From positions 558,001 through 622,000 of the forward strand of contig NZ_JABEKX010000002.1 of assembly GCF_013407595.1 (NCBI RefSeq): a stretch of 64,000 nt of DNA. Reading direction: 5' to 3'. Below are positions 1-64,000 of the stretch, one piece after another; within the stretch, counting starts at the first letter, position 1; the number at the start of each line of letters is the position of its first letter. Source of the DNA: Lacticaseibacillus absianus (GTDB lineage: Bacteria > Bacillota > Bacilli > Lactobacillales > Lactobacillaceae). The notes below the pieces were generated by a model. That model was not told where the DNA came from and did not search any database. It saw only the letters and a program-made list of their open reading frames with translations. Made by a program: the position numbers and the translations under genes.

Positions 1-467
1 AGCGGCGAGCCGGCACGGAGAACGTCGTCGGGATCGCCGGGTTCGCCGCGGCGGTGAAGCTGATCACCCCGCAGACGAAGGCCGATCGGCAGGCCAAATA
101 CCTCGGCTTCAAGCACCAGATCATCGATAACTTGCGCGCCGCAGGGATCACGTTTGACGTGAATGGCGCGGTCCAAGCCGATGCGTTGAACCATGTGTTT
201 AACCTCTGGTTCCCAGGCGTGTCGACTTACGCGCTCCAGACGAACCTCGACTTGGCCGGGTTTGCGGTCTCGGGCGGGTCTGCCTGCACCGCGGGCAGCT
301 TGGAGCCGTCGCACGTGCTGACAGCGATGTACGGGGCCGACAGTCCCCGGATCGCGGAGTCGATCCGGATCAGCTTCGGCAAGGACACCACGGCGCTGGA
401 CGTGACGCAGTTCACCACGGCCTTGATCAAGATCGTCACGCGTCTGCGCGCCAAGTCCGCGCGCTAA
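1..467 (+). CDS. Cysteine desulfurase, C-terminal part (cut by window edge)
   Basis: The window opens inside this gene. The frame starts at base 3 and ends at TAA 465-467, so about 154 residues are visible. The product is a PLP-dependent cysteine desulfurase of the NifS/IscS family, which takes sulfur from cysteine as an enzyme-bound persulfide. The R-A-G-T-E-N-V block near the left edge and the S-G-G-S-A-C-T-A-G loop (persulfide Cys codon 285-287) are diagnostic. DUF1831 and mnmA follow closely, which suggests this enzyme supplies sulfur for tRNA 2-thiouridine. That partnership is inferred from context. The PLP lysine lies off the window. Confidence 0.93.
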   Translation, partial: RRAGTENVVGIAGFAAAVKLITPQTKADRQAKYLGFKHQIIDNLRAAGITFDVNGAVQADALNHVFNLWFPGVSTYALQTNLDLAGFAVSGGSACTAGSLEPSHVLTAMYGADSPRIAESIRISFGKDTTALDVTQFTTALIKIVTRLRAKSAR

Positions 468-471
468 CGGT

Positions 472-500
472 CAAAAACCGCGTTGAGTCGCGGTTTTTTT
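472..500 (+). terminator. Intrinsic terminator after the cysteine desulfurase
   Basis: A stem with arms AAAACCGCG and CGCGGTTTT is followed by a T run, 5 bases after the stop codon. Confidence 0.85.
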
Positions 501-528
501 GCGCACAGGGGCGCGGCAATGTTAAACT
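499..528 (+). promoter_or_regulatory. Probable promoter of the DUF1831 gene
   Basis: TTGCGC (499-504) and TAAACT (523-528) are separated by 18 bases, with an extended -10 TGT just upstream. It begins right after the preceding terminator, so the DUF1831 gene can be transcribed independently. Confidence 0.5.
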
Positions 529-560
529 AGAAGCGTATCCAATGCGAGGAGTGTGAGAGT

Positions 561-902
561 ATGGCATTAGCGGCGACCGGGTCAGCCTTGGGCGACCCAC
601 GGACCTACCAGATCAGCGCGCAACTGAAGCGCTACACGTTGATCGACTTAGGGTTTGTTCAGACGAAGAACGGGAACTTCCAGTTAGAGCGCAGCCTCGA
701 TCCGAACTCACCGTTCACGGCGGCCAACAAGCTCAAGGTGACGGTCAAAAAGGACCTGTCTGCCTTCCAGATGGGTGTGACGACAGCGAACGGGCTGAAG
801 GCGGTCAACATCTTCCAAGACGCGAAGACCGCAGACAACGTCGAACAGTACCAGTACATCATCGATAATCTGATCGAGCGCAACGTGATCGATCCGGCGT
901 AA
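561..902 (+). CDS. DUF1831 family protein
   Basis: A 113-residue protein starting at ATG 561, about 9 bases after a GAGGAG ribosome binding site. It resembles the DUF1831 family, small soluble proteins found in lactobacilli beside cysteine desulfurase and mnmA. No catalytic motif, signal peptide or membrane segment is visible. Alternating charged and hydrophobic stretches suggest a compact alpha/beta domain. The position between the desulfurase and mnmA makes a role in sulfur relay or tRNA thiolation plausible, but the function is unknown. Confidence 0.8.
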   Translation: MALAATGSALGDPRTYQISAQLKRYTLIDLGFVQTKNGNFQLERSLDPNSPFTAANKLKVTVKKDLSAFQMGVTTANGLKAVNIFQDAKTADNVEQYQYIIDNLIERNVIDPA

Positions 903-909
903 CACACGG

Positions 910-932
910 GGCCGTGGTAACGCGGCCTTTTT
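910..932 (+). terminator. Weak intrinsic terminator after DUF1831
   Basis: A five-base stem GGCCG/CGGCC with an eight-base loop is followed by five T. It is short, so efficiency is uncertain. Confidence 0.5.
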
Positions 933-1136
933 GTGTGCCTAGGCGCCGGCGCGAGGCTGTACGCGCTCAGGTCAGCACCGGCCGGCTTCGCCTGGCCCGG
1001 TGGCGCAACGGCGACGTGCCGGTGCCACGGTGCATTAGGGCGCGATCAGTCAGGGGGCAACGCGCGGTTGCGGGCAGAAATGCTGGCAGTGCGGCGAATC
1101 GACGGGTATGATGGGACCCAAAAGGAGTGGGTGAGG

Positions 1137-1667
1137 ATGACATTAAGGATCGGCGCAGCGGTGCGTCAGCAACGCGAGGCGGTCGGATTGAGCCAGACCG
1201 AGTTGGCGACGCAGCTGCACGTGACACGTCAAACCGTGTCGAAGTGGGAATTGGATAAGCGCTATCCGGACATTGCCACGCTGGTCGCGCTAGCAACGGT
1301 CTTGCACTGTGATGTGCGCGTCTTGCTGGGGATGAAGCAAAAAGTTCAGTGGCGGCACCTGCTGCGTTGGCGGGCGGAAGACAAGGAAGTCAAGTGGTAC
1401 GCTGGTGGCAGTGAGCGCGCCAAGTTGGCGATCGCGAAGCTGACGGAGATCATGGCGGCCCTGCCCCCGACCCAAGCGTCACTGCGTGCGCTGTTGCAGA
1501 CCTATTACGATCTGTTGATGGCCCAGGGGACGTCGGTGCCATACGTGCTGACCACGATGAACTTGGAAGCGGCCGGGCTGATGCACAAGCAGGGCTTCTT
1601 GTTGCCACCTGTTGCAGAGGCGCGCTATAAGGAGCTGATGCGGCTGAGCAACATTCGCTACCGGTAA
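1137..1667 (+). CDS. XRE-family transcriptional regulator with C-terminal extension
   Basis: A 176-residue protein. I chose ATG 1137 because AAAAGGAG (1119-1126) sits ideally upstream; an in-frame GTG at 1131 is too close. Residues about 6-60 form a Cro/CI helix-turn-helix; the turn and recognition helix include S-Q-T-E-L-A and V-T-R-Q-T-V-S-K-W-E. The remaining roughly 110 residues are mostly helical and basic with no domain I recognise, probably for dimerisation or ligand sensing. A TATGAT -10 box lies at 1107-1112. The target genes are unknown. Confidence 0.85.
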   Translation: MTLRIGAAVRQQREAVGLSQTELATQLHVTRQTVSKWELDKRYPDIATLVALATVLHCDVRVLLGMKQKVQWRHLLRWRAEDKEVKWYAGGSERAKLAIAKLTEIMAALPPTQASLRALLQTYYDLLMAQGTSVPYVLTTMNLEAAGLMHKQGFLLPPVAEARYKELMRLSNIRYR

Positions 1668-1688
1668 AGCACTTACTTTGCGTTAGGA

Positions 1689-2903
<1,215 letters not shown>

Positions 2904-2916
2904 GACGCACTGATAA

Positions 2917-2940
2917 AGCAGCCACGCGGCTACTTTTTTT
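2917..2940 (+). terminator. Intrinsic terminator after mnmA
   Basis: An imperfect AGCAGCC/GGCTACT stem around ACGC is followed by seven or more T. Confidence 0.75.
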
Positions 2941-2986
2941 CGCGGGGGCGCACTGGACGCGGGTGATTCCCCTTGGGGGCGTGACG

Positions 2987-2995
2987 TGGTATGAT
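2987..2995 (+). promoter_or_regulatory. Extended -10 promoter of ogt
   Basis: TGGTATGAT without an obvious -35 box. The same TGGTAT(A/G)AT form recurs before mnmA, ftsW, clpX and the TPR gene at 44129. Confidence 0.55.
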
Positions 2996-3026
2996 AAGCC
3001 CAAACGTATGTACGGGAGGTTCAACG

Positions 3027-3548
3027 ATGAAGACGATGCACTATCACGCGCCACTCGGGGAGATGACTCTGTTGGCCAATGCGCACGCGGTGGACGGCCT
3101 GTGGTTTGACGATCAGGCGTACTTTGGCGGCCCCTTCGACCTTGCGGCGGCCACGCCAGGGGCTTCGCCGGTCCTGGTGCAGGCCGTGGCGTGGCTTGAT
3201 GCGTATTTCGCCGGGCAGTCGCCGGCCCCGGCGCAGGTCCCGGTCGAGTTGGTGGGCACCCCATTTCGCCAAGCGGTCGGCGCCCTGCTCCAGGCGGTGC
3301 CGCTGGGGGCCACGATCACATACGGTGAGCTGGCGCGCCAGCTCGCGGCCCAGGGCCACCCAACGAGCCCCCGGGCCATCGGTGGGGCCGTCGGGCACAA
3401 TCCGGTGTCCCTGCTCGTGCCGTGCCACCGGGTCGTCGGCGGCGACGGCGGCCTGACCGGGTATGCGGGGGGCCTGGCCCGTAAGGTCGCTTTACTGACG
3501 CTGGAAGGGGTCGCGGTCGATCCCGTGCGGCTGCGACTTGACAAGTGA
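3027..3548 (+). CDS. ogt: Methylated-DNA--protein-cysteine methyltransferase
   Basis: A 173-residue suicide repair protein that moves the alkyl group from O6-alkylguanine in DNA onto its own cysteine. The active site V-P-C-H-R-V is present with Cys133. The helix-turn-helix region (about 85-125) contains the family's Y-G-E-L-A and A-I-G-G-A-V-G-H-N-P blocks. ATG 3027 follows GGGAGGT (3014-3020). The last codons overlap the first copy of a palindromic operator serving the next operon. Confidence 0.95.
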   Translation: MKTMHYHAPLGEMTLLANAHAVDGLWFDDQAYFGGPFDLAAATPGASPVLVQAVAWLDAYFAGQSPAPAQVPVELVGTPFRQAVGALLQAVPLGATITYGELARQLAAQGHPTSPRAIGGAVGHNPVSLLVPCHRVVGGDGGLTGYAGGLARKVALLTLEGVAVDPVRLRLDK

Positions 3549-3588
3549 ACTTGGCGAGTCTATACTCGGTCTGACAAGTTAACTTGGC
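3538..3588 (+). promoter_or_regulatory. Promoter with two identical-class operators upstream of DUF6442/XRE
   Basis: TTGACA (3538-3543) and TATACT (3561-3566) are 17 bases apart, a near-consensus promoter. Two 18-bp direct repeats, 3538-3555 and 3571-3588, differ at two positions and are offset by 33 bp. Each contains the dyad CAAGTKAACTTG (3542-3553 and 3575-3586). The first covers the -35 and spacer; the second covers the start region. This is the layout expected for autorepression by the XRE protein encoded two genes downstream. Confidence 0.8.
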
Positions 3589-3604
3589 ATAAGCGGAGGC
3601 CGTG

Positions 3605-3955
3605 ATGAAAAGAGACGAGATCTTAGCGAAGAGTCGGCGGGATAACCTGTTATGGGATGAACAGGAGCGCGCTGTGCGCGCCGCAGCGGCTAGCGGGGGC
3701 CACCTTGTGCTCGGGGGGCTCTTGCTGGGCGTGTTGGTGATCAGCATGATCCAGCAGTGGCAGGGGCGCGCCCCGCTGGTGGCCCCTTGGTTAATCGTGG
3801 CCATACTCAGCTGGGATGAGTTCGTCCAGGTTGCTTACCGCCAGCGCCACGGGAGTCACCGCTTGGGCTGGGGGCGCCTTGAATGCTGGGGCGCTGGCTT
3901 GGCCGCGGTGGCCGCCAGCCTGCTGTATGTGCTCGAGCTGGTCGCCCCAGGGTGA
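3605..3955 (+). CDS. Small membrane protein, DUF6442-like
   Basis: A 116-residue protein. ATG 3605 follows GGAGG by five bases; a GTG at 3602 is too close. A charged N-terminus (about 1-35, rich in K, R, D, E) precedes three hydrophobic segments near residues 37-55, 58-75 and 95-113. The layout resembles DUF6442 proteins, small integral membrane proteins usually encoded next to a short XRE regulator. The XRE gene starts five bases after the stop, so the two form an operon. Molecular function is unknown. Confidence 0.65.
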   Translation: MKRDEILAKSRRDNLLWDEQERAVRAAAASGGHLVLGGLLLGVLVISMIQQWQGRAPLVAPWLIVAILSWDEFVQVAYRQRHGSHRLGWGRLECWGAGLAAVAASLLYVLELVAPG

Positions 3956-3960
3956 GTGCG

Positions 3961-4164
3961 ATGGATCAGCTGACGCTACACAATCACCTGCAGACGGTGC
4001 GCAAAGCCCGTGGCCTGTCGCAGCAGGCCTTGGCCGCTCAAGTCGGGGTGTCTCGCAATACGATCAGCTCGATCGAGACAGGGCAGTTTGCGCCAACGGC
4101 CAAGTTGGCGCTGACCCTCGCGATCGCGCTGGAAGTGCGCTTTGAAGACCTGTTTTATTTTTGA
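3961..4164 (+). CDS. Short XRE-family regulator
   Basis: A 67-residue protein that is nearly all helix-turn-helix (residues about 7-62): L-S-Q-Q-A-L-A for helix 2 and S-R-N-T-I-S-S-I-E-T-G for the recognition helix. It belongs to the compact YozG-like class that carries no ligand domain. It follows the DUF6442-like gene by five bases and probably represses the shared promoter through the two CAAGTKAACTTG dyads, which is inferred. The ribosome binding site is weak, suggesting translational coupling. Confidence 0.85.
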   Translation: MDQLTLHNHLQTVRKARGLSQQALAAQVGVSRNTISSIETGQFAPTAKLALTLAIALEVRFEDLFYF

Positions 4165-4213
4165 CGTCCCCCTTGGTGCCAATGCGCGGCTGGCCATCGA
4201 GGGGTGTTTGGCG

Positions 4214-5095
4214 TCAGCCCACGGTCCAAGGGGCCTGTTGCGGTGTCAGGTACAGGACTTCGGTCTCGTCTTGGAACCCGGCGGCCTGATAGACGTGATG
4301 AGCGAGCGAGTTGTTCGCCGTCACCCTGAGGCGGACCGGACGTTTGCGGGTCTTGGCCAGCAGGTCGAGGATCAACGCCACGAAGCGCTGGCCGAGTCCC
4401 TGACCGCGCTGATCGGCAGCGACGAAAAGACCGAAGAGGTAGTCGTAATCGTCTAAGTCGATCGCGCAGTAGCCGATCACCTGGCCGGCGTGCGTCATCA
4501 CGACCGGCCAGACGTCTTCGGCGTCCAGGTTGACGTGCAGGTAACGCCTTGCTTCTGCCTCACTGGCCTCGGGGAAGGCTTGGCGGTAAGCCGGCAGCAG
4601 TGTCTCGAGGTCAGCGGCTACCATCAGGCGGACAGCCTGGCTGGTGTGAGCCGGCGTCAGCTGGGGGGTGGCGACCATCTGCCACTCAGCATCGGGGTCG
4701 GCGTGCAGGTGCGCATTGGTCGTTAGCGTCGGGTGGGTCAACAAAAAGCGACGCTCGCAGCTGTATTCGACAGTGGGGTAACCGTAACGCAAGAGCACAG
4801 TGCGCGCCGTCGCCCACAGCCGGGTGGCGATCCCCTGTCGTCGCCAAGTCGGCGCGACGATCACGTTGATATCCACACTGCCAGTTCCGGGCGCGTCGTC
4901 GGCGTACAGGGTGAGCACGCCAACCAATTGCGCGGCTTCGTAGGCCAAAAACAAGGCAGGCATTCCACGGTAGTAGTTGTAGTCGTTGCTCAAAAACGGA
5001 TCGCGGTGTGTCTGATCCGCCGCGTGAGCGGCGGCGATCAGCTGGTCGCAATCGGTGCGCTGCGCCGGAGTCAGCACGGTCGTCGAAATGATCAT
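4214..5095 (-). CDS. GNAT acetyltransferase with two tandem GNAT folds
   Basis: A 293-residue protein starting at ATG 5095, after GAAGG. The N-terminal half has the acetyl-CoA loop V-A-P-T-W-R-R-Q-G-I-A (around residue 95). The C-terminal half has a second one, V-A-A-D-Q-R-G-Q-G-L-G (around 245), so this is a tandem-GNAT protein. The substrate cannot be deduced. It is convergent with the XRE gene; no clear terminator lies in the 49-bp gap. An upstream in-frame ATG would lie on the promoter itself, so the shorter start is preferred. Confidence 0.85.
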   Translation of the reverse strand: MIISTTVLTPAQRTDCDQLIAAAHAADQTHRDPFLSNDYNYYRGMPALFLAYEAAQLVGVLTLYADDAPGTGSVDINVIVAPTWRRQGIATRLWATARTVLLRYGYPTVEYSCERRFLLTHPTLTTNAHLHADPDAEWQMVATPQLTPAHTSQAVRLMVAADLETLLPAYRQAFPEASEAEARRYLHVNLDAEDVWPVVMTHAGQVIGYCAIDLDDYDYLFGLFVAADQRGQGLGQRFVALILDLLAKTRKRPVRLRVTANNSLAHHVYQAAGFQDETEVLYLTPQQAPWTVG

Positions 5096-5126
5096 CCAGA
5101 GGGCCTTCTTTCGTCGTTTAGGTCTC

Positions 5127-5172
5127 ATTATACCGGTCACGCCTTGAATTGTGGTGCGCGAATCGCGATAAT
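5127..5172. promoter_or_regulatory. Divergent overlapping promoters
   Basis: Minus strand: TATAAT (complement of 5127-5132) serves the GNAT gene. Plus strand: TTGAAT (5144-5149), 17 bases, GATAAT (5167-5172) serves the phosphatase gene. The two cores overlap, so they may compete. Confidence 0.6.
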
Positions 5173-5202
5173 TAGAGGTATCGAATCTGAGGAGGACCAA
5201 GT

Positions 5203-5865
5203 GTGACGCGGTTATATTTTGTTCGGCACGGGAAGACGACCTGGAATCTAGAGGGGCGCTATCAAGGCGCGAACGGGGACTCCCCGCTGTTGCCCGAGAG
5301 CTACGCGCAGATCGCGCAGCTGGCGGGGGCCTTGCGGGGGATCCCGTTTGCGCACGCTTATGTCAGCCCGCTCCCGCGTGCGCGCAACACAGCGACGGCC
5401 CTGATCGAGGCGTTGGGTCAGCGAATCCCGACGACGGTGACCGCCGGGATGCGCGAGTTCAACCTGGGCAAGATGGAGGGGATGCGCTTTGCGGATGTGG
5501 CCAAGCGCTACCCCAAGGAGCTGCACGCCTTTCGCGAGGCCCCAGGCGAGTACGATCCGACGGCAATCCACGGAGAGACCTTCCCACAGCTGATCGCGCG
5601 GATGCAACCGGTGGTGCTCGACGCCGTGGCGCAGGACACCACCGGGCAGGCTAACCTGCTGTTCGTCAGCCACGGCGCGGCCTTGGTCGCGCTCATCCAG
5701 AGCCTGCTGGGCACGCCGATCGCGGCGATGCGCAAGGACGGCGGGCTGACGAACACCAGCGTGACGATCTTGGCGGCGCACGGGCCGCAGCTGCCGTTCG
5801 AACTGATCCGCTGGAACGACACCCACTTTTTGACCCGGCGGCTCGAGCCGACCGATACGATCTAG
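5203..5865 (+). CDS. Histidine phosphatase (phosphoglycerate mutase-like)
   Basis: A 220-residue member of the histidine phosphatase superfamily. The phosphate pocket R-H-G-K-T-T-W-N lies at residues 8-15, with His9 as the expected nucleophile. The second catalytic histidine is in the V-S-H-G-A-A segment. It starts at GTG 5203 after GGAGG. It lacks the length and insertions of glycolytic GpmA (about 230-250 residues), so it is more likely a broad-specificity phosphatase. It is the first gene of a run with the TPR gene and recD2. Confidence 0.88.
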   Translation: MTRLYFVRHGKTTWNLEGRYQGANGDSPLLPESYAQIAQLAGALRGIPFAHAYVSPLPRARNTATALIEALGQRIPTTVTAGMREFNLGKMEGMRFADVAKRYPKELHAFREAPGEYDPTAIHGETFPQLIARMQPVVLDAVAQDTTGQANLLFVSHGAALVALIQSLLGTPIAAMRKDGGLTNTSVTILAAHGPQLPFELIRWNDTHFLTRRLEPTDTI

Positions 5866-5889
5866 TGACTGGAGCCAAAGGAGGCCATC

Positions 5890-6549
5890 ATGACAGATTC
5901 AATGATCGCGCAATTCAACCGCGGTGAGCACGACGCGGCGATCCAAGAGGCGGTGCGTCGGATCGACGCGAAGCCGACGGACCCCAAGCGCTATGCGACG
6001 CTGGCAACGATGCTGATCGGTATCCACGCCTACGATGAGGCCGGCCAGCTCTTGCTCCGGGCGCAGGGCTTGTTTCCCAACGAGGCCGAGCTGACGTATG
6101 ACGCTGGGCTCTTGGGGTTTGCGCAGGAGAACTACGCGCTGGCGGCCCGGTACTTCCAGCAGTTGATCGGGGGCCAAAACGCGCTGGCGCAGGACGCCCA
6201 ATACATGCTTGCCTTGTGCGAGCAGCAGTTAGGGCGGCCAGAGCGGGCCGTGGCCTTCGCCTTGACGGCACACGAGGCGGATCCGACGCGTGTCGACGCA
6301 GCGCTGCTGGCGGCCGAGCTGTTCCTGACGACCGGGGCCTTCACCGCGGCCGCCTCGATGCTGACGCCGTTTTTGAAGATGGGCGACGCGAAGGTGCTGT
6401 TCACATACGGGATGGCGCAGGCGGGGGCCGGCGCCGACGGCAGTCATTGGCTCGACGCGGCCCAAGCGTTGGACCCCGATGGCTACGACCAGCAGGCGTC
6501 GCGCGTGCGTGACATCGCAGGCTTCTTAAAGGGGCAAGCGCATGGCTGA
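5890..6549 (+). CDS. Tetratricopeptide repeat protein
   Basis: A 219-residue soluble protein built from helical pairs with TPR spacing, for example around residues 35-68 (A-Y-D-E-A-G-Q-L-L-L-R-A), 72-105 (Y-A-L-A-A-R-Y-F) and 110-150. It has no signal peptide. AAAGGAGG precedes ATG 5890. Its stop overlaps the recD2 start by eight bases, so the two are translationally coupled. A scaffold or adaptor role is typical of TPR proteins; the partner is not evident. Confidence 0.85.
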   Translation: MTDSMIAQFNRGEHDAAIQEAVRRIDAKPTDPKRYATLATMLIGIHAYDEAGQLLLRAQGLFPNEAELTYDAGLLGFAQENYALAARYFQQLIGGQNALAQDAQYMLALCEQQLGRPERAVAFALTAHEADPTRVDAALLAAELFLTTGAFTAAASMLTPFLKMGDAKVLFTYGMAQAGAGADGSHWLDAAQALDPDGYDQQASRVRDIAGFLKGQAHG

Positions 6550-8935
6550 CGCGGGGCAACACACCGTCAGCGGCCAGGTCAAGGCGATCTTTTTTCAGAA
6601 CCCGACGAATTTCTTCAAGATCCTGCTGATCGAGATCAAGCAAAAGGACTTCGACTGGCCGGACAAAGAGATCGTGGTGACCGGTAGCTTCGGGGACATC
6701 AAGGAAGAGGAGCGATACACGTTTGTCGGCAGCCTGGTCAACCATCCGAAGTACGGCGGCCAGTTCCAAGCTGCGAATTACCAGGTGGAGAAGCCGACCT
6801 CCAAACAGGGGTTGATCAACTACCTGAGCTCGGATAAGTTCCCTGGGATCGGGGCGAAGACCGCGGAGAAGATCGTCGATGCCTTGGGGATGGGGGCGAT
6901 CGACCAGATCCTCAAGGATGAGGCCGTGTTGACGCCGCTGGGGCTTAACGCCCAAAAACGCGCGACGCTGGTCGATAACCTGACGGCGAACCTCGGCATG
7001 GAGCAGGTGATCATCGGGCTGAACGACTTCGGCTTCACCAGCAATATGGCGGCGCGGATCTACCAACTTTACGGCACGGACGCGTTGCACATCATCGAGG
7101 AGGACCCGTACCAGCTGATCGCAGATGTGGACGGGATCGGCTTCAAGCGCGCTGATGCGATCGCGGCCAACCTGAACATCGCGGCGGATGCGCCGATGCG
7201 ACTGGCCGGCGCGCTGCTGGACGCCTTGAGCACGCTGACCGACGGGACCGGTGACACCTACGCGCAGCTGCCGGTACTGCTGGACGCGACGATCGGCCTG
7301 CTCGAAGGCGCGCGCAATGTGGAGATCGACCCGAACCGCGTCGCAGACGCCTTGATTGGCTTGACGCGCAAGAACCGCGTGTACGTCGAAGCCCAGCGGG
7401 TGTTCCCCAAGAAGCTCTACGAGGCTGAAGGGGCGATCGCCGACCGGATGCGCTTGTTGCTTGGGGCCAACGAGGACGCCCCCAGTGAGTCGGCGGTGGC
7501 CAAGGCGATCCGCTTGGTCGAAAAGCGTGAGGGGATCACCTACGATGACACGCAGACCCAGGCGATCCAGACTGCCATGCAGCAGCAGGTCTTCTTGCTG
7601 ACCGGTGGCCCGGGGACGGGGAAGACGACGGTCGTCAACGGGATCGTGCGGGTGTACGCGGAGCTCAACGCGCTGTCGCTGGACCCGAACCGATACAAGG
7701 ATGAGGTGTTCCCACTGATGCTCGCGGCGCCGACCGGGCGCGCGGCCAAGCGGATGATGGAGACGACCGGCTTGCCGGCCAGCACGATCCACCGGCTGTT
7801 GGGATTGGCGGTCGACACCCAGGAGTTCGAGCCCAAAGACCTCCCGGAAGGGCTCCTGATTGTCGATGAGATGTCGATGGTCGACACGTACTTGTTTCGC
7901 TCGCTGTTGACCGCGTTGCCGCCGGGGATCAAACTGATCCTGGTCGGCGATAAGGACCAGCTGCCGAGCGTCGGGCCCGGCCAGGTCTTCGCCGACCTGC
8001 TGCGCAGCCGCACGCTCCCGAGCTTGGAGTTGACGCACATCCATCGCCAAGACGCGACGAGCTCGATCATCCCGCTGGCCCACGCGATCAACCGCGGGAC
8101 ACTGCCACCGGATTGGCAGCAGAATCAGCCGGACCGCTCGTTCATCCTCTGCCCGCCGAATCAGCTGGCGGCGGCCGTCGGACAGGTCGTCGGGCGCGCA
8201 GCGCAGAAGTTCGAGGCGGCCAACATTCAGGTGCTGGCCCCGATGTATCGCGGGGCAGCGGGGATCGATCAGCTCAACCCGATGATCCAGACGATCCTGA
8301 ACCCGAAGCGTGATGCGCGCACCAAGGAAGTCGAGGCGCTGAACGGGGTCTACCGGATCGGGGACAAGGTCTTGCAGCTGGTCAATAACCCGGAAGCCAA
8401 CGTGTACAACGGTGAGCTCGGGCAGATCACCGGGATCACGCCGGCCAAGCAAGCGGCCTCGAAGACCGACGAGTTGACCGTGGATTTTGACGGCAATGAG
8501 CTGACGTATCAGCGGTCAGATTGGACCAAGATCACACTGGCCTATGCGACGTCGATCCACAAGGCGCAGGGGAGCGAGTTTCAAGTCGTCGTGCTCCCGC
8601 TGACCTTGGGCAGTCGTCGAATGCTCGCACGGAACCTGCTCTATACAGCGGTGACACGGGCTAAGGATTTTTTGATCTTGATGGGCGATCCGCGCGCCTT
8701 CGAGCTGGCGGTCCAGTCCGTCGCGGATAACCGCCAGACCGCCCTGGTCGAGCGGCTCCAGGTCGCGTTGCCCACAGTTGACACGACGATACCAGCTGCG
8801 GATAATGAAGACCAACCCGCGGCGCCTGAACCGCAAGACTACCGCCTGACCCCGGAGATGGTCGCCCACAACGCGGTCGACCCGATGATCGGGATGACTG
8901 GGATCACCCCAGCCAGCGTGGCGGCCCAACTTTGA
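6542..8935 (+). CDS. recD2: ATP-dependent RecD2-type DNA helicase
   Basis: A 797-residue superfamily 1B helicase that unwinds DNA 5' to 3' in repair. Residues 1-100 hold an OB-like domain, and helix-hairpin-helix segments follow (F-P-G-I-G-A-K-T-A near 100; V-D-G-I-G-F-K-R-A near 197). Walker A is G-G-P-G-T-G-K-T-T near 355; the D-E motif is I-V-D-E-M-S-M-V-D near 440; V-G-D-K-D-Q-L-P-S-V-G-P-G is motif III. The C-terminus has S-I-H-K-A-Q-G-S-E and Y-T-A-V-T-R-A-K. The length matches RecD2 without RecBC partners. Confidence 0.96.
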   Translation: MADAGQHTVSGQVKAIFFQNPTNFFKILLIEIKQKDFDWPDKEIVVTGSFGDIKEEERYTFVGSLVNHPKYGGQFQAANYQVEKPTSKQGLINYLSSDKFPGIGAKTAEKIVDALGMGAIDQILKDEAVLTPLGLNAQKRATLVDNLTANLGMEQVIIGLNDFGFTSNMAARIYQLYGTDALHIIEEDPYQLIADVDGIGFKRADAIAANLNIAADAPMRLAGALLDALSTLTDGTGDTYAQLPVLLDATIGLLEGARNVEIDPNRVADALIGLTRKNRVYVEAQRVFPKKLYEAEGAIADRMRLLLGANEDAPSESAVAKAIRLVEKREGITYDDTQTQAIQTAMQQQVFLLTGGPGTGKTTVVNGIVRVYAELNALSLDPNRYKDEVFPLMLAAPTGRAAKRMMETTGLPASTIHRLLGLAVDTQEFEPKDLPEGLLIVDEMSMVDTYLFRSLLTALPPGIKLILVGDKDQLPSVGPGQVFADLLRSRTLPSLELTHIHRQDATSSIIPLAHAINRGTLPPDWQQNQPDRSFILCPPNQLAAAVGQVVGRAAQKFEAANIQVLAPMYRGAAGIDQLNPMIQTILNPKRDARTKEVEALNGVYRIGDKVLQLVNNPEANVYNGELGQITGITPAKQAASKTDELTVDFDGNELTYQRSDWTKITLAYATSIHKAQGSEFQVVVLPLTLGSRRMLARNLLYTAVTRAKDFLILMGDPRAFELAVQSVADNRQTALVERLQVALPTVDTTIPAADNEDQPAAPEPQDYRLTPEMVAHNAVDPMIGMTGITPASVAAQL

Positions 8936-8948
8936 AGAAGGAGTTTTT

Positions 8949-10160
8949 ATGTCAGACATACGATCCGAATTGGAGATCCGCCCCGTTACCCCGGCCAACC
9001 TCGAGCAGTTCAACGACCTGCTCACCTACGTGTTTCAGGTGACCGCGAAGGACGTGGAGGAATCCGGCTATGATGAAGGGGAGCTCGAACGGGCCAAGCG
9101 CCCGGTCTTGGAGAAGTCCGATGTGATCGGCTGGTTCCACGGCGACGAGCTGATCTCGCAGCTGGCGATCTACCCGTGCCGCGTCAATATTCACGGGACG
9201 CTTTATGATATGGCAGGGCTGACTGGCGTCGGGACCTACCCTGAGTATGCCGGTCACGGCCTGATGCATGACCTGGTCAAACTGGGGTTGTCGCACATGC
9301 GTGAGCACCGGCAGTGGATCTCCTACCTTTATCCGTACGCCATTCCGTTTTACCGCAAAAAAGGCTGGGAGATCATGTCCGATCACCTGACCTTCGATGT
9401 GCGCGATACGCAGTTGCCTAAGGCCAATGCGGACATGCCGGGGCACGTGGAGCGCCTGGAGATCGACGATCCGGATGTGATCGAGACTTACGACCGCTTC
9501 GCGCTGCACAACCACGGGGCAATGATCCGCAACCAGCTGAACTGGGACGAGTATTGGCGGTGGGAGAATGAAGAGGAGCGGACTGCCGGCGTCTATTACG
9601 ACGACCACGACATTCCGCAAGGCTACGTCCTGTACTGGATCGCCAACGAGGTCTTCCACATCAAAGAGATGGTTTACAACACGCAGGAGGCCCGCATCGG
9701 GCTGTGGAACTTCGTCGCCGCACACTTCTCGATGGTCGAGCACGTCCGCGGCAATATCTACAAGAACGAGCCGCTGCACTTCCTGCTCGATGATGGGGAC
9801 ATCAACCAGACCATTCACCCGTACTACATGGCGCGGATCGTCGATGTCGCGGAATTTCTCAGGCACTACCCGTTCGTTGAGCCGACCGGTGCGCTGCACT
9901 TCATCGTCAGCGACCCCTTGGCCAGCTGGAATAATGGCACCTTCGGCCTGTGGTGGGACGAAGCGGGCCTGCACGTGACCGAACGGCCGGTCGGTGAGGC
10001 GGTACGACTGGACATTCAGACGCTCACCACCATGATGATGAGCTACCGCCGCCCGTCCTACTTGGCGAAGATCGAGCGCTTGCAGGCTTCTAAGAAGGCC
10101 GTTAAGTTGCTGGAAAACCTGATCCCGATGGATGAGCCGTACTTCTCGGATTACTTCTGA
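8949..10160 (+). CDS. Eis-like GNAT N-acetyltransferase
   Basis: A 403-residue protein with the Eis architecture: an N-terminal GNAT domain with acetyl-CoA loop G-V-G-T-Y-P-E-Y-A-G-H-G-L-M (around residue 95), a second GNAT-like domain, a C-terminal sterol-carrier-like domain, and a terminal Tyr-Phe. In Eis enzymes the terminal carboxylate takes part in catalysis, so an intact C-terminus suggests activity. Known Eis proteins acetylate amines such as aminoglycosides or lysines; the substrate here is unknown. AGAAGGAG precedes the start. It ends at a strong bidirectional terminator. Confidence 0.88.
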   Translation: MSDIRSELEIRPVTPANLEQFNDLLTYVFQVTAKDVEESGYDEGELERAKRPVLEKSDVIGWFHGDELISQLAIYPCRVNIHGTLYDMAGLTGVGTYPEYAGHGLMHDLVKLGLSHMREHRQWISYLYPYAIPFYRKKGWEIMSDHLTFDVRDTQLPKANADMPGHVERLEIDDPDVIETYDRFALHNHGAMIRNQLNWDEYWRWENEEERTAGVYYDDHDIPQGYVLYWIANEVFHIKEMVYNTQEARIGLWNFVAAHFSMVEHVRGNIYKNEPLHFLLDDGDINQTIHPYYMARIVDVAEFLRHYPFVEPTGALHFIVSDPLASWNNGTFGLWWDEAGLHVTERPVGEAVRLDIQTLTTMMMSYRRPSYLAKIERLQASKKAVKLLENLIPMDEPYFSDYF

Positions 10161-10162
10161 CC

Positions 10163-10200
10163 CAAAAAAGCAGTCGCGACTTGGTCGCGACTGCTTTTTT
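10163..10200. terminator. Bidirectional terminator between convergent genes
   Basis: A perfect stem, AGCAGTCGCGAC/GTCGCGACTGCT with a TTG loop, is flanked by six A on the left and six T on the right. It serves the Eis-like gene and the lipid kinase gene. Confidence 0.93.
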
Positions 10201-10210
10201 GGTGGTGGTA

Positions 10211-11158
10211 TCAGTCCAGTTTGATCCAGAACTTCTGCTTGGTCACGTTGAACTCCAGTTGAAAGGCCCGTGTGCCCATCTCTTCGCCGTCCATCTGGCC
10301 ATACTCGAGGGAGTTGGTCTCAACGCGCAAGTGGCTCGACTTGAAGTGGTGCACCGCTTTGTACTTCATGTGCTTGCCGCGGATCAGCTCGAGCAGCAGG
10401 AACAGGAAATAAAAGACGTTGAGATTCTCGACGACGATCAAGTCCAGCTCACCGTCTGTCGGGGTCGCGGTCGGCAGGATCCGCACGCCGCCGCCGAAGT
10501 AGGGGTGGTTCGTCGTCGTGCAGAGAAAAGCCCGCTGGATGATCTCGTATTGGCCGTCGACATGGACCGTCACGGGGAACGGCTTGCGTGAGAAGAAGAC
10601 ATTCACGACCCCAAACATGTACGCGAGGCTGCCGAGGTGGAGGCGGTTCAACAGCTTCTTGTAGCTACTACGGTTGGCGGCTGCGACCGCAGCGGCGTCG
10701 AAGCCAACGCCGACATTATTGACGAAGAAGCCAGATTCGTGCCGGGTGGCCTCTGTGTACTGGCCGATGTCGAGGGTGATCGGGGCCGTCGCCGCGAGGA
10801 TCTGGTCGAGTGCCGCCATCGGGTCCTGCGGCATCCCGATCCCGCGGGCAAAATCGTTGCCGGAGCCCGCCGGGATGTAGGCGACGGGCAGCTCCTGCTG
10901 CTTCGTCTCGCGCAGGCCGGTGATCGCTTGGTTCAGCGTCCCGTCGCCGCCGATCACCATCAGGACGGCGTGGTCATGGGTGTTGAAGCTACCGATCTGA
11001 CGGGCGAGCTGGACGGCGTGGCCAGAATAGCGGCTGACGCGGATCTCATAGGGGAGCTGCCGGTCATCGAGGACTTGCCGCACCGCCTTAAAGGTCGCCA
11101 CCGAGGTGCCAGACCCCGCGGCGGGATTGAAGATGATGTAGAAAAAAACAGCGGCCAT
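10211..11158 (-). CDS. Diacylglycerol/lipid kinase (DagK/YegS family)
   Basis: A 315-residue kinase of the DAGK catalytic family. The N-terminal nucleotide site includes N-P-A-A-G-S-G (11-17) and G-G-D-G-T-L-N (near 71-77), with I-P-A-G-S-G-N-D-F-A-R-G near 95-106. It probably phosphorylates diacylglycerol for reuse in phospholipid synthesis, as DgkB does; other lipid substrates are possible. It starts at ATG 11158 behind GGAAGGGG. A TTGTTT-N17-TATAAT promoter sits upstream. Confidence 0.88.
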   Translation of the reverse strand: MAAVFFYIIFNPAAGSGTSVATFKAVRQVLDDRQLPYEIRVSRYSGHAVQLARQIGSFNTHDHAVLMVIGGDGTLNQAITGLRETKQQELPVAYIPAGSGNDFARGIGMPQDPMAALDQILAATAPITLDIGQYTEATRHESGFFVNNVGVGFDAAAVAAANRSSYKKLLNRLHLGSLAYMFGVVNVFFSRKPFPVTVHVDGQYEIIQRAFLCTTTNHPYFGGGVRILPTATPTDGELDLIVVENLNVFYFLFLLLELIRGKHMKYKAVHHFKSSHLRVETNSLEYGQMDGEEMGTRAFQLEFNVTKQKFWIKLD

Positions 11159-11191
11159 GCGCTTACCCCTTCCGATTTTTCACTAAGTTTG

Positions 11192-11220
11192 ATTATACCG
11201 GGCGAGATTCCAGAAAACAA
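11192..11220 (-). promoter_or_regulatory. Promoter of the lipid kinase gene
   Basis: On the minus strand TTGTTT (11215-11220), 17 bases, and TATAAT (11192-11197). Confidence 0.65.
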
Positions 11221-11260
11221 CTTGGAACTGTGGCGAGTCGCACTTTTTGGTTCTGATGAC

Positions 11261-11293
11261 CAAAAACCCCCGCTGCGGCTTTGCAGCGGGGGC
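11261..11293 (-). terminator. Intrinsic terminator of rpoY-rnjA
   Basis: Read on the minus strand, a GC-rich stem CCCCCGCTGC/GCAGCGGGGG is followed by TTTTTGG. Confidence 0.9.
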
Positions 11294-11298
11294 GTGGC

Positions 11299-12981
11299 TC
11301 ACAGGGTGATCAGCATAGGCAGGATCACCGGGTGGCGTTCGGTCTTATCGAACAAGAATTCTTGCAGGTTCGCGGTGATCGCGTCCTTCAGCATCCCCTC
11401 GGTGACCTTCTCGTTTTGCTTGAAGGTGGCCTTGATCGTGCGGTAGACGCGCCGCTGGGCCTGGTTGATCAGCTCGCCGGATTCACGCATATAGATGAAG
11501 CCGCGTGACAGCAAGTCTGGTCCGGCCAGCACGGCCTGCTTCTGCATGTTGATCGTCGCCACGACCACGACGAGCCCTTCTTCGGACAGGAGGCGCCGGT
11601 CGCGGATCACCGCGTTGCCGATGTCGCCAATGCCAGAGCCGTCGATGTAGACATCCGCGGCGGGGAAGTGACCGGCGCGGCGCGCCGTGTCCTTGCCCAA
11701 GGCGAGGACGTCCCCATTATCCATGATGAAGCAATGGTCTTCGGGAATGTGACACTCCTGGGCCAGCTCGGTGTGGATTTTCAGCATCCGGTACTCCCCG
11801 TGGATCGGCATGAAGAACTTCGGCTTCATCAGCCGCAGCATCAGCTTCTGCTCTTCCTGCCCACCGTGACCGGAGGTGTGGATGTTGTTGACCTTGCCGT
11901 GGATGACCTCGGCGCCCGCTTCCTCCAGCGAGTTGATCACGTGGTTGACACTGACCGTGTTGCCAGGGATCGGGTTGGAGGAGAAGATCACCGTATCGCC
12001 AGGCTGGATCGAGATCTGCCGGTGGGTCCCGTTGGCGATGCGCGATAGCGCCGCCATCGGTTCGCCTTGCGAGCCCGTGCAGAGGATCATGACCTCGTTG
12101 GCGGGGATCTTGTTGAGCGCGTGGGCGTCGATCAAGACGTCATCTGGGATGTCGAGGTAGCCGAGTTCGCGGCCGTTGACCATCGCCGTTTCCATCGACC
12201 GGCCGAAGACGGCGATCTTGCGGCCGTGGTCCATCGCGGCTTGGGCGGCCTGTGCGATCCGGCTGATGTTGGACGCGAAGGTCGCGAAGATGATCCGGCC
12301 TTCGATCCCATCGAAGAGGTGGCGGATCGAGTGGCCGACGAAGCGCTCGGACTTCGTAAAATTCGGGACCTCGGCGTTCGTCGAGTCGCTCATCAAGAGC
12401 AAGACGCCTTCATCACCCAGGCGTGCCATCTTCTGCAAGTTCGGGGACGGCTGATCGCCGACTGGCGTCAGGTCGAACTTGTAATCCCCGGTCTCGACGA
12501 TCACGCCTTGGGGGGTGTGGATCGCGACCCCAAGGGTATCTGGGATACTGTGCGTGGTGCGGAAGAAGTCGACCCAGACCTTGCTGAAGCTCAGGACGGC
12601 GTCTTCTTTGAGTTCGTGCAACTCAGTGGTGCGCAGCAGGCCGTGTTCTTCCAGCTTGCCGCGGATCAGCGCCGCCGCCAGCGGTGGGGCGTAGACCGGG
12701 ACGTTCGGGACCTGCTTCAGGAAGTAGGGGATCCCACCGATGTGGTCTTCGTGCCCGTGTGTGATCACCAGCGCGCGGATCTTGTCTTGGTTTTGTTGCA
12801 GGTAAGAGTAATCGGAAATCACGTAATCGATCCCAAGCAGATCATCTTCCGGGAACTTGATCCCGGCATCGATGACGATGATCTCGTCTTGGAATTGAAC
12901 CCCGTACATGTTTTTACCGATCTCACCCAGCCCGCCGATCGCGAAAACGGCGGTTTCGTTATTCTTGACATTGAGTTTCAT
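11299..12981 (-). CDS. rnjA: Ribonuclease J1
   Basis: A 560-residue beta-CASP metallo-beta-lactamase RNase with endonuclease and 5'-to-3' exonuclease activity in mRNA turnover. The metal site T-H-G-H-E-D-H is intact (around residue 73), as are later motifs S-D-S-T-N-A, T-G-S-Q-G-E-P and H-T-S-G-H. It is J1 rather than J2 because of the intact H-x-H-x-D-H and because rpoY lies directly upstream (5-base gap), as in other Firmicutes. A divergent paralogue is at 42369. Confidence 0.95.
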
Positions 12982-12986
12982 CTAGA

Positions 12987-13199
12987 TCAAAACTCCGTCA
13001 GTTCGAAGCCAGGCGCTTGCTTCTCGAAGTCCAAGAAGTTTCCGCTCAGCTCCTGAACGAATTCGATGTTGTAAGGCGTGTGGTCTTCGACCAGGGCCCG
13101 GGCTGCGGCCGCAGAATCCGCTTCGAGGTAAAGCGTCTGGGTCGTCTCCCGCTTCGGGTTGCGCACCTTATCGGGTTGGTACAATACTTTGTAGATCAT
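12987..13199 (-). CDS. rpoY: RNA polymerase epsilon subunit
   Basis: A 70-residue protein starting at ATG 13199 after AAAGGAG. Sequence (M-I-Y-K-V-L-Y-Q near the start, F-L-D-F-E-K near the C-terminus), size and position upstream of rnjA match the epsilon subunit (formerly DUF1447), a small protein bound to RNA polymerase in low-GC Gram-positives. It forms an operon with rnjA. Its roughly 100-base leader contains a terminator-like hairpin. Confidence 0.92.
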
Positions 13200-13221
13200 T
13201 GTTGCTACTCCTTTCAGTCTA

Positions 13222-13258
13222 CGCAAAGAAACGCCCCAACGCGGGGTGTCGCCTTGCG
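13222..13258 (-). promoter_or_regulatory. Terminator-like hairpin in the rpoY leader
   Basis: Read on the minus strand, a CCCC/GGGG stem with a GCGTT loop is followed by TTTCTTT, and CGCAA/TTGCG can close a larger stem around it. A TATGAT -10 box lies upstream at 13305-13310 (minus), so the hairpin would be in the untranslated leader. An attenuator or 5' stabiliser is possible; I do not recognise a known leader class. Confidence 0.4.
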
Positions 13259-13409
13259 ATTTACCGGTCGTTTGTCGAGCGTACTCAACAGTTATGACCA
13301 GTTTATCATACTTGGCAAGGGGATGCCACGCCGCCCGTGCCGGTATCGCGCGGGCGGTCCGATGCGTTATACTGGACCCAAAGCCTTGACCAAGAAAGGA
13401 TGTGGCGAG

Positions 13410-13847
13410 ATGTGGTGGTGGCTCAGCATACTGATCGTGGGACTCGGTGTGGCCGGTGTCTTGTTGTGGCGGGCGGTTCACCGACGCCAGGCGCTGCGGG
13501 GGTACATCGCGCAGGCCCAGCGGATCACCGATAGCGCCGTGGCTGGTGCGCTTCGACAACTTGGCTGGGCGGCGAGCGTGGCGTCCGAGCCGGTCGCCGA
13601 TGTCTGGGGCCATGGGATCTTGGCGTTCGAGTATGAGGTGGCTGAGCCGGCAGACGGCACCGTCACCGCGCTCAACGCGGCGTTGGTCGCGGTCGCCACG
13701 GCGACGGGGCAGCAGGGCGTGGATCCGCAGACGCCCGCGTTCGTCGTCACCGACTACTGGCGGCGGGACGGGCAGCTACACTTTGATGTCGCCTTTGTCA
13801 CCAATGCGGTCACCGCTGAGTACGTCGCCGATGTTGCGCGTGTCTGA
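13410..13847 (+). CDS. Hypothetical membrane-anchored protein
   Basis: A 145-residue protein of unknown function. ATG 13410 lies nine bases after AAAGGA, and a TATACT -10 box is at 13368-13373. Residues 2-22 form a Trp-rich hydrophobic helix followed by R-R, so it is probably anchored in the membrane with the rest exposed. The remainder looks like one small alpha/beta domain with no recognised motif. It diverges from rpoY-rnjA. Codon use matches its neighbours, so it is unlikely to be a spurious frame. Confidence 0.65.
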
Positions 13848-13886
13848 TCGATGCAGGTAAAAAAGTCGAACACCCGCGCTTCAGAC

Positions 13887-13915
13887 TTGTGTCTGCACAC
13901 GTTATGCGGTAGGCT
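13887..13915 (+). promoter_or_regulatory. Probable promoter of the symporter gene
   Basis: TTGTGT (13887-13892), 17 bases, TAGGCT (13910-13915). Confidence 0.5.
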
Positions 13916-13955
13916 AAAGGCTGATTTTATGAAAAATTAGTGACTGGAGTATCTC

Positions 13956-15191
13956 ATGCGCAAATTATGGAGCAATTATAAAGAAACGTTTCTGCTGCTG
14001 GGCGGCGTGATCATCGGTGGGATCGTCGGTGCCGTCGTCGGGCCCAAGGCGAGCGTCTTACAGCCGTTCGGGGAACTCTTCCTCAACTTGATGTACATGA
14101 TCTTGATCCCGCTGATCTTCTTTTCGATCACCAGTGCGATCGGGTCGATGGGGAACAAGGCCCGGCTGGGAAAGATCCTTGGCTCAACGGTCGCCGTCTT
14201 CCTGTTCACCGCAGCCGTCGCGACGTTGATCGGCTACATTGGGGTGCGGCTGTTCCCGCTGATCCAGACCGGGGACGTCGACAGCCTTAAGGCGATGATG
14301 GGCAACGTGAAGGCCGAGCAATCGGACATCCCGGTCCTGCAGCGGTTAGTCGAGCTGTTCACCGTGGATGACTTCACCAAGCTGTTGTCGAAGTCGAACA
14401 TGATGGCGATGATCGTCTTCTCCCTGTTCGTCGGCATCGCGACGTCAGCGAGCGGCGACAAAGGGGATTTCTTCCGCCGCTTCCTGCAATCCGGGAACGC
14501 CGTTGTACTCAAGGTGGTCAACTACATCATGAAGTATGCCCCGATCGGGCTGGCCTGCTACTTCGCCAGCGTCGTCGGGAGCCTCGGCAGTCAGATCGTG
14601 GGCGGTTACCTGCGGGCCTTCGTGCTCTACCTCGTTTTGACCGTGATCTACTTCTTCGGCGTCTTGACGCTGTACGCGTTCATGGCGGGCGGCCGCGAAA
14701 GTGTCCGAAACTACTGGCGGCATGTGACCGTTCCGGCGATCACGGCGATCGCGACCAGCTCCTCGGCCGCCTCGATCCCGGCGAACCTGACGGCGGCCAA
14801 GGCGATGGGGCTCTCCGACGACATTGTCGACACGGTGATTCCGCTGGGGGCTAACATCCACAAAGACGGTTCCGCGATCGGCGGGGTCTTCAAAGTGGCC
14901 TTCTTGTTCCTGCTATTCGGCCGCGACATCACGGATCCGATGAACATCCTCTTGATCATTGCCGGCGGGTTCTTCGTCGGCGCGGTGATGGGGGCAGTCC
15001 CGGTCGGCGGCATGATCGCCGAGACGCTGATCGTCACGATGTTCGGCTTCCCGACCAACGCGATCCCGCTGATCTTGGTGATCTCGACGATCATCGACGT
15101 GCCGGCGACGCTACTGAATTCGACGGGGAACCTCGCCGCGTCCATGGTCGTTTCGCGCCTAGTCGAGGGCCGCAAACAGACGCACCAATGA
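13956..15191 (+). CDS. Dicarboxylate/amino acid:cation symporter (DAACS family)
   Basis: A 411-residue membrane transporter of the glutamate/aspartate:cation symporter family, with the GltPh-type layout of transmembrane helices and two re-entrant hairpins. The serine-rich hairpin A-T-S-S-S-A-A-S-I-P appears around residue 270, and the N-(M)-D-G-like region reads G-A-N-I-H-K-D-G-S-A near 300. It probably imports glutamate, aspartate or C4-dicarboxylates; substrate choice cannot be fixed from sequence alone. GGAG precedes ATG 13956. It stands alone between its promoter and terminator. Confidence 0.9.
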   Translation: MRKLWSNYKETFLLLGGVIIGGIVGAVVGPKASVLQPFGELFLNLMYMILIPLIFFSITSAIGSMGNKARLGKILGSTVAVFLFTAAVATLIGYIGVRLFPLIQTGDVDSLKAMMGNVKAEQSDIPVLQRLVELFTVDDFTKLLSKSNMMAMIVFSLFVGIATSASGDKGDFFRRFLQSGNAVVLKVVNYIMKYAPIGLACYFASVVGSLGSQIVGGYLRAFVLYLVLTVIYFFGVLTLYAFMAGGRESVRNYWRHVTVPAITAIATSSSAASIPANLTAAKAMGLSDDIVDTVIPLGANIHKDGSAIGGVFKVAFLFLLFGRDITDPMNILLIIAGGFFVGAVMGAVPVGGMIAETLIVTMFGFPTNAIPLILVISTIIDVPATLLNSTGNLAASMVVSRLVEGRKQTHQ

Positions 15192-15197
15192 GACCCA

Positions 15198-15222
15198 ACA
15201 GCCCGCTTGCGGGCTGTTTTTT
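15198..15222 (+). terminator. Intrinsic terminator of the symporter gene
   Basis: AACAGCCCG/CGGGCTGTT stem with a CTTG loop, followed by a T run. Confidence 0.92.
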
Positions 15223-15238
15223 TGGGGCCAAGGGGCAC

Positions 15239-15269
15239 AAAAAACGCCCCACGCAACGCGTGAGGCGAA
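15239..15269 (-). terminator. Intrinsic terminator of def
   Basis: On the minus strand a CGCCTCACGC/GCGTGGGGCG stem (one G-T pair) is followed by six T. Confidence 0.88.
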
Positions 15270-15273
15270 TGGG

Positions 15274-15828
15274 TCAGTCGATCAAGATCCCTTGAGGATC
15301 CATGTGGAACGGTTGCTGCTTGTCGATGTGATCATAAAACAGGATCCCGTTGAGGTGGTCGATCTCGTGTTGGCACACGATCGCCGGGTAGTTCTTGAGC
15401 CGGACCTTCTTGGTCTCGCCGTCGAGGTTCTGGTAGCGGATCGTGATCCGGTCATGGCGGACGACGTAGCCGGGCACGTCCTTGTCCACGCTCAGGCACC
15501 CTTCGCCCTCAGACAGCGCGGCCTCTTGGACACTGTGGCTGATGATCTTCGGGTTGATGAGCACTTCCTTGAACAGAATGGCGTCATCGGGACCCGGGAC
15601 CAAGACGGCGGCCATTGCCTCGCCGACGCCCACTTGAGGGGCGGCTAGTCCGACACCGGGGCGCAGCTTGTACTTCTCGTTGGCGTCCTCGTCTTGGCTG
15701 ATCACGAGGTACTCCATCATGTCGTGGGCGAGTTGCCGGTCTGCATCGGATAACGGGAACTCGACTGGCTGCGCGACCTGGCGCAGAACGGGCTCGCCGT
15801 CGCGGGTAATGTCTTTCATTAAATACAC
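15274..15828 (-). CDS. def: Peptide deformylase
   Basis: A 184-residue metalloenzyme that removes the formyl group from nascent N-terminal methionine. The three motifs are present: G-V-G-L-A-A-P-Q (58-65), E-G-C-L-S and Q-H-E-I-D-H-L-N-G, giving one Cys and two His metal ligands and the catalytic Glu. GTG 15828 is preferred because GGAGGT lies eight bases before it; ATG 15819 is an alternative. The insertion between the start and motif 1 is that of type 2 deformylases of Gram-positives. It diverges from the M-box transcript. Confidence 0.95.
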
Positions 15829-15910
15829 GTGCGTGACCTCCATATCATGGTTTCTAATCCACTTTACCACACCTCGGCGGAACAAAAAAGTCAATCTGCA
15901 AGCTCTCACC

Positions 15911-15939
15911 TTGACAGCAGGAGATAGATTGCGTATGAT
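15911..15939 (+). promoter_or_regulatory. Promoter of the M-box transcript
   Basis: TTGACA (15911-15916), 17 bases, TATGAT (15934-15939). This is one of the best promoters in the window, about 20 bases before the riboswitch. Confidence 0.85.
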
Positions 15940-15951
15940 ATAAGAGTAATC

Positions 15952-16115
15952 TAAATACGGTGCTTTCCGTTAGGTGAGGCTCCTATACGAACAATGTTGC
16001 TGCTCAGAAACATCCAGAGATGCCAATGAGTCAACTGCGCTTGTCTACAAAGGCCTGCGCTAATGCAACTGAAGTCCGCTTCTAGGCGTATAGTGCTAAA
16101 ACTAAACGATTGGGA
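15952..16115 (+). promoter_or_regulatory. M-box (ykoK) magnesium riboswitch
   Basis: The leader carries the M-box conserved blocks in order: GTTAGGTGAGGCTCCTATA near 15969-15987, GCTGCTCAGAAA near 15999-16010, GCCAATGAGTCAACTG near 16022-16037, and TAGTGCTAAAACTAAACGAT near 16091-16110, which closes the basal stem. In the known family Mg2+ binding compacts the RNA and favours a downstream terminator, so genes are expressed when Mg2+ is low. A terminator follows at 16124. The assignment rests on recognising these blocks, not on a covariance search. Confidence 0.88.
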
Positions 16116-16123
16116 TGCAGTAA

Positions 16124-16156
16124 TCGCGCGCATACCCGATTGGTGCGCGCTTTTTT
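16124..16156 (+). terminator. Riboswitch-controlled terminator
   Basis: GCGCGC (16126-16131) pairs with GCGCGC (16145-16150), followed by six T. It is immediately downstream of the M-box and upstream of all coding sequence, the usual place for the expression platform. Confidence 0.85.
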
Positions 16157-16192
16157 ACGCGCAACGGCGAGTGAAGGAAGGGTGGTGAGTGC

Positions 16193-16279
16193 ATGAAACA
16201 AACAGCGATCGATGGTGGTAGTCCGGATAACGCAGATCCCGGAAGGTTTGAGCATGTGCCACCACTTAATCTAAATTAA
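16193..16279 (+). CDS. 28-residue small ORF (possible leader peptide)
   Basis: ATG 16193 to TAA 16277-16279, preceded by the purine-rich AAGGAAGGGTGGTGAG. The peptide is polar with Asp, Gly and Pro, ending H-V-P-P-L-N-L-N. It lies between the riboswitch terminator and the actuator-like gene, so it is made only when the M-box permits read-through. Proline-containing leader ORFs control mgtA in enteric bacteria; equivalence here is inference. It stops 17 bases before a hairpin that overlaps the next ribosome binding site. It could also be non-functional. Confidence 0.5.
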   Translation: MKQTAIDGGSPDNADPGRFEHVPPLNLN

Positions 16280-16296
16280 ATTCGGCACGTCTCTAG

Positions 16297-16316
16297 CCTC
16301 TCTGGGAAGAGAGGAG
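16297..16316 (+). promoter_or_regulatory. Hairpin masking the ribosome binding site
   Basis: CCTCTC (16297-16302) can pair with GAGAGG (16309-16314). The right arm overlaps the AGAGGAG ribosome binding site (16310-16316) of the next gene. Opening by a ribosome on the upstream small ORF would allow translational coupling. Confidence 0.5.
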
Positions 16317-16323
16317 ACAGACG

Positions 16324-17136
16324 ATGATGCAAGTACGCAGTGGCTTGACCGGGATTCAGGTCAAGCAAAAGCAATTCACACAGCGGCACGCGGCGCGCAT
16401 CTTGGCACCAGCGTTTCAGCTACAGCCGGTCCTCCTGTTGGGCGCGGGCCTCGGGTTCTTATCCGACGCCTGGTTCAACGCTGCGTGGCTCGGCTTCGCA
16501 CTGGCGACGCTGATCTTTGGCGCGAGCATGGCGGTCCATGCCGCCTTCAAGCGCTGGCTGATGCAGTTCAACGCCCCTCAGTCGGTGCTGGTCGTTCGCG
16601 ACGGGCTACTTCGGGCGATCGACGCGCAGGCACTGGTCGCCGGCGACCTCGTTCAGGTCCGTGCTGGCCAGCTTTTGCCCGTTGATGTGCTGACGGACGC
16701 AGCGACTGTCACAACGAGTTGGTTGCGCGTGGTGCTGGCGCTGACCGGTCGGCAGGTGCCGACCGGCGTAGCGCTGGCAGGGAGCCGGGTGTTGCACGAT
16801 GCGCGCGTCGAAGTGCTCGCGATCGCAGACAACCGCTTCATCGCGACGGACGCCCAGACGCTGTTCGCCGCACCGGTGCTGACTCGCCCGACGTTGGCGG
16901 CTGGCCTGGGGATGCTCCGCGCAGCGGCGCTCACCTGGTTCAGTCAAGTGCAGACCCAGGTCCTTCGCCAGCACACCGCCCGGCCGCTGCTCGCGACCGC
17001 GCTGGTGCCAGTACGGCGCCTGATCGCCACCCCAACGACACAGGTGCGTCGTGCCCTGGTTGCTCCGATGCGACATTCGGCCAAAGAAGCCGCATTCCGT
17101 TACAACCAGGACCCCGTCTCGTGGCTCTGGGCCTAA
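16324..17136 (+). CDS. P-type-ATPase-like protein: two membrane helices plus degenerate actuator domain only
   Basis: A 270-residue protein starting at ATG 16324 (or 16327). The N-terminus resembles the start of cation P-type ATPases, then come two hydrophobic helices (about 35-50 and 56-75). Next is an actuator-like domain: V-V-R-D-G near 91, A-G-D-L-V-Q-V-R-A-G-Q-L-L-P-V-D near 106-121, and L-T-G-R-Q-V-P at about 140. The catalytic T-G-E Glu is replaced by Arg. There is no D-K-T-G phosphorylation site, nucleotide domain or further membrane helix, and no remnant downstream. The C-terminal 80 residues are basic. It cannot pump ions; a regulator, partner subunit or decayed transporter are possible. 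M-box control suggests magnesium physiology. Confidence 0.7.
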   Translation: MMQVRSGLTGIQVKQKQFTQRHAARILAPAFQLQPVLLLGAGLGFLSDAWFNAAWLGFALATLIFGASMAVHAAFKRWLMQFNAPQSVLVVRDGLLRAIDAQALVAGDLVQVRAGQLLPVDVLTDAATVTTSWLRVVLALTGRQVPTGVALAGSRVLHDARVEVLAIADNRFIATDAQTLFAAPVLTRPTLAAGLGMLRAAALTWFSQVQTQVLRQHTARPLLATALVPVRRLIATPTTQVRRALVAPMRHSAKEAAFRYNQDPVSWLWA

Positions 17137-17156
17137 TTGACAGACACTTGAGATTG

Positions 17157-17185
17157 AACGCCTCGACACGCGTCGAGGCGTTTTT
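17157..17185 (+). terminator. Terminator of the M-box operon
   Basis: Perfect AACGCCTCGAC/GTCGAGGCGTT stem with an ACGC loop and a T run. Confidence 0.93.
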
Positions 17186-17254
17186 GCGTGGTTGAGCCAT
17201 ACCGAGCGTTACCTATGTGTACTAATTCACAATTCAATCTGTTTCTTTTGGTCC

Positions 17255-17292
17255 GTGAATGCTTTCACAGGCTTGATTAAGGCATTTATACT
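17255..17292 (+). promoter_or_regulatory. pdh promoter overlapped by an inverted repeat
   Basis: TTCACA (17264-17269), 17 bases, TATACT (17287-17292). The dyad GTGAATGCTTTCAC (17255-17268) covers the -35 box. It resembles, but is one base short of, a CcpA cre site. The surrounding 17186-17418 is AT-richer than the genes around it. The rest of that gap shows nothing else I can name. Confidence 0.6.
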
Positions 17293-17355
17293 TTTTGCCC
17301 TTAGCGGGTGAAACGCTTGCATTCGCGCTTTCGTGATGTTAAAGTCATATTGTAA

Positions 17356-18525
<1,170 letters not shown>

Positions 18526-18526
18526 G

Positions 18527-19504
18527 ATGGCTCAAAAAACAATGATCCAAGCGATCACGAATGCGTTGGACTTAGAACTCGCGGCCGATCCGAAGACGCT
18601 GGTATTCGGTGAAGACGTCGGTCAAAACGGCGGGGTGTTCCGCGCCACTGACGGGTTGCAGCTCAAGCACGGTGAGGACCGCGTGTTCGACACGCCGCTG
18701 GCCGAATCCGGTATCGGTGGCCTAGCGATCGGGTTGGCTTTGACCGGCTGGCGGCCGATTCCGGAGATCCAGTTTTACGGGTTCATTTTTGAAGTGATGG
18801 ACAGCATCGGTGGGCAGATGTCGCGCATGCGCTACCGCATGGGTAATACGCGGGAGATGCCGATCACGATCCGCGCACCGTTCGGTGGTGGCGTGCACAC
18901 GCCTGAGATGCACTCAGATAATTTCGAGGGCCTTGTCGCGCAATTCCCAGGGATGCGCGTGGTTGTCCCGAGCAATCCGTATGATGCCAAGGGACTCTTG
19001 ATCAGCGCGATCCGCAGCAATGACCCAGTCTTGTACCTGGAACACATGAAACTGTACCGTTCCTTCCGCGATGAAGTGCCCGATGAGGCCTACACGGTCC
19101 CATTGGATGAAGCCGCAGTCGCTCGCCCGGGACGCGACGTCTCGATCATCACCTATGGCGCGATGGTGCGCGAATCGCTGAAGGCGGCCGACGTCCTGGC
19201 CAAAGACGGCATCGAGGTCGAAGTGATCGACCTGCGCACGATTGCCCCGCTGGATGTGAAAACGATCATCGCCTCGGTCGAAAAGACGCACCGGGCGGTC
19301 GTCGTTCAAGAAGCCCAGCGCATGGCTGGCGTGGCCAGCACCGTGATCGCCGAGATCTCCGAGCGTGCGATCCTGTCACTGGAGGCCCCAATCGGACGAG
19401 TGGCGGCCCCGGATACCCCGTTCCCATTCGGCGAGGCCGAGACGACTTGGCTGCCGAATGCGAAGGACGTTGAAGCCAAGGTCCGCGAGATTGTGGCGTT
19501 CTAA
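18527..19504 (+). CDS. pdhB: Pyruvate dehydrogenase E1 component, beta subunit
   Basis: A 325-residue partner of PdhA in the alpha2beta2 E1 heterotetramer, contributing the pyrimidine-binding half of the ThDP site (F-G-E-D-V-G near residue 27). It begins one base after the pdhA stop, with AAAGGAGG inside the end of pdhA, so translation is coupled. Length and the [10 protein letters not shown] block are typical of the family. Confidence 0.96.
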
Positions 19505-19519
19505 GAAGGAGAAACAGAC

Positions 19520-21139
19520 ATGGCATATGAATTCAAATTACCGGACATCGGTGAAGGTATCGCGGAAGGTGAGATCGTCAAGTGGCACGTTGCCCCAGGC
19601 GATACGATCAACGAAGACGACACCCTATTGGAAGTCCAAAACGACAAGAGCGTCGAGGAGATCCCGTCGCCGGTGACCGGCAAGGTCCTTTCGCTCCTGG
19701 TCCCTGAAGGCACGGTCGCCACTGTCGGCCAGCCGTTGGTTCAGATCGACGACGGGACCGGGGCGCCTACTGCCCCAGCCGCGACGCCTGCTCCAGCGAC
19801 CGCGGCGGCACCGGCTGCCGGCGGGGTCTACCAATTCAAGCTTCCGGAGCTCGGCGAAGGACTCGCGGAAGGCGAGATCGTCAAGTGGCACGTCGCGGCA
19901 GGAGACCAGATCGCTGAAGACGAGACGTTGCTGGAAGTCCAAAGTGATAAGAGCGTCGAGGAGATCCCGTCACCGGTCAGCGGCACAGTCCTCCAGGTGC
20001 TCGTTCCTGAGGGTCAGGTCGCCACCGTCGGTGAAGTGCTCGTCGAGATGGACGCACCAGGCCACAACGAGGCCGCACCGGCGGCGCCAACCTCAGCAGC
20101 CCCCGTCGCACCAGTCGCGGCTGCGCCGGCGGCACCAGCGGCGGTTGCGGTGCCGAGCGCACCAGTCGACCCGGACCGTGAGATCTTAGCGATGCCATCG
20201 GTGCGTCAGTACGCCCGGACCCAGGGCGTCGACCTGACCCAAGTGCCAGGCACCGGCAAGCGTGGGCGGATCACGCGGGCGGACATCGATGCCTTCAAGG
20301 CAGGCGGTGCACCAGTTGCGGCCGCGCCGATCGCGCCGGCCGCCGATCGACCGGCGCCAGCCCAGCCTGCTGCACCGGTCGCACCAGCGGCGGCCCAACC
20401 GCTGCCGGCGTACAAGCCTGCGCCTGAAGAGGCAGAATACGAGACCCGCGAGAAGATGACCCCGACGCGTAAGGCGATCGCCAAGGCGATGCTGGCCAGC
20501 AAAGCGACGAGTCCGCATGTCACGAGTTTTGACGAGGTGGAAGTCTCCAAGCTGATGACGCACCGCAAGCAGTACAAGGAAGTCGCGGCGGATCGTGGGA
20601 TCAAACTGACCTTCCTGCCGTACATCGTCAAGGCGCTGGTCACAGTGCTGCGTGACTTCCCGGCGCTGAACGCATCGATCGACAACAGCAGCGACGAGAT
20701 CGTCTATAAGCATTACTTCAACGTCGGGATCGCCACGGACACGCCGCATGGTCTGTACGTGCCTGTGATCAAGAACGCCGACAGCAAGTCTGTCTTTGCG
20801 ATCGCCCGTGAGATCAGCGAAAACGCGCAAAAGGCGGTGGACGGCAAGCTCAAGCCGGCCGAGATGCGCGGTGGCTCGATGACGATCAGTAATGTCGGCA
20901 GTATCGGTGGCGGCTGGTTCACGCCTGTCATCAACCAGCCGGAAGTGGCGATCCTCGGCGTCGGCAAGATCGCCAAGGAGCCGGTGGTCAATGCGGCCGG
21001 TGAGCTCGTGGTCGGCAACATGTTGAAGCTGTCGATGAGCTACGACCACCGCTTGATCGATGGCGCACTGGCACAACGTGCGCTGAATGAACTGAAGACA
21101 CTGCTCGCAGATCCGGATCTGCTGTTGATGGAGGGATAA
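19520..21139 (+). CDS. pdhC: Dihydrolipoamide acetyltransferase (E2) with two lipoyl domains
   Basis: A 539-residue core subunit of the complex. Two lipoyl domains (about 1-80 and 105-185) each carry the D-K-S-V-E-E-I lipoylation site. Ala/Pro-rich linkers separate them from the E1/E3-binding domain (about 222-262) and the C-terminal catalytic domain, whose D-H-R-L-I-D-G motif is near residue 510. Two lipoyl domains rather than one is common in lactobacilli and enterococci. Both copies are close to identical around the lysine. Confidence 0.96.
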
Positions 21140-21141
21140 GC

Positions 21142-22545
21142 ATGGTTGTTGGCGATTTTGCAATTGATTTGGACACCGTTGTGATCGGGGCGGGCCCCGG
21201 CGGCTACGTGGCGGCGATCCGCGCTGCACAGCTGGGCCAGAAGGTCACAGTGATCGAGAATACCTTCATCGGCGGGGTCTGCTTGAACGTCGGCTGTATC
21301 CCCTCCAAGGCACTGATCAACGCCGGGCACGCGCTGCAGGAGGCTAAGGGCGGGAGCGTCTTTGGTGTCCAGAGCAACGGGGCGACGCTGGATTTTGCCA
21401 AGACGCAGGACTGGAAGCAACACCAAGTCGTCGAGCGCCTGACCGGCGGGGTCGGCATGCTGTTCAAGAAGCATAAGATCGACGTCGTCTGGGGCACGGC
21501 CTTCTTGAAGGACGACCACAGCCTGCGCGTGATGCAAAAAGACTCCGCGCAGACGTATACGTTCAACAACCTGATCATTGCGACCGGTTCGCGGCCGATC
21601 GAGATCAAGGGCTTCAAGTTCGGCCAGCGGGTGCTCGATTCCACCGGCGGCCTGAATCTGCCCGAAGTGCCGAAGGAATTCGTCATCATCGGCGGCGGGT
21701 ACGTCGGTTCCGAGCTGGCGAGCGCCTACGCGAACCTTGGCGCCCATGTGACGATCCTTGAAGGGACGCCGAGCATCTTGCCGAACTTCGAAAAAGACAT
21801 GGTGCAGCTGGTCACGAAGTCCTTCAAGGCGCGCGGGGTCGACGTGATCACCGGCGCGATGGCCAAGACCGCCGAAGAGCACGACACCGGCGTGACCGTC
21901 ACCTATACCGTTGACGGTCAGGACCACACCCTTGAAGCGGATGACGTGATGGTCACCGTTGGGCGCCGACCGAACACGGACAACCTGGGACTGGACATTG
22001 TCGGGGTCGAGACGACGGACCGGGGGTTGATCAAGGTCGACAACCAAGGGCGCACCAGCGTGCCAAACATCTACGCGATCGGTGACATCGTGCCAGGGGC
22101 CGCCTTGGCGCACAAGGCGAGCTACGAGGGCAAGGTCGCGGCTGCGGCGATCGCTGGCCAGCCGGATATCATCGACTACAAGGCGATGCCAGCGGTCTGC
22201 TTCACCGATCCGGAGCTCGCCTCAGTGGGCCTGACTCAGGCGCAAGCCGAGGACCAGGGGATTAAGGCGAAGGCCGCGAAGTTCCCATTTGCGGCCAACG
22301 GTCGGGCGATCTCGCTGGCGCAGACGGACGGCTTCGTGCGCCTCGTGACCAATCCCGCGGGGACGATCATCGGCGCGCAAGTGGCCGGCCCAGGCGCGTC
22401 CGACCTGATCTCGGAGCTGAGTGTTGCCGTGGAGTCGGGGCTGAATGCCGAGGACCTCGCGCTAACGATCCACCCGCACCCGACGCTGGGTGAGGCGATC
22501 ATGGACGGTGCCGAGCTCGCATTGGGGATGCCGGTGAACCTGTAA
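21142..22545 (+). CDS. pdhD: Dihydrolipoamide dehydrogenase (E3)
   Basis: A 467-residue FAD enzyme that reoxidises dihydrolipoyl-E2 using NAD+. The FAD fold begins G-A-G-P-G-G-Y near residue 14. The redox disulfide is in [11 protein letters not shown] near 46-56. The NAD fold has G-G-G-Y-V-G-S-E, and the catalytic H-P-H-P-T pair is near the C-terminus. It starts two bases after pdhC, with the ribosome binding site inside pdhC. A terminator follows. Confidence 0.96.
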
Positions 22546-22556
22546 CTGAAGACAGT

Positions 22557-22592
22557 GCGCCCAAGTCAGCCTCCTGACCTGGGCGCTTTTTG
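22557..22592 (+). terminator. Intrinsic terminator of pdhABCD
   Basis: GCGCCCA plus GTCAG pair with CTGAC plus TGGGCGC across one bulge, followed by five T. Confidence 0.9.
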
Positions 22593-22594
22593 GT

Positions 22595-22757
22595 TGCCAG
22601 AGCGAGGGCCCACGGGCTTAGCGGGCCGGCTCGCTCAGGCAAGCGCATTGCGCCCCGGGGTTGGGCGCGAGGGGGTTGGCGTGGCAAGACGTGGCCGCGT
22701 TGTGGAACCGCAGCTCGACGAGACCAGAGCGAGGGTCCACGGGCTTAGCGGGCCGGC
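22595..22757 (+). repeat. Direct repeat pair in the pdhD-LDH-like gap; copy of a dispersed repeat
   Basis: A 34-bp sequence at 22597-22630 recurs at 22724-22757 with one mismatch (CCAGAGCGAGGG...GCGGGCCGGC), offset by 127 bp. The first copy continues rightward (to about 22665) into sequence also found after the tuf terminator (46489-46551). No convincing gene lies between 22546 and 22847. The right end of the gap holds a weak TTGTGT-N17-TAAAAT promoter (22795-22823). Confidence 0.7.
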
Positions 22758-22847
22758 GCTGTGTCAACGGGTGGTCGCCTGACGAAAGCCGGTTTTGTGT
22801 TTTGTGACCAAAATGCGTAAAATACAGAAGTATATGGAGGAAGTGGG

Positions 22848-23738
22848 ATGCAAAGAGTGGTGGTATGCGGCCAGAGCCGGGCGACAGCCTGCGTGGCGGC
22901 GACGTTGATCCAAAGTGACCTGGCCCTCGCGCTGGCGGTGGAGACCCCGGAGCCTGGTGCGGTGGCACTACCTGCCCTTGAAGCGCTGGCAACGCTTGGG
23001 GCGAATCAGATCCAAAAAGCGACCCCTAAAGTGCTGGGGATGGCCGACGTGTTGGTGTTCACGGATTACAGTGATGCGCCGGCTGCCGCCCAGCGCGCCA
23101 GTACGGTCGCGCAGATGCGCAAGGTGCTCAACACGGCCATGGCCGCCGGTTTCGGCGGCGTGGTGCTGGTGGCGACCCAGGAAAGCGCGGTCGGGACGTT
23201 TTTTGCGCAGCGGATCTCCGGTCTGCCGAAGACAAGCGTGCTGGGGGTCGGCACGCAGGCACTGACGGCCTGCTTCCGGCGCTTCTTGGCGACGCGGCTG
23301 GCGGTGCCAGTCGACACCGTGACGGCGTATGCGGTGGGGACGCAGCGCGATTACGCCTTGTTGTGGAGCCGTGCGTATGTCGGTGCAACGCCGGTGTTGA
23401 GTCTGCTCAAAGACGGTGACCCGGCGGCGCTGATGGGCGATGCGGTGCAAGCGTGTCAGGCGTTCGCGGACGCCGCAGACGAGTTCGTGATTGCCGCGTC
23501 GGTGCGCCGGTTGATCGCCGCCTTGGCCGGTGACGCGCTGCTGACGCCGGTGGCGACGCTGGTCGACGCCGCGGAGACGCCGTTAGCCCTATCGCAGCCG
23601 ATGTTGATCGACGCGCGCGGCGTGACGCAGGTGGCGCGCGTCAGCGGGTCCGATGCCGAGCAGCAGGAGGTCGCGGCGATCACTGCCGGCGTGATGGCGA
23701 AGCTGACTGAGATCCAACAGGAGAGTGATGAAGGATGA
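22848..23738 (+). CDS. LDH/MDH-family protein lacking catalytic residues
   Basis: A 296-residue protein that follows the L-lactate dehydrogenase fold over its length but has lost the catalytic set. The G-x-G-x-x-G nucleotide loop is G-Q-S-R-A-T. V-A-S-N-P is V-A-T-Q-E. The substrate-binding D-S-A-R is L-T-A-C. The catalytic G-E-H-G is G-T-Q-R, so His195 is Gln. It is therefore unlikely to be a dehydrogenase. It overlaps the next gene at ATGA, in an operon with UPF0223 and suhB. GGAGGAAG precedes ATG 22848. A regulatory or scaffolding role is possible. Confidence 0.8.
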   Translation: MQRVVVCGQSRATACVAATLIQSDLALALAVETPEPGAVALPALEALATLGANQIQKATPKVLGMADVLVFTDYSDAPAAAQRASTVAQMRKVLNTAMAAGFGGVVLVATQESAVGTFFAQRISGLPKTSVLGVGTQALTACFRRFLATRLAVPVDTVTAYAVGTQRDYALLWSRAYVGATPVLSLLKDGDPAALMGDAVQACQAFADAADEFVIAASVRRLIAALAGDALLTPVATLVDAAETPLALSQPMLIDARGVTQVARVSGSDAEQQEVAAITAGVMAKLTEIQQESDEG

Positions 23739-24019
23739 AACCAAACTACCAATACCCATTAGACCTAGACTGGACCAAAGACGAGATGATCCAGGTCACG
23801 ACGTTCTATTCGCTGGTCGAGGATGCCTACGAAAAAGGCGTGGACCGCGCGAACCTGCTCGCAGCGTATAACGGTTTCAAGTCAGTCGTCCCGGACAAGG
23901 GCACCGAGCGCCAGTTGGGTCGCGCCTTCGAGGCGGACTCGGGCTATTCGCTGTACCAGGTGGTCAAGGCCGCGAAGACGAGTACCGCGCCGCGGCTCAA
24001 ACTGCGGGTGGCGCCATGA
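23735..24019 (+). CDS. UPF0223 family protein (YktA-like)
   Basis: A 94-residue soluble protein matching the UPF0223 family in size and in its N-terminal Y-Q-Y-P-L-D and W-T-K-D-E-M blocks. It is mostly helical. Function is unknown. It overlaps the previous stop and the following start by ATGA on both sides, so the three genes are translationally linked. Confidence 0.88.
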   Translation: MKPNYQYPLDLDWTKDEMIQVTTFYSLVEDAYEKGVDRANLLAAYNGFKSVVPDKGTERQLGRAFEADSGYSLYQVVKAAKTSTAPRLKLRVAP

Positions 24020-24819
24020 CGGTGGTGCTCACGACCCTTGATCGGCAGGTCCGCAACTGGCTGGACGAGAGCCGGCGCCGGATCCTGGCGGCGATGGCGG
24101 CCCCGGTCGCGGTGACGACCAAGACGAACCGCAACGACTTGGTGACGAACGTGGACCGGGCGAACCAGGCGTTTTTGATCGATCAGATCCACGCGGCCTA
24201 TCCGAATGCCCACGTTGAAGGGGAAGAAGGGGGCGCAGCGAAGCTCGACCGGCTGGCGGGGCTCGTGTTCTTCGTCGATCCGATCGACGGCACGATGAAC
24301 TTCGTCAAGCAACGCGCGCACTTCGCCGTGATGATCGGGGTGTACCAAGACGGCGTCCCGCTGTATGGGGCGATCCTTGACGTGATGCGGGACGAGCTGA
24401 TCACCGGGGGACCGACGCTGGCCCCGACCAAAAACGGGGTGCCGTTGCCACCGGTCCCGGACCGGGCGCTGGCTGACGGGTTGCTCGGGGTCAACGCGCC
24501 GATGGTGATCCGCAATCGGATGCACCTCGGCGAGATCGCCTTGGCGAGTGCCGGGCCGCGCATGACCGGCAGCGCCGGCATGGAGTTTCTCGCCATCGCC
24601 CAAGGGCAACAGGTCGGCTATGTGTCCTACCTGCAGCCCTGGGACGTCGCTGCCGGCATGGCGATCGGCGCCGGGTTCGGGTTGCGGGTGACCCGCCCGG
24701 ATGGCACGCCGGTGGACCTGCTGGAAGCCGGACTGGTGGTCGCGGCGATGCCGCAGGCGCACGCGACGATCTTGACGATTATCGCGTCACCCGAGAGCGG
24801 TTTCGTGCACCCAAAATAA
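24016..24819 (+). CDS. suhB: Inositol monophosphatase family protein
   Basis: A 267-residue Mg2+-dependent phosphatase. The metal motif D-P-I-D-G-T-M-N-F is near residue 92; G-E-E-G (near 70) and W-D-V-A-A-G (near 213) complete the active site. Family members hydrolyse inositol-1-phosphate and related sugar phosphates; SuhB also has roles in rRNA processing in enteric bacteria. The exact substrate here is unknown. The next terminator-like hairpin (24878-24900) lies beyond the typA promoter. Confidence 0.88.
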   Translation: MTVVLTTLDRQVRNWLDESRRRILAAMAAPVAVTTKTNRNDLVTNVDRANQAFLIDQIHAAYPNAHVEGEEGGAAKLDRLAGLVFFVDPIDGTMNFVKQRAHFAVMIGVYQDGVPLYGAILDVMRDELITGGPTLAPTKNGVPLPPVPDRALADGLLGVNAPMVIRNRMHLGEIALASAGPRMTGSAGMEFLAIAQGQQVGYVSYLQPWDVAAGMAIGAGFGLRVTRPDGTPVDLLEAGLVVAAMPQAHATILTIIASPESGFVHPK

Positions 24820-24853
24820 AGTTTTCAGAAAACTGCCACAACCACCTTGGCTG

Positions 24854-24900
24854 TGCTATAATGTGTAACCGAAGACTGTGTCGAACCGACACGTTTTTTT
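24854..24900 (+). promoter_or_regulatory. typA promoter immediately followed by a terminator-like hairpin
   Basis: Extended -10 TGCTATAAT (24854-24862) with a weak CTGCCA at -35 (24833-24838). About ten bases after the expected start, GTGTCG (24878-24883) pairs with CGACAC (24887-24892), followed by G and seven T. The hairpin is placed to stop upstream read-through from the suhB operon, and would be the 5' end of the typA mRNA. Confidence 0.7.
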
Positions 24901-24943
24901 ATGCCGTAACCAAAAGCGACACGCTGAAAGGAAGTTAACACAC

Positions 24944-26788
24944 GTGAAGACACGCGACGATATTCGCAACATTGCCATCATTGCCCACGTTGACCATGGG
25001 AAGACGACGTTGGTCAACGAGATGCTGAAGCAATCCGACACCCTCGCCGAGCACATGAGCATCGGGGACCGGGCGCTGGACTCTAACGCCATTGAAAAGG
25101 AACGCGGGATCACCATCCTGTCGAAGAACACGGCAGTCAAGTACGGGGACACCACGATCAACATCGTGGATACCCCCGGGCACGCGGACTTCGGTGGTGA
25201 AGTGGAACGCATCATGAAGATGGTCGATGGCGTGCTGCTGATCGTGGACGCGTTCGAAGGCACCATGCCACAGACGCGCTTCGTGCTGAAGAAGGCGCTG
25301 GAGCAGCACCTGACCCCGGTGGTCGTGATCAACAAGATCGACCGGCCAGGCGCCCGTCCGGCCGAAGTCGTTGACGAAGTGCTGGAACTCTTCATCGACC
25401 TTGGCGCCGAAGACGACCAGCTCGACTTCCCGATCGTGTACGCGAGTGCGATCAACGGGACGTCTAGCTATTCCGATGACCCGGCGGACCAGGAACACAC
25501 CATGGTGCCGCTGTTCGATACGATCATCAAGACGATTCCAGCACCTGAAGACAACACCGACGAACCGCTGCAGTTCCAAGTCGCGATGCTGGACTACAAC
25601 GACTACGTGGGGCGGATCGGGATCGGGCGCGTTTTCCGCGGGACGATCTCTGTGGGCGACTCCGTGTCCGTGCTGAAGCTTGACGGGACCAAGAAGAACT
25701 TCCGGGTCACCAAGCTGTTTGGGTTCTTCGGCCTCAAGCGGGTCGAAGTGCAGACGGCCAAGGCCGGGGACCTGATCGCCGTGTCGGGGATGGATGACAT
25801 CTTCGTCGGCGAGACGGTCGCCGACGCGAGCCAGCCAGAAGCACTGCCGGTGCTACGGATCGATCCGCCGACGTTGCAGATGCTGTTCTTGCAAAACGAC
25901 AGCCCGTTTGCCGGTCGCGAAGGCGATAAGGTGACGGCGCGCAAGATCGAAGACTACCTGAACTCCAAGCTGCAGACAGACGTTTCACTGCGCGTTGAGC
26001 CGACGGATCAGGCGGGGGCCTGGATGGTCTCCGGGCGTGGGGAACTGCACCTGTCCATCCTGGTCGAAGAGATGCGTCGGGCTGGGTTCGAGTTACAACT
26101 CGGCCGCCCGGAAGTGATCTACCGCGACATCGACGGCGTGATGAGCGAACCGTTCGAAGAAGTGCAGATCGACACGCCGGAAGAATACACCGGCTCGATC
26201 ATCGACGCGATGGCGAAGCGTAAGGGTGACATGATCAACATGGTCAACGAAGGTAACGGTCAGACCCGCATGGTCTTCCTCGCGCCTTCCCGTGGCTTGA
26301 TCGGCTACTCCAGCGAATTCATGTCTTCGACTGGTGGGTATGGGATCATGAACCACACCTTCGAGAAGTACATGCCGGTGATCAAGAACTGGGAACCCGG
26401 GCGGAATACCGGGGCGCTGGTCTCGATCAACGCCGGCCAGAGCACGACCTACTCCCTGCAGAGCATCGAGGACCGCGGTCAGCTGTTCATCGACGCTGGG
26501 GTCGATGTGTACGAGGGGATGATCGTCGGTGAAAACAGCCGCGACAACGACATCGCCGTCAACGCGACTAAGGGGAAGAACCTGACCAACACCCGTGCAT
26601 CTGGTAAGGACCACGCGGCTGCGATCAAGACCCCGAAGCACCTGTCTTTGGAAGAGTCCATCGAGTTCCTGAACGATGACGAGCTCTGCGAAGTGACGCC
26701 GACGTCCGTGCGTCTGCGCAAGAAGATCCTGAACACCGGTGAGCGCCAGAAAGCGGACAAGCGCCGTAAGATGGCCAAGGACCTGTAA
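24944..26788 (+). CDS. typA: Translational GTPase TypA/BipA
   Basis: A 614-residue ribosome-binding GTPase of the EF-G/LepA family involved in ribosome assembly and stress. The G domain has H-V-D-H-G-K-T-T (16-23), D-T-P-G-H-A-D and N-K-I-D. Domains II, III and V and a lysine/arginine-rich C-terminal tail follow. GTG 24944 is chosen because AAAGGAAG lies nine bases upstream and the length matches the family; an upstream in-frame ATG lies in the hairpin. Confidence 0.95.
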   Translation: MKTRDDIRNIAIIAHVDHGKTTLVNEMLKQSDTLAEHMSIGDRALDSNAIEKERGITILSKNTAVKYGDTTINIVDTPGHADFGGEVERIMKMVDGVLLIVDAFEGTMPQTRFVLKKALEQHLTPVVVINKIDRPGARPAEVVDEVLELFIDLGAEDDQLDFPIVYASAINGTSSYSDDPADQEHTMVPLFDTIIKTIPAPEDNTDEPLQFQVAMLDYNDYVGRIGIGRVFRGTISVGDSVSVLKLDGTKKNFRVTKLFGFFGLKRVEVQTAKAGDLIAVSGMDDIFVGETVADASQPEALPVLRIDPPTLQMLFLQNDSPFAGREGDKVTARKIEDYLNSKLQTDVSLRVEPTDQAGAWMVSGRGELHLSILVEEMRRAGFELQLGRPEVIYRDIDGVMSEPFEEVQIDTPEEYTGSIIDAMAKRKGDMINMVNEGNGQTRMVFLAPSRGLIGYSSEFMSSTGGYGIMNHTFEKYMPVIKNWEPGRNTGALVSINAGQSTTYSLQSIEDRGQLFIDAGVDVYEGMIVGENSRDNDIAVNATKGKNLTNTRASGKDHAAAIKTPKHLSLEESIEFLNDDELCEVTPTSVRLRKKILNTGERQKADKRRKMAKDL

Positions 26789-26800
26789 CCCAAGACCGTT

Positions 26801-26836
26801 AAAAAACCGTTTCGCCAGACGCGAAACGGTTTTTTT
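26801..26836. terminator. Bidirectional terminator between typA and metY
   Basis: AAAAAACCGTTTCGC/GCGAAACGGTTTTTT with a CAGAC loop, flanked by A and T runs. Confidence 0.95.
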
Positions 26837-26872
26837 GTTGGGCCTGAAGCGGCGACAAGCACCAACGGGCGA

Positions 26873-28159
26873 TCAGTCGACCGTCGCCAGGGCCTGGGTC
26901 AAGTCGGCCAATAGGTCGTCAATGTTCTCGATCCCGACCGACAGGCGGATCAGGTCCGGCGTGATCCCGGCGGTCTGGAGTTGCGCGTCGCTGAGCTGGG
27001 CGTGCGTGGTCGAGGCCGGGTGGATGATCAGCGATTTCGCATCGCCGACATTCGCCAGGAGCGAGAACAGGGTCAAGTGGTCGATCAGCTGGATCGCCCC
27101 GGCGCGCCCCGCCTTCAAGCCGAACGTGAAGATCGAGCCGGTGCCGTTGGGGAAGTAGCGTTGGGCGAGCGCCCCGTACTTGGAGCCAGTCGCTTCGGGG
27201 TAGGAGACCCAAGCGACTTTGGGGTGCGCCTCGAGGAACTGGACGACTTTGCGCGCGTTGGCGACGTGGCGCTCGACGCGCAGTGACAGGGTCTCAAGGC
27301 CCTGGAGCAAGTACCAAGCGGATTGGGGGGCCAAGGTGGCACCGGTGTCGCGCAAGTGCTCCGCGCGGATCTTGGTGGTGAACGCGGCCGGGGCTAGGTC
27401 GGCCCAGACGAGGCCGTTGTAAGATGGGGTCGGGGTCGTGAAGCCGGGGTACTTGCCGGAGGCGCGGTAGTCGAACTGACCGTTTTCGATGATCAGCCCG
27501 CCCAGCGTCGCGCCGTGACCGCCGATGAACTTGGTCGCCGAGTGGACGACGATGTCGGCGCCGTGTGCCAGCGGCTGGATCAGGTACGGTGTCGCAAAGG
27601 TGGAGTCAACGATCGTCAGGATCTGGTGCCGGTGGGCGATCGCAGCGACTGCCTCGAAGTCGACGATGTTGATGGCGGGATTACCCAGCGACTCAAAGAA
27701 CAGCGCCTTGGTGTTCGGCTGGATCGCCGCCTCGAAGTTGGCGGGGTCATCGGGGTCGACGAAGGTCACGTCGATGCCGAGCCGGTGGAAGGTCTCGGCG
27801 AAGAGCTCGTAGGTCCCGCCGTAGATCGTGGCGGCGCTGACGATGTGGTCGCCGCTACCGGCGATGTTCAAGATCGCGGCGGTCACTGCGGCGGCGCCGC
27901 TGGCCAGGCTGATCGCACTGGTGCCGCCTTCTAGGGCGGCGATGCGGGTCTCTAGTGCCGCGTTGGTCGGGTTGGTCAGGCGGCCGTAGATGTTACCGGC
28001 GTCGCGCAAGGCGAAGCGGTCCGCGGCCTGCTGGGCGTCTTTGAACACGAAGCTGGCGGTCTGGTAGATCGGGGTGACCCGAGCACCGGTGGTCGGGTCC
28101 GGTTCCTCTTGGCCGGCGTGCAACTGCAGGGTCTCGAAGTGATAAGTTGGATCGGTCAT
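26873..28159 (-). CDS. metY: O-acetylhomoserine sulfhydrylase (aminocarboxypropyltransferase)
   Basis: A 428-residue PLP enzyme of the Cys/Met metabolism family that makes homocysteine from O-acetylhomoserine and sulfide. Y-G-R-L-T-N-P-T (about 57-64) and the PLP lysine in [11 protein letters not shown] (near 207) are present. The length, with an insertion after the lysine, favours MetY over shorter cystathionine synthases. ATG 28159 lies eight bases after AAAGGAG. It is controlled by a T-box with an ATG specifier, consistent with methionine supply. Confidence 0.93.
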
Positions 28160-28230
28160 GTGGTGATCTCCTTTAGAAGCGGTGTGCGACATATCGAGTG
28201 GGGAGCGGGGCAGATCTGGCCAACAGGGAC

Positions 28231-28266
28231 AAAAAAAGCCCGGGAACTTCAACTGAAGTTCCCGGG
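28231..28266 (-). terminator. T-box terminator before metY
   Basis: Minus strand: CCCGGGAACTTC/GAAGTTCCCGGG stem with a short loop, followed by seven T. Confidence 0.93.
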
Positions 28267-28510
28267 ACGACAAGTCGTGTTACCACCCGTTGTTTTGATC
28301 GTTATCGCTAGCGACCACTCATCGGGTACGCGTGCCACACTGCACGGATACCCTAGCGCGTTAACGGGCGCGCCCGGACGCCGCTCACCGAAGCTCGCCG
28401 CGTCACTGGCTCAGAGACCATATTCCCAACGGTTGCGCGACCGGCTCACACCCACCCCGGCTCTCTGCGCGCGCGCCCAGAGGTACTTATCTCTTCGTTG
28501 CCATTGATTG
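28231..28510 (-). promoter_or_regulatory. Methionine T-box leader
   Basis: Read on the minus strand, stem I carries AGTA early and GGGAATATGGTC at the specifier loop, giving ATG (28419-28421) as specifier codon. Later the T-box bulge GGGTGGTAACACG (28276-28288) precedes a terminator. T-box RNAs bind uncharged tRNA to prevent termination; a Met specifier before metY agrees with the gene. The T-box block is slightly divergent from GGTGGTACCGCG. Confidence 0.88.
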
Positions 28511-28516
28511 ATTCTG

Positions 28517-28545
28517 AATATAATCGTTTCTTAATCGGATTGCAA
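28517..28545 (-). promoter_or_regulatory. metY promoter
   Basis: Minus strand TTGCAA (28540-28545), 17 bases, TATATT (28517-28522). Confidence 0.8.
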
Positions 28546-28617
28546 TGCTTTTTTGAAAAAAAGCCCGCGCGGCCGCCGCAAGGATCGACGCACCGCGGCG
28601 CGCCGGCGCGGAACGTA

Positions 28618-28626
28618 TGGTATAAT
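28618..28626 (+). promoter_or_regulatory. Extended -10 promoter of ftsW
   Basis: TGGTATAAT with no clear -35 box, about 35 bases before the GTG start. Confidence 0.6.
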
Positions 28627-28660
28627 CGAGACAACATTTTGCCGTGAAAGGGCGAGTGCC

Positions 28661-29845
28661 GTGTTCAAGAAACTCCGCTACATGGATTACTACATCTTAA
28701 TCCCATTCCTGGTGCTGTGTGCAACCGGTGTGGTGATGGTCTATTCCGCCAGTGCGTATTACGTGCGGGTGCACTTCGGCGACGCCGAGACATCTGTGAT
28801 GATCAAGCAGCTGCTGTTCGTGCTGCTCGGGGTGATGCTAGTTGCGTTCTTCTATTACTTCAAGCTGTCACTCCTGCGCTCGAAGTGGGCGCAAGTGGGG
28901 ATGTGGGTGCTGATCTTCACGGGCCTCTTGATCCTGGTCGTGCAGGGCAAACTCGACCCTAAGGCCGCGGTCAACGGGGCGGTCGCGTGGATCCCACTTG
29001 GGCCAGTGCACATCCAGCCGGCTGAGTTTGCCAAGCTGGCGGTGATCCTCTACCTCGCGTACATGTTCACGCAGCGCCAAGACGAGATGCGCCGGCCGGA
29101 CTTCCAGGTGCGCGAGCTCTGGGGGCCGCTGATGATCGTGGCCGTCTGCATCGTGTTGGTCCTCAGCCAGCCGGATACCGGGGGGGCGATCATCCTGACC
29201 ATGATCGCGCTGATCATGCTTTTTGCCAGCGGGATCTCACTGCGGCTGGGCATCGGGATGAGCCTGCTGTTCGGTAGCCTCGGCGGGGCGGCTTACTACG
29301 GCCTGTCGCAGGTCAAGATCCCCGAGACGGTGCTCAAGCACAGCTACCAGCTGCGGCGGCTCGTCGCGGCGTTTCACCCCTTTGACATGGTCAAGACTGA
29401 GGGCGGGCAGGTGGTCAACTCGCTGTTGGCGATCGCGCACGGCGGCTTTTGGGGTGTCGGTCTGGGCATGAGCAGCCAGAAGCTGGGTTACCTGCCAGAG
29501 CCGTATACCGACTTCATCCTCGCGGTGATCACTGAGGAGCTGGGGTTACTCGGCGCGAGCCTTGTGATCATCGGCATCTTCTTCTTGATCGGGCGGTTTT
29601 ACCTGATCGGGATCCGGGCGAAGAACAACTACCATGCGCTGATCGCATACGGCATCGCGACGATGATGCTGATCCAGACGATCTTCAACGTCGGGGCGGT
29701 GAGCGGGGTCATCCCGGTCACCGGGGTCACGCTCCCGTTCATCTCGTACGGGGGCTCCAGTATGCTGGTGCTGTCGATCAGCGTCGGGCTGATGCTCAAC
29801 ATCAGTGCAAGTGAAAAAAAGGCCAAGGAGGGCACGCATGCATAA
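28661..29845 (+). CDS. ftsW: FtsW/RodA/SpoVE-family peptidoglycan glycosyltransferase
   Basis: A 394-residue polytopic SEDS protein (about ten hydrophobic helices) that polymerises lipid II at the septum. The large extracellular loop with Q-L-R-R-L-V-A-A-F and the G-Y-L-P-E-P-Y-T-D-F signature, then P-F-I-S-Y-G-G-S-S near the C-terminus, are typical. GTG 28661 is chosen because AAAGGG precedes it and N-terminal homologues begin just before M-D-Y-Y. The position upstream of pyc is that of ftsW, not rodA, in lactobacilli. It overlaps pyc by eight bases. Confidence 0.92.
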   Translation: MFKKLRYMDYYILIPFLVLCATGVVMVYSASAYYVRVHFGDAETSVMIKQLLFVLLGVMLVAFFYYFKLSLLRSKWAQVGMWVLIFTGLLILVVQGKLDPKAAVNGAVAWIPLGPVHIQPAEFAKLAVILYLAYMFTQRQDEMRRPDFQVRELWGPLMIVAVCIVLVLSQPDTGGAIILTMIALIMLFASGISLRLGIGMSLLFGSLGGAAYYGLSQVKIPETVLKHSYQLRRLVAAFHPFDMVKTEGGQVVNSLLAIAHGGFWGVGLGMSSQKLGYLPEPYTDFILAVITEELGLLGASLVIIGIFFLIGRFYLIGIRAKNNYHALIAYGIATMMLIQTIFNVGAVSGVIPVTGVTLPFISYGGSSMLVLSISVGLMLNISASEKKAKEGTHA

Positions 29846-32800
29846 AGTGTTAGTGGCAAACCGCGGGGAGATCGCGGTCCGGATCTTCCGCGCCGCCGAG
29901 GAGCTCGGGCTCAAGACGGTCGGGATCTTTGCGAAAGAAGACGAGCTGGCGATCCACCGGTTCAAGGCGCAGGAGGCTTACCAAGTGGGTGCCGGCAAGG
30001 CCCCGATCGCGGCTTACCTGGATATGGATGACATCATCCGCATCGCCAAGGTCAGCGGTGCTGACGCGATCCACCCCGGCTACGGGTTGCTGTCCGAAAA
30101 CGCGACGTTCGCGCGCAAGGTCGCCGCAGCTGGGTTGACCTTCGTCGGGCCGCGGCCAGCGCTTCTAGACATCTTTGGCGATAAGGTCGCGGCCAAGGCC
30201 GCCGCCCACGCCGCCGGGCTGCAGACCATCCCCGGGACCCCGGAGCCGACGCAGGACTTCGAGGAGATCCTCGCCTTCACGCAGACGCATGGCTTCCCCG
30301 TGATGCTCAAGGCGGCCAGCGGTGGCGGCGGCAAGGGGATGCGGATCGTGCACTCCGAAGAAGAACTGCGTGCGGTCTACCAAAACGCGGTCAATGAAGC
30401 GGTCGCAAGCTTTGGCGACGACCGGATGTACGTCGAGAAGTATATCCGCTCCGCCAAGCACATCGAGGTGCAGGTCCTCGGCGACACGCACGGTCACCTG
30501 ATCCACCTGTTTGAGCGGGACTGTTCCGTGCAGCGGCGCAACCAGAAGGTGATCGAGATCGCCCCGGCGATCGGCCTGGCGCCTGAGTTGCGCGCCGAGA
30601 TCTGCCGCGCCGCGGTCGCGCTGATGGCAAGCTTGAACTACGAAAACGCTGGTACCGTCGAGTTCCTGGTCGAAGGGGACCAGTTTTACTTCATCGAGGT
30701 CAACCCGCGCGTGCAGGTCGAACACACGATCACGGAGCTGATCACCGACGTCGATATCGTGCAGAGCCAACTGCGAGTCGCCGCAGGGGCGGACCTGTTT
30801 GACGACATCGGGCTGCCGCACCAAGACGCGCTGAGCTTCCGCGGTGCCGCGATCCAGTGCCGGATCACCACGGAGGACCCGGCGAACAACTTCATGCCGG
30901 ACACGGGCACGATCACAACGTACCGCAGTCCCGGGGGCTACGGGGTCCGCCTCGACGTCGGGAACGCTTACGCCGGCGCGATCGTCAGCCCGTATTACGA
31001 TTCGCTCCTAGTCAAGACCTCGGTGCACGCCGCGACCTTCGAGGGCGCCGTGCGGAAGATGCAGCGCGCCTTGCGTGAATTTCGCATCAGCGGGGTCAAG
31101 ACCAATCTGCCGTTCCTCGAAAATGTGCTGCGCTCGGAGACGTTCCAGAAGGGGCAAGCGGAGACGACCTTCATCGACGCGACCCCTCAGTTGTTCAAGC
31201 TCAAGCCGGCGCGCAACACCACCGACCAGCTGCTCGCCTATGTCGGGGAGATCACCGTCAACGGCTTTCCGGGGTTAGAGCGCCACGACCAGAAGTATTA
31301 CCCAGATTGGAGCTACCGCCTGCAGTTCCCGCAGGCGGCACCGAAGGTCAACCTGGTGCAGTTGCTCGCGCAGGACGGGCCTGAGGCCGTTGCCGCGTGG
31401 TTGGCCGACCAGCCACGGGTGATGCTGACGGATACGACGTTCCGCGATGCGCACCAGAGCCTGTTTGCCACCCGGATGCGGACGCGCGACATGCTGCGCG
31501 TTGCCCCGGACATGGCCAATGCGCTGCCGAACCTGTTTTCGATGGAGATGTGGGGCGGGGCGACGTTCGACGTCGCGTACCGCTTCTTGAACGAAGATCC
31601 GTGGCGGCGCCTGGCGCTGCTGCGCGAAGCGATGCCGAACACCTTGTTCCAGATGCTGTTTCGGGGCAGTAACGCGGTCGGCTACCAGAACTATCCGGAC
31701 AATGTGATCCGGCAGTTCATCAAGGTGGCCGCGGCGAACGGAATCGATGTCTTCCGGATCTTTGACTCGCTGAACTGGGTCCCGCAGTTGACGCATTCGA
31801 TCGACGCGGTGCGCGAGACCGGTAAGTTGGCGGAAGGCACGATGTGTTACACCGGTGACATCTTGAGTACGGCGCATCCGAAGTACGACCGCGCCTACTA
31901 CATCGACCTGGCGCGGCAGCTCGTCGACGCTGGTGCGAACATTCTGGCGATCAAGGACATGGCGGGGTTGCTCAAGCCACAGGCGGCCTATGAGTTGATC
32001 AGCGACTTGAAGGACGCGGTGGACGTCCCGCTTCACCTGCACACGCACGACACGACCGGCAACGGGGTGGCGACTTACGTACAGGCGGTCCGCGCCGGCG
32101 TCGACGTGGTCGACGTGGCGCAGTCGGCGATGTCTGGGACCACCAGTCAGCCGTCGATGGAGAGCCTCTATTACGCGCTGGCGGGGAGCCCGCGGCAGCC
32201 CGACCTGGCGATCACGAACGCCGAGCACCTCAACCAGTACTTCCAGGCGATCCGGCCGTACTACGCTGATTTTGCCAACAATGTCACCGGGCCGCTGACC
32301 GACATCTACACCGTGCAGATGCCAGGCGGCCAGTACTCGAACCTGCAGCAACAGGCCAAGAGCATGGGCCTGACCGACTTCGAGGCGGTCAAGTCGATGT
32401 ACGCGCAGGTCAACACGCTGTTCGGGGACCTGATCAAGGTCACCCCGTCGTCGAAGGTCGTTGGGGATATGGCGCTGTTCATGCTGCAAAACGACCTGAC
32501 CCCAGAAGCGGTGTTGGATCACGGCGAAACGCTGGACTTCCCGGCGTCCGTCGTGGACTTTTTCCGCGGCGACTTGGGGCAGCCTGTCGGCGGATTCCCG
32601 GCTACCTTGCAGCGAAAGATCCTCAAGGGGCAGGCCCCACTGACCGTGCGGCCAGGGCGCCTGGCGGAACCCGTCGACTTCGACGCGGTGCGGACGACGC
32701 TGAAGGCGGCTGGTGTGCCGCATCCGAGCGAGGCGCAAGTGCTCTCGGCGATCCTCTACCCGGACGTCTACAAGGACTACCTGAAGCGTCAGGGGCAATA

Positions 32801-33272
32801 CGGCCCCGTCACCACGCTGGATAGCCCGACGTACTTCCAGGGGATGCGGGTCGGCGAGCGGGTGCGGGTGCTGCTGCGGCCGGGTCAGATGATGATCATG
32901 CAGCTGGATGCGATCAGCGAACCCGATGCCAGCGGTCAGCGGACGCTGTACTTCACCGTCAACGGCCAAAAGCGCGAGGCGCAAGTCCGCGATGCCAGTG
33001 TTCAGCACGCGACCGCCAGTCACCAGCTGGCCGAGCCGACCGACAAGAACCAGATCCCGGCTCCGATGGGCGGGCGGATCCTGAGCGTCGCCGTGACGGT
33101 CGGGCAGACGGTGGCGGAAGGTGAGCCGCTGTTCGTCACCGAGGCAATGAAGATGGAAACCACGGTGCACGCGCCGTTCAGTGGTACAGTGCGGCATCTG
33201 TACGTCGCAGAAGGCGACCTAGTCCAGAGCCAGGAGCTGCTGGCGATCCTGAAGCCAGCCGCCCAGAATTGA
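29838..33272 (+). CDS. pyc: Pyruvate carboxylase
   Basis: A 1144-residue biotin enzyme that carboxylates pyruvate to oxaloacetate. Residues 1-450 form biotin carboxylase (A-N-R-G-E-I-A, then G-G-G-G-K-G near 165). About 530-800 is the carboxyltransferase barrel (R-D-A-H-Q-S-L near 539; H-T-H-D-T-T-G near 736). The C-terminal 70 residues form the biotinyl domain with E-A-M-K-M-E, biotin Lys about 1105. The start overlaps the ftsW stop; AAGGAGG precedes it. Confidence 0.97.
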   Translation: MHKVLVANRGEIAVRIFRAAEELGLKTVGIFAKEDELAIHRFKAQEAYQVGAGKAPIAAYLDMDDIIRIAKVSGADAIHPGYGLLSENATFARKVAAAGLTFVGPRPALLDIFGDKVAAKAAAHAAGLQTIPGTPEPTQDFEEILAFTQTHGFPVMLKAASGGGGKGMRIVHSEEELRAVYQNAVNEAVASFGDDRMYVEKYIRSAKHIEVQVLGDTHGHLIHLFERDCSVQRRNQKVIEIAPAIGLAPELRAEICRAAVALMASLNYENAGTVEFLVEGDQFYFIEVNPRVQVEHTITELITDVDIVQSQLRVAAGADLFDDIGLPHQDALSFRGAAIQCRITTEDPANNFMPDTGTITTYRSPGGYGVRLDVGNAYAGAIVSPYYDSLLVKTSVHAATFEGAVRKMQRALREFRISGVKTNLPFLENVLRSETFQKGQAETTFIDATPQLFKLKPARNTTDQLLAYVGEITVNGFPGLERHDQKYYPDWSYRLQFPQAAPKVNLVQLLAQDGPEAVAAWLADQPRVMLTDTTFRDAHQSLFATRMRTRDMLRVAPDMANALPNLFSMEMWGGATFDVAYRFLNEDPWRRLALLREAMPNTLFQMLFRGSNAVGYQNYPDNVIRQFIKVAAANGIDVFRIFDSLNWVPQLTHSIDAVRETGKLAEGTMCYTGDILSTAHPKYDRAYYIDLARQLVDAGANILAIKDMAGLLKPQAAYELISDLKDAVDVPLHLHTHDTTGNGVATYVQAVRAGVDVVDVAQSAMSGTTSQPSMESLYYALAGSPRQPDLAITNAEHLNQYFQAIRPYYADFANNVTGPLTDIYTVQMPGGQYSNLQQQAKSMGLTDFEAVKSMYAQVNTLFGDLIKVTPSSKVVGDMALFMLQNDLTPEAVLDHGETLDFPASVVDFFRGDLGQPVGGFPATLQRKILKGQAPLTVRPGRLAEPVDFDAVRTTLKAAGVPHPSEAQVLSAILYPDVYKDYLKRQGQYGPVTTLDSPTYFQGMRVGERVRVLLRPGQMMIMQLDAISEPDASGQRTLYFTVNGQKREAQVRDASVQHATASHQLAEPTDKNQIPAPMGGRILSVAVTVGQTVAEGEPLFVTEAMKMETTVHAPFSGTVRHLYVAEGDLVQSQELLAILKPAAQN

Positions 33273-33297
33273 GTGACACACGCAAGGAGGAAAGGAC

Positions 33298-33606
33298 ATG
33301 CTAGCGCTTACCCCGCGTCAGGGACTGGTGGTTTGGGTCTATTCACTCAAGCAGATCAAGGCATTGCGCCATTACGGCAGCGTGCTGTATGTCTCCAAGC
33401 GCATGAAGTACGTCTATCTGTACCTTGATGCAGCGCAGATCCCGGCCGCGCAAGAAAAGCTGGAGAAGTTGCGCTTCGTCAAGCGAGTCGAGGTCTCGAT
33501 GCAACCGAGCCTCGCCACTGAATACGGTGGCCAGCGCAGTTTGGCGGCGCTGGAAGACGACGAAGACGACGATGCCCCGAAGGGAGGACCTAATGCGCGT
33601 CATTAG
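33298..33606 (+). CDS. ylbG: DUF2129 protein (YlbG-like)
   Basis: A 102-residue soluble protein with the YlbG/DUF2129 pattern (G-L-V-V-W-V-Y-S near residue 9, then Y-V-S-K-R-M-K-Y-V-Y-L-Y). The C-terminal tail is strongly acidic (E-D-D-E-D-D-D). Function is unknown. It lies between pyc and rsmD, and its end overlaps the rsmD start by 14 bases. Confidence 0.88.
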   Translation: MLALTPRQGLVVWVYSLKQIKALRHYGSVLYVSKRMKYVYLYLDAAQIPAAQEKLEKLRFVKRVEVSMQPSLATEYGGQRSLAALEDDEDDDAPKGGPNARH

Positions 33607-34147
33607 TGGTGATTTTCGCGGCCGCCGGCTGAACGCCGTGCCGGGGGATCAGACCCGGCCGACCGCAGACAAGGTCAAGGAATCGATGTTCAACATGCTG
33701 GGGCAGCAATTTGCCGGTGGGCAGGCGCTCGACCTGTATGCTGGCACTGGGGCACTCGGGATCGAGGCGGTATCGCGCGGAATGGCCCACGCAACATTGG
33801 TCGATCGCCAGTTCGCGGCAATCAAGACGATCCACGCGAATGTTGCCTTGACCAAGGCCCCCGAGCGCTTCACGGTGCTCAAAGCCCCAGTGGACCGGGC
33901 GATCGCCCAGTTCGGGGCGGCGCACCAGCAGTTCGACCTGATCATGGCCGATCCGCCATACGCCCAACAGACTGTGTTGACGCAACTGGCCGCATTTTTG
34001 ACCCACGACCTGCTCGCCCCGGGTGGGCGGGTGATGCTGGAGACCGGCCTCGATGTCGAGTACCCCGCAGAGATCGTGGGGTACACGCAGCTGCGCCACC
34101 AGACCTACGGCGTGGCGCAAGTTTTGATCCTAGAGCGAAGTGAGTGA
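33593..34147 (+). CDS. rsmD: 16S rRNA (guanine(966)-N(2))-methyltransferase RsmD
   Basis: A 184-residue SAM-dependent methyltransferase. The SAM loop D-L-Y-A-G-T-G-A-L-G-I-E lies near residues 47-58, and the catalytic D-P-P-Y near 122. It methylates G966 of 16S rRNA in the assembled small subunit. ATG 33593 follows AGGGAGG, inside the end of ylbG. The order with coaD directly after is the standard Firmicutes arrangement. Confidence 0.95.
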   Translation: MRVISGDFRGRRLNAVPGDQTRPTADKVKESMFNMLGQQFAGGQALDLYAGTGALGIEAVSRGMAHATLVDRQFAAIKTIHANVALTKAPERFTVLKAPVDRAIAQFGAAHQQFDLIMADPPYAQQTVLTQLAAFLTHDLLAPGGRVMLETGLDVEYPAEIVGYTQLRHQTYGVAQVLILERSE

Positions 34148-34151
34148 TGGT

Positions 34152-34646
34152 ATGACGAAGATCGCATTGTTTCCGGGGAGTTTTGACCCCTTCACGAACG
34201 GGCACCTCGATACGGTGACCCGGGCCAGCCGCTTGTTCGACGAAGTCGTGATCGCGGCGATGACGAATACGAGCAAGGCACCGCTATTCGACGCGGCGAC
34301 GAAGCTCGCCCTGATCGACGGGGCGGTCGCCGCGTTGGCCAACGTGCGTGTGGTTGCCCAGCCGGCGATGCTGACGGTCGAGTACGCCCGCCAGATCGGC
34401 GCGACGGCCCTGATTCGTGGCGTGCGCAACACCGCGGACTATAATTACGAAAGCGGCATCGCAGACATGAACGCGAACCTGGCGCCAGAGATCGAGACCG
34501 TGCTGTTGTTCGGGGATAAGCGCTACCGCTTCATCTCCTCCAGCCTGATCAAGGAAGTCGCGAGTTTTGGTGGCGACGTCAGTGCGCTGGTCCCGGCTAA
34601 CGTCGATGCGGCGTTGAAGGCCAAGTTTGGCGGTGAGCGCCTATGA
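34152..34646 (+). CDS. coaD: Pantetheine-phosphate adenylyltransferase
   Basis: A 164-residue nucleotidyltransferase that adenylates 4'-phosphopantetheine in CoA synthesis. The G-S-F-D-P-F-T-N-G-H motif (residues 9-18) holds the T/HxGH-type ATP site, and I-S-S-S-L-I-K-E is near the C-terminus. ATG 34152 is four bases after the rsmD stop. No good ribosome binding site is visible, so coupling to rsmD is likely. Confidence 0.95.
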   Translation: MTKIALFPGSFDPFTNGHLDTVTRASRLFDEVVIAAMTNTSKAPLFDAATKLALIDGAVAALANVRVVAQPAMLTVEYARQIGATALIRGVRNTADYNYESGIADMNANLAPEIETVLLFGDKRYRFISSSLIKEVASFGGDVSALVPANVDAALKAKFGGERL

Positions 34647-35698
34647 CGACGAAGCGGACTCACCGTTGGTGGCGCTGGCTCGCGCTGGCCTTGGGGCTGG
34701 TGGTGGTCGTCGGGGGGCTGCTGTTTTGGCCGACGAATCGCTACATCGAGGTGCCTGGCTCAGCCGAGTCCCTCAAGCCTTACGTCACGGTTGACCAGCA
34801 CAAAGATACGGAAAAAGGCGCCTACATGCTGACCACCGTCGGCGTGATCGGCCCGGCCAGCCCGGCGCTCCTGTTGTGGAGCAAGTTTCAGCCCTATGCG
34901 GAGACGATGTCCAAACAGGAGCTGATGGGTAGCGACACCAGCGCCGAATATGATCTGTTGCAGCGCTACTACATCCAAAGTGCGGGCACTAACGCGGTGG
35001 TCGCGGCCTTCAAGCTGGCCAAGCGCCCGGTCACCGTGAATCAGCTTGGCATCTACGTGATGTCGATCCTCAAGCAGTCGCCGTTCAAGGGCAAGCTCCA
35101 GCTCGGTGACACGATCACACAGCTGGACGGACGGCGTTATGCCAGCGCAGATGCCTACATCAAGGCGATCCAAGGACGTAAGGTCGGCAGTCGGTTGACG
35201 TTGACCTACACGCGCCAAGGCAAGGTCCACCACGCCAGCGGCAAGCTGATGCAACTTCCAGGGACCCACAAGGCGGGCATCGGCATCACGCTGACGGAGC
35301 ATACGACGGTCAAGACGACGCCCAAGGTCGCGATCGATGCCGGTGACATCGGCGGACCGAGTGCGGGGCTGATGTTTGCGCTCCAGACCTATACGCTGAT
35401 CACCAGTCAGCAGTTACGCGACGGTCAGCTGATCGCGGGGACCGGAACGATCGACGCCGCTGGCCAAGTCGGCCAGATCGGTGGGATCGACAAGAAAGTC
35501 GTGATCGCGGATAAGACGGGGGCGAAGGTGTTCTTCGCCCCGGACGAACCGGCGACCAAGGCGATCCTGAAGGTCGATCCGACTTATCAGAATAACTACG
35601 CAGTTGCCAAGAAGACGGCCGCAGCGATCGGGACCAAGATGAAGATCGTGCCGGTCCGCACCTTGCAAGACGCCGTCGATTACTTACAGAACCGTTAA
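34643..35698 (+). CDS. ylbL: PDZ/Lon-type membrane serine protease (YlbL/SepM family)
   Basis: A 351-residue protein: one N-terminal membrane helix (about 9-30), an extracytoplasmic region with a PDZ domain (about 140-205), and a C-terminal Lon protease (S16) domain. The catalytic Ser is in G-G-P-S-A-G (near 238) and the Lys in I-G-G-I-D-K-K. SepM of streptococci processes a signal peptide; the substrate here is unknown. It overlaps coaD at ATGA. It lies just upstream of comEA, as is usual. Confidence 0.9.
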   Translation: MTTKRTHRWWRWLALALGLVVVVGGLLFWPTNRYIEVPGSAESLKPYVTVDQHKDTEKGAYMLTTVGVIGPASPALLLWSKFQPYAETMSKQELMGSDTSAEYDLLQRYYIQSAGTNAVVAAFKLAKRPVTVNQLGIYVMSILKQSPFKGKLQLGDTITQLDGRRYASADAYIKAIQGRKVGSRLTLTYTRQGKVHHASGKLMQLPGTHKAGIGITLTEHTTVKTTPKVAIDAGDIGGPSAGLMFALQTYTLITSQQLRDGQLIAGTGTIDAAGQVGQIGGIDKKVVIADKTGAKVFFAPDEPATKAILKVDPTYQNNYAVAKKTAAAIGTKMKIVPVRTLQDAVDYLQNR

Positions 35699-35700
35699 GG

Positions 35701-35727
35701 AAGCCGTGACGATGTCGCGGTTTTTTT
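35701..35727 (+). terminator. Terminator after ylbL
   Basis: AGCCGTGAC/GTCGCGGTT stem (with G-T pairs) around GAT, followed by seven T. Confidence 0.75.
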
Positions 35728-35769
35728 GGGCCAACTGGCGAAATCTTCCTGTGAATGGAGGTGAGTCAG

Positions 35770-36393
35770 ATGGATCAACTTAAGGAGTGGGTGCGCCTAT
35801 ATTGGGTCGTCCCGTTAGTCGTCGTCGCAGTGCTGGGGTGGCTCTGGTGGCAGGCGCGGCCGCAGCCGGCCAGCGTTGAACCGCTGACAGCTAGCGTCAG
35901 CACCAGCACCGCCAGCCGTTCGACGGCTACGAGTAGCGGAAGCGGGCCGCAGGCGGGGGTCGTTCACCTCAAAGGGGCCGTCGTGCATCCTGGGCTCTAC
36001 CCGGTGACGACGACCACCCGCTGGGACGCCGTGGTCAAGGCAGCCGGCGGGCTGACGCCAGTCGCCGACATCACGCAGATCAACTTGGCCAAGTTCGCTA
36101 GCGACCAGGAAAGCCTCTACATTCCGAGTAAAGGGGAAGCAGCCGTGGCGCCGGCACCGGGCGCAAGTGGGGCCAGCGCGGCGAGCGCAAGCGGCACGTT
36201 GGTCGACCTCAACACGGCGACCGAGGCGGAACTGCAGACGCTGAGCGGGATCGGGCCGAAAAAGGCCGCAGACATCATCGCCTACCGTGAGACCAGTGGG
36301 GGGTTCAAGACGGTCGAGGACCTGAAGAACGTCAGCGGGATCGGTGAGAAAACTTACGAACGCCTGGCGCCGTTAGTGACGGTCGGACCATGA
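35770..36393 (+). CDS. comEA: Competence protein ComEA
   Basis: A 207-residue membrane-anchored DNA receptor for transformation. It has a membrane helix at about 12-31, a low-complexity Ser/Thr linker, a SLBB-like domain (about 64-120), another Ala/Ser linker, and a C-terminal helix-hairpin-helix DNA-binding domain (about 145-205; L-S-G-I-G-P-K-K-A and V-S-G-I-G-E-K). ATG 35770 follows GGAGGTGA; an upstream ATG overlaps that site. It overlaps comEC at ATGA. Confidence 0.94.
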   Translation: MDQLKEWVRLYWVVPLVVVAVLGWLWWQARPQPASVEPLTASVSTSTASRSTATSSGSGPQAGVVHLKGAVVHPGLYPVTTTTRWDAVVKAAGGLTPVADITQINLAKFASDQESLYIPSKGEAAVAPAPGASGASAASASGTLVDLNTATEAELQTLSGIGPKKAADIIAYRETSGGFKTVEDLKNVSGIGEKTYERLAPLVTVGP

Positions 36394-38549
36394 GCCGGCA
36401 GGGCGTGTTCGGAATCGCGGCGCTGCTGGGTGGACTGCTCCTGATCCTGCAACCCTGGTGGCTGGGACTGCTCTTGATCGGTTGGGCGAGCTTCAAGAGC
36501 TGGCGCTTCGCCGGGCCGCTGATCGGGGTCGGGGTGCTCCTGGGCCTCGCGCGCGGGGCCGTGATGGCGCAGCAGACGGCTGCCCCGCCGCGCCCGGTGG
36601 GGGTGGTCCGCGTGATGCCAACGGCGTGGACCCTGCAGGCGGGCATGGCGCGCTACGTCGGCCAAGCGGCTAACGGCGTGAGGATCAGTGGCCAGGTGAC
36701 CCTGACCGACGCACAGGCCGCACAGCTTGCACGGGTGACGACACCGACGCTCGTGACCTGGCAGGGCCCGGCGACGCGCCTGAGCGGGGCGCGTAATCAA
36801 TACGAGTTCGATTATGCCGACTACGCCTGGCAACAACAACAGCTGGCCTACCAGAGCCCCAAGCAGGCGCTCAGCTTGACCGTCGTGACGCCGCGGGGGC
36901 TTGGCGAGTGGCTTCATGGGCTGCGGGCACGCCTGATGCTGCACCTGGCTCAGCTACCGGCCAAGGTCCAGACCTACGCCAAGGGCTTGTTGCTTGGCCA
37001 GCTCGACGCCGATTTTGACGCGCAGCGCCAGACGTTCATCGACCTAGGGCTCTTCCATCTGTTCTCGGTGTCAGGGCTGCATCTGTTTGCGTTGATCGGC
37101 GCCTTGTACGCCTTGACGGACCGGTTGCGGCTCCCGAAGGCGGCGATCGACTGGCTGTTGATCGCCACGCTACCGGCGCTATTGGTCCTGCTCCCAGCGG
37201 GCGCAGGGATCATGCGCGCCGTGTGGCTGCGCATCGCGCTGTTGGTCAACGACCGGCTGCAATTGATGCTGACGAAGCTCGACTGCTTCAGCCTCGTGCT
37301 TGCGTTGAACCTGTTGGTCCAGCCGTACGTGTTGCACACGTTGGGCGGGCAGCTGACCTATCTGCTGACCGGGGTGCTGATATTGGCGCCGGGGGCGACC
37401 CGCTGGGGCACGACTTGGCGACTGGCCGCAGTGTCTGCCCCGGTGATCCTCGCTCAGACGTACCGGTTGCATGTGTTGACCGTGGGCTTCAACTGGCTAT
37501 TGATGCCGGTATTCGAGCTCGGCTTGATGCCGGCCCTGGTGATCGTCTGCCTGTGGCCGAAGGGGCCGCTGACCGGCGTGTTGGGTGCTGTGTTGACGGT
37601 CGGCGAGCAGCAGCTCCAGCGTGCAGGGCAGCTGCCCGGTCAGGTGATCTTTGGCGCCTTGCCGGCGGGGCTTGCGCTGCTGGGCGTGGGGCTGATCCTG
37701 CGTGCGCTGGTCCGCAAGCGGTGGGGGCTCGTTGGCGGCTGGTTCGCGGTGAGCTGGCTGATCGTCAATGTTCACGCGCAGTGGCGGGTGACCATGTTTG
37801 ATGTCGGTCAAGGCGACGCCCTGTTGATCGAAGCGCCCTATAAGCAAGGGGTCGTGTTGATCGACACCGGCGGACTGGGATTCGGGACCCGGCGCAACCC
37901 ACCGGCCAAAGCGGCGATCGTCAATTACCTGCACGCGCGCGGCTTGGCGCACCTGGACGCGCTGGTGCTGACCCACGCCGATGCCGATCACGTCGGGGAT
38001 GCTGGCCTGCTGACGCAATTGATGCCGGTGACGACGCTGTACACCACGCCATTGGCAGCGGCGCACCCGTATGTCCAGGCCGCGTTGGCGGGTCAAGTCA
38101 CCCAACACCGCCAGGTCTTGGCCGGGGCAACGCTTCGGGCGGGTATGATCAGCTTGCGGGTGGTCGCACCGACCGCCGCGACCGCGACGGAGAAAAACGC
38201 GGATTCGCTGGTCCTCTATGGTAAAATAGGAGGCAGCGATTGGTTGATGACAGGGGATGCGGACCGTACCGTTGAACAGACGACGTTGATGCCCCAGCAA
38301 CTGACGGTGGACTTTTTGAAAGTTGGCCACCATGGGTCGCGGACCGCGACAGACCCGGCGTTCATCGCGCAGATCGCCCCACAGTGGGCGTGGATCTCGG
38401 CGGGGGTTGCGAACCGCTACGGTCACCCACACGCCGAGACGCTACAGACGCTGGCTGCCGCCAAGGTCCCAGTGCTCACGACGGCAACGGCGGGGATGAT
38501 CTGGCTGGAGGGGCGCACCCTGCACACGTTTTTGAAAGGGACTGAGTGA
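36390..38549 (+). CDS. comEC: DNA internalization protein ComEC/Rec2
   Basis: A 719-residue membrane channel protein for single-stranded DNA uptake. It has a short N-terminal membrane region, an OB-like extracellular part, the competence domain with many helices (about 185-470), and a C-terminal metallo-beta-lactamase-like domain starting F-D-V-G-Q-G-D-A-L. The latter has the intact metal motif T-H-A-D-A-D-H (near 530). No frameshift is visible, so the comE locus appears intact, although other competence genes lie outside the window. Confidence 0.94.
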   Translation: MSRQGVFGIAALLGGLLLILQPWWLGLLLIGWASFKSWRFAGPLIGVGVLLGLARGAVMAQQTAAPPRPVGVVRVMPTAWTLQAGMARYVGQAANGVRISGQVTLTDAQAAQLARVTTPTLVTWQGPATRLSGARNQYEFDYADYAWQQQQLAYQSPKQALSLTVVTPRGLGEWLHGLRARLMLHLAQLPAKVQTYAKGLLLGQLDADFDAQRQTFIDLGLFHLFSVSGLHLFALIGALYALTDRLRLPKAAIDWLLIATLPALLVLLPAGAGIMRAVWLRIALLVNDRLQLMLTKLDCFSLVLALNLLVQPYVLHTLGGQLTYLLTGVLILAPGATRWGTTWRLAAVSAPVILAQTYRLHVLTVGFNWLLMPVFELGLMPALVIVCLWPKGPLTGVLGAVLTVGEQQLQRAGQLPGQVIFGALPAGLALLGVGLILRALVRKRWGLVGGWFAVSWLIVNVHAQWRVTMFDVGQGDALLIEAPYKQGVVLIDTGGLGFGTRRNPPAKAAIVNYLHARGLAHLDALVLTHADADHVGDAGLLTQLMPVTTLYTTPLAAAHPYVQAALAGQVTQHRQVLAGATLRAGMISLRVVAPTAATATEKNADSLVLYGKIGGSDWLMTGDADRTVEQTTLMPQQLTVDFLKVGHHGSRTATDPAFIAQIAPQWAWISAGVANRYGHPHAETLQTLAAAKVPVLTTATAGMIWLEGRTLHTFLKGTE

Positions 38550-39583
38550 TGCAAGTTGATGAACTGATCCAACAGTTGAACCAGGGCCTGCGCCCACCGC
38601 TGGTCGTGTTACTGGGCACGGAGCGCGCCCTGCTGGACCGAGCGCTCGCGGCGCTGCGTGCGCTGGTGCCGCCTGATCAGGCGACGATGAACTACGCGAG
38701 CTACGACATGCGGCAGACGCCGGTGGCCGTCGCGCTGGATGATGCAACGTCGCCCCCGTTTTTTGGGGACTTCCGCGAAGTCGTGATCACAGACCCGTTT
38801 TTCTTGACCGGAGAAACGCCGAAGGTCCCAGTCACCCATGATTTGGAGGGGTTGACCGCGTACCTCACTCACCCGGTCGAGTCGACGGTGATGGTCGTGG
38901 TCGCCGCTTACCCGAAGCTGGATGAGCGCAAGCGCTTGACCAAGGCGCTGAAAAAGGCCGCGGTCGTCGTAGACGTTAAACCGTTGGACCAGCGCGCGGC
39001 CCAATCCGCGATCCGCCAAGCGCTGGCGCAGCAGCACACCGAGATCACGCCGGCCGCCTTGGCGGCCCTGGTCCAGCGGACGGCAGGTGATTACAGCGTG
39101 ATGATGGGGGAGCTCCCCAAGCTTGCGCTGTACGCGCAGGGGGGGCAGCCGCTTGATGAAGCGGCGATCGACGCCTTGGTGCCCAAACAGCTGACGGACC
39201 GGGTATTTGACCTCGTAGCCGCCGTCGTCGCCCGCAACGCGACGCAGGCGCTGAGCCTGTACCGCGACTTGCTGCTCCAAAAAGAGGAGCCGATCCGGCT
39301 CAACAGCCTGTTGATCAGCCAGTTTCGCCTGCTGCTTCAAACCCAGATCCTTGCGCAAAAAGGGTACAGCCAGGGGAGCCTGGCCAGCGCACTGAAGGTG
39401 CACCCGTACCGCGTCAAGCTCGCCTTGCAGCAGGTCAACCGGGTCAGTGCGCAGGCGCTTCGGCAGGCGTACATCGGCCTGGTCGACACCGAAACGGCGA
39501 TGAAGACCGGCCAGATCGATAAGTCGCTGGCGTTCGAGCTGTTCGTCCTGCGTTACTGCGGCGGGCAACCGCAACGCGCGTAG
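38549..39583 (+). CDS. holA: DNA polymerase III subunit delta
   Basis: A 344-residue clamp-loader subunit. The N-terminal AAA+-like domain lacks a functional Walker A, as expected. The C-terminal collar has the family's S-L-L-I-S-Q-F-R and K-T-G-Q-I-D-K-S-L-A-F-E-L-F-V-L blocks. ATG 38549 overlaps the comEC stop by one base, with GAAAGGG eight bases upstream; the GTG at 38546 is less likely. Confidence 0.93.
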   Translation: MQVDELIQQLNQGLRPPLVVLLGTERALLDRALAALRALVPPDQATMNYASYDMRQTPVAVALDDATSPPFFGDFREVVITDPFFLTGETPKVPVTHDLEGLTAYLTHPVESTVMVVVAAYPKLDERKRLTKALKKAAVVVDVKPLDQRAAQSAIRQALAQQHTEITPAALAALVQRTAGDYSVMMGELPKLALYAQGGQPLDEAAIDALVPKQLTDRVFDLVAAVVARNATQALSLYRDLLLQKEEPIRLNSLLISQFRLLLQTQILAQKGYSQGSLASALKVHPYRVKLALQQVNRVSAQALRQAYIGLVDTETAMKTGQIDKSLAFELFVLRYCGGQPQRA

Positions 39584-39601
39584 CCGGCGGCCAAGTTTTT
39601 A

Positions 39602-39630
39602 TTGCAAAGCCGAACGGGCTTCGCTATAAT
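39602..39630 (+). promoter_or_regulatory. rpsT promoter
   Basis: TTGCAA (39602-39607), 17 bases, TATAAT (39625-39630). Confidence 0.85.
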
Positions 39631-39682
39631 GTTTCCTGTGTTGTTTAACGACACCCAATCAATCCCCGGAGGTGAAACTCTT

Positions 39683-39937
39683 ATGCCACAAATCAAATCT
39701 GCGATCAAGCGGGTGAAGACCCAGGCTGCTAACCGCGAACGCAACGTTGCTCAGATGAGCGCACTGCGGACCAGCGTGAAGAAGTTCAAGGTCGCCGCCG
39801 CTTCTGACGCCGACAACAAGCAGGACCTGTACAAGGCTGCAACGCGTGCGATCGACATGGCGTCCAGCAAAGGCCTGATCCACAAGAACAAGGCCGGCCG
39901 CGACAAGAGCCGTCTGTCTGCGCTTTTGGCTAAGTAA
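39683..39937 (+). CDS. rpsT: 30S ribosomal protein S20
   Basis: An 84-residue basic helical protein of the small subunit. ATG 39683 follows GGAGGTGA. The N-terminal S-A-I-K-R-V-K-T and the C-terminal [13 protein letters not shown] are characteristic. Codon choice favours highly expressed codons (AAG, GCT, CGT) compared with neighbours. Confidence 0.97.
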
Positions 39938-39945
39938 TCACCCGG

Positions 39946-39968
39946 GGTCGTGAACTATTGCGACCTCG
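39946..39968 (+). promoter_or_regulatory. Hairpin in the rpsT-rpsO gap
   Basis: GGTCG and CGACC pair across a ten-base loop, early in the 150-base gap before rpsO. S15 often autoregulates through its mRNA leader, but I cannot assign this to a known S15-binding motif. No T run follows, so it is not a terminator. Confidence 0.3.
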
Positions 39969-40087
39969 GATGACCAGGCATTCGTGCTTGGGACGTGGTC
40001 AAGTTTTGAACCCGTTTCTTCGCCTGACGGTTCACCGTCGTCTCCCGCAGTTTCGGGCAATTTCAATAGAAAGGTGGAAATAAGCTC

Positions 40088-40357
40088 ATGGCTGTTTCTC
40101 AAACTGAAAAGAACGAAATCATCGCAAAGTTTGCACGTCACGAAGGCGACACTGGCTCACCAGAAGTGCAGATCGCTGTGCTGACCGCTGACATCAAGAA
40201 CCTGAACGCTCACTTGGGCGTTCATAAGAAGGACCACCACTCTTATGTTGGTCTGATGAAGAAGATCGGTCAACGCCGTAACTTGCTTCGCTACCTGCGG
40301 AACAAAGACGTTCAGCGTTACCGCGACCTGATCAAGGCACTTGGTCTTCGTCGTTAA
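40088..40357 (+). CDS. rpsO: 30S ribosomal protein S15
   Basis: An 89-residue protein binding the central domain of 16S rRNA. The H[10 protein letters not shown] block and D-H-H-S-Y-V-G-L are conserved. AAAGGTGG precedes ATG 40088. Codon use is biased toward highly expressed codons. No separate promoter is clear, so it may be cotranscribed with rpsT. Confidence 0.97.
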
Positions 40358-40370
40358 TCTTAACGGGGCT

Positions 40371-40480
40371 GTGCCATAACGTGGTTTTAGCCCAGAGTAT
40401 AAGAGAGACCCCCTGAAAAACCCGAACTTAGGTTTTGCAGGGGGTCTCTCTTATACGGCTAGGGCGTTGCGTTATGGCAC
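40371..40480 (+). repeat. 110-bp nested inverted repeat downstream of rpsO
   Basis: The outer arms GTGCCATAACG (40371-40381) and CGTTATGGCAC (40470-40480) enclose a perfect 19-bp pair (40397-40415 with 40438-40456; GTATAAGAGAGACCCCCTG and its complement). An inner AAAACC/GGTTTT pair and an eight-base loop CGAACTTA complete it. There is no T run on either side, so it is not a typical terminator. It resembles a miniature mobile element or a large RNA hairpin. Confidence 0.85.
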
Positions 40481-40551
40481 GTAACGTTCTGGAATAGTCG
40501 TGCCACCAGGGGTTATGTCACAACCCGATTTCCTACGATTAGTCAAGGGTT

Positions 40552-40608
40552 TTGAACTAGGTTTTAGGTCTTGAACTTAGGTATTGAACTTAGGTCTTGG
40601 ATTTAGGT
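40552..40608 (+). repeat. TTGAACTTAGGT tandem repeats
   Basis: Four copies of a 12-base word: TTGAACTAGGT (40552), TTGAACTTAGGT (40571), TTGAACTTAGGT (40584), TTGGATTTAGGT (40597). The last three are spaced 13 bases apart. The GAACTTAGGT core also occurs in the loop of the 110-bp inverted repeat (40424-40433). The rest of the non-coding stretch 40481-40738 shows nothing further I can name. Confidence 0.75.
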
Positions 40609-40738
40609 ATTTAGGCTGAGGGTTTGGTACTAGTGGGGTGGGCCGCAAACGGTCGTCACTTTTTGGGTAAGCTAAATAAACCTCCTCACTTCCCCTTTAA
40701 AAACGACCTGGATTGAACTACTATACAGGTGTAGGAGC

Positions 40739-41962
40739 TTATGACTCCGCGCTAATAGTGGACTTCGAGTCCGTGTATCGGTAACGATACTTAGTGCCTG
40801 CCATTACCATGGCATATAGGCATTTCAGTGTCTTGTTCATACAAGCCACGACGGCAACCTTATCCCGTTTCGGGATAGGGTTGTTTTTTAGTTCGTAGTA
40901 ATAATCGACAATATGATTGGGCGCGGCGGCCTTTTGCCGGATCATGTTTCTGACGATCAGATAAAGCAAGGCACGCGCGTGAGGATTACCCCGCTTATTG
41001 ATATGGTCTTGTCGTGTGTACTTGCCAGATTGATAACGATTCAGATCGATCCCAACGTATGCGTTGACTTGATTGGCATTATCAAAACGACATATATCTC
41101 CAAGCTCGCCGACCAGTTGTGCGGCTGATAATGCCCCAATGCCAGGCATCGATTGATAGATCTGAAATTGTGGTAGTCTCTCTGCGACACTCGTCATTTG
41201 TTTTCGTAAGCTGTCTTCTTGCTTGACCAACTCGATCAACTGCCGACAATAATACTGCACTTCTTGGACTTGGACACTGTCCGAATCGGCGGCGGGATAG
41301 CTATCCTTGGCCAAGGCGCTCAACTTCTCTGCGTACTTCAAGCCTTTGGCTTGAGACAGTTTCTTATCGGTCTCACTCATCAGCTTGTTCTTTAAGCAAG
41401 TACGTGAGATCCCCCGCACAAAGGCTGGGTGTGGAAATAAAAGGATCACGTTTAGTGCCAGCTTCGATACGCGAGAGCTAAACAGTTGCTCGACTTCGGG
41501 GAAAGTCTGTTGGAGGGCTGTATATAGCTTTAGCCGCGTTAGTTTGACCTCATCCATCACTTGTTGGTAGAAGCGGTTCAATTGGCGTAACTGCTCATAT
41601 TCAGGTGTCCACGGAGTGGTCAATCGATACTGGTGATGCGTCACAGATAGCGCGATCCTGTGGGCATCCTTTTGGTCGGTCTTCACGCGCCGTAAACTCT
41701 CTGAATGCAAGTGTAGCTCCAGCGGGTTCAAGCGGCCATACCGTAATTGATGGTCTTGGCAGAAGCGTACTAGTGGCTGTGAATAGATCCCTGTGGCTTC
41801 GAAGTACACGATCGGGTCATCCGCTTGCTTGAGCATTTGGTCAAGCTGAGTGAAGCCGAGCTTGTTGTGTACACACTCGAACTCCTTTAAACACTGGTCA
41901 CCGCGGTACCAAACACCGTAGCTGTGACCTTTAGAAACATCCAATGCGAATACATCGGACAA
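40739..41962 (-). CDS. IS110-family transposase
   Basis: A 407-residue DEDD recombinase with the IS110/IS1111 layout. The N-terminal RuvC-like domain starts F-A-L-D-V-S-K-G and has F-E-A-T-G-I-Y and T-D-Q-K-D-A. The C-terminal IS116/IS110/IS902 domain has P-G-I-G-A-L-S-A-A-Q-L and the catalytic-serine region Y-Q-S-G-K. The likely start is TTG 41962 after AAAGGGAG at eight bases. The frame is intact. Low GC compared with neighbouring genes indicates recent acquisition. Confidence 0.93.
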   Translation of the reverse strand: MSDVFALDVSKGHSYGVWYRGDQCLKEFECVHNKLGFTQLDQMLKQADDPIVYFEATGIYSQPLVRFCQDHQLRYGRLNPLELHLHSESLRRVKTDQKDAHRIALSVTHHQYRLTTPWTPEYEQLRQLNRFYQQVMDEVKLTRLKLYTALQQTFPEVEQLFSSRVSKLALNVILLFPHPAFVRGISRTCLKNKLMSETDKKLSQAKGLKYAEKLSALAKDSYPAADSDSVQVQEVQYYCRQLIELVKQEDSLRKQMTSVAERLPQFQIYQSMPGIGALSAAQLVGELGDICRFDNANQVNAYVGIDLNRYQSGKYTRQDHINKRGNPHARALLYLIVRNMIRQKAAAPNHIVDYYYELKNNPIPKRDKVAVVACMNKTLKCLYAMVMAGTKYRYRYTDSKSTISAES

Positions 41963-42115
41963 AATATTACTCCCTTTCTAAATTGGTGAAGCTAGCCCGC
42001 ATCTTCTTCTCGTAACTCATTTCCTAAACACGACCTCGAAGGCCCACGATCTTAAACCAGATTTGCGCGACGAAGATGACGGAGATCCTTTTGTGTTACG
42101 GACTCGAAGTCCCTT
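40739..42115 (-). mobile_element. IS110-family insertion sequence (approximate ends)
   Basis: The transposase gene is flanked by a perfect 15-bp inverted repeat: GGACTTCGAGTCCGT at 40760-40774 (inside the 3' end of the gene) and its complement at 42098-42112. The region is AT-richer than its surroundings. IS110 elements lack conventional terminal repeats and make no clear target duplication, so the ends are estimates. The non-coding stretch upstream of the transposase (41963-42097) is where an IS110-group guide RNA would be expected. Confidence 0.75.
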
Positions 42116-42154
42116 GGGTTATGTTCGATTTTAGCTTCATCTTCAGTGTAGCGA

Positions 42155-42207
42155 GCAAAAAGAAAATTCCGGTAAGAAACTGGAGAATTCACCAGTTCTT
42201 ACCGGAA
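42155..42207 (-). terminator. Minus-strand terminator-like hairpin upstream of the IS110 transposase
   Basis: TTCCGGTAAGAAACTGG (42167-42183) pairs with CCAGTTCTTACCGGAA (42192-42207) across one bulge. Read on the minus strand it is followed by TTTTCTTTTTG. It would stop transcription heading into the transposase; no minus-strand gene lies before it. The rest of the gap 41963-42368 holds the IS110 left end and the rnjB promoter. Confidence 0.5.
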
Positions 42208-42291
42208 CTAATCTTAGATTGTTTTTGATGCCTGCGCGGCGGCAATGCGGGGTGCGGTTTTGCCGGAACGGTCGCAAGTCCGCCAGTGGTG

Positions 42292-42300
42292 TGGTACACT
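42292..42300 (+). promoter_or_regulatory. rnjB promoter (extended -10)
   Basis: TGGTACACT with no good -35 box, 68 bases before the start. Confidence 0.5.
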
Positions 42301-42368
42301 GAAAACAGGATTTATTCGTTGCCGCGTACGCGTGGCGAAAAACGTAAATACTTTGCAGAGGTGAACCC

Positions 42369-44048
42369 ATGAGTAAGATCAAGGTGGTCGCCCTCGGTGG
42401 TGTACGAGAAAATGGTAAAAACATGTACGCCGTCGAAGTGGACGACCGAATTTTTGTATGTGATTTCGGGCTGAAATACCCGGACAATGAGTTATTGGGG
42501 ATCGACATCGTGATCCCGGATCTGACCTACCTGGAAGAGAATGCTGACCGGATCGAGGGGATCTTCTTGTCTCACGGCCACGCGGATGCCGTTGGCGCCC
42601 TGCCATACTTTCTGGCGGAGCACCCGGTCCCGGTCTTTGGCTCCGAGCTGACGGTCGCCCTGGCCAAGCTGAACATGACGACGCCTAAGGCCAAGAAGTT
42701 CAAAGATTTTCATGTGGTCACGGCCAAGTCAGTTGTCGAGTTTGGGAAGATCAAGGTCTCCTTCTTCCCGACGACCCACAGCATTCCAGGGGCGCTGGGC
42801 ATCGTGATCGAGACGCCCAACGGCGCGATCGTGTACACGGGTGACTTTAAGTTCGACCAGAGCGCCGCGCCGCAGTACCAATCCGACCTGTCGCGGCTGG
42901 CAAAGATCGGGGACCGCAAAGTCCTCGCGCTGCTGTCCGACTCCGCCAACGCGGAATCGCCGTACCAAAACGCGAGCGAGCGCGAGATCTACAAGTACAT
43001 CGAAGAGGCCTTCAAGTACCACACCGGGCGCATCATCGTTGCCAGCGTGGCGTCGAACATCGAACGTATCCAGCAGGTGCTCAACGCAGCCGCCGAGAAC
43101 GGCCGGCGCGTGGTGCTGACCGGGCGTGAAGTGGAGCGGGTCGTCAAGACCGCGATCCGGCTGAACGATCTGGTCTTGCCGAGTGACGACATCCTCGCCA
43201 CGACCAAGGAGCTGAAGGGCCTGGAAGACCACGAAGTCGTGATCCTCGAGACTGGGCGAATGGGCGAGCCGCTCAAGTCGCTGCAGCGCATGGCGACCAA
43301 TAAGCACCGCCTGGTCCACATTCACGAAGGCGACTTGGTCTTCATCACGACCTCGATCTCACACGCGATGGAGACCATGGCGGCTAAGACCCGCGATATG
43401 ATCTACCGGGCCGGTGGCGAAGTCAAGGCGGTCTCCGATGACCTCCACGCGTCGGGGCACGCGAACAAGGCAGACCTGCAGCTGATGGTCAACCTGCTGC
43501 GGCCGCGCTTCGTGATCCCGGTCCAAGGCGAGTACCGCCTGCTGGCTGCCCACGCAGAGATCGCCCACGAAACCGGGATCCCCGAGGACCACATCCTGAT
43601 CCCGAACATCGGGGACATTCTCAGCTACGAGAAAGGCAAGATGTATAACGCCGGCCATGTCGACGCCGGGAACACCATGATCGACGGGATCGGGGTCGGC
43701 GACATCGGCAATATCGTCCTGCGCGACCGCAAGATGCTGGCCGAAGACGGGATCTTCATCGCGGTGGTCACGATCGACCGCAAGAAGAAGCGGATCGTCT
43801 CCAAGCCAAAGATCCAAAGCCGCGGGTTCGTCTATGCCAAGACAGCCAAGGACCTGCTGACGGAGGCTGGCACCCTGGTCGCCGGGACGGTGCAGAAGAA
43901 CCTCGACAACAAGGAGTTCGACTGGAGCACGCTGAAGCAAAGTGTGCGTGATGACCTGAGCCGCTTCCTGTTCGATCAGACCAAGCGTCGTCCGGTGATC
44001 CTTCCGGTGATCATGGAAGTCAACCAGAACAGCGCCAAGCGCCAGTAA
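42369..44048 (+). CDS. rnjB: Ribonuclease J2-type protein
   Basis: A 559-residue paralogue of RNase J1 (11299-12981) with the same metallo-beta-lactamase, beta-CASP and C-terminal domains. The H-x-H-x-D-H metal motif is altered: S-H-G-H-A-D-A-V (near residue 73) lacks the last His. Other RNase J2 proteins also have weakened motifs and act with J1 in a complex. GCAGAGGTG precedes ATG 42369. It sits between rpsO and the TPR/tuf genes, the usual J2 locus in lactobacilli. Partnership with J1 is inferred from the family. Confidence 0.92.
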   Translation: MSKIKVVALGGVRENGKNMYAVEVDDRIFVCDFGLKYPDNELLGIDIVIPDLTYLEENADRIEGIFLSHGHADAVGALPYFLAEHPVPVFGSELTVALAKLNMTTPKAKKFKDFHVVTAKSVVEFGKIKVSFFPTTHSIPGALGIVIETPNGAIVYTGDFKFDQSAAPQYQSDLSRLAKIGDRKVLALLSDSANAESPYQNASEREIYKYIEEAFKYHTGRIIVASVASNIERIQQVLNAAAENGRRVVLTGREVERVVKTAIRLNDLVLPSDDILATTKELKGLEDHEVVILETGRMGEPLKSLQRMATNKHRLVHIHEGDLVFITTSISHAMETMAAKTRDMIYRAGGEVKAVSDDLHASGHANKADLQLMVNLLRPRFVIPVQGEYRLLAAHAEIAHETGIPEDHILIPNIGDILSYEKGKMYNAGHVDAGNTMIDGIGVGDIGNIVLRDRKMLAEDGIFIAVVTIDRKKKRIVSKPKIQSRGFVYAKTAKDLLTEAGTLVAGTVQKNLDNKEFDWSTLKQSVRDDLSRFLFDQTKRRPVILPVIMEVNQNSAKRQ

Positions 44049-44059
44049 GTGACGCGCGC

Positions 44060-44089
44060 AAAAACGACACCCTCAAGGTGCCGTTTTTT
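44060..44089 (+). terminator. Terminator after rnjB
   Basis: AAAAACG and CACC pair with GGTG and CGTTTTT around CTCAA, followed by six T. A TGGTATGAT extended -10 (44089-44097) for the next gene begins at its edge. Confidence 0.88.
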
Positions 44090-44128
44090 GGTATGATAAG
44101 AACGAGAAAACACGAATGAGGGACAGTC

Positions 44129-45046
44129 ATGGGAAAAATCGTTGCGATGCCGAATAACGGGAACCGGCACCTGACCATCGGGTTGCAGGCGCTCGAAGAC
44201 GCCAATTACGCGAGCGCCGCCGCGCACCTCGAAAAGGCGTTCAAGCTGACGCCGGTCTTTGAGGTCGCGCTGCCGCTGACGCAAGCGCTGAACGGGCTGC
44301 ACCAGCCACACGAAGCGGTCCCGTACATCAGCCAGTTCATGGAGGATTACCTGGCCGCACCAGAGGCCCGCACGCTGTTGTTCGAGACGCTGCTCGCCTT
44401 GCCGGACTACCGCTTCGCGTGGGCGGTGCTGCACCATGTCGAGCCGGCCGCGCAGCCGGCGCTTCAAGCGCAGATCGAGGCAGCAGAGGCGACCGACCTC
44501 GCGGCTAACGGTGAGGTGATCGCGTCGCTCAGCCGGGCGCTGCGCCACCTCGGTGGGTTTGACCCGCACCAGCAAGAGCAGATGATCAACGATATCGGCC
44601 GCCTGCCGCGCGCGCAGATGATCGAAGCGGCCCGGGCCAACCTGAATGATCCCGACGTGCACCCGGCGATCCGGATCAGCATCCTCGATGCGCTGACCGC
44701 AGTGGGGGACGACACACCGGTGGCCGTCACCGGCTATGCGCAGACCGGGACCGTGGTGCCGAGTGCACTGCCTGGCGTGCTGAATGATCCGACCCTGTTG
44801 CAGGTGCTGAATCAGGTCCAGTTGCAGGTCGGCCTCGATGATCCGGAGTTGATGCGGGCGACGGTCGAGGTGTTGCGCTTTGAGCTGGGCTACTTGTACC
44901 CATTCATCGCGCAGGTGATTCCGGACCCCGCACACTTTGCTGCTAGCTACCTGAACAAGGCGGGCGCCGGGGTGACGGCGGCGGAAAAAACATTGTTCAA
45001 CTGGTTGACCACTCAGACGGCGCAACTGATGAATATGGCGAAATAG
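44129..45046 (+). CDS. TPR-like repeat protein upstream of tuf
   Basis: A 305-residue soluble, largely helical protein. Residues about 15-125 look like TPR units (Y-A-S-A-A-A-H-L-E-K-A-F-K-L; H-E-A-V-P-Y-I-S-Q-F). The C-terminal half has longer helices without a recognised domain. GAGGGA precedes ATG 44129. Proteins of this kind occur between rnjB and tuf in lactobacilli; function is unknown. Confidence 0.8.
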   Translation: MGKIVAMPNNGNRHLTIGLQALEDANYASAAAHLEKAFKLTPVFEVALPLTQALNGLHQPHEAVPYISQFMEDYLAAPEARTLLFETLLALPDYRFAWAVLHHVEPAAQPALQAQIEAAEATDLAANGEVIASLSRALRHLGGFDPHQQEQMINDIGRLPRAQMIEAARANLNDPDVHPAIRISILDALTAVGDDTPVAVTGYAQTGTVVPSALPGVLNDPTLLQVLNQVQLQVGLDDPELMRATVEVLRFELGYLYPFIAQVIPDPAHFAASYLNKAGAGVTAAEKTLFNWLTTQTAQLMNMAK

Positions 45047-45086
45047 CGGCATTTTGCTGTAAAGGAAAGAAAGTTGACGTTGCCGG

Positions 45087-45180
45087 TTTACAAAGCCTGA
45101 GATTCTCGATATAATCATTTTCGGAATTCATTTCCAGCCAGAATATTTGCTTTGGTATTTTGGCTTAAATGTAGTACACT
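45087..45180 (+). promoter_or_regulatory. Tandem tuf promoters
   Basis: P1: TTTACA (45087-45092), 17 bases, TATAAT (45110-45115). P2: TTGGTA (45152-45157), 17 bases, TACACT (45175-45180). Two good promoters and an AT-rich 200-base leader suit a very highly expressed gene. Confidence 0.8.
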
Positions 45181-45248
45181 AGAACGTAAAGGATTGCAGG
45201 GTCTTGGCTTTGCGTCTTTACGAAAATATACAGGAGGTTCGTTTTTTC

Positions 45249-46439
45249 ATGGCTGAAAAAGAACACTATGAACGCACTAAGCCCCACGTCAACATTGGTA
45301 CGATCGGGCACGTTGACCACGGTAAGACTACCCTGACCGCGGCAATCACTTCCGTACTTGCGGAAAAGGGTCTCGCCAAGGCGCAAGACTATGCATCCAT
45401 CGATGCTGCTCCGGAAGAAAAGGAACGTGGTATCACCATCAACACCGCTCACGTTGAATACGAGACCGAAAAGCGCCACTACGCTCACATCGATGCGCCA
45501 GGGCACGCGGACTACGTTAAGAACATGATCACCGGTGCTGCTCAGATGGATGGTGCGATCTTGGTTGTTGCCGCTACTGACGGCCCGATGCCACAGACGC
45601 GTGAACACATCCTGCTGGCTCGCCAGGTGGGCGTTGACTACCTGATCGTCTTCCTGAACAAGACCGATCTTGTCGACGACGAAGAACTGACCGACCTTGT
45701 GGAAATGGAAGTTCGTGAACTTCTGTCCGAATACGATTTCCCTGGTGACGACATTCCTGTCCTTCGTGGTTCCGCCCTCAAGGCCCTTGAAGGCGACCCA
45801 GAACAGCGCAAGGTGATTGAAGAACTCATGGATACGGTCGACGAATACATCCCGACCCCAGTTCGTGACACCGACAAGCCATTCCTGATGCCTGTCGAAG
45901 ACGTCTTCACCATCACCGGCCGTGGGACCGTTGCTTCTGGCCGTATCGACCGTGGGACGGTCAAGATTGGTGACGAAGTCGAGATCGTTGGTCTGAAGGA
46001 AGAAGTGCTCAAGTCCACCGTTACTGGGCTTGAAATGTTCCGTAAGACCCTCGACTTGGGTGAAGCTGGCGATAACGTTGGGGTCCTGCTTCGTGGCGTT
46101 GGTCGCGAACAGATCGAACGTGGCCAGGTCCTGGCAAAGCCAGGTTCCATCCAGACCCACTCCAAGTTCAAGGGTGAAGTTTATGTCCTGAGCAAGGAAG
46201 AAGGTGGCCGTCACACGCCATTCTTCTCTAACTACCGCCCTCAGTTCTACTTCCACACAACGGACGTTACCGGTGTAATCCAGCTGCCAGAAGGCGTTGA
46301 AATGGTTATGCCTGGTGATAACGTCACCTTCGAAGTCGACATGATCAGTCCTGTCGCGATCGAAAAGGGGACCAAGTTCACCGTTCGTGAAGGTGGGCGT
46401 ACCGTTGGTGCCGGCGTCGTTTCCGAGATCCTCGACTAA
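45249..46439 (+). CDS. tuf: Elongation factor Tu
   Basis: A 396-residue GTPase that brings aminoacyl-tRNA to the ribosome. [18 protein letters not shown] and G-S-A-L-K are all present. ATG 45249 follows AGGAGG; upstream in-frame codons are leader. Codon use (GAA, GTT, CGT, GCT) is distinctly AT-richer than in neighbours, as expected for expression-optimised genes in a GC-rich genome. Confidence 0.98.
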
Positions 46440-46456
46440 CACGCCGTCCCACAGAA

Positions 46457-46487
46457 GTCCGCAAGCACCCGCTTGCGGGCTTTTTTT
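46457..46487 (+). terminator. tuf terminator
   Basis: GTCCGCAAGC/GCTTGCGGGC stem with an ACCC loop, followed by seven T. Confidence 0.93.
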
Positions 46488-46488
46488 G

Positions 46489-46551
46489 TTGCCAGCGCGA
46501 AGCCCCAGGCCGGCTCGCTCGGGTAAGCGCATGCCCCCTCGGGGTTGGCCG
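46489..46551 (+). repeat. Dispersed repeat, copy after tuf
   Basis: Shares an ordered series of blocks with the sequence after the pdhD terminator (22595-22665): GTTGCCAG, GCGA, GGCCGGCTCGCTC, AAGCGCAT and CGGGGTTGG, with small gaps. Both copies start within a few bases of an intrinsic terminator. The remaining 46552-46668 shows no gene I can support. Confidence 0.6.
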
Positions 46552-46668
46552 CAGCGTGAAGGCTGGCCGTGCAGAAGAACTGACCAGCCGTGCCTTGGTC
46601 GTTGCGGGCCGGTCGCGGCGCCAGCGGCGTCAGCGGCGGCCCGCCAGCGCTGAGGAAGCTTTGGCCAC

Positions 46669-46702
46669 CAAAAAAGCGTTGAACCGGTCGGGGTCCAACG
46701 CT
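46669..46702 (-). terminator. Terminator of the amino-acid permease gene
   Basis: Minus strand AGCGTTG/CAACGCT stem with an inner GGAC/GTTC-like extension, followed by six T. Confidence 0.85.
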
Positions 46703-46714
46703 TTTGGGGCTGCG

Positions 46715-48154
46715 CTACTGTCGCGCGCGTCGTTTTTCCCAGCGTGCGAGTAGCGGCATCACGAAGCCGAGGCCGAACAAGACCGCCACGGAGAGGAAGT
46801 TCATCCCCAGCTGGTGGGTGAAGGTGGCGGTCCCGACTTTCGCCTCCTGCGGGATGAACCCGAGCGTTGCGCAGGCGAAGGTGAACAGGAAGCACCATGC
46901 CCCGACGGCCAAGGCGGCCCACTTGTGCTTCAGGAAGACATAGGTGGATTGGTAGCGCTCCTGGCGCCAACGCAAGGCGATGAAGGCAAAGAAGACCCAA
47001 CACGTCTTATACGGGCTGACGATCCCGTTCAGGTTCAACAGCCAGTTGAAGACTGCGTTGATATTTGGCAGTGTGCCGGAGAGCAGGAGCAGGAACAAGC
47101 AAAGCCCCGCGGTGAAAATATAACTGTGGATCGGCCGGCCGTTGCGGTTCTCTTTGAGCAGCCACTTCGGCATGTACTGCATCGCCGTATCCATGGACAG
47201 CACGCGCGAGGCGGCGTCGATCAGGACCGCTAGCTGGGCGAGCATATAGATCAGCTGCACCACGCCGAAGACGTACATCAGGCTGCGGCCCAGGCCGAAG
47301 CTTTCACCGAGCATCTGAAAGGCGTAGTAGGCGCCGTTCATCTTGAGGTCGTTCGGCAAGTGGTGGGCGTTGAAGAACACGCCGAGGGCAAAGGAGCCGA
47401 AGATGGTCAAAAAGGCGGTCATCACGGCGAGCATGATCATGGCCTTCGGATACTCATGCTTCGGGTCGCGCATCTGCAGGATGTACGCCGCTCCGAGTTC
47501 GGCGCCAGACATGGCGAAGATCAACAGGCCGGTGGAGGCGAAGTAGTGCGTGTCGAATTTGGGCATGAAGGCGTGCCAGTCGAAGGGTTGCGTCGCGATC
47601 GGGTTGCCGTGCATCAAACCAGCGACGGTCATCACGACGAACAAGACGGTCATCAGGAACATCGCACCGCCGCCGATCAGGCTCATGACCTCGAGCGACC
47701 GCTTGAAGACGTTTTCCAAGACGATGAAAATCAGGATCACGGCGAAAGTGAAGATCCCGAACCACAGGTTGGACATGTGCTGATCAAGGCTGTTGTTGCC
47801 CAAGACGAGCCAGGACAGGGCGACGATCACAGAGTTGGCCACGTCGACGAGGTACGGCAGGGTGCTGGACCAGTACATCCAGCTGGTCCAGTAGCCCAGC
47901 GTGTCGGTACTGGTGCGCCGGACCCAGGTCGCCAGGCCCCCGCCGTTTTCGGTGAAGGTCGCGCCGAGCTGTGCGGCGATCAGTTCGTAGGGGATCACGA
48001 AGGTGAAGAGCATGAAGACCCACGAGACGACGACGGACAAGCCCTGATTCTGGAACGGGTAGATGATGTCGTCGAAGCCGATCACCGTGACGAATGTCAG
48101 CAGTGCCAGCGTCGGCCACTTGATGTATTTGCGGTCTGGTTCTAAGCTAGTCAT
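46715..48154 (-). CDS. APC-superfamily amino acid permease
   Basis: A 479-residue membrane protein with about 12 hydrophobic helices. The N-terminal helix-1 region reads T-V-I-G-F-D-D-I-I-Y-P, and G-A-E-L-G-A-A-Y near residue 205 corresponds to the unwound helix 6 of APC carriers. It resembles GadC-type antiporters. It diverges from a PLP decarboxylase gene, which suggests a substrate/product antiporter for acid resistance, although the exact amino acid is unknown. GGGAGG lies 12 bases before ATG 48154. A short leader ORF lies upstream. Confidence 0.85.
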   Translation of the reverse strand: MTSLEPDRKYIKWPTLALLTFVTVIGFDDIIYPFQNQGLSVVVSWVFMLFTFVIPYELIAAQLGATFTENGGGLATWVRRTSTDTLGYWTSWMYWSSTLPYLVDVANSVIVALSWLVLGNNSLDQHMSNLWFGIFTFAVILIFIVLENVFKRSLEVMSLIGGGAMFLMTVLFVVMTVAGLMHGNPIATQPFDWHAFMPKFDTHYFASTGLLIFAMSGAELGAAYILQMRDPKHEYPKAMIMLAVMTAFLTIFGSFALGVFFNAHHLPNDLKMNGAYYAFQMLGESFGLGRSLMYVFGVVQLIYMLAQLAVLIDAASRVLSMDTAMQYMPKWLLKENRNGRPIHSYIFTAGLCLFLLLLSGTLPNINAVFNWLLNLNGIVSPYKTCWVFFAFIALRWRQERYQSTYVFLKHKWAALAVGAWCFLFTFACATLGFIPQEAKVGTATFTHQLGMNFLSVAVLFGLGFVMPLLARWEKRRARQ

Positions 48155-48184
48155 ATGTAATGAATTCCTCCCAAGTGTGCAGTG

Positions 48185-48226
48185 TCAGCCAGATGCCACT
48201 GGGCCAGGTGCTTTGTTATGCTGCAC
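48185..48226 (-). CDS. 13-residue leader ORF before the permease gene
   Basis: GTG 48226 to TGA 48185-48187, with a near-perfect ribosome binding site ACAGGAGG six bases upstream. The encoded peptide is M-Q-H-N-K-A-P-G-P-V-A-S-G. GTGCAG at its start and CTGCAC shortly after its stop can pair, so ribosome progress could change the mRNA fold before the permease start. Expression is not demonstrated. Confidence 0.45.
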   Translation of the reverse strand: MQHNKAPGPVASG

Positions 48227-48259
48227 GGCGCGCCTCCTGTCGTGTAAATTACTTATCCT

Positions 48260-48287
48260 AATATAGAAAATTTGGCTCAAAAGTCAA
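48260..48287 (-). promoter_or_regulatory. Promoter of the permease transcript
   Basis: Minus strand TTGACT (48282-48287), 16 bases, TATATT (48260-48265). The leader to the permease start is about 100 bases and contains the 13-residue ORF. Confidence 0.65.
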
Positions 48288-48310
48288 GTGAAGCCTGAGG
48301 AGAAGAGACT

Positions 48311-50326
48311 ATGCATGTGTTGAAAATCGTGACCGATCTACCGTTACCGCAGGCACTGACCGCGGCGGGGTGGCAAGCGCAACCGCTCGCGGCAGTGGGC
48401 GATGGCTTACAGGCTGCGGCGGTGGTCGGCCAACTGGCCCAGGGCGCGCTGCCGGCGGGGCTCCCGCAGTTCGCGCCGACAGCGGTCGACTGGCCCGCCG
48501 TCGCCACGGCGGCTGCGGCGTATGAGACCGCGCAGGTTCCGCGGTTCCTGCGCGATCTGATCGCGTTCAGCGCCGAGCAGCCGGTCAGCTTTGCGACGCC
48601 AGGGCACCACGCCGGGCACTTCTTCTCACTGGCACCGGCGGGGCAAGTGCTGACGACGTTTTTGGGGCCGCACCTGTTTCAAGCCGACGTCAGCGACTCT
48701 GTGCCTGCGCTGGGCGATATGTTGACGCACGGCGGGGCGCCGCTTGAAGCGGAACAGTTTGCCGCGCAGGTCTACGGAGTAGACGCGGCTTACTTTGTCA
48801 CGAACGGGACGACGACGAGCAACGCGATCTGCGCGGCCGCCGCGCTGACGGCCGGGGACCTCGTGTTGTTCGACCGCAACAGCCACCGGTCGCTGGACAC
48901 CGGGGCGTTGGTGATGACCGGCGCCAAACCCGTGTACCTGCCAACGATGCGCAACGATCGGGGCATGATCGGCGGCGTACAGGCCGACGCGTTGACGCCG
49001 GCCAAGCTGCGGGCCGCGGCGATGACGGTGGATCCAGTGCGGGCGAAGCAGCTCCGGCCGTTTCGGCTGGGCGTCTTTCAGCTCGATACATACGACGGGC
49101 AGATGACGCAACTGGCGGCCCTGCTGGCGCGCGTTGGGGGGCTGTGCGATTACCTGCTGCTGGACGCGGCTTGGTCGGGGTACGAACACTTCCTACCGGC
49201 CTTGCGCGGCGGCGATATCGCGCGCCTGACGTTGGGGCCGGACGACCCGGGGCTGTTGGTGACCCAATCGGTCCACAAGACCATGTCGGGGCTGGCGCAG
49301 ACCTCGCAGATCCTGAAGCGCGATGCACACCTGGTGGGGCAAGCTCGCTACATCGACCACGACCACTTCAACCACGCCTACCTCAAGTTCGTGACGACGA
49401 GCTATTCCTACCCGCTGTATGCCTCCCTGGCGGTCAACGCCTATGTGAACCAGGCGCCACGCGGAGCGCAGCTGTGGGCACAGGCGCTGCAAGACGCCAA
49501 CGCGTTTCGGCGCCAACTCTTCGGGACCCGCCTGTTCCGCCCGTTCGTTCCGCCGACCGTGGCCGGACAAGCGTGGGCAACGGTTAGCGACGAGACGTTG
49601 GCGACGCAGGCCGCCTGGACGATGGTCCCGGACGCGACATGGCACGGCTTCAAGGGGCTGGCGGAGGCCGAGTCGCTGAACGATCCGCTGAAGGTGACCG
49701 TCTGCTTCGGCACCCCAGAGGCCCCGCTGCCGGCCCCACTGGTCGGGGCTTACCTTGCCCAGCACGGGATCGTGGCGGAAAAAACGGATCTGACCACCGG
49801 CTTGTTCCTCGCGACACCGGGCTCGACGGCGGCGGATTGGGCGACCCTGCTCGCGGCGCTTCAGGCGCTGGAGCGCGCCTATTGGGACGACACGCTGGTG
49901 ACGGCGGTCCTGCCGACCCTCGCCCAGTGGCCGCAGTATGCTGAGGTGACGGTGCGCGAACTGGCGGGCCAGATGCATGCGCAGCTGGCCGCGGCGCACC
50001 TCGAAGCGACCCTGTCCGCGCTGTTCACTCAGTCGACGTGGGGCGCGCAAGCGCTCACGCCGCGCGAGGCCGATCAGCTCTATGTGCGTGGGCAGGGCGA
50101 GCGCGTGCCGCTCGCGCAGATCCGTGGGCGGGTCGCGCTGACAGGGGCGCTGCCGTACCCGCCAGGGGTGTTCGTGGTGATGCCCGGCGAGCGCTGGTCG
50201 TCAGAGGCCGCCGCTTACTTTGCGGCGCTCGGGGCCTTCATGGCGCGCTTCCCGGGGTTTGAGTTCGAGGTCCAGGGCGTGCAGTACGATGCGGCGGGCA
50301 ACGGCTCGGCCGTCGTCGCAGATTGA
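48311..50326 (+). CDS. Orn/Lys/Arg-family PLP decarboxylase
   Basis: A 671-residue fold-type I PLP enzyme of the inducible ornithine/lysine/arginine decarboxylase family. F-A-T-P-G-H-H-A-G (near 96), T-N-G-T-T-T-S-N (near 164) and the PLP-lysine motif Q-S-V-H-K-T-M-S-G (Lys near 322) are present. It is shorter than the roughly 730-residue ornithine decarboxylase, mainly at the N-terminal wing domain. With the divergent permease it could form a decarboxylase/antiporter acid-resistance pair. Substrate is not determined. GAGGAG precedes ATG 48311. Confidence 0.88.
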   Translation: MHVLKIVTDLPLPQALTAAGWQAQPLAAVGDGLQAAAVVGQLAQGALPAGLPQFAPTAVDWPAVATAAAAYETAQVPRFLRDLIAFSAEQPVSFATPGHHAGHFFSLAPAGQVLTTFLGPHLFQADVSDSVPALGDMLTHGGAPLEAEQFAAQVYGVDAAYFVTNGTTTSNAICAAAALTAGDLVLFDRNSHRSLDTGALVMTGAKPVYLPTMRNDRGMIGGVQADALTPAKLRAAAMTVDPVRAKQLRPFRLGVFQLDTYDGQMTQLAALLARVGGLCDYLLLDAAWSGYEHFLPALRGGDIARLTLGPDDPGLLVTQSVHKTMSGLAQTSQILKRDAHLVGQARYIDHDHFNHAYLKFVTTSYSYPLYASLAVNAYVNQAPRGAQLWAQALQDANAFRRQLFGTRLFRPFVPPTVAGQAWATVSDETLATQAAWTMVPDATWHGFKGLAEAESLNDPLKVTVCFGTPEAPLPAPLVGAYLAQHGIVAEKTDLTTGLFLATPGSTAADWATLLAALQALERAYWDDTLVTAVLPTLAQWPQYAEVTVRELAGQMHAQLAAAHLEATLSALFTQSTWGAQALTPREADQLYVRGQGERVPLAQIRGRVALTGALPYPPGVFVVMPGERWSSEAAAYFAALGAFMARFPGFEFEVQGVQYDAAGNGSAVVAD

Positions 50327-50345
50327 CCGCTAAATTAAAAAAGGG

Positions 50346-50374
50346 TTGACGACCGGTGAGAATAGCCTTATAGT
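50346..50374 (+). promoter_or_regulatory. trpBA promoter
   Basis: TTGACG (50346-50351), 17 bases, TATAGT (50369-50374). Confidence 0.8.
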
Positions 50375-50381
50375 CGTCACA

Positions 50382-50677
50382 ACAAAACATTTCGTCCTAA
50401 ACCGTTGAAGTGGAGATCAAGATTGTCGTGCGCGCACAGAGAGCGACCGGTGCTGAGAGTGTCGTCGAACGCAGGCAGTTAAATGGACCACTGAGGGACA
50501 CCCCAAAAGCATTGGCGAGTCAGGGTGTACGTGAGGCATACGTCAGTTGTCGGGAGGGTGTTAGCCCTTCGCAAAGGAGGGGTGTAGGCTGTTTGGCCTA
50601 CAGCCAATTAAGGTGGCACCGCGGAGCAATTCCGTCCTTAATCAGTCATGGCGACTGGTTTAGGGCGGAATTTTTTG
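50382..50677 (+). promoter_or_regulatory. Tryptophan T-box leader
   Basis: The T-box core AGGTGGCACCGCGG (50611-50624) precedes a terminator/antiterminator pair. In stem I the specifier loop GTTAAATGGACC gives TGG (50484-50486). Uncharged tRNA-Trp should favour antitermination and expression of trpBA. The assignment agrees with the genes downstream. Confidence 0.93.
50629..50677 (+). terminator. T-box terminator before trpBA
   Basis: ATTCCGTCCTTAA pairs with TTTAGGGCGGAAT around CAGTC/GACTG, followed by a T run. Confidence 0.9.
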
Positions 50678-50701
50678 TGTTTCCATGAGGGAGGGCACAC
50701 G

Positions 50702-50731
50702 ATGGCAGAGCAGCGATGGCGACGCGCGTGA
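50702..50731 (+). CDS. 9-residue Trp-containing leader ORF before trpB
   Basis: ATG 50702 to TGA 50729-50731 encodes M-A-E-Q-R-W-R-R-A. A strong GGGAGGG lies six bases upstream. It sits between the T-box terminator and trpB, so it would be translated only in read-through transcripts. One Trp codon among Arg codons suggests a second sensing step, but no competing hairpin is obvious. It may be incidental. Confidence 0.35.
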   Translation: MAEQRWRRA

Positions 50732-50777
50732 TGAGCGATAGCGCAATGACCCACAGACACACAAAGGAGAATGAACC

Positions 50778-51968
50778 ATGAGTGAATCAGATATCCGTTA
50801 CGGCAACTACGGTGGCCAGTTTGTCCCAGAAGCACTGATGCCGGAGCTGTTGCGGCTGAACGACGCCTTTCAGGCGTGCAAGACCGACCCCGCCTTTCAA
50901 GCCGAGTTTCACCGCCTGTTGAATGATTACGCCGGGCGGCCGAGCCTTCTGTACTACGCGAAGCGCATGACCGAAGACATCGGCGGGGCGAAGATCTACC
51001 TGAAGCGAGAGGACCTGAACCACACCGGCGCACACAAGATCAACAACGTGATCGGTCAGGCGCTGTTGGCGAAGCAGCTGGGCAAAACGCGCCTGATCGC
51101 CGAGACCGGGGCGGGCCAGCACGGGGTGGCGACCGCCACGATCGCCGCGTTGTTCGGGATGGAATGCGTTGTCTACATGGGCAAGGAAGACACCGACCGC
51201 CAGCGGTTGAACGTCTTTCGGATGGCGTTGCTCGGCGCGAAAGTGGTGGCCGTCACCGACGGCCAAGGCCTGCTCAAGGATGCCGTTAACGCCGCGCTGG
51301 CCGACTGGGCGCAGCACGCGGCTGACACGTTCTATGTGATCGGGTCGGCGGTCGGCCCGGCGCCGTACCCCGCGATGGTCCACGAATTCCAAAGTGTGAT
51401 CTCGACGGAGGCGCGTGCGCAGATCCTCGAAGCCGAGGGGCGGCTGCCCGATGCGATCGTCGCCTGTTGTGGCGGGGGCTCCAACGCGATCGGCAGCTTT
51501 GCCGCCTTCCTCGATGATCCGGACGTGATGCTATATGGCGCCGAGGCCGCGGGCGAAGGGATCGACTCGGGTAAGACCGCCGCGACGCTGGAGCTTGGCA
51601 GTGATGGGATCTTCCACGGGATGGCCTCCAAGTTCTTGCAGGACAAAGACGGTCAGATCGCGAAGGTCTACTCGATCTCGGCTGGGCTCGACTACCCGGG
51701 CATCGGCCCGGAACACGCCGCCTTGCAGGCCAGTGGTCGCGGCCACTACGTTGGGATCACTGATGAAGAGGCGGTCCAGGCCTTCGAATACATTGCCAAG
51801 GAAGAAGGCATCATCGCCGCGATCGAAAGCTCGCACGCGGTGGCCTACACGCGCAAGCTCGCCGCCACGATGCGGCCGGATCAGATCATCATCTGCACGC
51901 TGTCTGGGCGTGGGGATAAGGACGTCGCACAGGTCGCAGACTACCGGGGGGTCGCACTCAATGACTAA
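50778..51968 (+). CDS. trpB: Tryptophan synthase beta chain
   Basis: A 396-residue PLP enzyme joining indole and serine. The PLP lysine is in H-K-I-N-N (near residue 86), with E-T-G-A-G-Q-H-G and G-G-G-S-N-A-I-G binding the cofactor. AAAGGAG precedes ATG 50778. It is the first gene after a Trp T-box, and overlaps trpA by eight bases. No other trp gene is in the window. Confidence 0.96.
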
Positions 51969-52689
51969 TTACACTTCTGTTTTCACGAATACCGCACTGA
52001 TCCCGTTTCAGATCATCGGCGATCCGGACAGTGACACGACGGTCGCCAATGTGCTAGCCGAAGTCGCAGCCGGTGCGCCGATGATCGAGCTGGGGCTGCC
52101 GTTCACGGATCCGGTCGCGGATGGCCCGGCGGTCAAGGCCGCCAATTTGCGGGCGTTGGATGGTCAGTTGACCGTGGCGGCCGCCTTCGAGACGATCCGC
52201 GCGATCCACGCCAAGACGACCGTACCGCTGGTACTGGTCACCTATGTCAACCTGCCGTTCGTCTACGGGTTCGAGGCGTTCGCCGCCACGGCCGCAGCGC
52301 TGGGCTTATCAGGCGTGATCGTCCCAGACCTGCCGCACGAGGAAGCTGGGCTGTTCGCCCCGGCACTGGCAGCCGCTGGGGTCGATCTGATCACGATCGT
52401 CGGGCCCGCCGCGCCGGACCGGATCCGGACCGTGGTCGCGGGGGCCACCGGCTTTTTGACCCTGTCCCCGGCACTGCCACTGCCACTGCTGACGGCGCAG
52501 GTCGCCGCGATCCGCGCCGCCAGCGACCTGCCGATCGTCGTCAACACGGATGCGACCGATCCGGCTTACCTCAAGGCGCTAGCCGGGTTGGTCGACGGCG
52601 TGCAGTTGAGCAGCGCACTGGTCGGGCAGACCGATGCAGCGCAGGTCACCGCATTGACCACGCAGTTGGCGGCGACGCTGGCAGAATAA
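51961..52689 (+). CDS. trpA: Tryptophan synthase alpha chain, divergent C-terminal half
   Basis: A 242-residue TIM barrel. The catalytic residues are kept: Glu in I-E-L-G-L-P-F and Asp in [16 protein letters not shown] matches the family. The second half is unusual: the usual G-V-T-G loop reads L-S-P-A-L-P-L-P, and the phosphate-binding G-F-G-I-S reads N-T-D-A-T. It is also 15-25 residues short. Its main role may be to activate TrpB, or it may be weakly active. ATG 51961 overlaps trpB. Confidence 0.88.
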
Positions 52690-52747
52690 TATAGAAGGGG
52701 ACTGCGTGCGGCCCCGGTGCCTGGCAAGCAAAATCCCTTGGCAGTCG

Positions 52748-52776
52748 TTTACAACGCTGTGGTTTTCGAGTATCAT
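52748..52776 (+). promoter_or_regulatory. tig promoter
   Basis: TTTACA (52748-52753), 17 bases, TATCAT (52771-52776). No convincing terminator separates trpA from this promoter. Confidence 0.75.
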
Positions 52777-52824
52777 AAGACGGTATGCAATACGAATTGC
52801 GAAAACTTATGTCGGAGGTACAGC

Positions 52825-54108
52825 ATGGCTGCAAAATGGGAAAAGAAAGACACCAACACGGGCGTCTTGACCTTTGAAATCGAACAAGACCAAATCAAAG
52901 AAGGCTTGAGCAAGGCATTCGACCGCGTGAAGAAGAACCTGAACGTTCCAGGGTTCCGGAAGGGCCACGTGTCCCGCACGGTGTTCAACCGCATGTATGG
53001 CGAATCCGCCCTGTACGAAGATGCGCTGAACATCCTGCTGCCAGGGAGCTACGAAGCGGCCGTTGACGAAGCCGGGATCGAACCAGTCGACCAGCCAAAG
53101 ATCGACATCGACTCCATGGACGAGGGCAAGCCGTGGGTCATCACTGCGGAAGTGACTGTGAAGCCAGAAGTGAAGCTCGGCGACTACAAGGGCTTGACCG
53201 TGGACAAGCAGGACCGCGACGTCACCGATGAAGACGTCGCCAAGGAACTTGAGACCAAGCGCGAAGGCCAAGCGGAGCTCGTCCTCAAGGAAGACGCCGC
53301 TGCGGCCAAGGGCGACACCGTGACCATCGATTATGTCGGCACCGTTGACGGTGAAGAATTCGACGGCGGCTCAGCCACCAACTACGCGCTGGAGCTGGGC
53401 TCTGGTTCCTTCATTCCAGGCTTTGAAGATCAGCTGATCGGCCACAAGGCGGATGAAGACGTGACGGTCAAGGTCACCTTCCCAGAAGATTACCAAGCCA
53501 AGGACCTGGCCGGCAAGGAAGCCGAATTCAAGACGACCATCCACGAAGTCAAGAGCAAGGAACTGCCTGCTTTGGATGACGATTTTGCCAAGGACCTTGA
53601 CGAAGACGTCGACACGCTCGACGAGCTCAAGCTGAAGATCAAGTCTGACCTGCAGCAAAAGAAGGTCGAAGCAGCAGAAGACGCCCTTCAGGAACAGGCG
53701 ATCGCCAAAGCAGTCGAGAACGCCACGATCGAAGAGATCCCAGAAGCGATGATCGACAGCGAGACCCAGAACCAATACGACCAGTACATGGGCTCCATGC
53801 AGCAGCAGGGGATCAACCCACAGATGTACTTCCAGCTGACGGGCACTAGCGAAGCGGACCTGAAGAAGCAGTTCGCCGCCAACGCCGAGACGCGTGTCAA
53901 GACCAACCTGGTGCTTGAAGCGATCGTTGCCGCTGAGAAGATCGAACCGACCGAAGACCAGATCAACGAAGAGATCAAGGACCTGGCCGGCGAGTACAAC
54001 ATGGAGGAAAGCGCCGTTCGCCGTGCGCTGTCCGATGACATGCTGAAGCACGATATCGGCGTTAAGCAGGCGATCAAGCTGATCACCGACTCCGCCAAGG
54101 AAGCTTAA
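52825..54108 (+). CDS. tig: Trigger factor
   Basis: A 427-residue ribosome-bound chaperone. The N-terminal domain has the ribosome-docking signature G-F-R-K-G (around residue 42). The FKBP-type peptidyl-prolyl isomerase domain spans about 150-240 ([10 protein letters not shown]). A long helical C-terminal domain follows. ATG 52825 follows GGAGGT. The order tig-clpX-engB is the conserved one. Codon bias suggests high expression. Confidence 0.97.
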
Positions 54109-54121
54109 GCTTCACGCACTT

Positions 54122-54150
54122 AGACCCACGCCGACGCGTGGGTCTTTTTT
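54122..54150 (+). terminator. tig terminator
   Basis: AGACCCACGC/GCGTGGGTCT with a CGAC loop and a T run. Confidence 0.93.
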
Positions 54151-54237
54151 GCGCCAGCGCGACCCGGCGGCGTGGCTTGCGCCCCTGCGCGCAGTGTGAT
54201 AGGCTAGACCAAGTCCATAGGCATTCAGCCGGTTATT

Positions 54238-54246
54238 TGGTATGAT
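54238..54246 (+). promoter_or_regulatory. clpX promoter (extended -10)
   Basis: TGGTATGAT, 27 bases before the start, with no clear -35 box. Confidence 0.55.
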
Positions 54247-54273
54247 GGACGTAACAAGAAGGGGTGCATAAAC

Positions 54274-55530
54274 ATGTTTGACAACGTGGAGACCACCGGA
54301 CCAGTCACCTGCTCGTTTTGCGGCAAGTCGGCCGATCAGGTGAAAAAGATCGTTGCTGGCCCTGGGGTATATATTTGTAATGAATGTATCGACCTGTGCA
54401 AAGAGATCATCGATTCCGAATTCAAAGAAGAAGCTGCCCAAAACCAGCTTGAGGTGCCAAAGCCGATCGAGATCCTGAAGATCTTGAACGATTACGTGAT
54501 CGGCCAAGACGCGGCCAAGCGGGCACTGGCGGTGGCGGTGTACAACCACTACAAGCGCGTCAACCAGATGGAGATCGCCGATGCCGGCGACACGGAGCTA
54601 CAGAAGTCCAACATCGCGTTGATCGGCCCGACCGGGTCCGGGAAGACCTTCCTGGCGCAGAGCCTCGCGCGGATCCTGAACGTGCCGTTCGCGATCGCCG
54701 ATGCGACGACGCTGACAGAAGCTGGCTACGTCGGCGAAGACGTGGAGAACATCCTGTTGAAGTTGCTCCAAAACGCGGATTACGACGTCGAGCGGGCAGA
54801 AAAGGGGATCGTCTACATCGACGAGATCGATAAGATCGCCAAGAAGTCCGAGAATGTCTCGATCACGCGAGATGTTTCCGGTGAAGGGGTCCAGCAGGCG
54901 CTGCTGAAGATCCTCGAAGGCACGATCGCCAATGTGCCACCGCAGGGCGGGCGCAAGCACCCGCAGCAGGAGTTCATCCAGATCGATACGACGAACATCC
55001 TGTTCATCGTCGGTGGGGCGTTCGACGGCATCGAGACGATCGTCAAGAACCGGATGGGCGAAAAGACGATCGGGTTCGGCGCAGGCGGCAAGACCGTCGC
55101 GGGCTACGACGACAGCAAGTCAGTGATGCAGCAGATCGTCCCGGAAGACCTGATGAAGTTCGGGATCATTCCAGAGTTCATCGGGCGGATCCCGATCATC
55201 GCGGCGCTTGAGAAGCTGACGGAAGACGACCTGGTCCAGATCTTGACCGAACCGAAGAACGCGCTGGTCAAGCAGTACCAGAAACTGTTGAGCCTCGACG
55301 ACACCGACCTCGAGTTCACCCCGGACGCCTTGCACGCGATCGCACACAAGGCGATCGAGCGCGACACCGGGGCGCGCGGTCTCCGGTCGATCATCGAAGC
55401 CGTGATGCAGGATCTGATGTTCGACTTGCCGAGTCGGCCGGATGTCGCCAAAGCCGTCGTGACCAAGGCGGCGGTCGACGGGACCGGCGCGCCAGAGATG
55501 GTGCTCGCCGATGGCCAACAGGCGTCGTGA
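54274..55530 (+). CDS. clpX: ATP-dependent Clp protease ATP-binding subunit ClpX
   Basis: A 418-residue AAA+ unfoldase that feeds substrates to ClpP. The N-terminal zinc finger uses Cys13, Cys16, Cys35 and Cys38. Walker A is G-P-T-G-S-G-K-T (118-125), Walker B I-V-Y-I-D-E-I-D. The I-G-F loop that docks ClpP is in K-T-I-G-F-G-A. AAGGGG precedes ATG 54274. Confidence 0.97.
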
Positions 55531-55545
55531 CCACTGGTTCAACTT

Positions 55546-55567
55546 AAGCCGCTGCGGCGGCTTTTTA
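55546..55567 (+). terminator. clpX terminator
   Basis: AGCCGC/GCGGCT stem with a TGCG loop, followed by TTTTATT. Confidence 0.8.
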
Positions 55568-55632
55568 TTATGCCGATGGGAATTGTCCGACGTTCTATGA
55601 TACACTAGACCTCAGTTAAGGAGTGAGCCCGA

Positions 55633-56241
55633 GTGAAAGTCCATGAAGTTGACCTAGAGATTAGTGCGGCCAGCGCCGCACAGTACCCCACGACCGGGTA
55701 TCCGGAGATCACGTTCGTCGGCCGGAGCAATGTCGGTAAGTCCAGCCTGATCAACCGGATGATCGACCGTAAGAGCATGGCGCGGACATCCAGCGTGCCC
55801 GGTAAAACACAGACGCTGAATTTTTATGATGTTGAGCACAAGCTCTACTTCGTTGACGTCCCCGGATACGGGTACGCGAAGGTCTCGAAGACCGCGCGGA
55901 TGAAGTTCGCCGCAATGATCGAAGAGTACCTGAGCACGCGCAAAGTACTGCGTGGCGCGGTGCTACTGGTCGATGCGCGGCACGAGCCGAGTGAAGACGA
56001 CGTCAGCATGTACCAGTACCTCAAGTACTTCAACATCAAGGTACTAGTGGTCGGGACCAAGGTCGACAAGACCAGCCGGGCCAAACGTGCGGCGATCATC
56101 AACCAGATCAAGCGCACCCTCGACCTCAACCAGACGGATGACTTGGTCCTGTTTTCGGCCGAGACCGGCGAAGGCAAGCCGCAAGTGTGGCAGTGGCTAG
56201 AGGCGACCGCTGGGGTGACCGGGGACGAAGGGGAGGAATAG
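55633..56241 (+). CDS. engB: Ribosome biogenesis GTP-binding protein (EngB/YsxC)
   Basis: A 202-residue GTPase for large-subunit assembly. G1 is G-R-S-N-V-G-K-S-S (near residue 30); D-V-P-G-Y-G-Y-A and T-K-V-D-K are G3 and G4. The start is GTG 55633 with AAGGAG nine bases upstream. An extended -10 TGATACACT (55598-55606) precedes it. It follows clpX as usual and is three bases from the next gene. Confidence 0.95.
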   Translation: MKVHEVDLEISAASAAQYPTTGYPEITFVGRSNVGKSSLINRMIDRKSMARTSSVPGKTQTLNFYDVEHKLYFVDVPGYGYAKVSKTARMKFAAMIEEYLSTRKVLRGAVLLVDARHEPSEDDVSMYQYLKYFNIKVLVVGTKVDKTSRAKRAAIINQIKRTLDLNQTDDLVLFSAETGEGKPQVWQWLEATAGVTGDEGEE

Positions 56242-56243
56242 TT

Positions 56244-56534
56244 GTGGAGCTGAATGACTATCAACAGCAGGCCAACAAGACGCTGGCTGGCAATGAGCAT
56301 GTGCTGACGAACCTGACGCTGGGGCTCGCTTCCGACGGCGGCAAGGTCGTGGACTTGGTCAAGAAGTACACCTTTCAGGGGTACGACCTCGACCGCGCGG
56401 AGCTCAAACGCGATCTCGGCGACGTCCTGTGGTATTTGTCACAGATCGCGCTGTGGGCGGACATCCCGTTCGATGAGGTCGCGCAGGCGAACCTGACGAA
56501 GCTGAAGAAGAAGTACCCGAACATCAAGCTGTGA
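56244..56534 (+). CDS. MazG-like nucleotide pyrophosphohydrolase
   Basis: A 96-residue all-alpha protein with the MazG-type metal pattern E-L-K-R-D-L-G-D-V-L-W-Y (near residue 53). Family members hydrolyse NTPs to NMP and pyrophosphate in nucleotide-pool housekeeping. GTG 56244 follows GGGAGG and lies just after the engB stop; earlier in-frame codons overlap engB. The short single-domain form is common in Firmicutes. Confidence 0.82.
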   Translation: MELNDYQQQANKTLAGNEHVLTNLTLGLASDGGKVVDLVKKYTFQGYDLDRAELKRDLGDVLWYLSQIALWADIPFDEVAQANLTKLKKKYPNIKL

Positions 56535-56574
56535 GCAGGCGCCTTTTTTGCCCCACTCGAAAGGAGAAACTGCC

Positions 56575-56886
56575 ATGTCCTTGACGCCTGACCAACGCGC
56601 CGCGACGCGCGCCGAATTCGCCGCGAATCTGCGGCTGAGCGGACAGACCCCGCGGCGAGTGGCCGTCGGGTTGCACATTAGCGAGGCCAAGTTGCAGCGC
56701 GTGATGACCTTGACCCAACAGTCGCTCAACGACCCGTGGATCCTGCGCAATTACCTGCTCGCGGCGGTGGCGGCGACCGGGCAGACGCCGGTGCCGTTCA
56801 CCGCACTCGCCGGTGACTGGCACCGGTACTGGTTCTTGGACGCGGACGCGATCGACCAGCAGGCGATGAGCCCGGGCGACCAGTAA
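56575..56886 (+). CDS. DUF2316 family protein
   Basis: A 103-residue protein with the DUF2316 pattern: M-S-L-T-P-D-Q-R-A-A-T at the start, D-P-W-I-L-R-N-Y-L in the middle and T-P-V-P-F-T-A-L-A-G-D-W-H-R-Y-W-F-L near the end. A helix-turn-helix-like stretch at about 25-45 (G-L-H-I-S-E-A-K-L-Q-R-V) suggests nucleic acid binding, which is inferred. AAAGGAG precedes ATG 56575. Confidence 0.85.
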   Translation: MSLTPDQRAATRAEFAANLRLSGQTPRRVAVGLHISEAKLQRVMTLTQQSLNDPWILRNYLLAAVAATGQTPVPFTALAGDWHRYWFLDADAIDQQAMSPGDQ

Positions 56887-56939
56887 CATGAGAACAGCAA
56901 AAAACGGCCGGATATCCGGCCGTTTTTGCTGTTCTCATG
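56887..56939. terminator. Long palindromic bidirectional terminator
   Basis: An almost perfect 53-bp palindrome (CATGAGAACAGC...GCTGTTCTCATG) with a core of CGGCCGGATATCCGGCCG flanked by A6 and T5. It ends DUF2316 on the plus strand and the small gene on the minus strand; the latter's stop codon lies inside it. Confidence 0.93.
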
Positions 56940-57087
56940 GGTTGTCTTTGGCGGCGGCCTTCTTGGCCACCTCGGCTTGTTTCTTTGGGTCTGCGCCTGT
57001 TGCGGCTTTTTTCTCTTCTTCCGGGACCGCGGCGAACTTATCGAACATCTCGCCCCAGTCGGTCTTCGTGTTGACCTTCAGTGCCAT
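56935..57087 (-). CDS. 50-residue small protein (SPJ_0845-like)
   Basis: ATG 57087 to TGA 56935-56937, with AAAGGAG seven bases upstream and an extended -10 TGCTATAAT (minus, 57117-57125) ahead. The product is highly charged: W-G-E-M-F-D-K-F-A followed by a Lys/Glu/Ala-rich helix. It has a promoter, ribosome binding site and terminator, so it is probably a real gene. It resembles the short SPJ_0845 family of streptococci and lactobacilli; I am not certain. Function is unknown. Confidence 0.7.
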   Translation of the reverse strand: MALKVNTKTDWGEMFDKFAAVPEEEKKAATGADPKKQAEVAKKAAAKDNP

Positions 57088-57178
57088 GCGCTCACTCCTT
57101 TGCAGCGTTTGTCCGCATTATAGCATGCAGACGGCGAAGTTGCGACGGGCAAGCGCTGTGAAAATGTATGAATATTAC

Positions 57179-57207
57179 TTGCATAAAAATGAATATGGGT
57201 GTATTGT
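57179..57207 (+). promoter_or_regulatory. Promoter of the glutamine-type transporter operon
   Basis: TTGCAT (57179-57184), 17 bases, TATTGT (57202-57207). Confidence 0.65.
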
Positions 57208-57244
57208 ATGAATCATGATAAATCGTCAGGGGGAAGTTTTACCA

Positions 57245-58702
57245 ATGAAGAAGTTGATGCACTGGGTCATGCCACTGATCCTCGGCCTGGTTGCCGCCGT
57301 CACGGCCGCAGTGACGCCGGTCCACGCGGCGGACAACAGCCTGCAGAAGATCCAGGCCAAAGGCACCATCGTGATGGGTACCAGCCCGGATTACGCACCT
57401 TACGAATTTTTGGTCAACGAGAACGGGAAGAACCAGGTCGTCGGGATCGACGTCGAGATCGCGAAGAAGATCGCCGCCGACATGGGCGTCAAGCTGGTGA
57501 TCAAGCAGATGGACTTCGACTCACTGCTGGTCGGGTTGCAGACGGGGAAGGTCGACATGGTCCTGTCCGCGATGACACCGACTGCGGAGCGGAAGCAGAG
57601 CGTCGATTTTTCCAGCATCTACTACACCGCCGATCAAGACATCATCGTCAACAAGGCCGACGCGAAGCTCTACAAGAGTGCTGAGTCCTTCGTCGGCAAG
57701 AAAGTTGGCGCGCAGACCGGCTCCATGCAGGCAGACCTGGTCAAGTCTGAGATGACTGATTCCAAGCTGCTCGGGCTGACGAAGGTGACGGACCTGATCC
57801 TGGCGCTGAAGTCCCACAAGGTCGAAGGCGTCGTCGCCGAAGAACCGGTCGCCACGGCGTATGTCCAAAACGATCCGCAACTGGCGATGGTCAAGTCGGG
57901 GTGGACCTTGGACCCCGAGGAAAACGGGCAGGCGATCGGGTTTGCCAAAGGGTCGGACGCTTTGGTCGCCCAGGCCAATCAGTCGATCGCCGAGATCAAG
58001 AAGCAGGGGCTGATCAAGTCCTACATGAAGACCGCCGGCAAGGCCATGACCCAAAACACGGCGAACACCTCCATGTTCCACTACTGGCAGTTCTTCGCCA
58101 AGGGGATCGGCTACACCTTGCTGATCACCGCGGTCGCTGTCGTGATCGGGGTCCTGCTGGGCACGCTCCTGGCGCTGATGCGTCTCGGCCACGTCAAGCT
58201 GGTCAAGGCGCTGGCCGTTGCCTACATTGAATTCGTCCGCGGCACGCCGCTGATGATCCAAGTGATGTTCGTCTACTTCGGGATCGGCATGTTCATCGAC
58301 ATTCCGGCCCTGATCGCCGGGATCATCGCCGTCGCGCTGAACTCCGGTGCGTATGTCGCTGAGATCATCCGCGGCGGAATCGAAAGTATCCCGACGGGTC
58401 AGACCGAAGCGGCACGCTCGCTTGGGCTGTCGCAGAAGCAGACGATGCAAAGCGTGGTCCTGCCACAGGCGATCAAGAACATCTGGCCGGCGCTGGGTAA
58501 CGAGTTCATCTCGCTGATCAAGGAAAGCTCGATCGTCTCCATCATCGGGGTCACGGACTTGATCTACCAGCTCAAGGTCGTGCAGACTGCGACCTATAAG
58601 GGCGTGCAGCCGATCTTCGTCGCCATGGTCATTTACTTTGTGCTCACATTCGGGCTGTCCAAACTGCTCGGTCACTTTGAAAGGAAGATGAAACATGAGT
58701 AA
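57245..58702 (+). CDS. Amino-acid ABC transporter, fused substrate-binding and permease protein
   Basis: A 485-residue GlnP-type fusion. Residues 1-28 are a signal peptide or membrane anchor ending A-H-A. About 35-265 is a family 3 solute-binding domain (Y-A-P-Y-E-F near 50, D-M-V-L-S-A-M-T-P near 108). About 285-480 is the membrane domain with the ATPase-docking E-A-A-R-S-L-G-L motif. Only one binding domain is present, whereas lactococcal GlnP has two. The likely substrate is glutamine or another polar amino acid. ATG 57245 follows GGGGGAAG. Confidence 0.92.
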
Positions 58703-59438
58703 GCCTTTGATCCAAATCAACCACCTCGTGAAAAAATTCGGTGACACCGTCGTCTTGAACGACATCACTGAGACCATCAACCAAGGCGACGTGATCGTCG
58801 TCATCGGGGCGTCTGGCGGTGGGAAGTCCACCTTCTTGCGCAGCCTGAACCTGCTGAACCAGCCGACTAGCGGCGAGATCGAATTCGAAGGGACGAACCT
58901 GGTCGGCCTGTCCGAAAAGCAGCTCGATGCCGTGCGCGAGAAGATGGGCATGGTGTTCCAGCAGTTCAACCTGTTCCCGAACATGACGGTGCTGGAGAAC
59001 ATCAAGTTAGCGCCGATGAAGGTCAAGGCGACCAGCGATGCTGAGGCGACCGCCAAAGCCAAGAGCTTGCTCGATCAGGTCGGTTTGGCGGACAAGGCCG
59101 ACGCCTACCCGGCTAGCCTGTCCGGGGGTCAGATGCAGCGTGTGGCGATCGCCCGTGCGCTGGCGATGGAACCTGACGTGATGCTGTTTGACGAACCGAC
59201 CAGCGCGCTCGATCCCGAGATGGTTGGCGAAGTGCTCAAGGTCATGCAGGACCTGGCCAAGTCCGGCATGACGATGATCGTGGTCACCCACGAAATGGGC
59301 TTTGCCCGCGAAGTGGCCGACCAGGTCTGGTTCATGGATCAAGGCGTGATCGCGGAAAAAGGCACGCCGGAGCAGATCTTCACCGCCCCGACGGAAGCCC
59401 GGACCAAGGACTTTCTGAGCAAGGTCCTGGCCCAATAA
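58695..59438 (+). CDS. glnQ: Amino-acid ABC transporter ATP-binding protein (GlnQ type)
   Basis: A 247-residue ATPase driving the transporter encoded just upstream (eight-base overlap). Walker A is G-A-S-G-G-G-K-S-T (38-46), the signature is L-S-G-G-Q-M-Q, and Walker B is [13 protein letters not shown]. The specificity is set by the fused binding domain, so the symbol is by family only. Confidence 0.92.
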
Positions 59439-59524
59439 GTGGCGCGACGGGGCCAAGACATAATGAACGGCCCAAGGCTGCATCACGACTAGTCCAGAAT
59501 AGTCCGCCCCATACGCGACGCCCA

Positions 59525-59647
59525 TTGCTTCCGTCCGGCTATGCCGAACTCAGCAGTCAGTACAGTTGCTTCCGTCCGACCATGCCGAAGGCCGCAGTCA
59601 GTACAATTGCTTCCGTCCGGCATAGCCGAAGGTCGCAGTGTGGCGTC
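59525..59647 (+). repeat. Three tandem 41-bp repeats in the glnQ-uvrC gap
   Basis: Units begin at 59525, 59566 and 59607 with TTGCTTCCGTCCG; the first two end CAGTCAGTACA. Each has a small dyad in its centre: GGCTATGCC, GACCATGCC, GGCATAGCC. The third is the exact reverse complement of the first. There is no open frame of interest. The gap 59439-59995 also holds a long hairpin (59705-59752) and the uvrC promoter, and no gene I can support. Confidence 0.88.
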
Positions 59648-59704
59648 CTAACGCATGCCTGCCCGTCACTCACGACGATCGAACGGGCAGAACAAGCCAT
59701 ATAC

Positions 59705-59752
59705 GCACGGCCCCGTGTCCCCCTTGAAGTTTGGGGGGTCACGGGGCCGTGC
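59705..59752. terminator. Very stable GC-rich hairpin, possible glnQ terminator
   Basis: Left arm 59705-59723 and right arm 59734-59752 match at 18 of 19 positions (GCACGGCCCCGTG plus CCCCC). Only TTT follows, so termination strength is uncertain. It lies 265 bases after glnQ. Confidence 0.5.
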
Positions 59753-59931
59753 TTTACGCTGGTACAGCGCTTTATGGCCCAGCCTCGGTTGTGGCTGATC
59801 GCGGCGGCGACTGGCGGTGAAGGCGGCAAGCGCCTAGTGGTTGGCGCACCCGCGCGTGAGCTGGGCGGGCGTGCACTGGGCATTCGAGCGCTTGTGCGGG
59901 GCATGGCCGCGTCGTGGTGGGGGCGGCGCGC

Positions 59932-59960
59932 TTGCAGGCGAGGGGGACAATCAGTACAAT
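59932..59960 (+). promoter_or_regulatory. uvrC promoter
   Basis: TTGCAG (59932-59937), 17 bases, TACAAT (59955-59960). I see no LexA/DinR-type operator over it. Confidence 0.7.
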
Positions 59961-59995
59961 AGGAGGCGAACGTTTGTTTCGAGAGGAGGGGCACA

Positions 59996-61777
59996 GTGGC
60001 CTCAGAACACATTGAACACAAGCTGGCGCTGCTGCCGGACCTGCCGGGATGCTATCAGATGAAGGACCTCAACGGTAAGATCATCTACGTCGGCAAGGCG
60101 AAGAACCTGAAGAACCGCGTGCGGTCGTACTTCAAGAGCAGCCACGACGGGAAGACCGCGCAGCTGGTCGCGAACATCGCTGATTTTGACTACATCGTCA
60201 CCTCCAGCGATAAGGAAGCCTTCCTGCTGGAGATCACGCTGATCCAGAAGTGGCAGCCTTACTACAACATCAAGTTGAAGAAGGGCACCGGTTACCCGTA
60301 CATCAAGATCACCAACGAGCGCGACCCGAAGCTCTTGATCACCGGCGACATTAAGAAGGACGGCGCGTATTACTTCGGGCCATATCCGAATGTCTACGCC
60401 GCCCAGGAGACCATGCACTTCCTGCAAAAAGTCTACCCGCTACGCCGCTGCAACGGCTATCAGGGCCGCCCGTGCCTGTACTACCACATGGGGCAATGCC
60501 TCGGTGCGTGCTGGCGGACGGTGCCGGAGGCCGAGTACACCGCACAGATCGCCAAGATCCGCAGCTTTTTGGATGGCAACACCGGCACAGTGACCCGGAC
60601 GCTGACCAAGCAGATGCAGACGGCGGCGGCGAACTTGGAGTTCGAGCGCGCGGCCGAGCTACGCGACCAGCTGCACTACATCGACGTGACGGTCGAGAAG
60701 CAGAAGATCATCTCGACGGACAAAACGCAGCGCGACATCTTCAATTTTTACATGGATAAGGGGTGGATCTCGATCCAGGTCTTCTTCATTCGCCAGGCGC
60801 GTCTGATGAAGCGCGAGTCGCGCCTGTTCCCAATCGTCAACTCGGCTGAAGAGGAGCTGGAGTCGTTCATCCTGCAGTTCTACGACCGCAAGAACAACGT
60901 CCGGCCCAAGGAGGTCTTGGTGCCGGCGGGGCTTGACCGCGAGTTGCTGGCGTCGGTACTGGAGCTACCGGTGCGGACCCCCCAGCGCGGGGAGAAGCGT
61001 GCGCTGATGGACCTCGCGCACAAGAACGCGCAGATCAAGCTGGAGGAGAAGTTCCGGCTGATGGAGCTGGACAACCGAACCACCGTCGGCGCGCAAAAAG
61101 AGCTGTTCGACGCGCTGGGGTTGCCGTACGGCCGCGTGATCGAGGCGTTCGACCACAGTCACCTCCAAGGCGCCGAGCCGGTGTCGGCGATGGTCCAGTT
61201 CGTCGACGGTCAAGCGGAGAAGACCAACTACCGCAAGTACAAGCTGGCCGCGGCCGAGGATAGCCACAGTGCTAACGAAGATGCCAACACGCGCGAGGTG
61301 ATCCGGCGCCGGTTCACCCGCTTGCTCAAGGAGCACGCGACCTTGCCGGACCTGATCCTGATGGACGGCGGGGTGGTGGAGCTCAATGCGGCTAGAGACG
61401 TGCTCGAAAACGAGCTCAACCTCGACATCCCGGTGGCGGGGATGGTCAAGAACAACAAGCACCAGACCGCGGCGTTGCTGTTCGGCGATCAAGATGCGCC
61501 GATCGACTTGGACCCGCAGTCGCAAGGCTTTTTCCTGCTGACGCGTATCCAAGATGAGGTGCACCGCTTCGCCATCACGTTCCACCGTCAGCTGCGCAAC
61601 AAGAACTCCCTGGCGTCGCGCCTCGAGACGATCCAAGGGGTCGGACCGAAGACGCGCACGAAGTTGCTGCGTGAGTTCAAGACCATCAACCACATCAAGA
61701 CGGCCAGCCTGGCCGACCTGCAGGCCCTCGGGATCAGCAAGTCGGTCGCCCAGGCGATCAAGGTTTCGCTGCAATAA
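59996..61777 (+). CDS. uvrC: Excinuclease ABC subunit C
   Basis: A 593-residue nuclease of nucleotide excision repair. The N-terminal GIY-YIG domain (G-C-Y-Q-M-K, I-I-Y-V-G-K-A-K-N-L), the UVR motif binding UvrB (about 205-235), the RNase H-like domain (E-A-F-D-H-S-H-L near 383) and the C-terminal helix-hairpin-helix pair (Q-G-V-G-P-K-T, L-G-I-S) are all present. GTG 59996 follows GAGGAGGGG. The stop codon is the first part of a palindrome now split by an IS element. Confidence 0.97.
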   Translation: MASEHIEHKLALLPDLPGCYQMKDLNGKIIYVGKAKNLKNRVRSYFKSSHDGKTAQLVANIADFDYIVTSSDKEAFLLEITLIQKWQPYYNIKLKKGTGYPYIKITNERDPKLLITGDIKKDGAYYFGPYPNVYAAQETMHFLQKVYPLRRCNGYQGRPCLYYHMGQCLGACWRTVPEAEYTAQIAKIRSFLDGNTGTVTRTLTKQMQTAAANLEFERAAELRDQLHYIDVTVEKQKIISTDKTQRDIFNFYMDKGWISIQVFFIRQARLMKRESRLFPIVNSAEEELESFILQFYDRKNNVRPKEVLVPAGLDRELLASVLELPVRTPQRGEKRALMDLAHKNAQIKLEEKFRLMELDNRTTVGAQKELFDALGLPYGRVIEAFDHSHLQGAEPVSAMVQFVDGQAEKTNYRKYKLAAAEDSHSANEDANTREVIRRRFTRLLKEHATLPDLILMDGGVVELNAARDVLENELNLDIPVAGMVKNNKHQTAALLFGDQDAPIDLDPQSQGFFLLTRIQDEVHRFAITFHRQLRNKNSLASRLETIQGVGPKTRTKLLREFKTINHIKTASLADLQALGISKSVAQAIKVSLQ

Positions 61778-61799
61778 CGCACAGTGCCCCGGTGACTCG
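61776..61799 (+). repeat. Left half of a 24-bp inverted repeat split by the IS3 element
   Basis: AACGCACAGTGCCCCGGTGA plus CTCG. Its exact reverse complement is at 63523-63546. Each half overlaps the stop codon of the adjacent convergent gene, so together they look like an ancestral bidirectional terminator or palindrome interrupted by insertion. Confidence 0.85.
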
Positions 61800-61875
61800 A
61801 CCAGTGAGGGCTATACTCCTACCTAGGTAGACAAGCAAATAATTAAAGCTTGCCTTCTTAGGAAGGAGTTTTTTT

Positions 61876-62604
61876 ATGGGCCGGATAGGTTCAAGATACA
61901 CGCCCGAAGAGAAACTGTTCTACATTGGTTTGGTTAATGAGGGCGGCTGGAGTTCACAGGCAGTGGAAAGGATACACGGTATCGATCACCACCAGGTCAA
62001 CCAGTGGTTAGAACGTTACGCAGCTGATGGGATGGATGGTCTTAAGTCCAGGCATACTAACCAACAGTATTCTCGGGAGTTCAAGCTAGAAGTCGTGCAG
62101 AAGTACCTAGCCGGTAACACATCTTTTCGGCAGCTGGCTGTTGCCTACGGCATTCCGGGTAAAACCGTCATCAGTCAATGGGTATCCCTGTATACTAGTG
62201 GTAAATCACTACAAGCCACTGGGAGGGCCAAGCCAATGAAGGATGGACGCAAGACTACGCAGCTCGAACGTATCGAGATCGCACAATGGACCATCGCCAA
62301 CGAACACGACTACGTCGCCGCAACCCAGCGGTTCAACGTTTCGTATGGACAGGTTTATGCATGGGTCAAAAAGTTCAAGCAAGGTGGTGAGTCCGCCCTC
62401 GCAGACCGCCGCGGTAAGGCGAAGGAAGATAATAGTCAGCTCACTGAAGTAGAGCGTTTGAAGCTCGAGAACAAGCGACTACAGGCACGATTAACCCGTG
62501 TGTCAACGGAGGTCGCAGTGTTAAAAAAACTCCAAGAACTGGAAAGAGGGAATGTCGATCAGACAGGCAATATCAGGCCATTCAGCAACTCGCGCAAGAA
62601 GTGA
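61876..62604 (+). CDS. IS3-family OrfA (helix-turn-helix protein)
   Basis: A 242-residue DNA-binding protein with three helix-turn-helix units (about 10-55, 65-105 and 125-175) and a C-terminal leucine-rich coiled coil (L-K-L-E-N-K-R-L-Q-A-R-L), typical of the IS150 group. GGAAGGAG precedes ATG 61876. An A7 run at 62523-62529 in frame T-TAA-AAA-AAC context is a likely -1 slippery site; the -1 frame is open from there into orfB, giving an OrfAB transposase. Confidence 0.92.
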   Translation: MGRIGSRYTPEEKLFYIGLVNEGGWSSQAVERIHGIDHHQVNQWLERYAADGMDGLKSRHTNQQYSREFKLEVVQKYLAGNTSFRQLAVAYGIPGKTVISQWVSLYTSGKSLQATGRAKPMKDGRKTTQLERIEIAQWTIANEHDYVAATQRFNVSYGQVYAWVKKFKQGGESALADRRGKAKEDNSQLTEVERLKLENKRLQARLTRVSTEVAVLKKLQELERGNVDQTGNIRPFSNSRKK

Positions 62605-63479
62605 ATCCCGACTCCGGTCAGCTTTATGGCATCAGTGAGACATGCCGGTTTCTGGGTATCTCGCGTGCAGCGTACTACAAGTGGACGCATCGTAAGGTGA
62701 CGGTCCATGAACGGGAGAATCAGGCTATTCTGGCCTACATCGTGACCCTTGAGGAAAAGCATCACTATGTCTTCGGGGTTAAACGGCTCGTGACGTATAT
62801 CAATAAGGAAACACCCTATCACGTGAGTCACGGTCGTGTCCGCAGGCTCATGCGTCAGGGACGGATTCGAGCCTCTATCCGTGTAGCGAAGCACGATCGC
62901 AGAGCCGAGAGGAAGGAGTTCCTCCTAGCCAACAAGCTGTACACCGTCGATGCGGGGCATGCCTTCCACCCTAGCGCGGCCAACAAAGTCTGGGTGACCG
63001 ACTGTTCCGAGCTCACTTACGGTCAAGAAGGTAGACAGAAACTGCGGCTTAGTGCCGTGAAGGATCTCTATGATCACAGCGTGATTGCCTGGTGTGTGGC
63101 ACCGAGCGAAACCGCGGCGCTTACCACCAAGACGATTAAGCTGGCCATCAAGAGCAACAATGGCATCAGGCCAGAAATTACGCATAGTGACCAAGGATCG
63201 GCATACACCGGGCGCACCTACAACACGTTCTTAGCGGGTGAAGGAATTACCCACAGCATGTCGCGGCCAGGTACTCCTGGCGATAATAGCCCAATGGAGA
63301 GCCTGTGGAGCCATCTTAAGGTTGAGTGGTTCGCCTTTGAGCACTGCTTGTCCGAGCTTGAGATGATGAAGAGTATTGAAGCGGCAATCAACTGGTATAA
63401 CCACGAACGCCGCCAAGAAACACTAAACGGCATGACCCCGATGGAATACCGGAGTCATGCCGTAAGGAAAACTGCATAG
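62601..63479 (+). CDS. IS3-family OrfB (integrase-core transposase)
   Basis: A 292-residue rve-domain transposase. The catalytic DDE residues are in V-T-D-C-S-E-L, H-S-D-Q-G-S-A-Y and N-S-P-M-E-S-L-W. An HTH_21-like N-terminal region precedes them. The annotated GTG 62601 may not be used, because the frame is open back to the A7 slippery site in orfA; expression as an OrfAB fusion is more likely. Frame and motifs are intact, so the element may be active. Confidence 0.93.
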   Translation: MNPDSGQLYGISETCRFLGISRAAYYKWTHRKVTVHERENQAILAYIVTLEEKHHYVFGVKRLVTYINKETPYHVSHGRVRRLMRQGRIRASIRVAKHDRRAERKEFLLANKLYTVDAGHAFHPSAANKVWVTDCSELTYGQEGRQKLRLSAVKDLYDHSVIAWCVAPSETAALTTKTIKLAIKSNNGIRPEITHSDQGSAYTGRTYNTFLAGEGITHSMSRPGTPGDNSPMESLWSHLKVEWFAFEHCLSELEMMKSIEAAINWYNHERRQETLNGMTPMEYRSHAVRKTA

Positions 63480-63522
63480 GCACTTTAATTATTTGACCTG
63501 TCTACTTGACGCGGACCAGCGC

Positions 63523-63546
63523 CGAGTCACCGGGGCACTGTGCGTT
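63523..63546 (-). repeat. Right half of the split inverted repeat
   Basis: Exact reverse complement of 61776-61799. It includes the first bases of the stop codon of the NTF2-like gene on the minus strand. Confidence 0.85.
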
Positions 63547-63913
63547 AAGCGTACGGGGTGGTGCGCTGATGGGTCGCGGAGAATTCACGCACGCGGTCGA
63601 TCTGATCGGCCGCGTTGAAGTGGATCACCGAGACGCCATCGAACAGGAGTGGTTGGGCCTCCGTCGCCGCGAACGTCCATGTGACGATCACGTCTTCGGC
63701 GGTGTCGTACCAGTCGTGCAGCGTCCAGGCCTGCACGACCTGTTCTTCGCGTTTGGCCGAGATCCATGCGTGGATCTCGGCCCGGTTGCGGTACACTGGG
63801 CCGTAGCACTCTTCATACTGGCAGTCCGGGCTGAGCAGGGTGTCTAGCGCGCTGAAGTCGCGGGTCTCCCACATGTGACAGTACTGCCGGATCAGGTCGT
63901 GGCGCGCGGTCAT
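63545..63913 (-). CDS. NTF2-like/SnoaL-fold protein
   Basis: A 122-residue small alpha+beta protein with the SnoaL/NTF2 pattern: an N-terminal helix (I-R-Q-Y-C-H-M-W-E-T-R-D-F-S-A-L-D), D-C-Q-Y-E-E, then V-Y-R-N-R-A-E-I-H-A-W and a C-terminal F-D-G-V-S-V-I-H-F strand. Members include isomerases, hydrolases and non-enzymatic binders; no function can be assigned. ATG 63913 overlaps the stop of the upstream gene (ATGA). Confidence 0.82.
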   Translation of the reverse strand: MTARHDLIRQYCHMWETRDFSALDTLLSPDCQYEECYGPVYRNRAEIHAWISAKREEQVVQAWTLHDWYDTAEDVIVTWTFAATEAQPLLFDGVSVIHFNAADQIDRVREFSATHQRTTPYA

Positions 63914-64000
63914 TTGGGTTGGACCAGCAGCTTGGACATCAGGACTTCATCGTGCAACGGGATCTCGTCTGCACCGATCAGCGGGATCTCCGGCTTGCGT
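63910..64000 (-). CDS. C-terminal end of an unidentified protein (cut by window edge)
   Basis: A minus-strand frame running in from base 64000 and ending at TGA 63910-63912. It encodes about 29 residues ending K-L-L-V-Q-P-K. It overlaps the NTF2-like gene by four bases, so it is probably the upstream member of the same operon. Too little is visible to identify it. Confidence 0.6.
   Translation of the reverse strand, partial: RKPEIPLIGADEIPLHDEVLMSKLLVQPK

Follow-up and report, generated by a model that had tools for sequence, protein, structure and literature searches.

The window, a stretch of 64,000 nucleotides of Lacticaseibacillus absianus DNA, carries a short gene for a P-type-ATPase-like protein (the fragment gene below). 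In the window the order is def, M-box, fragment gene, pdhA. The features of the locus are collected in Table 1.

Table 1. Features of the locus in window coordinates; residue numbers refer to the fragment protein.
Feature	Position	Strand	Basis or remark
def (peptide deformylase), upstream neighbour and synteny anchor	15274..15909	-	ORF; def motif also in relatives' loci
Sigma-70-like promoter of the M-box transcript, TTGACA-17-TATGAT	15911..15939	+	Consensus scan, 11/12 matches
M-box (Mg2+) riboswitch aptamer, RF00380	15959..16121	+	Rfam 123.4 bits (gathering 44), E 3.5e-27
Hairpin and T run directly 3' of the aptamer, read as M-box terminator	16128..16156	+	Place and form
Attenuator strand 1: leader ribosome-binding site and start codon	16180..16195	+	Pairs with strand 2 in the MFE fold
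Leader ORF, 28 codons, MKQTAIDGGSPDNADPGRFEHVPPLNLN	16193..16279	+	D-P leader common across genus M-box loci
Attenuator strand 2: late leader codons, CATGTGCCACCACT	16253..16266	+	Predicted to pair with strand 1 or strand 3
Attenuator strand 3: GGCACGTCTC, 3' of the leader stop	16284..16293	+	Predicted to pair with strand 2 or the main start
Predicted start hairpin (16297-16314) hiding the main Shine-Dalgarno (16310-16316); strand 4 and main start codon (16320-16326)	16297..16326	+	
Fragment-protein gene, 270 codons, ORF open	16324..17136	+	ORF reading
Parts of the fragment protein	SGLT motif, residues 6-9; hydrophobic ~26-44 (weak) and 49-76; A-domain-like 84-178; variable linker; FRYNQDPVS 258-266		
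Intrinsic terminator of the fragment gene	17156..17185	+	12-bp stem and T run, z -3.23 (stem 17156-17183); strict scan negative
Promoter-like site between fragment gene and pdhA	17264-17292		Consensus scan
pdhA (pyruvate dehydrogenase E1 alpha), downstream neighbour	17419..18525	+	ORF

The aptamer matches the full Rfam model (positions 1-169) and lies upstream of the gene on the same strand, in line with the M-box control claimed in the original prediction. The promoter-like site is found about 20 bases 5' of the aptamer. No second M-box was found in the 2.84 Mb genome, so that of the window is the only one detected. The hairpin behind the aptamer (16127-16168, -12.4 kcal/mol) folds no better than shuffled sequences (z -0.04) and is followed by TTTTTT. 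A strict terminator scan found none at this hairpin and none 3' of the fragment gene; it is by position and shape that the post-aptamer hairpin is called a terminator. The frame of the fragment gene is open throughout and encodes 270 amino acids, so the earlier reading of a complete, real gene holds. The claim that it has its own terminator is supported by folding and by the T run, but not by the strict scan. A plasmid search was without match.

The surroundings were compared in a sample of 30 Lacticaseibacillus genomes. Upstream, def is present in 24 of 27 genus loci. Downstream, pdhA is found within about 1.5 kb in 13 of the 27 (two of the other 14 are almost without downstream sequence), and it is not adjacent in the nearest relative, L011. 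The main synteny anchor is therefore def. Read-through from the fragment gene into pdhA is disfavoured because the 3' hairpin with its T run and the promoter-like site intervene, and because pdhA is so often not adjacent.

By motif and profile comparison the P-type-ATPase similarity of the fragment protein is real though weak. Pfam gave a single match, PF00122 (E1-E2 ATPase), at 25.9 bits against a cut-off of 28.1 and over residues 84-123 only; 22 of 27 family members match this model at E<=0.01. NCBIfam returned weak P-type ATPase matches only, with a TIGR01524 score of 13.8 bits for the window protein, below the cut-off of 610.75 bits. A PDB sequence search gave weak P-type ATPase matches and one weak match to an unrelated protein. 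When the family was set against a 21-row profile of full-length MgtA (hhalign), residues 87-178 were aligned at 95.8%, and three of six of the genome's own P-type ATPases of other classes, entered as single sequences, reached 94.5-94.8%. Hydropathy is in line with two membrane helices, the first weakly supported: the first segment has one 19-residue window above 1.4 (residues 26-44), and the second spans residues 49-76. For the original description of two helices followed by an actuator domain, sequence similarity speaks for an A-domain-like stretch, and hydropathy for the helices.

The DKTG phosphorylation motif and the GDGxND hinge are found in none of the 28 family proteins, in agreement with the loss of the P and N domains described earlier. 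With the required domains missing, neither phosphorylation nor a pump cycle is possible for this protein. The catalytic E of TGE(S) is, by reading, absent from the aligned place in all 27 alignment rows, and T-G is present there in 7. The sole TGE string in the family occurs in the protein of L024, in another segment (LTTGEKLPVD). The change of the catalytic T-G-E to T-G-R had been presented as a feature of the protein; it is not family-wide, and TGR is ruled out as a functional motif. In the alignment it is a local state of a drifted segment.

The fragment family is present in 28 of the 30 genus genomes, with lengths of 248-292 aa. In 27 it was found as a short ORF by protein search, and G008 was added by profile search and direct reading. 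No fragment gene was found in G015 and G026 (85% and 91% complete). An M-box was detected in 26 of the 30 genomes and lies directly upstream in 26 of the 27 first-found orthologue loci. The nearest named relative found with the gene is L. daqingensis, at 57% identity. In 12 genus pairs dN/dS ranged from 0.145 to 0.577, below 1 in every pair. Comparable values were obtained for fragments of other genera: 0.06-0.28 in g25 (4 pairs), 0.15 in g12 (1 pair) and 0.09-0.30 in g37 (7 pairs). Within the gene, regional dN/dS is lowest in the A-domain-like part (0.14-0.15 over residues 81-125 and 149-175), and residues 201-250 are near neutrality (0.58-0.64). The protein evolves much faster than def: between the window and its nearest relative dN is 0.370 for the fragment gene and 0.066 for def, at similar dS.

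Neither a broken frame nor a dN/dS near 1, the marks of a pseudogene, was found. The possibility of a lone truncated copy under relaxed selection had been raised with the original prediction. It is ruled out as the leading reading by the presence of the same short protein in 28 of 30 genomes, so that the truncation is not confined to one copy, and by the dN/dS values of all 12 pairs.

A C-terminal NQxPV[ST]-type motif is found in 26 of 28 family proteins. In the FRYNQDPVS tail most codons vary synonymously, with GTC and TCG nearly fixed. Both ends of the gene have diverged little at synonymous sites (dS 0.39 over residues 1-30 and 0.17 over residues 251-270, against 0.65-0.94 over residues 31-225). 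For these reasons part of the constraint at the ends may act on RNA or DNA. At the 3' end (17074-17133 and orthologues) nucleotide-level constraint is apparent besides the protein motif. Separately, the MFE fold of the window has a short hairpin, GCTTGACC...GGTCAAGC, in the early codons of the main gene (16343-16366); its stem letters vary among species, with pairing seemingly kept (by eye).

Between the M-box and the gene lies a probable second layer of control that was absent from the original prediction: a putative leader ORF and a predicted attenuator. Of the 26 genus M-box loci, 25 carry a leader ORF with a Shine-Dalgarno-like sequence and a D-P (Asp-Pro) stretch, and the leader of the remaining one, L032, has Asp-Ser. 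In a table of 69 leaders, drawn from 126 loci, Asp and Pro are encoded by differing synonymous codons. Positions 16283-16332 fold at -20.5 kcal/mol (z -3.45). The helix between strands 1 and 2 (1:2) is part of the MFE structure in 22 of 26 genus loci, with the full helix missing in L016, L023, L027 and L031.

Because the casei-group rows are out of register in the leader alignment, pairing was assessed with per-sequence folds and duplex energies. For 1:2, strands of the same species pair at a mean of -20.55 kcal/mol, against -17.84 kcal/mol for strands of other species; for 2:3 the means are -14.59 and -12.36 kcal/mol. In neither case was any of 5000 permutations as good, in a set of 22 distinct rows out of 25 (L034 was left out, its main Shine-Dalgarno not being matched by the pattern). 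With 13 hand-chosen rows, one per clade, the counts were 0/5000 for 1:2 and 2/5000 for 2:3, and an earlier run with 24 of 26 rows, identical rows included, gave 0/2000 for both; kinship among the sequences makes all counts of this type optimistic. The 3:4 pairing has no own-species advantage (-7.80 against -7.70, 675/2000; main start misread in two rows). The locus thus has predicted helices 1:2 and 2:3 that are mutually exclusive, with the gene start hidden in one state. Asp-Pro leaders also precede the full MgtA genes of g21 (L101, L133, L138), so the leader device is probably older than the truncation. In L101 and L138 the start of the leader is paired in the MFE fold.

Two species of the genus that have the fragment gene are without an M-box in their genomes (G021 and G008), and no match up to E 5 was found in their loci, L188 and L189. 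The leader ORF, the attenuator pairing and the fragment gene are all kept there, with pairings in G021/G008 at -26.2 and -25.8; -26.0 and -28.2 kcal/mol. A TTGACC-18-TATAAT sequence stands before the leader (by eye). The upstream neighbour is still def, and the downstream genes differ from those of the window. The protein of G021, L038, has lost the tail motif. Since leader, pairings and gene are kept where the M-box is gone, the attenuator seems valuable without the riboswitch. The two are natural lines of M-box loss that allow a comparison.

The origin of the gene was addressed through M-box loci in other genera. A search across 301 genomes gave 100 such loci outside the genus, all of which were read. 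Full-length MgtA follows the M-box in 37, a split MgtA in one (L058) and fragments in 18. In 41 loci there is a leader without an ATPase-like gene. The remainder are two loci before ABC-transporter genes and one at a contig end (L136). Some of the 37 MgtA genes were seen only in part and their frames were confirmed separately. L126 carries def, an M-box, full MgtA and pdhA, one after the other. M-boxes adjoining def also precede full MgtA in L114, L120, L133, L101 and L138 (the orientation of def is reversed in the last two), and they precede fragments in g25, g12 and g11. Since the def-linked M-box slot holds full MgtA elsewhere, the fragment occupies the slot of an M-box-controlled MgtA.

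M-box-controlled MgtA fragments are found in four other genera. Those of g12 form a bridge: the best NCBIfam model for L067 is the Mg2+ pump TIGR01524 (8.3e-15), and a match of 98.4% across 174 columns joins the g12 set to the window family. Read by eye, the g25 fragments have no pair of helices ahead of the A-domain-like part, and hydrophobic segments follow that part. The g37 fragments match MgtA over residues 1-338, and the TGE glutamate is missing in all seven that were read. No def motif was found in the fetched g37 stretches. By comparison of the sequences g37 looks like a second, independent loss. In a tree of fragments and full pumps the branches are very long and do not fix the number of truncations. 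Of the 18 fragment genomes, nine have an intact M-box-controlled MgtA, one has a split copy and eight are without MgtA above the cut-off. The split copy belongs to L058 in G089, where an M-box-controlled MgtA lies in two frames (three TAA); the same genome has an M-box-controlled fragment by def.

Descent from MgtA rests mainly on this synteny and on the intermediates, since the profile link covers the A-domain-like part only and the genome's own ATPases score nearly equally. The gene very probably encodes an MgtA-type fragment that is under selection and controlled by the M-box.

A slowly decaying pump remnant is the first alternative to be weighed. On this reading a dispensable M-box mgtA had its catalytic part deleted, and the frame is under weak constraint without a selected function. 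Such decay would be consistent with the high dN relative to def and the near-neutral linker (residues 201-250), with the loss of the gene in two of the 30 genus genomes and of both tail and M-box in the L038 lineage, and with the split MgtA (three TAA) of G089 in another genus. It is nevertheless unlikely. The frame is open in 28 of 30 species within the narrow length range given above, dN/dS is below 1 in all 12 pairs, and the tail motif is kept with synonymous variation. Decay would also not be expected to keep a translation-start attenuator with own-species pairing, or to yield fragments under M-boxes in five genera.

The Mg2+ transporters of the genus bear on what the protein may act upon. 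MgtA above the cut-off is present in 5 of the 30 genomes and not in the other 25, the window's genome included. MgtE above the cut-off was found in none of the 30, and CorA is present in all of them. The window's genome has nine other PF00122 matches. Given the counts for MgtA, MgtE and CorA, the protein would most likely act on a CorA channel or on another P-type ATPase. A general partnership with MgtA is ruled out, as so few genus genomes possess it.

A second alternative is that the fragment is a partner or inhibitor of full MgtA or of another P-type ATPase, its free A domain competing with that of the pump. The coexistence of fragment and intact M-box-controlled MgtA in 9 of 18 genomes of other genera speaks for it, as do the nine further PF00122 matches of the window's genome. 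The MgtA dimer, as described in the available part of PMC10925321, uses the N and P subdomains, which the fragment lacks; this, together with the 25 genus genomes without MgtA above the cut-off, makes such a role improbable. Of the original interpretation, the domain loss, the M-box control and the reality of the gene were upheld, and descent from an M-box Mg2+ pump is now backed by synteny and intermediates. The suggested role as a regulator, inhibitor or partner of a Mg2+ transporter stays a proposal, and a partnership with MgtA cannot be general.

Other M-box loci were seen alongside. The 41 loci in g13, g15 and g20 (for example L104:1548-2413, L117:1492-2361 and L150:1501-2368) all have a leader of the type MTTETYDPGSQSYHACQGKR. 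In the 39 that were checked, several hundred bases 3' of the leader are without a conserved further ORF; L095 and L141, outside these 39, have what we take to be a small CsbD-like ORF. A convergent transporter motif follows the M-box region in 34 of the 41. Five of these loci were searched at a permissive threshold, and nothing but the M-box and rRNAs scored at or above gathering level. On sequence grounds the 41 loci look like a riboswitch-controlled structured non-coding RNA. In the two loci with ABC-transporter genes, L157 (G045) and L094 (G110), these genes take the place of a Mg2+ transporter behind the M-box. In L157 the M-box adjoins def, and a leader-like ORF, MTDTSNPSSSSNDIPNQRK, is found.

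That the RNA is the selected product in the window as well, with the M-box and leader transcript acting as a regulatory RNA and the protein secondary, fits the 41 of 100 loci outside the genus (three genera) that have M-box and leader without an ATPase-like gene, the absence of a conserved ORF beyond the leader within about 680 bases in the 39 checked, and the low synonymous divergence at both ends of the fragment gene, but it is quite improbable, as in Lacticaseibacillus the frame stays open, constraint acts at the amino-acid level and the start site of the ORF is gated.

The preferred reading, held tentatively and with a little less than even confidence, is that the gene encodes a captured N-terminal piece of an MgtA-type pump, gated by M-box and leader, which would be induced at low Mg2+ and act as a dead-pump membrane regulator and not as a transporter. 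Its starting points are read directly from the DNA: the M-box and leader, the pairing elements, the synteny and an ORF that is open and conserved. From its ancestor the gene would have retained the place beside def together with riboswitch and leader-ORF attenuator, whereas the P and N domains, the membrane helices further along and the glutamate of the catalytic TGE would have disappeared. At low Mg2+ the M-box would let transcription past its terminator. A ribosome slowing or dropping off at the Asp-Pro stretch of the leader (codons 14-16) would leave strand 2 free to pair with strand 3, the main start site would open and the fragment protein would be made. This two-gate opening is proposed by analogy with mgtQ and MgtL. 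The protein would be held in the membrane by its two helices, and the A-domain-like part and the C-terminal tail may form a docking surface that modulates another membrane protein, most plausibly CorA or another P-type ATPase.

A wider reading is possible, and is put forward with slightly more reserve. The one M-box detected in the window's genome has a single target, this catalytically dead MgtA-type fragment. A Mg2+ riboswitch regulon may here have passed from the control of a pump to that of an inactive part of the pump. The comparable M-box fragments of four other genera differ in architecture (two helices and the A domain; the A domain without two helices before it; up to about M4). Together they might form a new class of pump-derived regulators of Mg2+ starvation, gated by the M-box and the Asp-Pro attenuator. 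The attenuator, being able to outlive the M-box, would probably be a sensor of Mg2+ or ribosome state itself. If true, a conserved pump cut-out under the pump's own ion riboswitch would represent a new route from transporter to regulator. The reading also makes testable how bacteria without MgtA or MgtE respond to low Mg2+.

Small regulatory membrane proteins of P-type ATPases are known (phospholamban, MgtS, MgtR), and they are not known to be pump-derived. The proposed likeness is that of a small membrane protein tied to the regulation of an ion pump; unlike these proteins, the fragment very probably derives from a pump. Catalytically dead relatives of enzymes with regulatory roles are known for kinases and proteases. 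Among known systems, the fragment resembles MgtA/MgtB (P3B, TIGR01524) in its N-terminal SGLT-type motif, first helices and A-domain-like part, and in the M-box control seen in related genera and the def-linked slot, with pdhA behind it in L126. It differs in its length (270 aa against about 900) and in lacking DKTG, GDGxND and the TGE glutamate. The locus shares with M-box (ykoK) riboswitch genes a full-length RF00380 aptamer upstream on the same strand; in contrast to them, the product of the window gene is no transporter, and riboswitch and gene are separated by a leader ORF that has an attenuator of its own.

The open literature, outside which most subscription papers lie, yielded in the portions available nothing on an M-box leader or mgtA in lactobacilli or on a truncated actuator-domain P-type ATPase; the papers that did come up concern other systems, to judge from their titles and the opening of their abstracts. 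In a P-type ATPase review (PMC10654040), two passages matched wording for truncated or inactive forms, and neither concerns such fragments.

The closest counterparts of the leader are enterobacterial. For Salmonella mgtQ (mgtB), PMC8092293 reports that stem-loop 2:3 is the alternative to 1:2 and 3:4 and that the open state is promoted by acidic codons. The window shares with mgtQ a short ORF overlapping predicted alternative 1:2 / 3:4 and 2:3 structures, a ribosome-binding site hidden in 3:4 and acidic residues. The window leader is longer (28 codons against 8), lies downstream of an M-box, and has its Asp-Pro stretch at codons 14-16, whereas the acidic codons of mgtQ are codons 2 and 5. The leader peptide MgtL of E. 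coli mgtA, as the accessible passages of PMC11282234 describe it, causes ribosome drop-off at EPDP at low Mg2+. Both systems have an Asp-Pro leader, putative in the window, ahead of an mgtA-type gene; MgtL acts through EPDP on Rho-dependent transcription termination, whereas the gated step in the window looks like translation initiation. The window leader would thus be a Gram-positive counterpart of the mgtQ logic of Salmonella, stacked behind an M-box.
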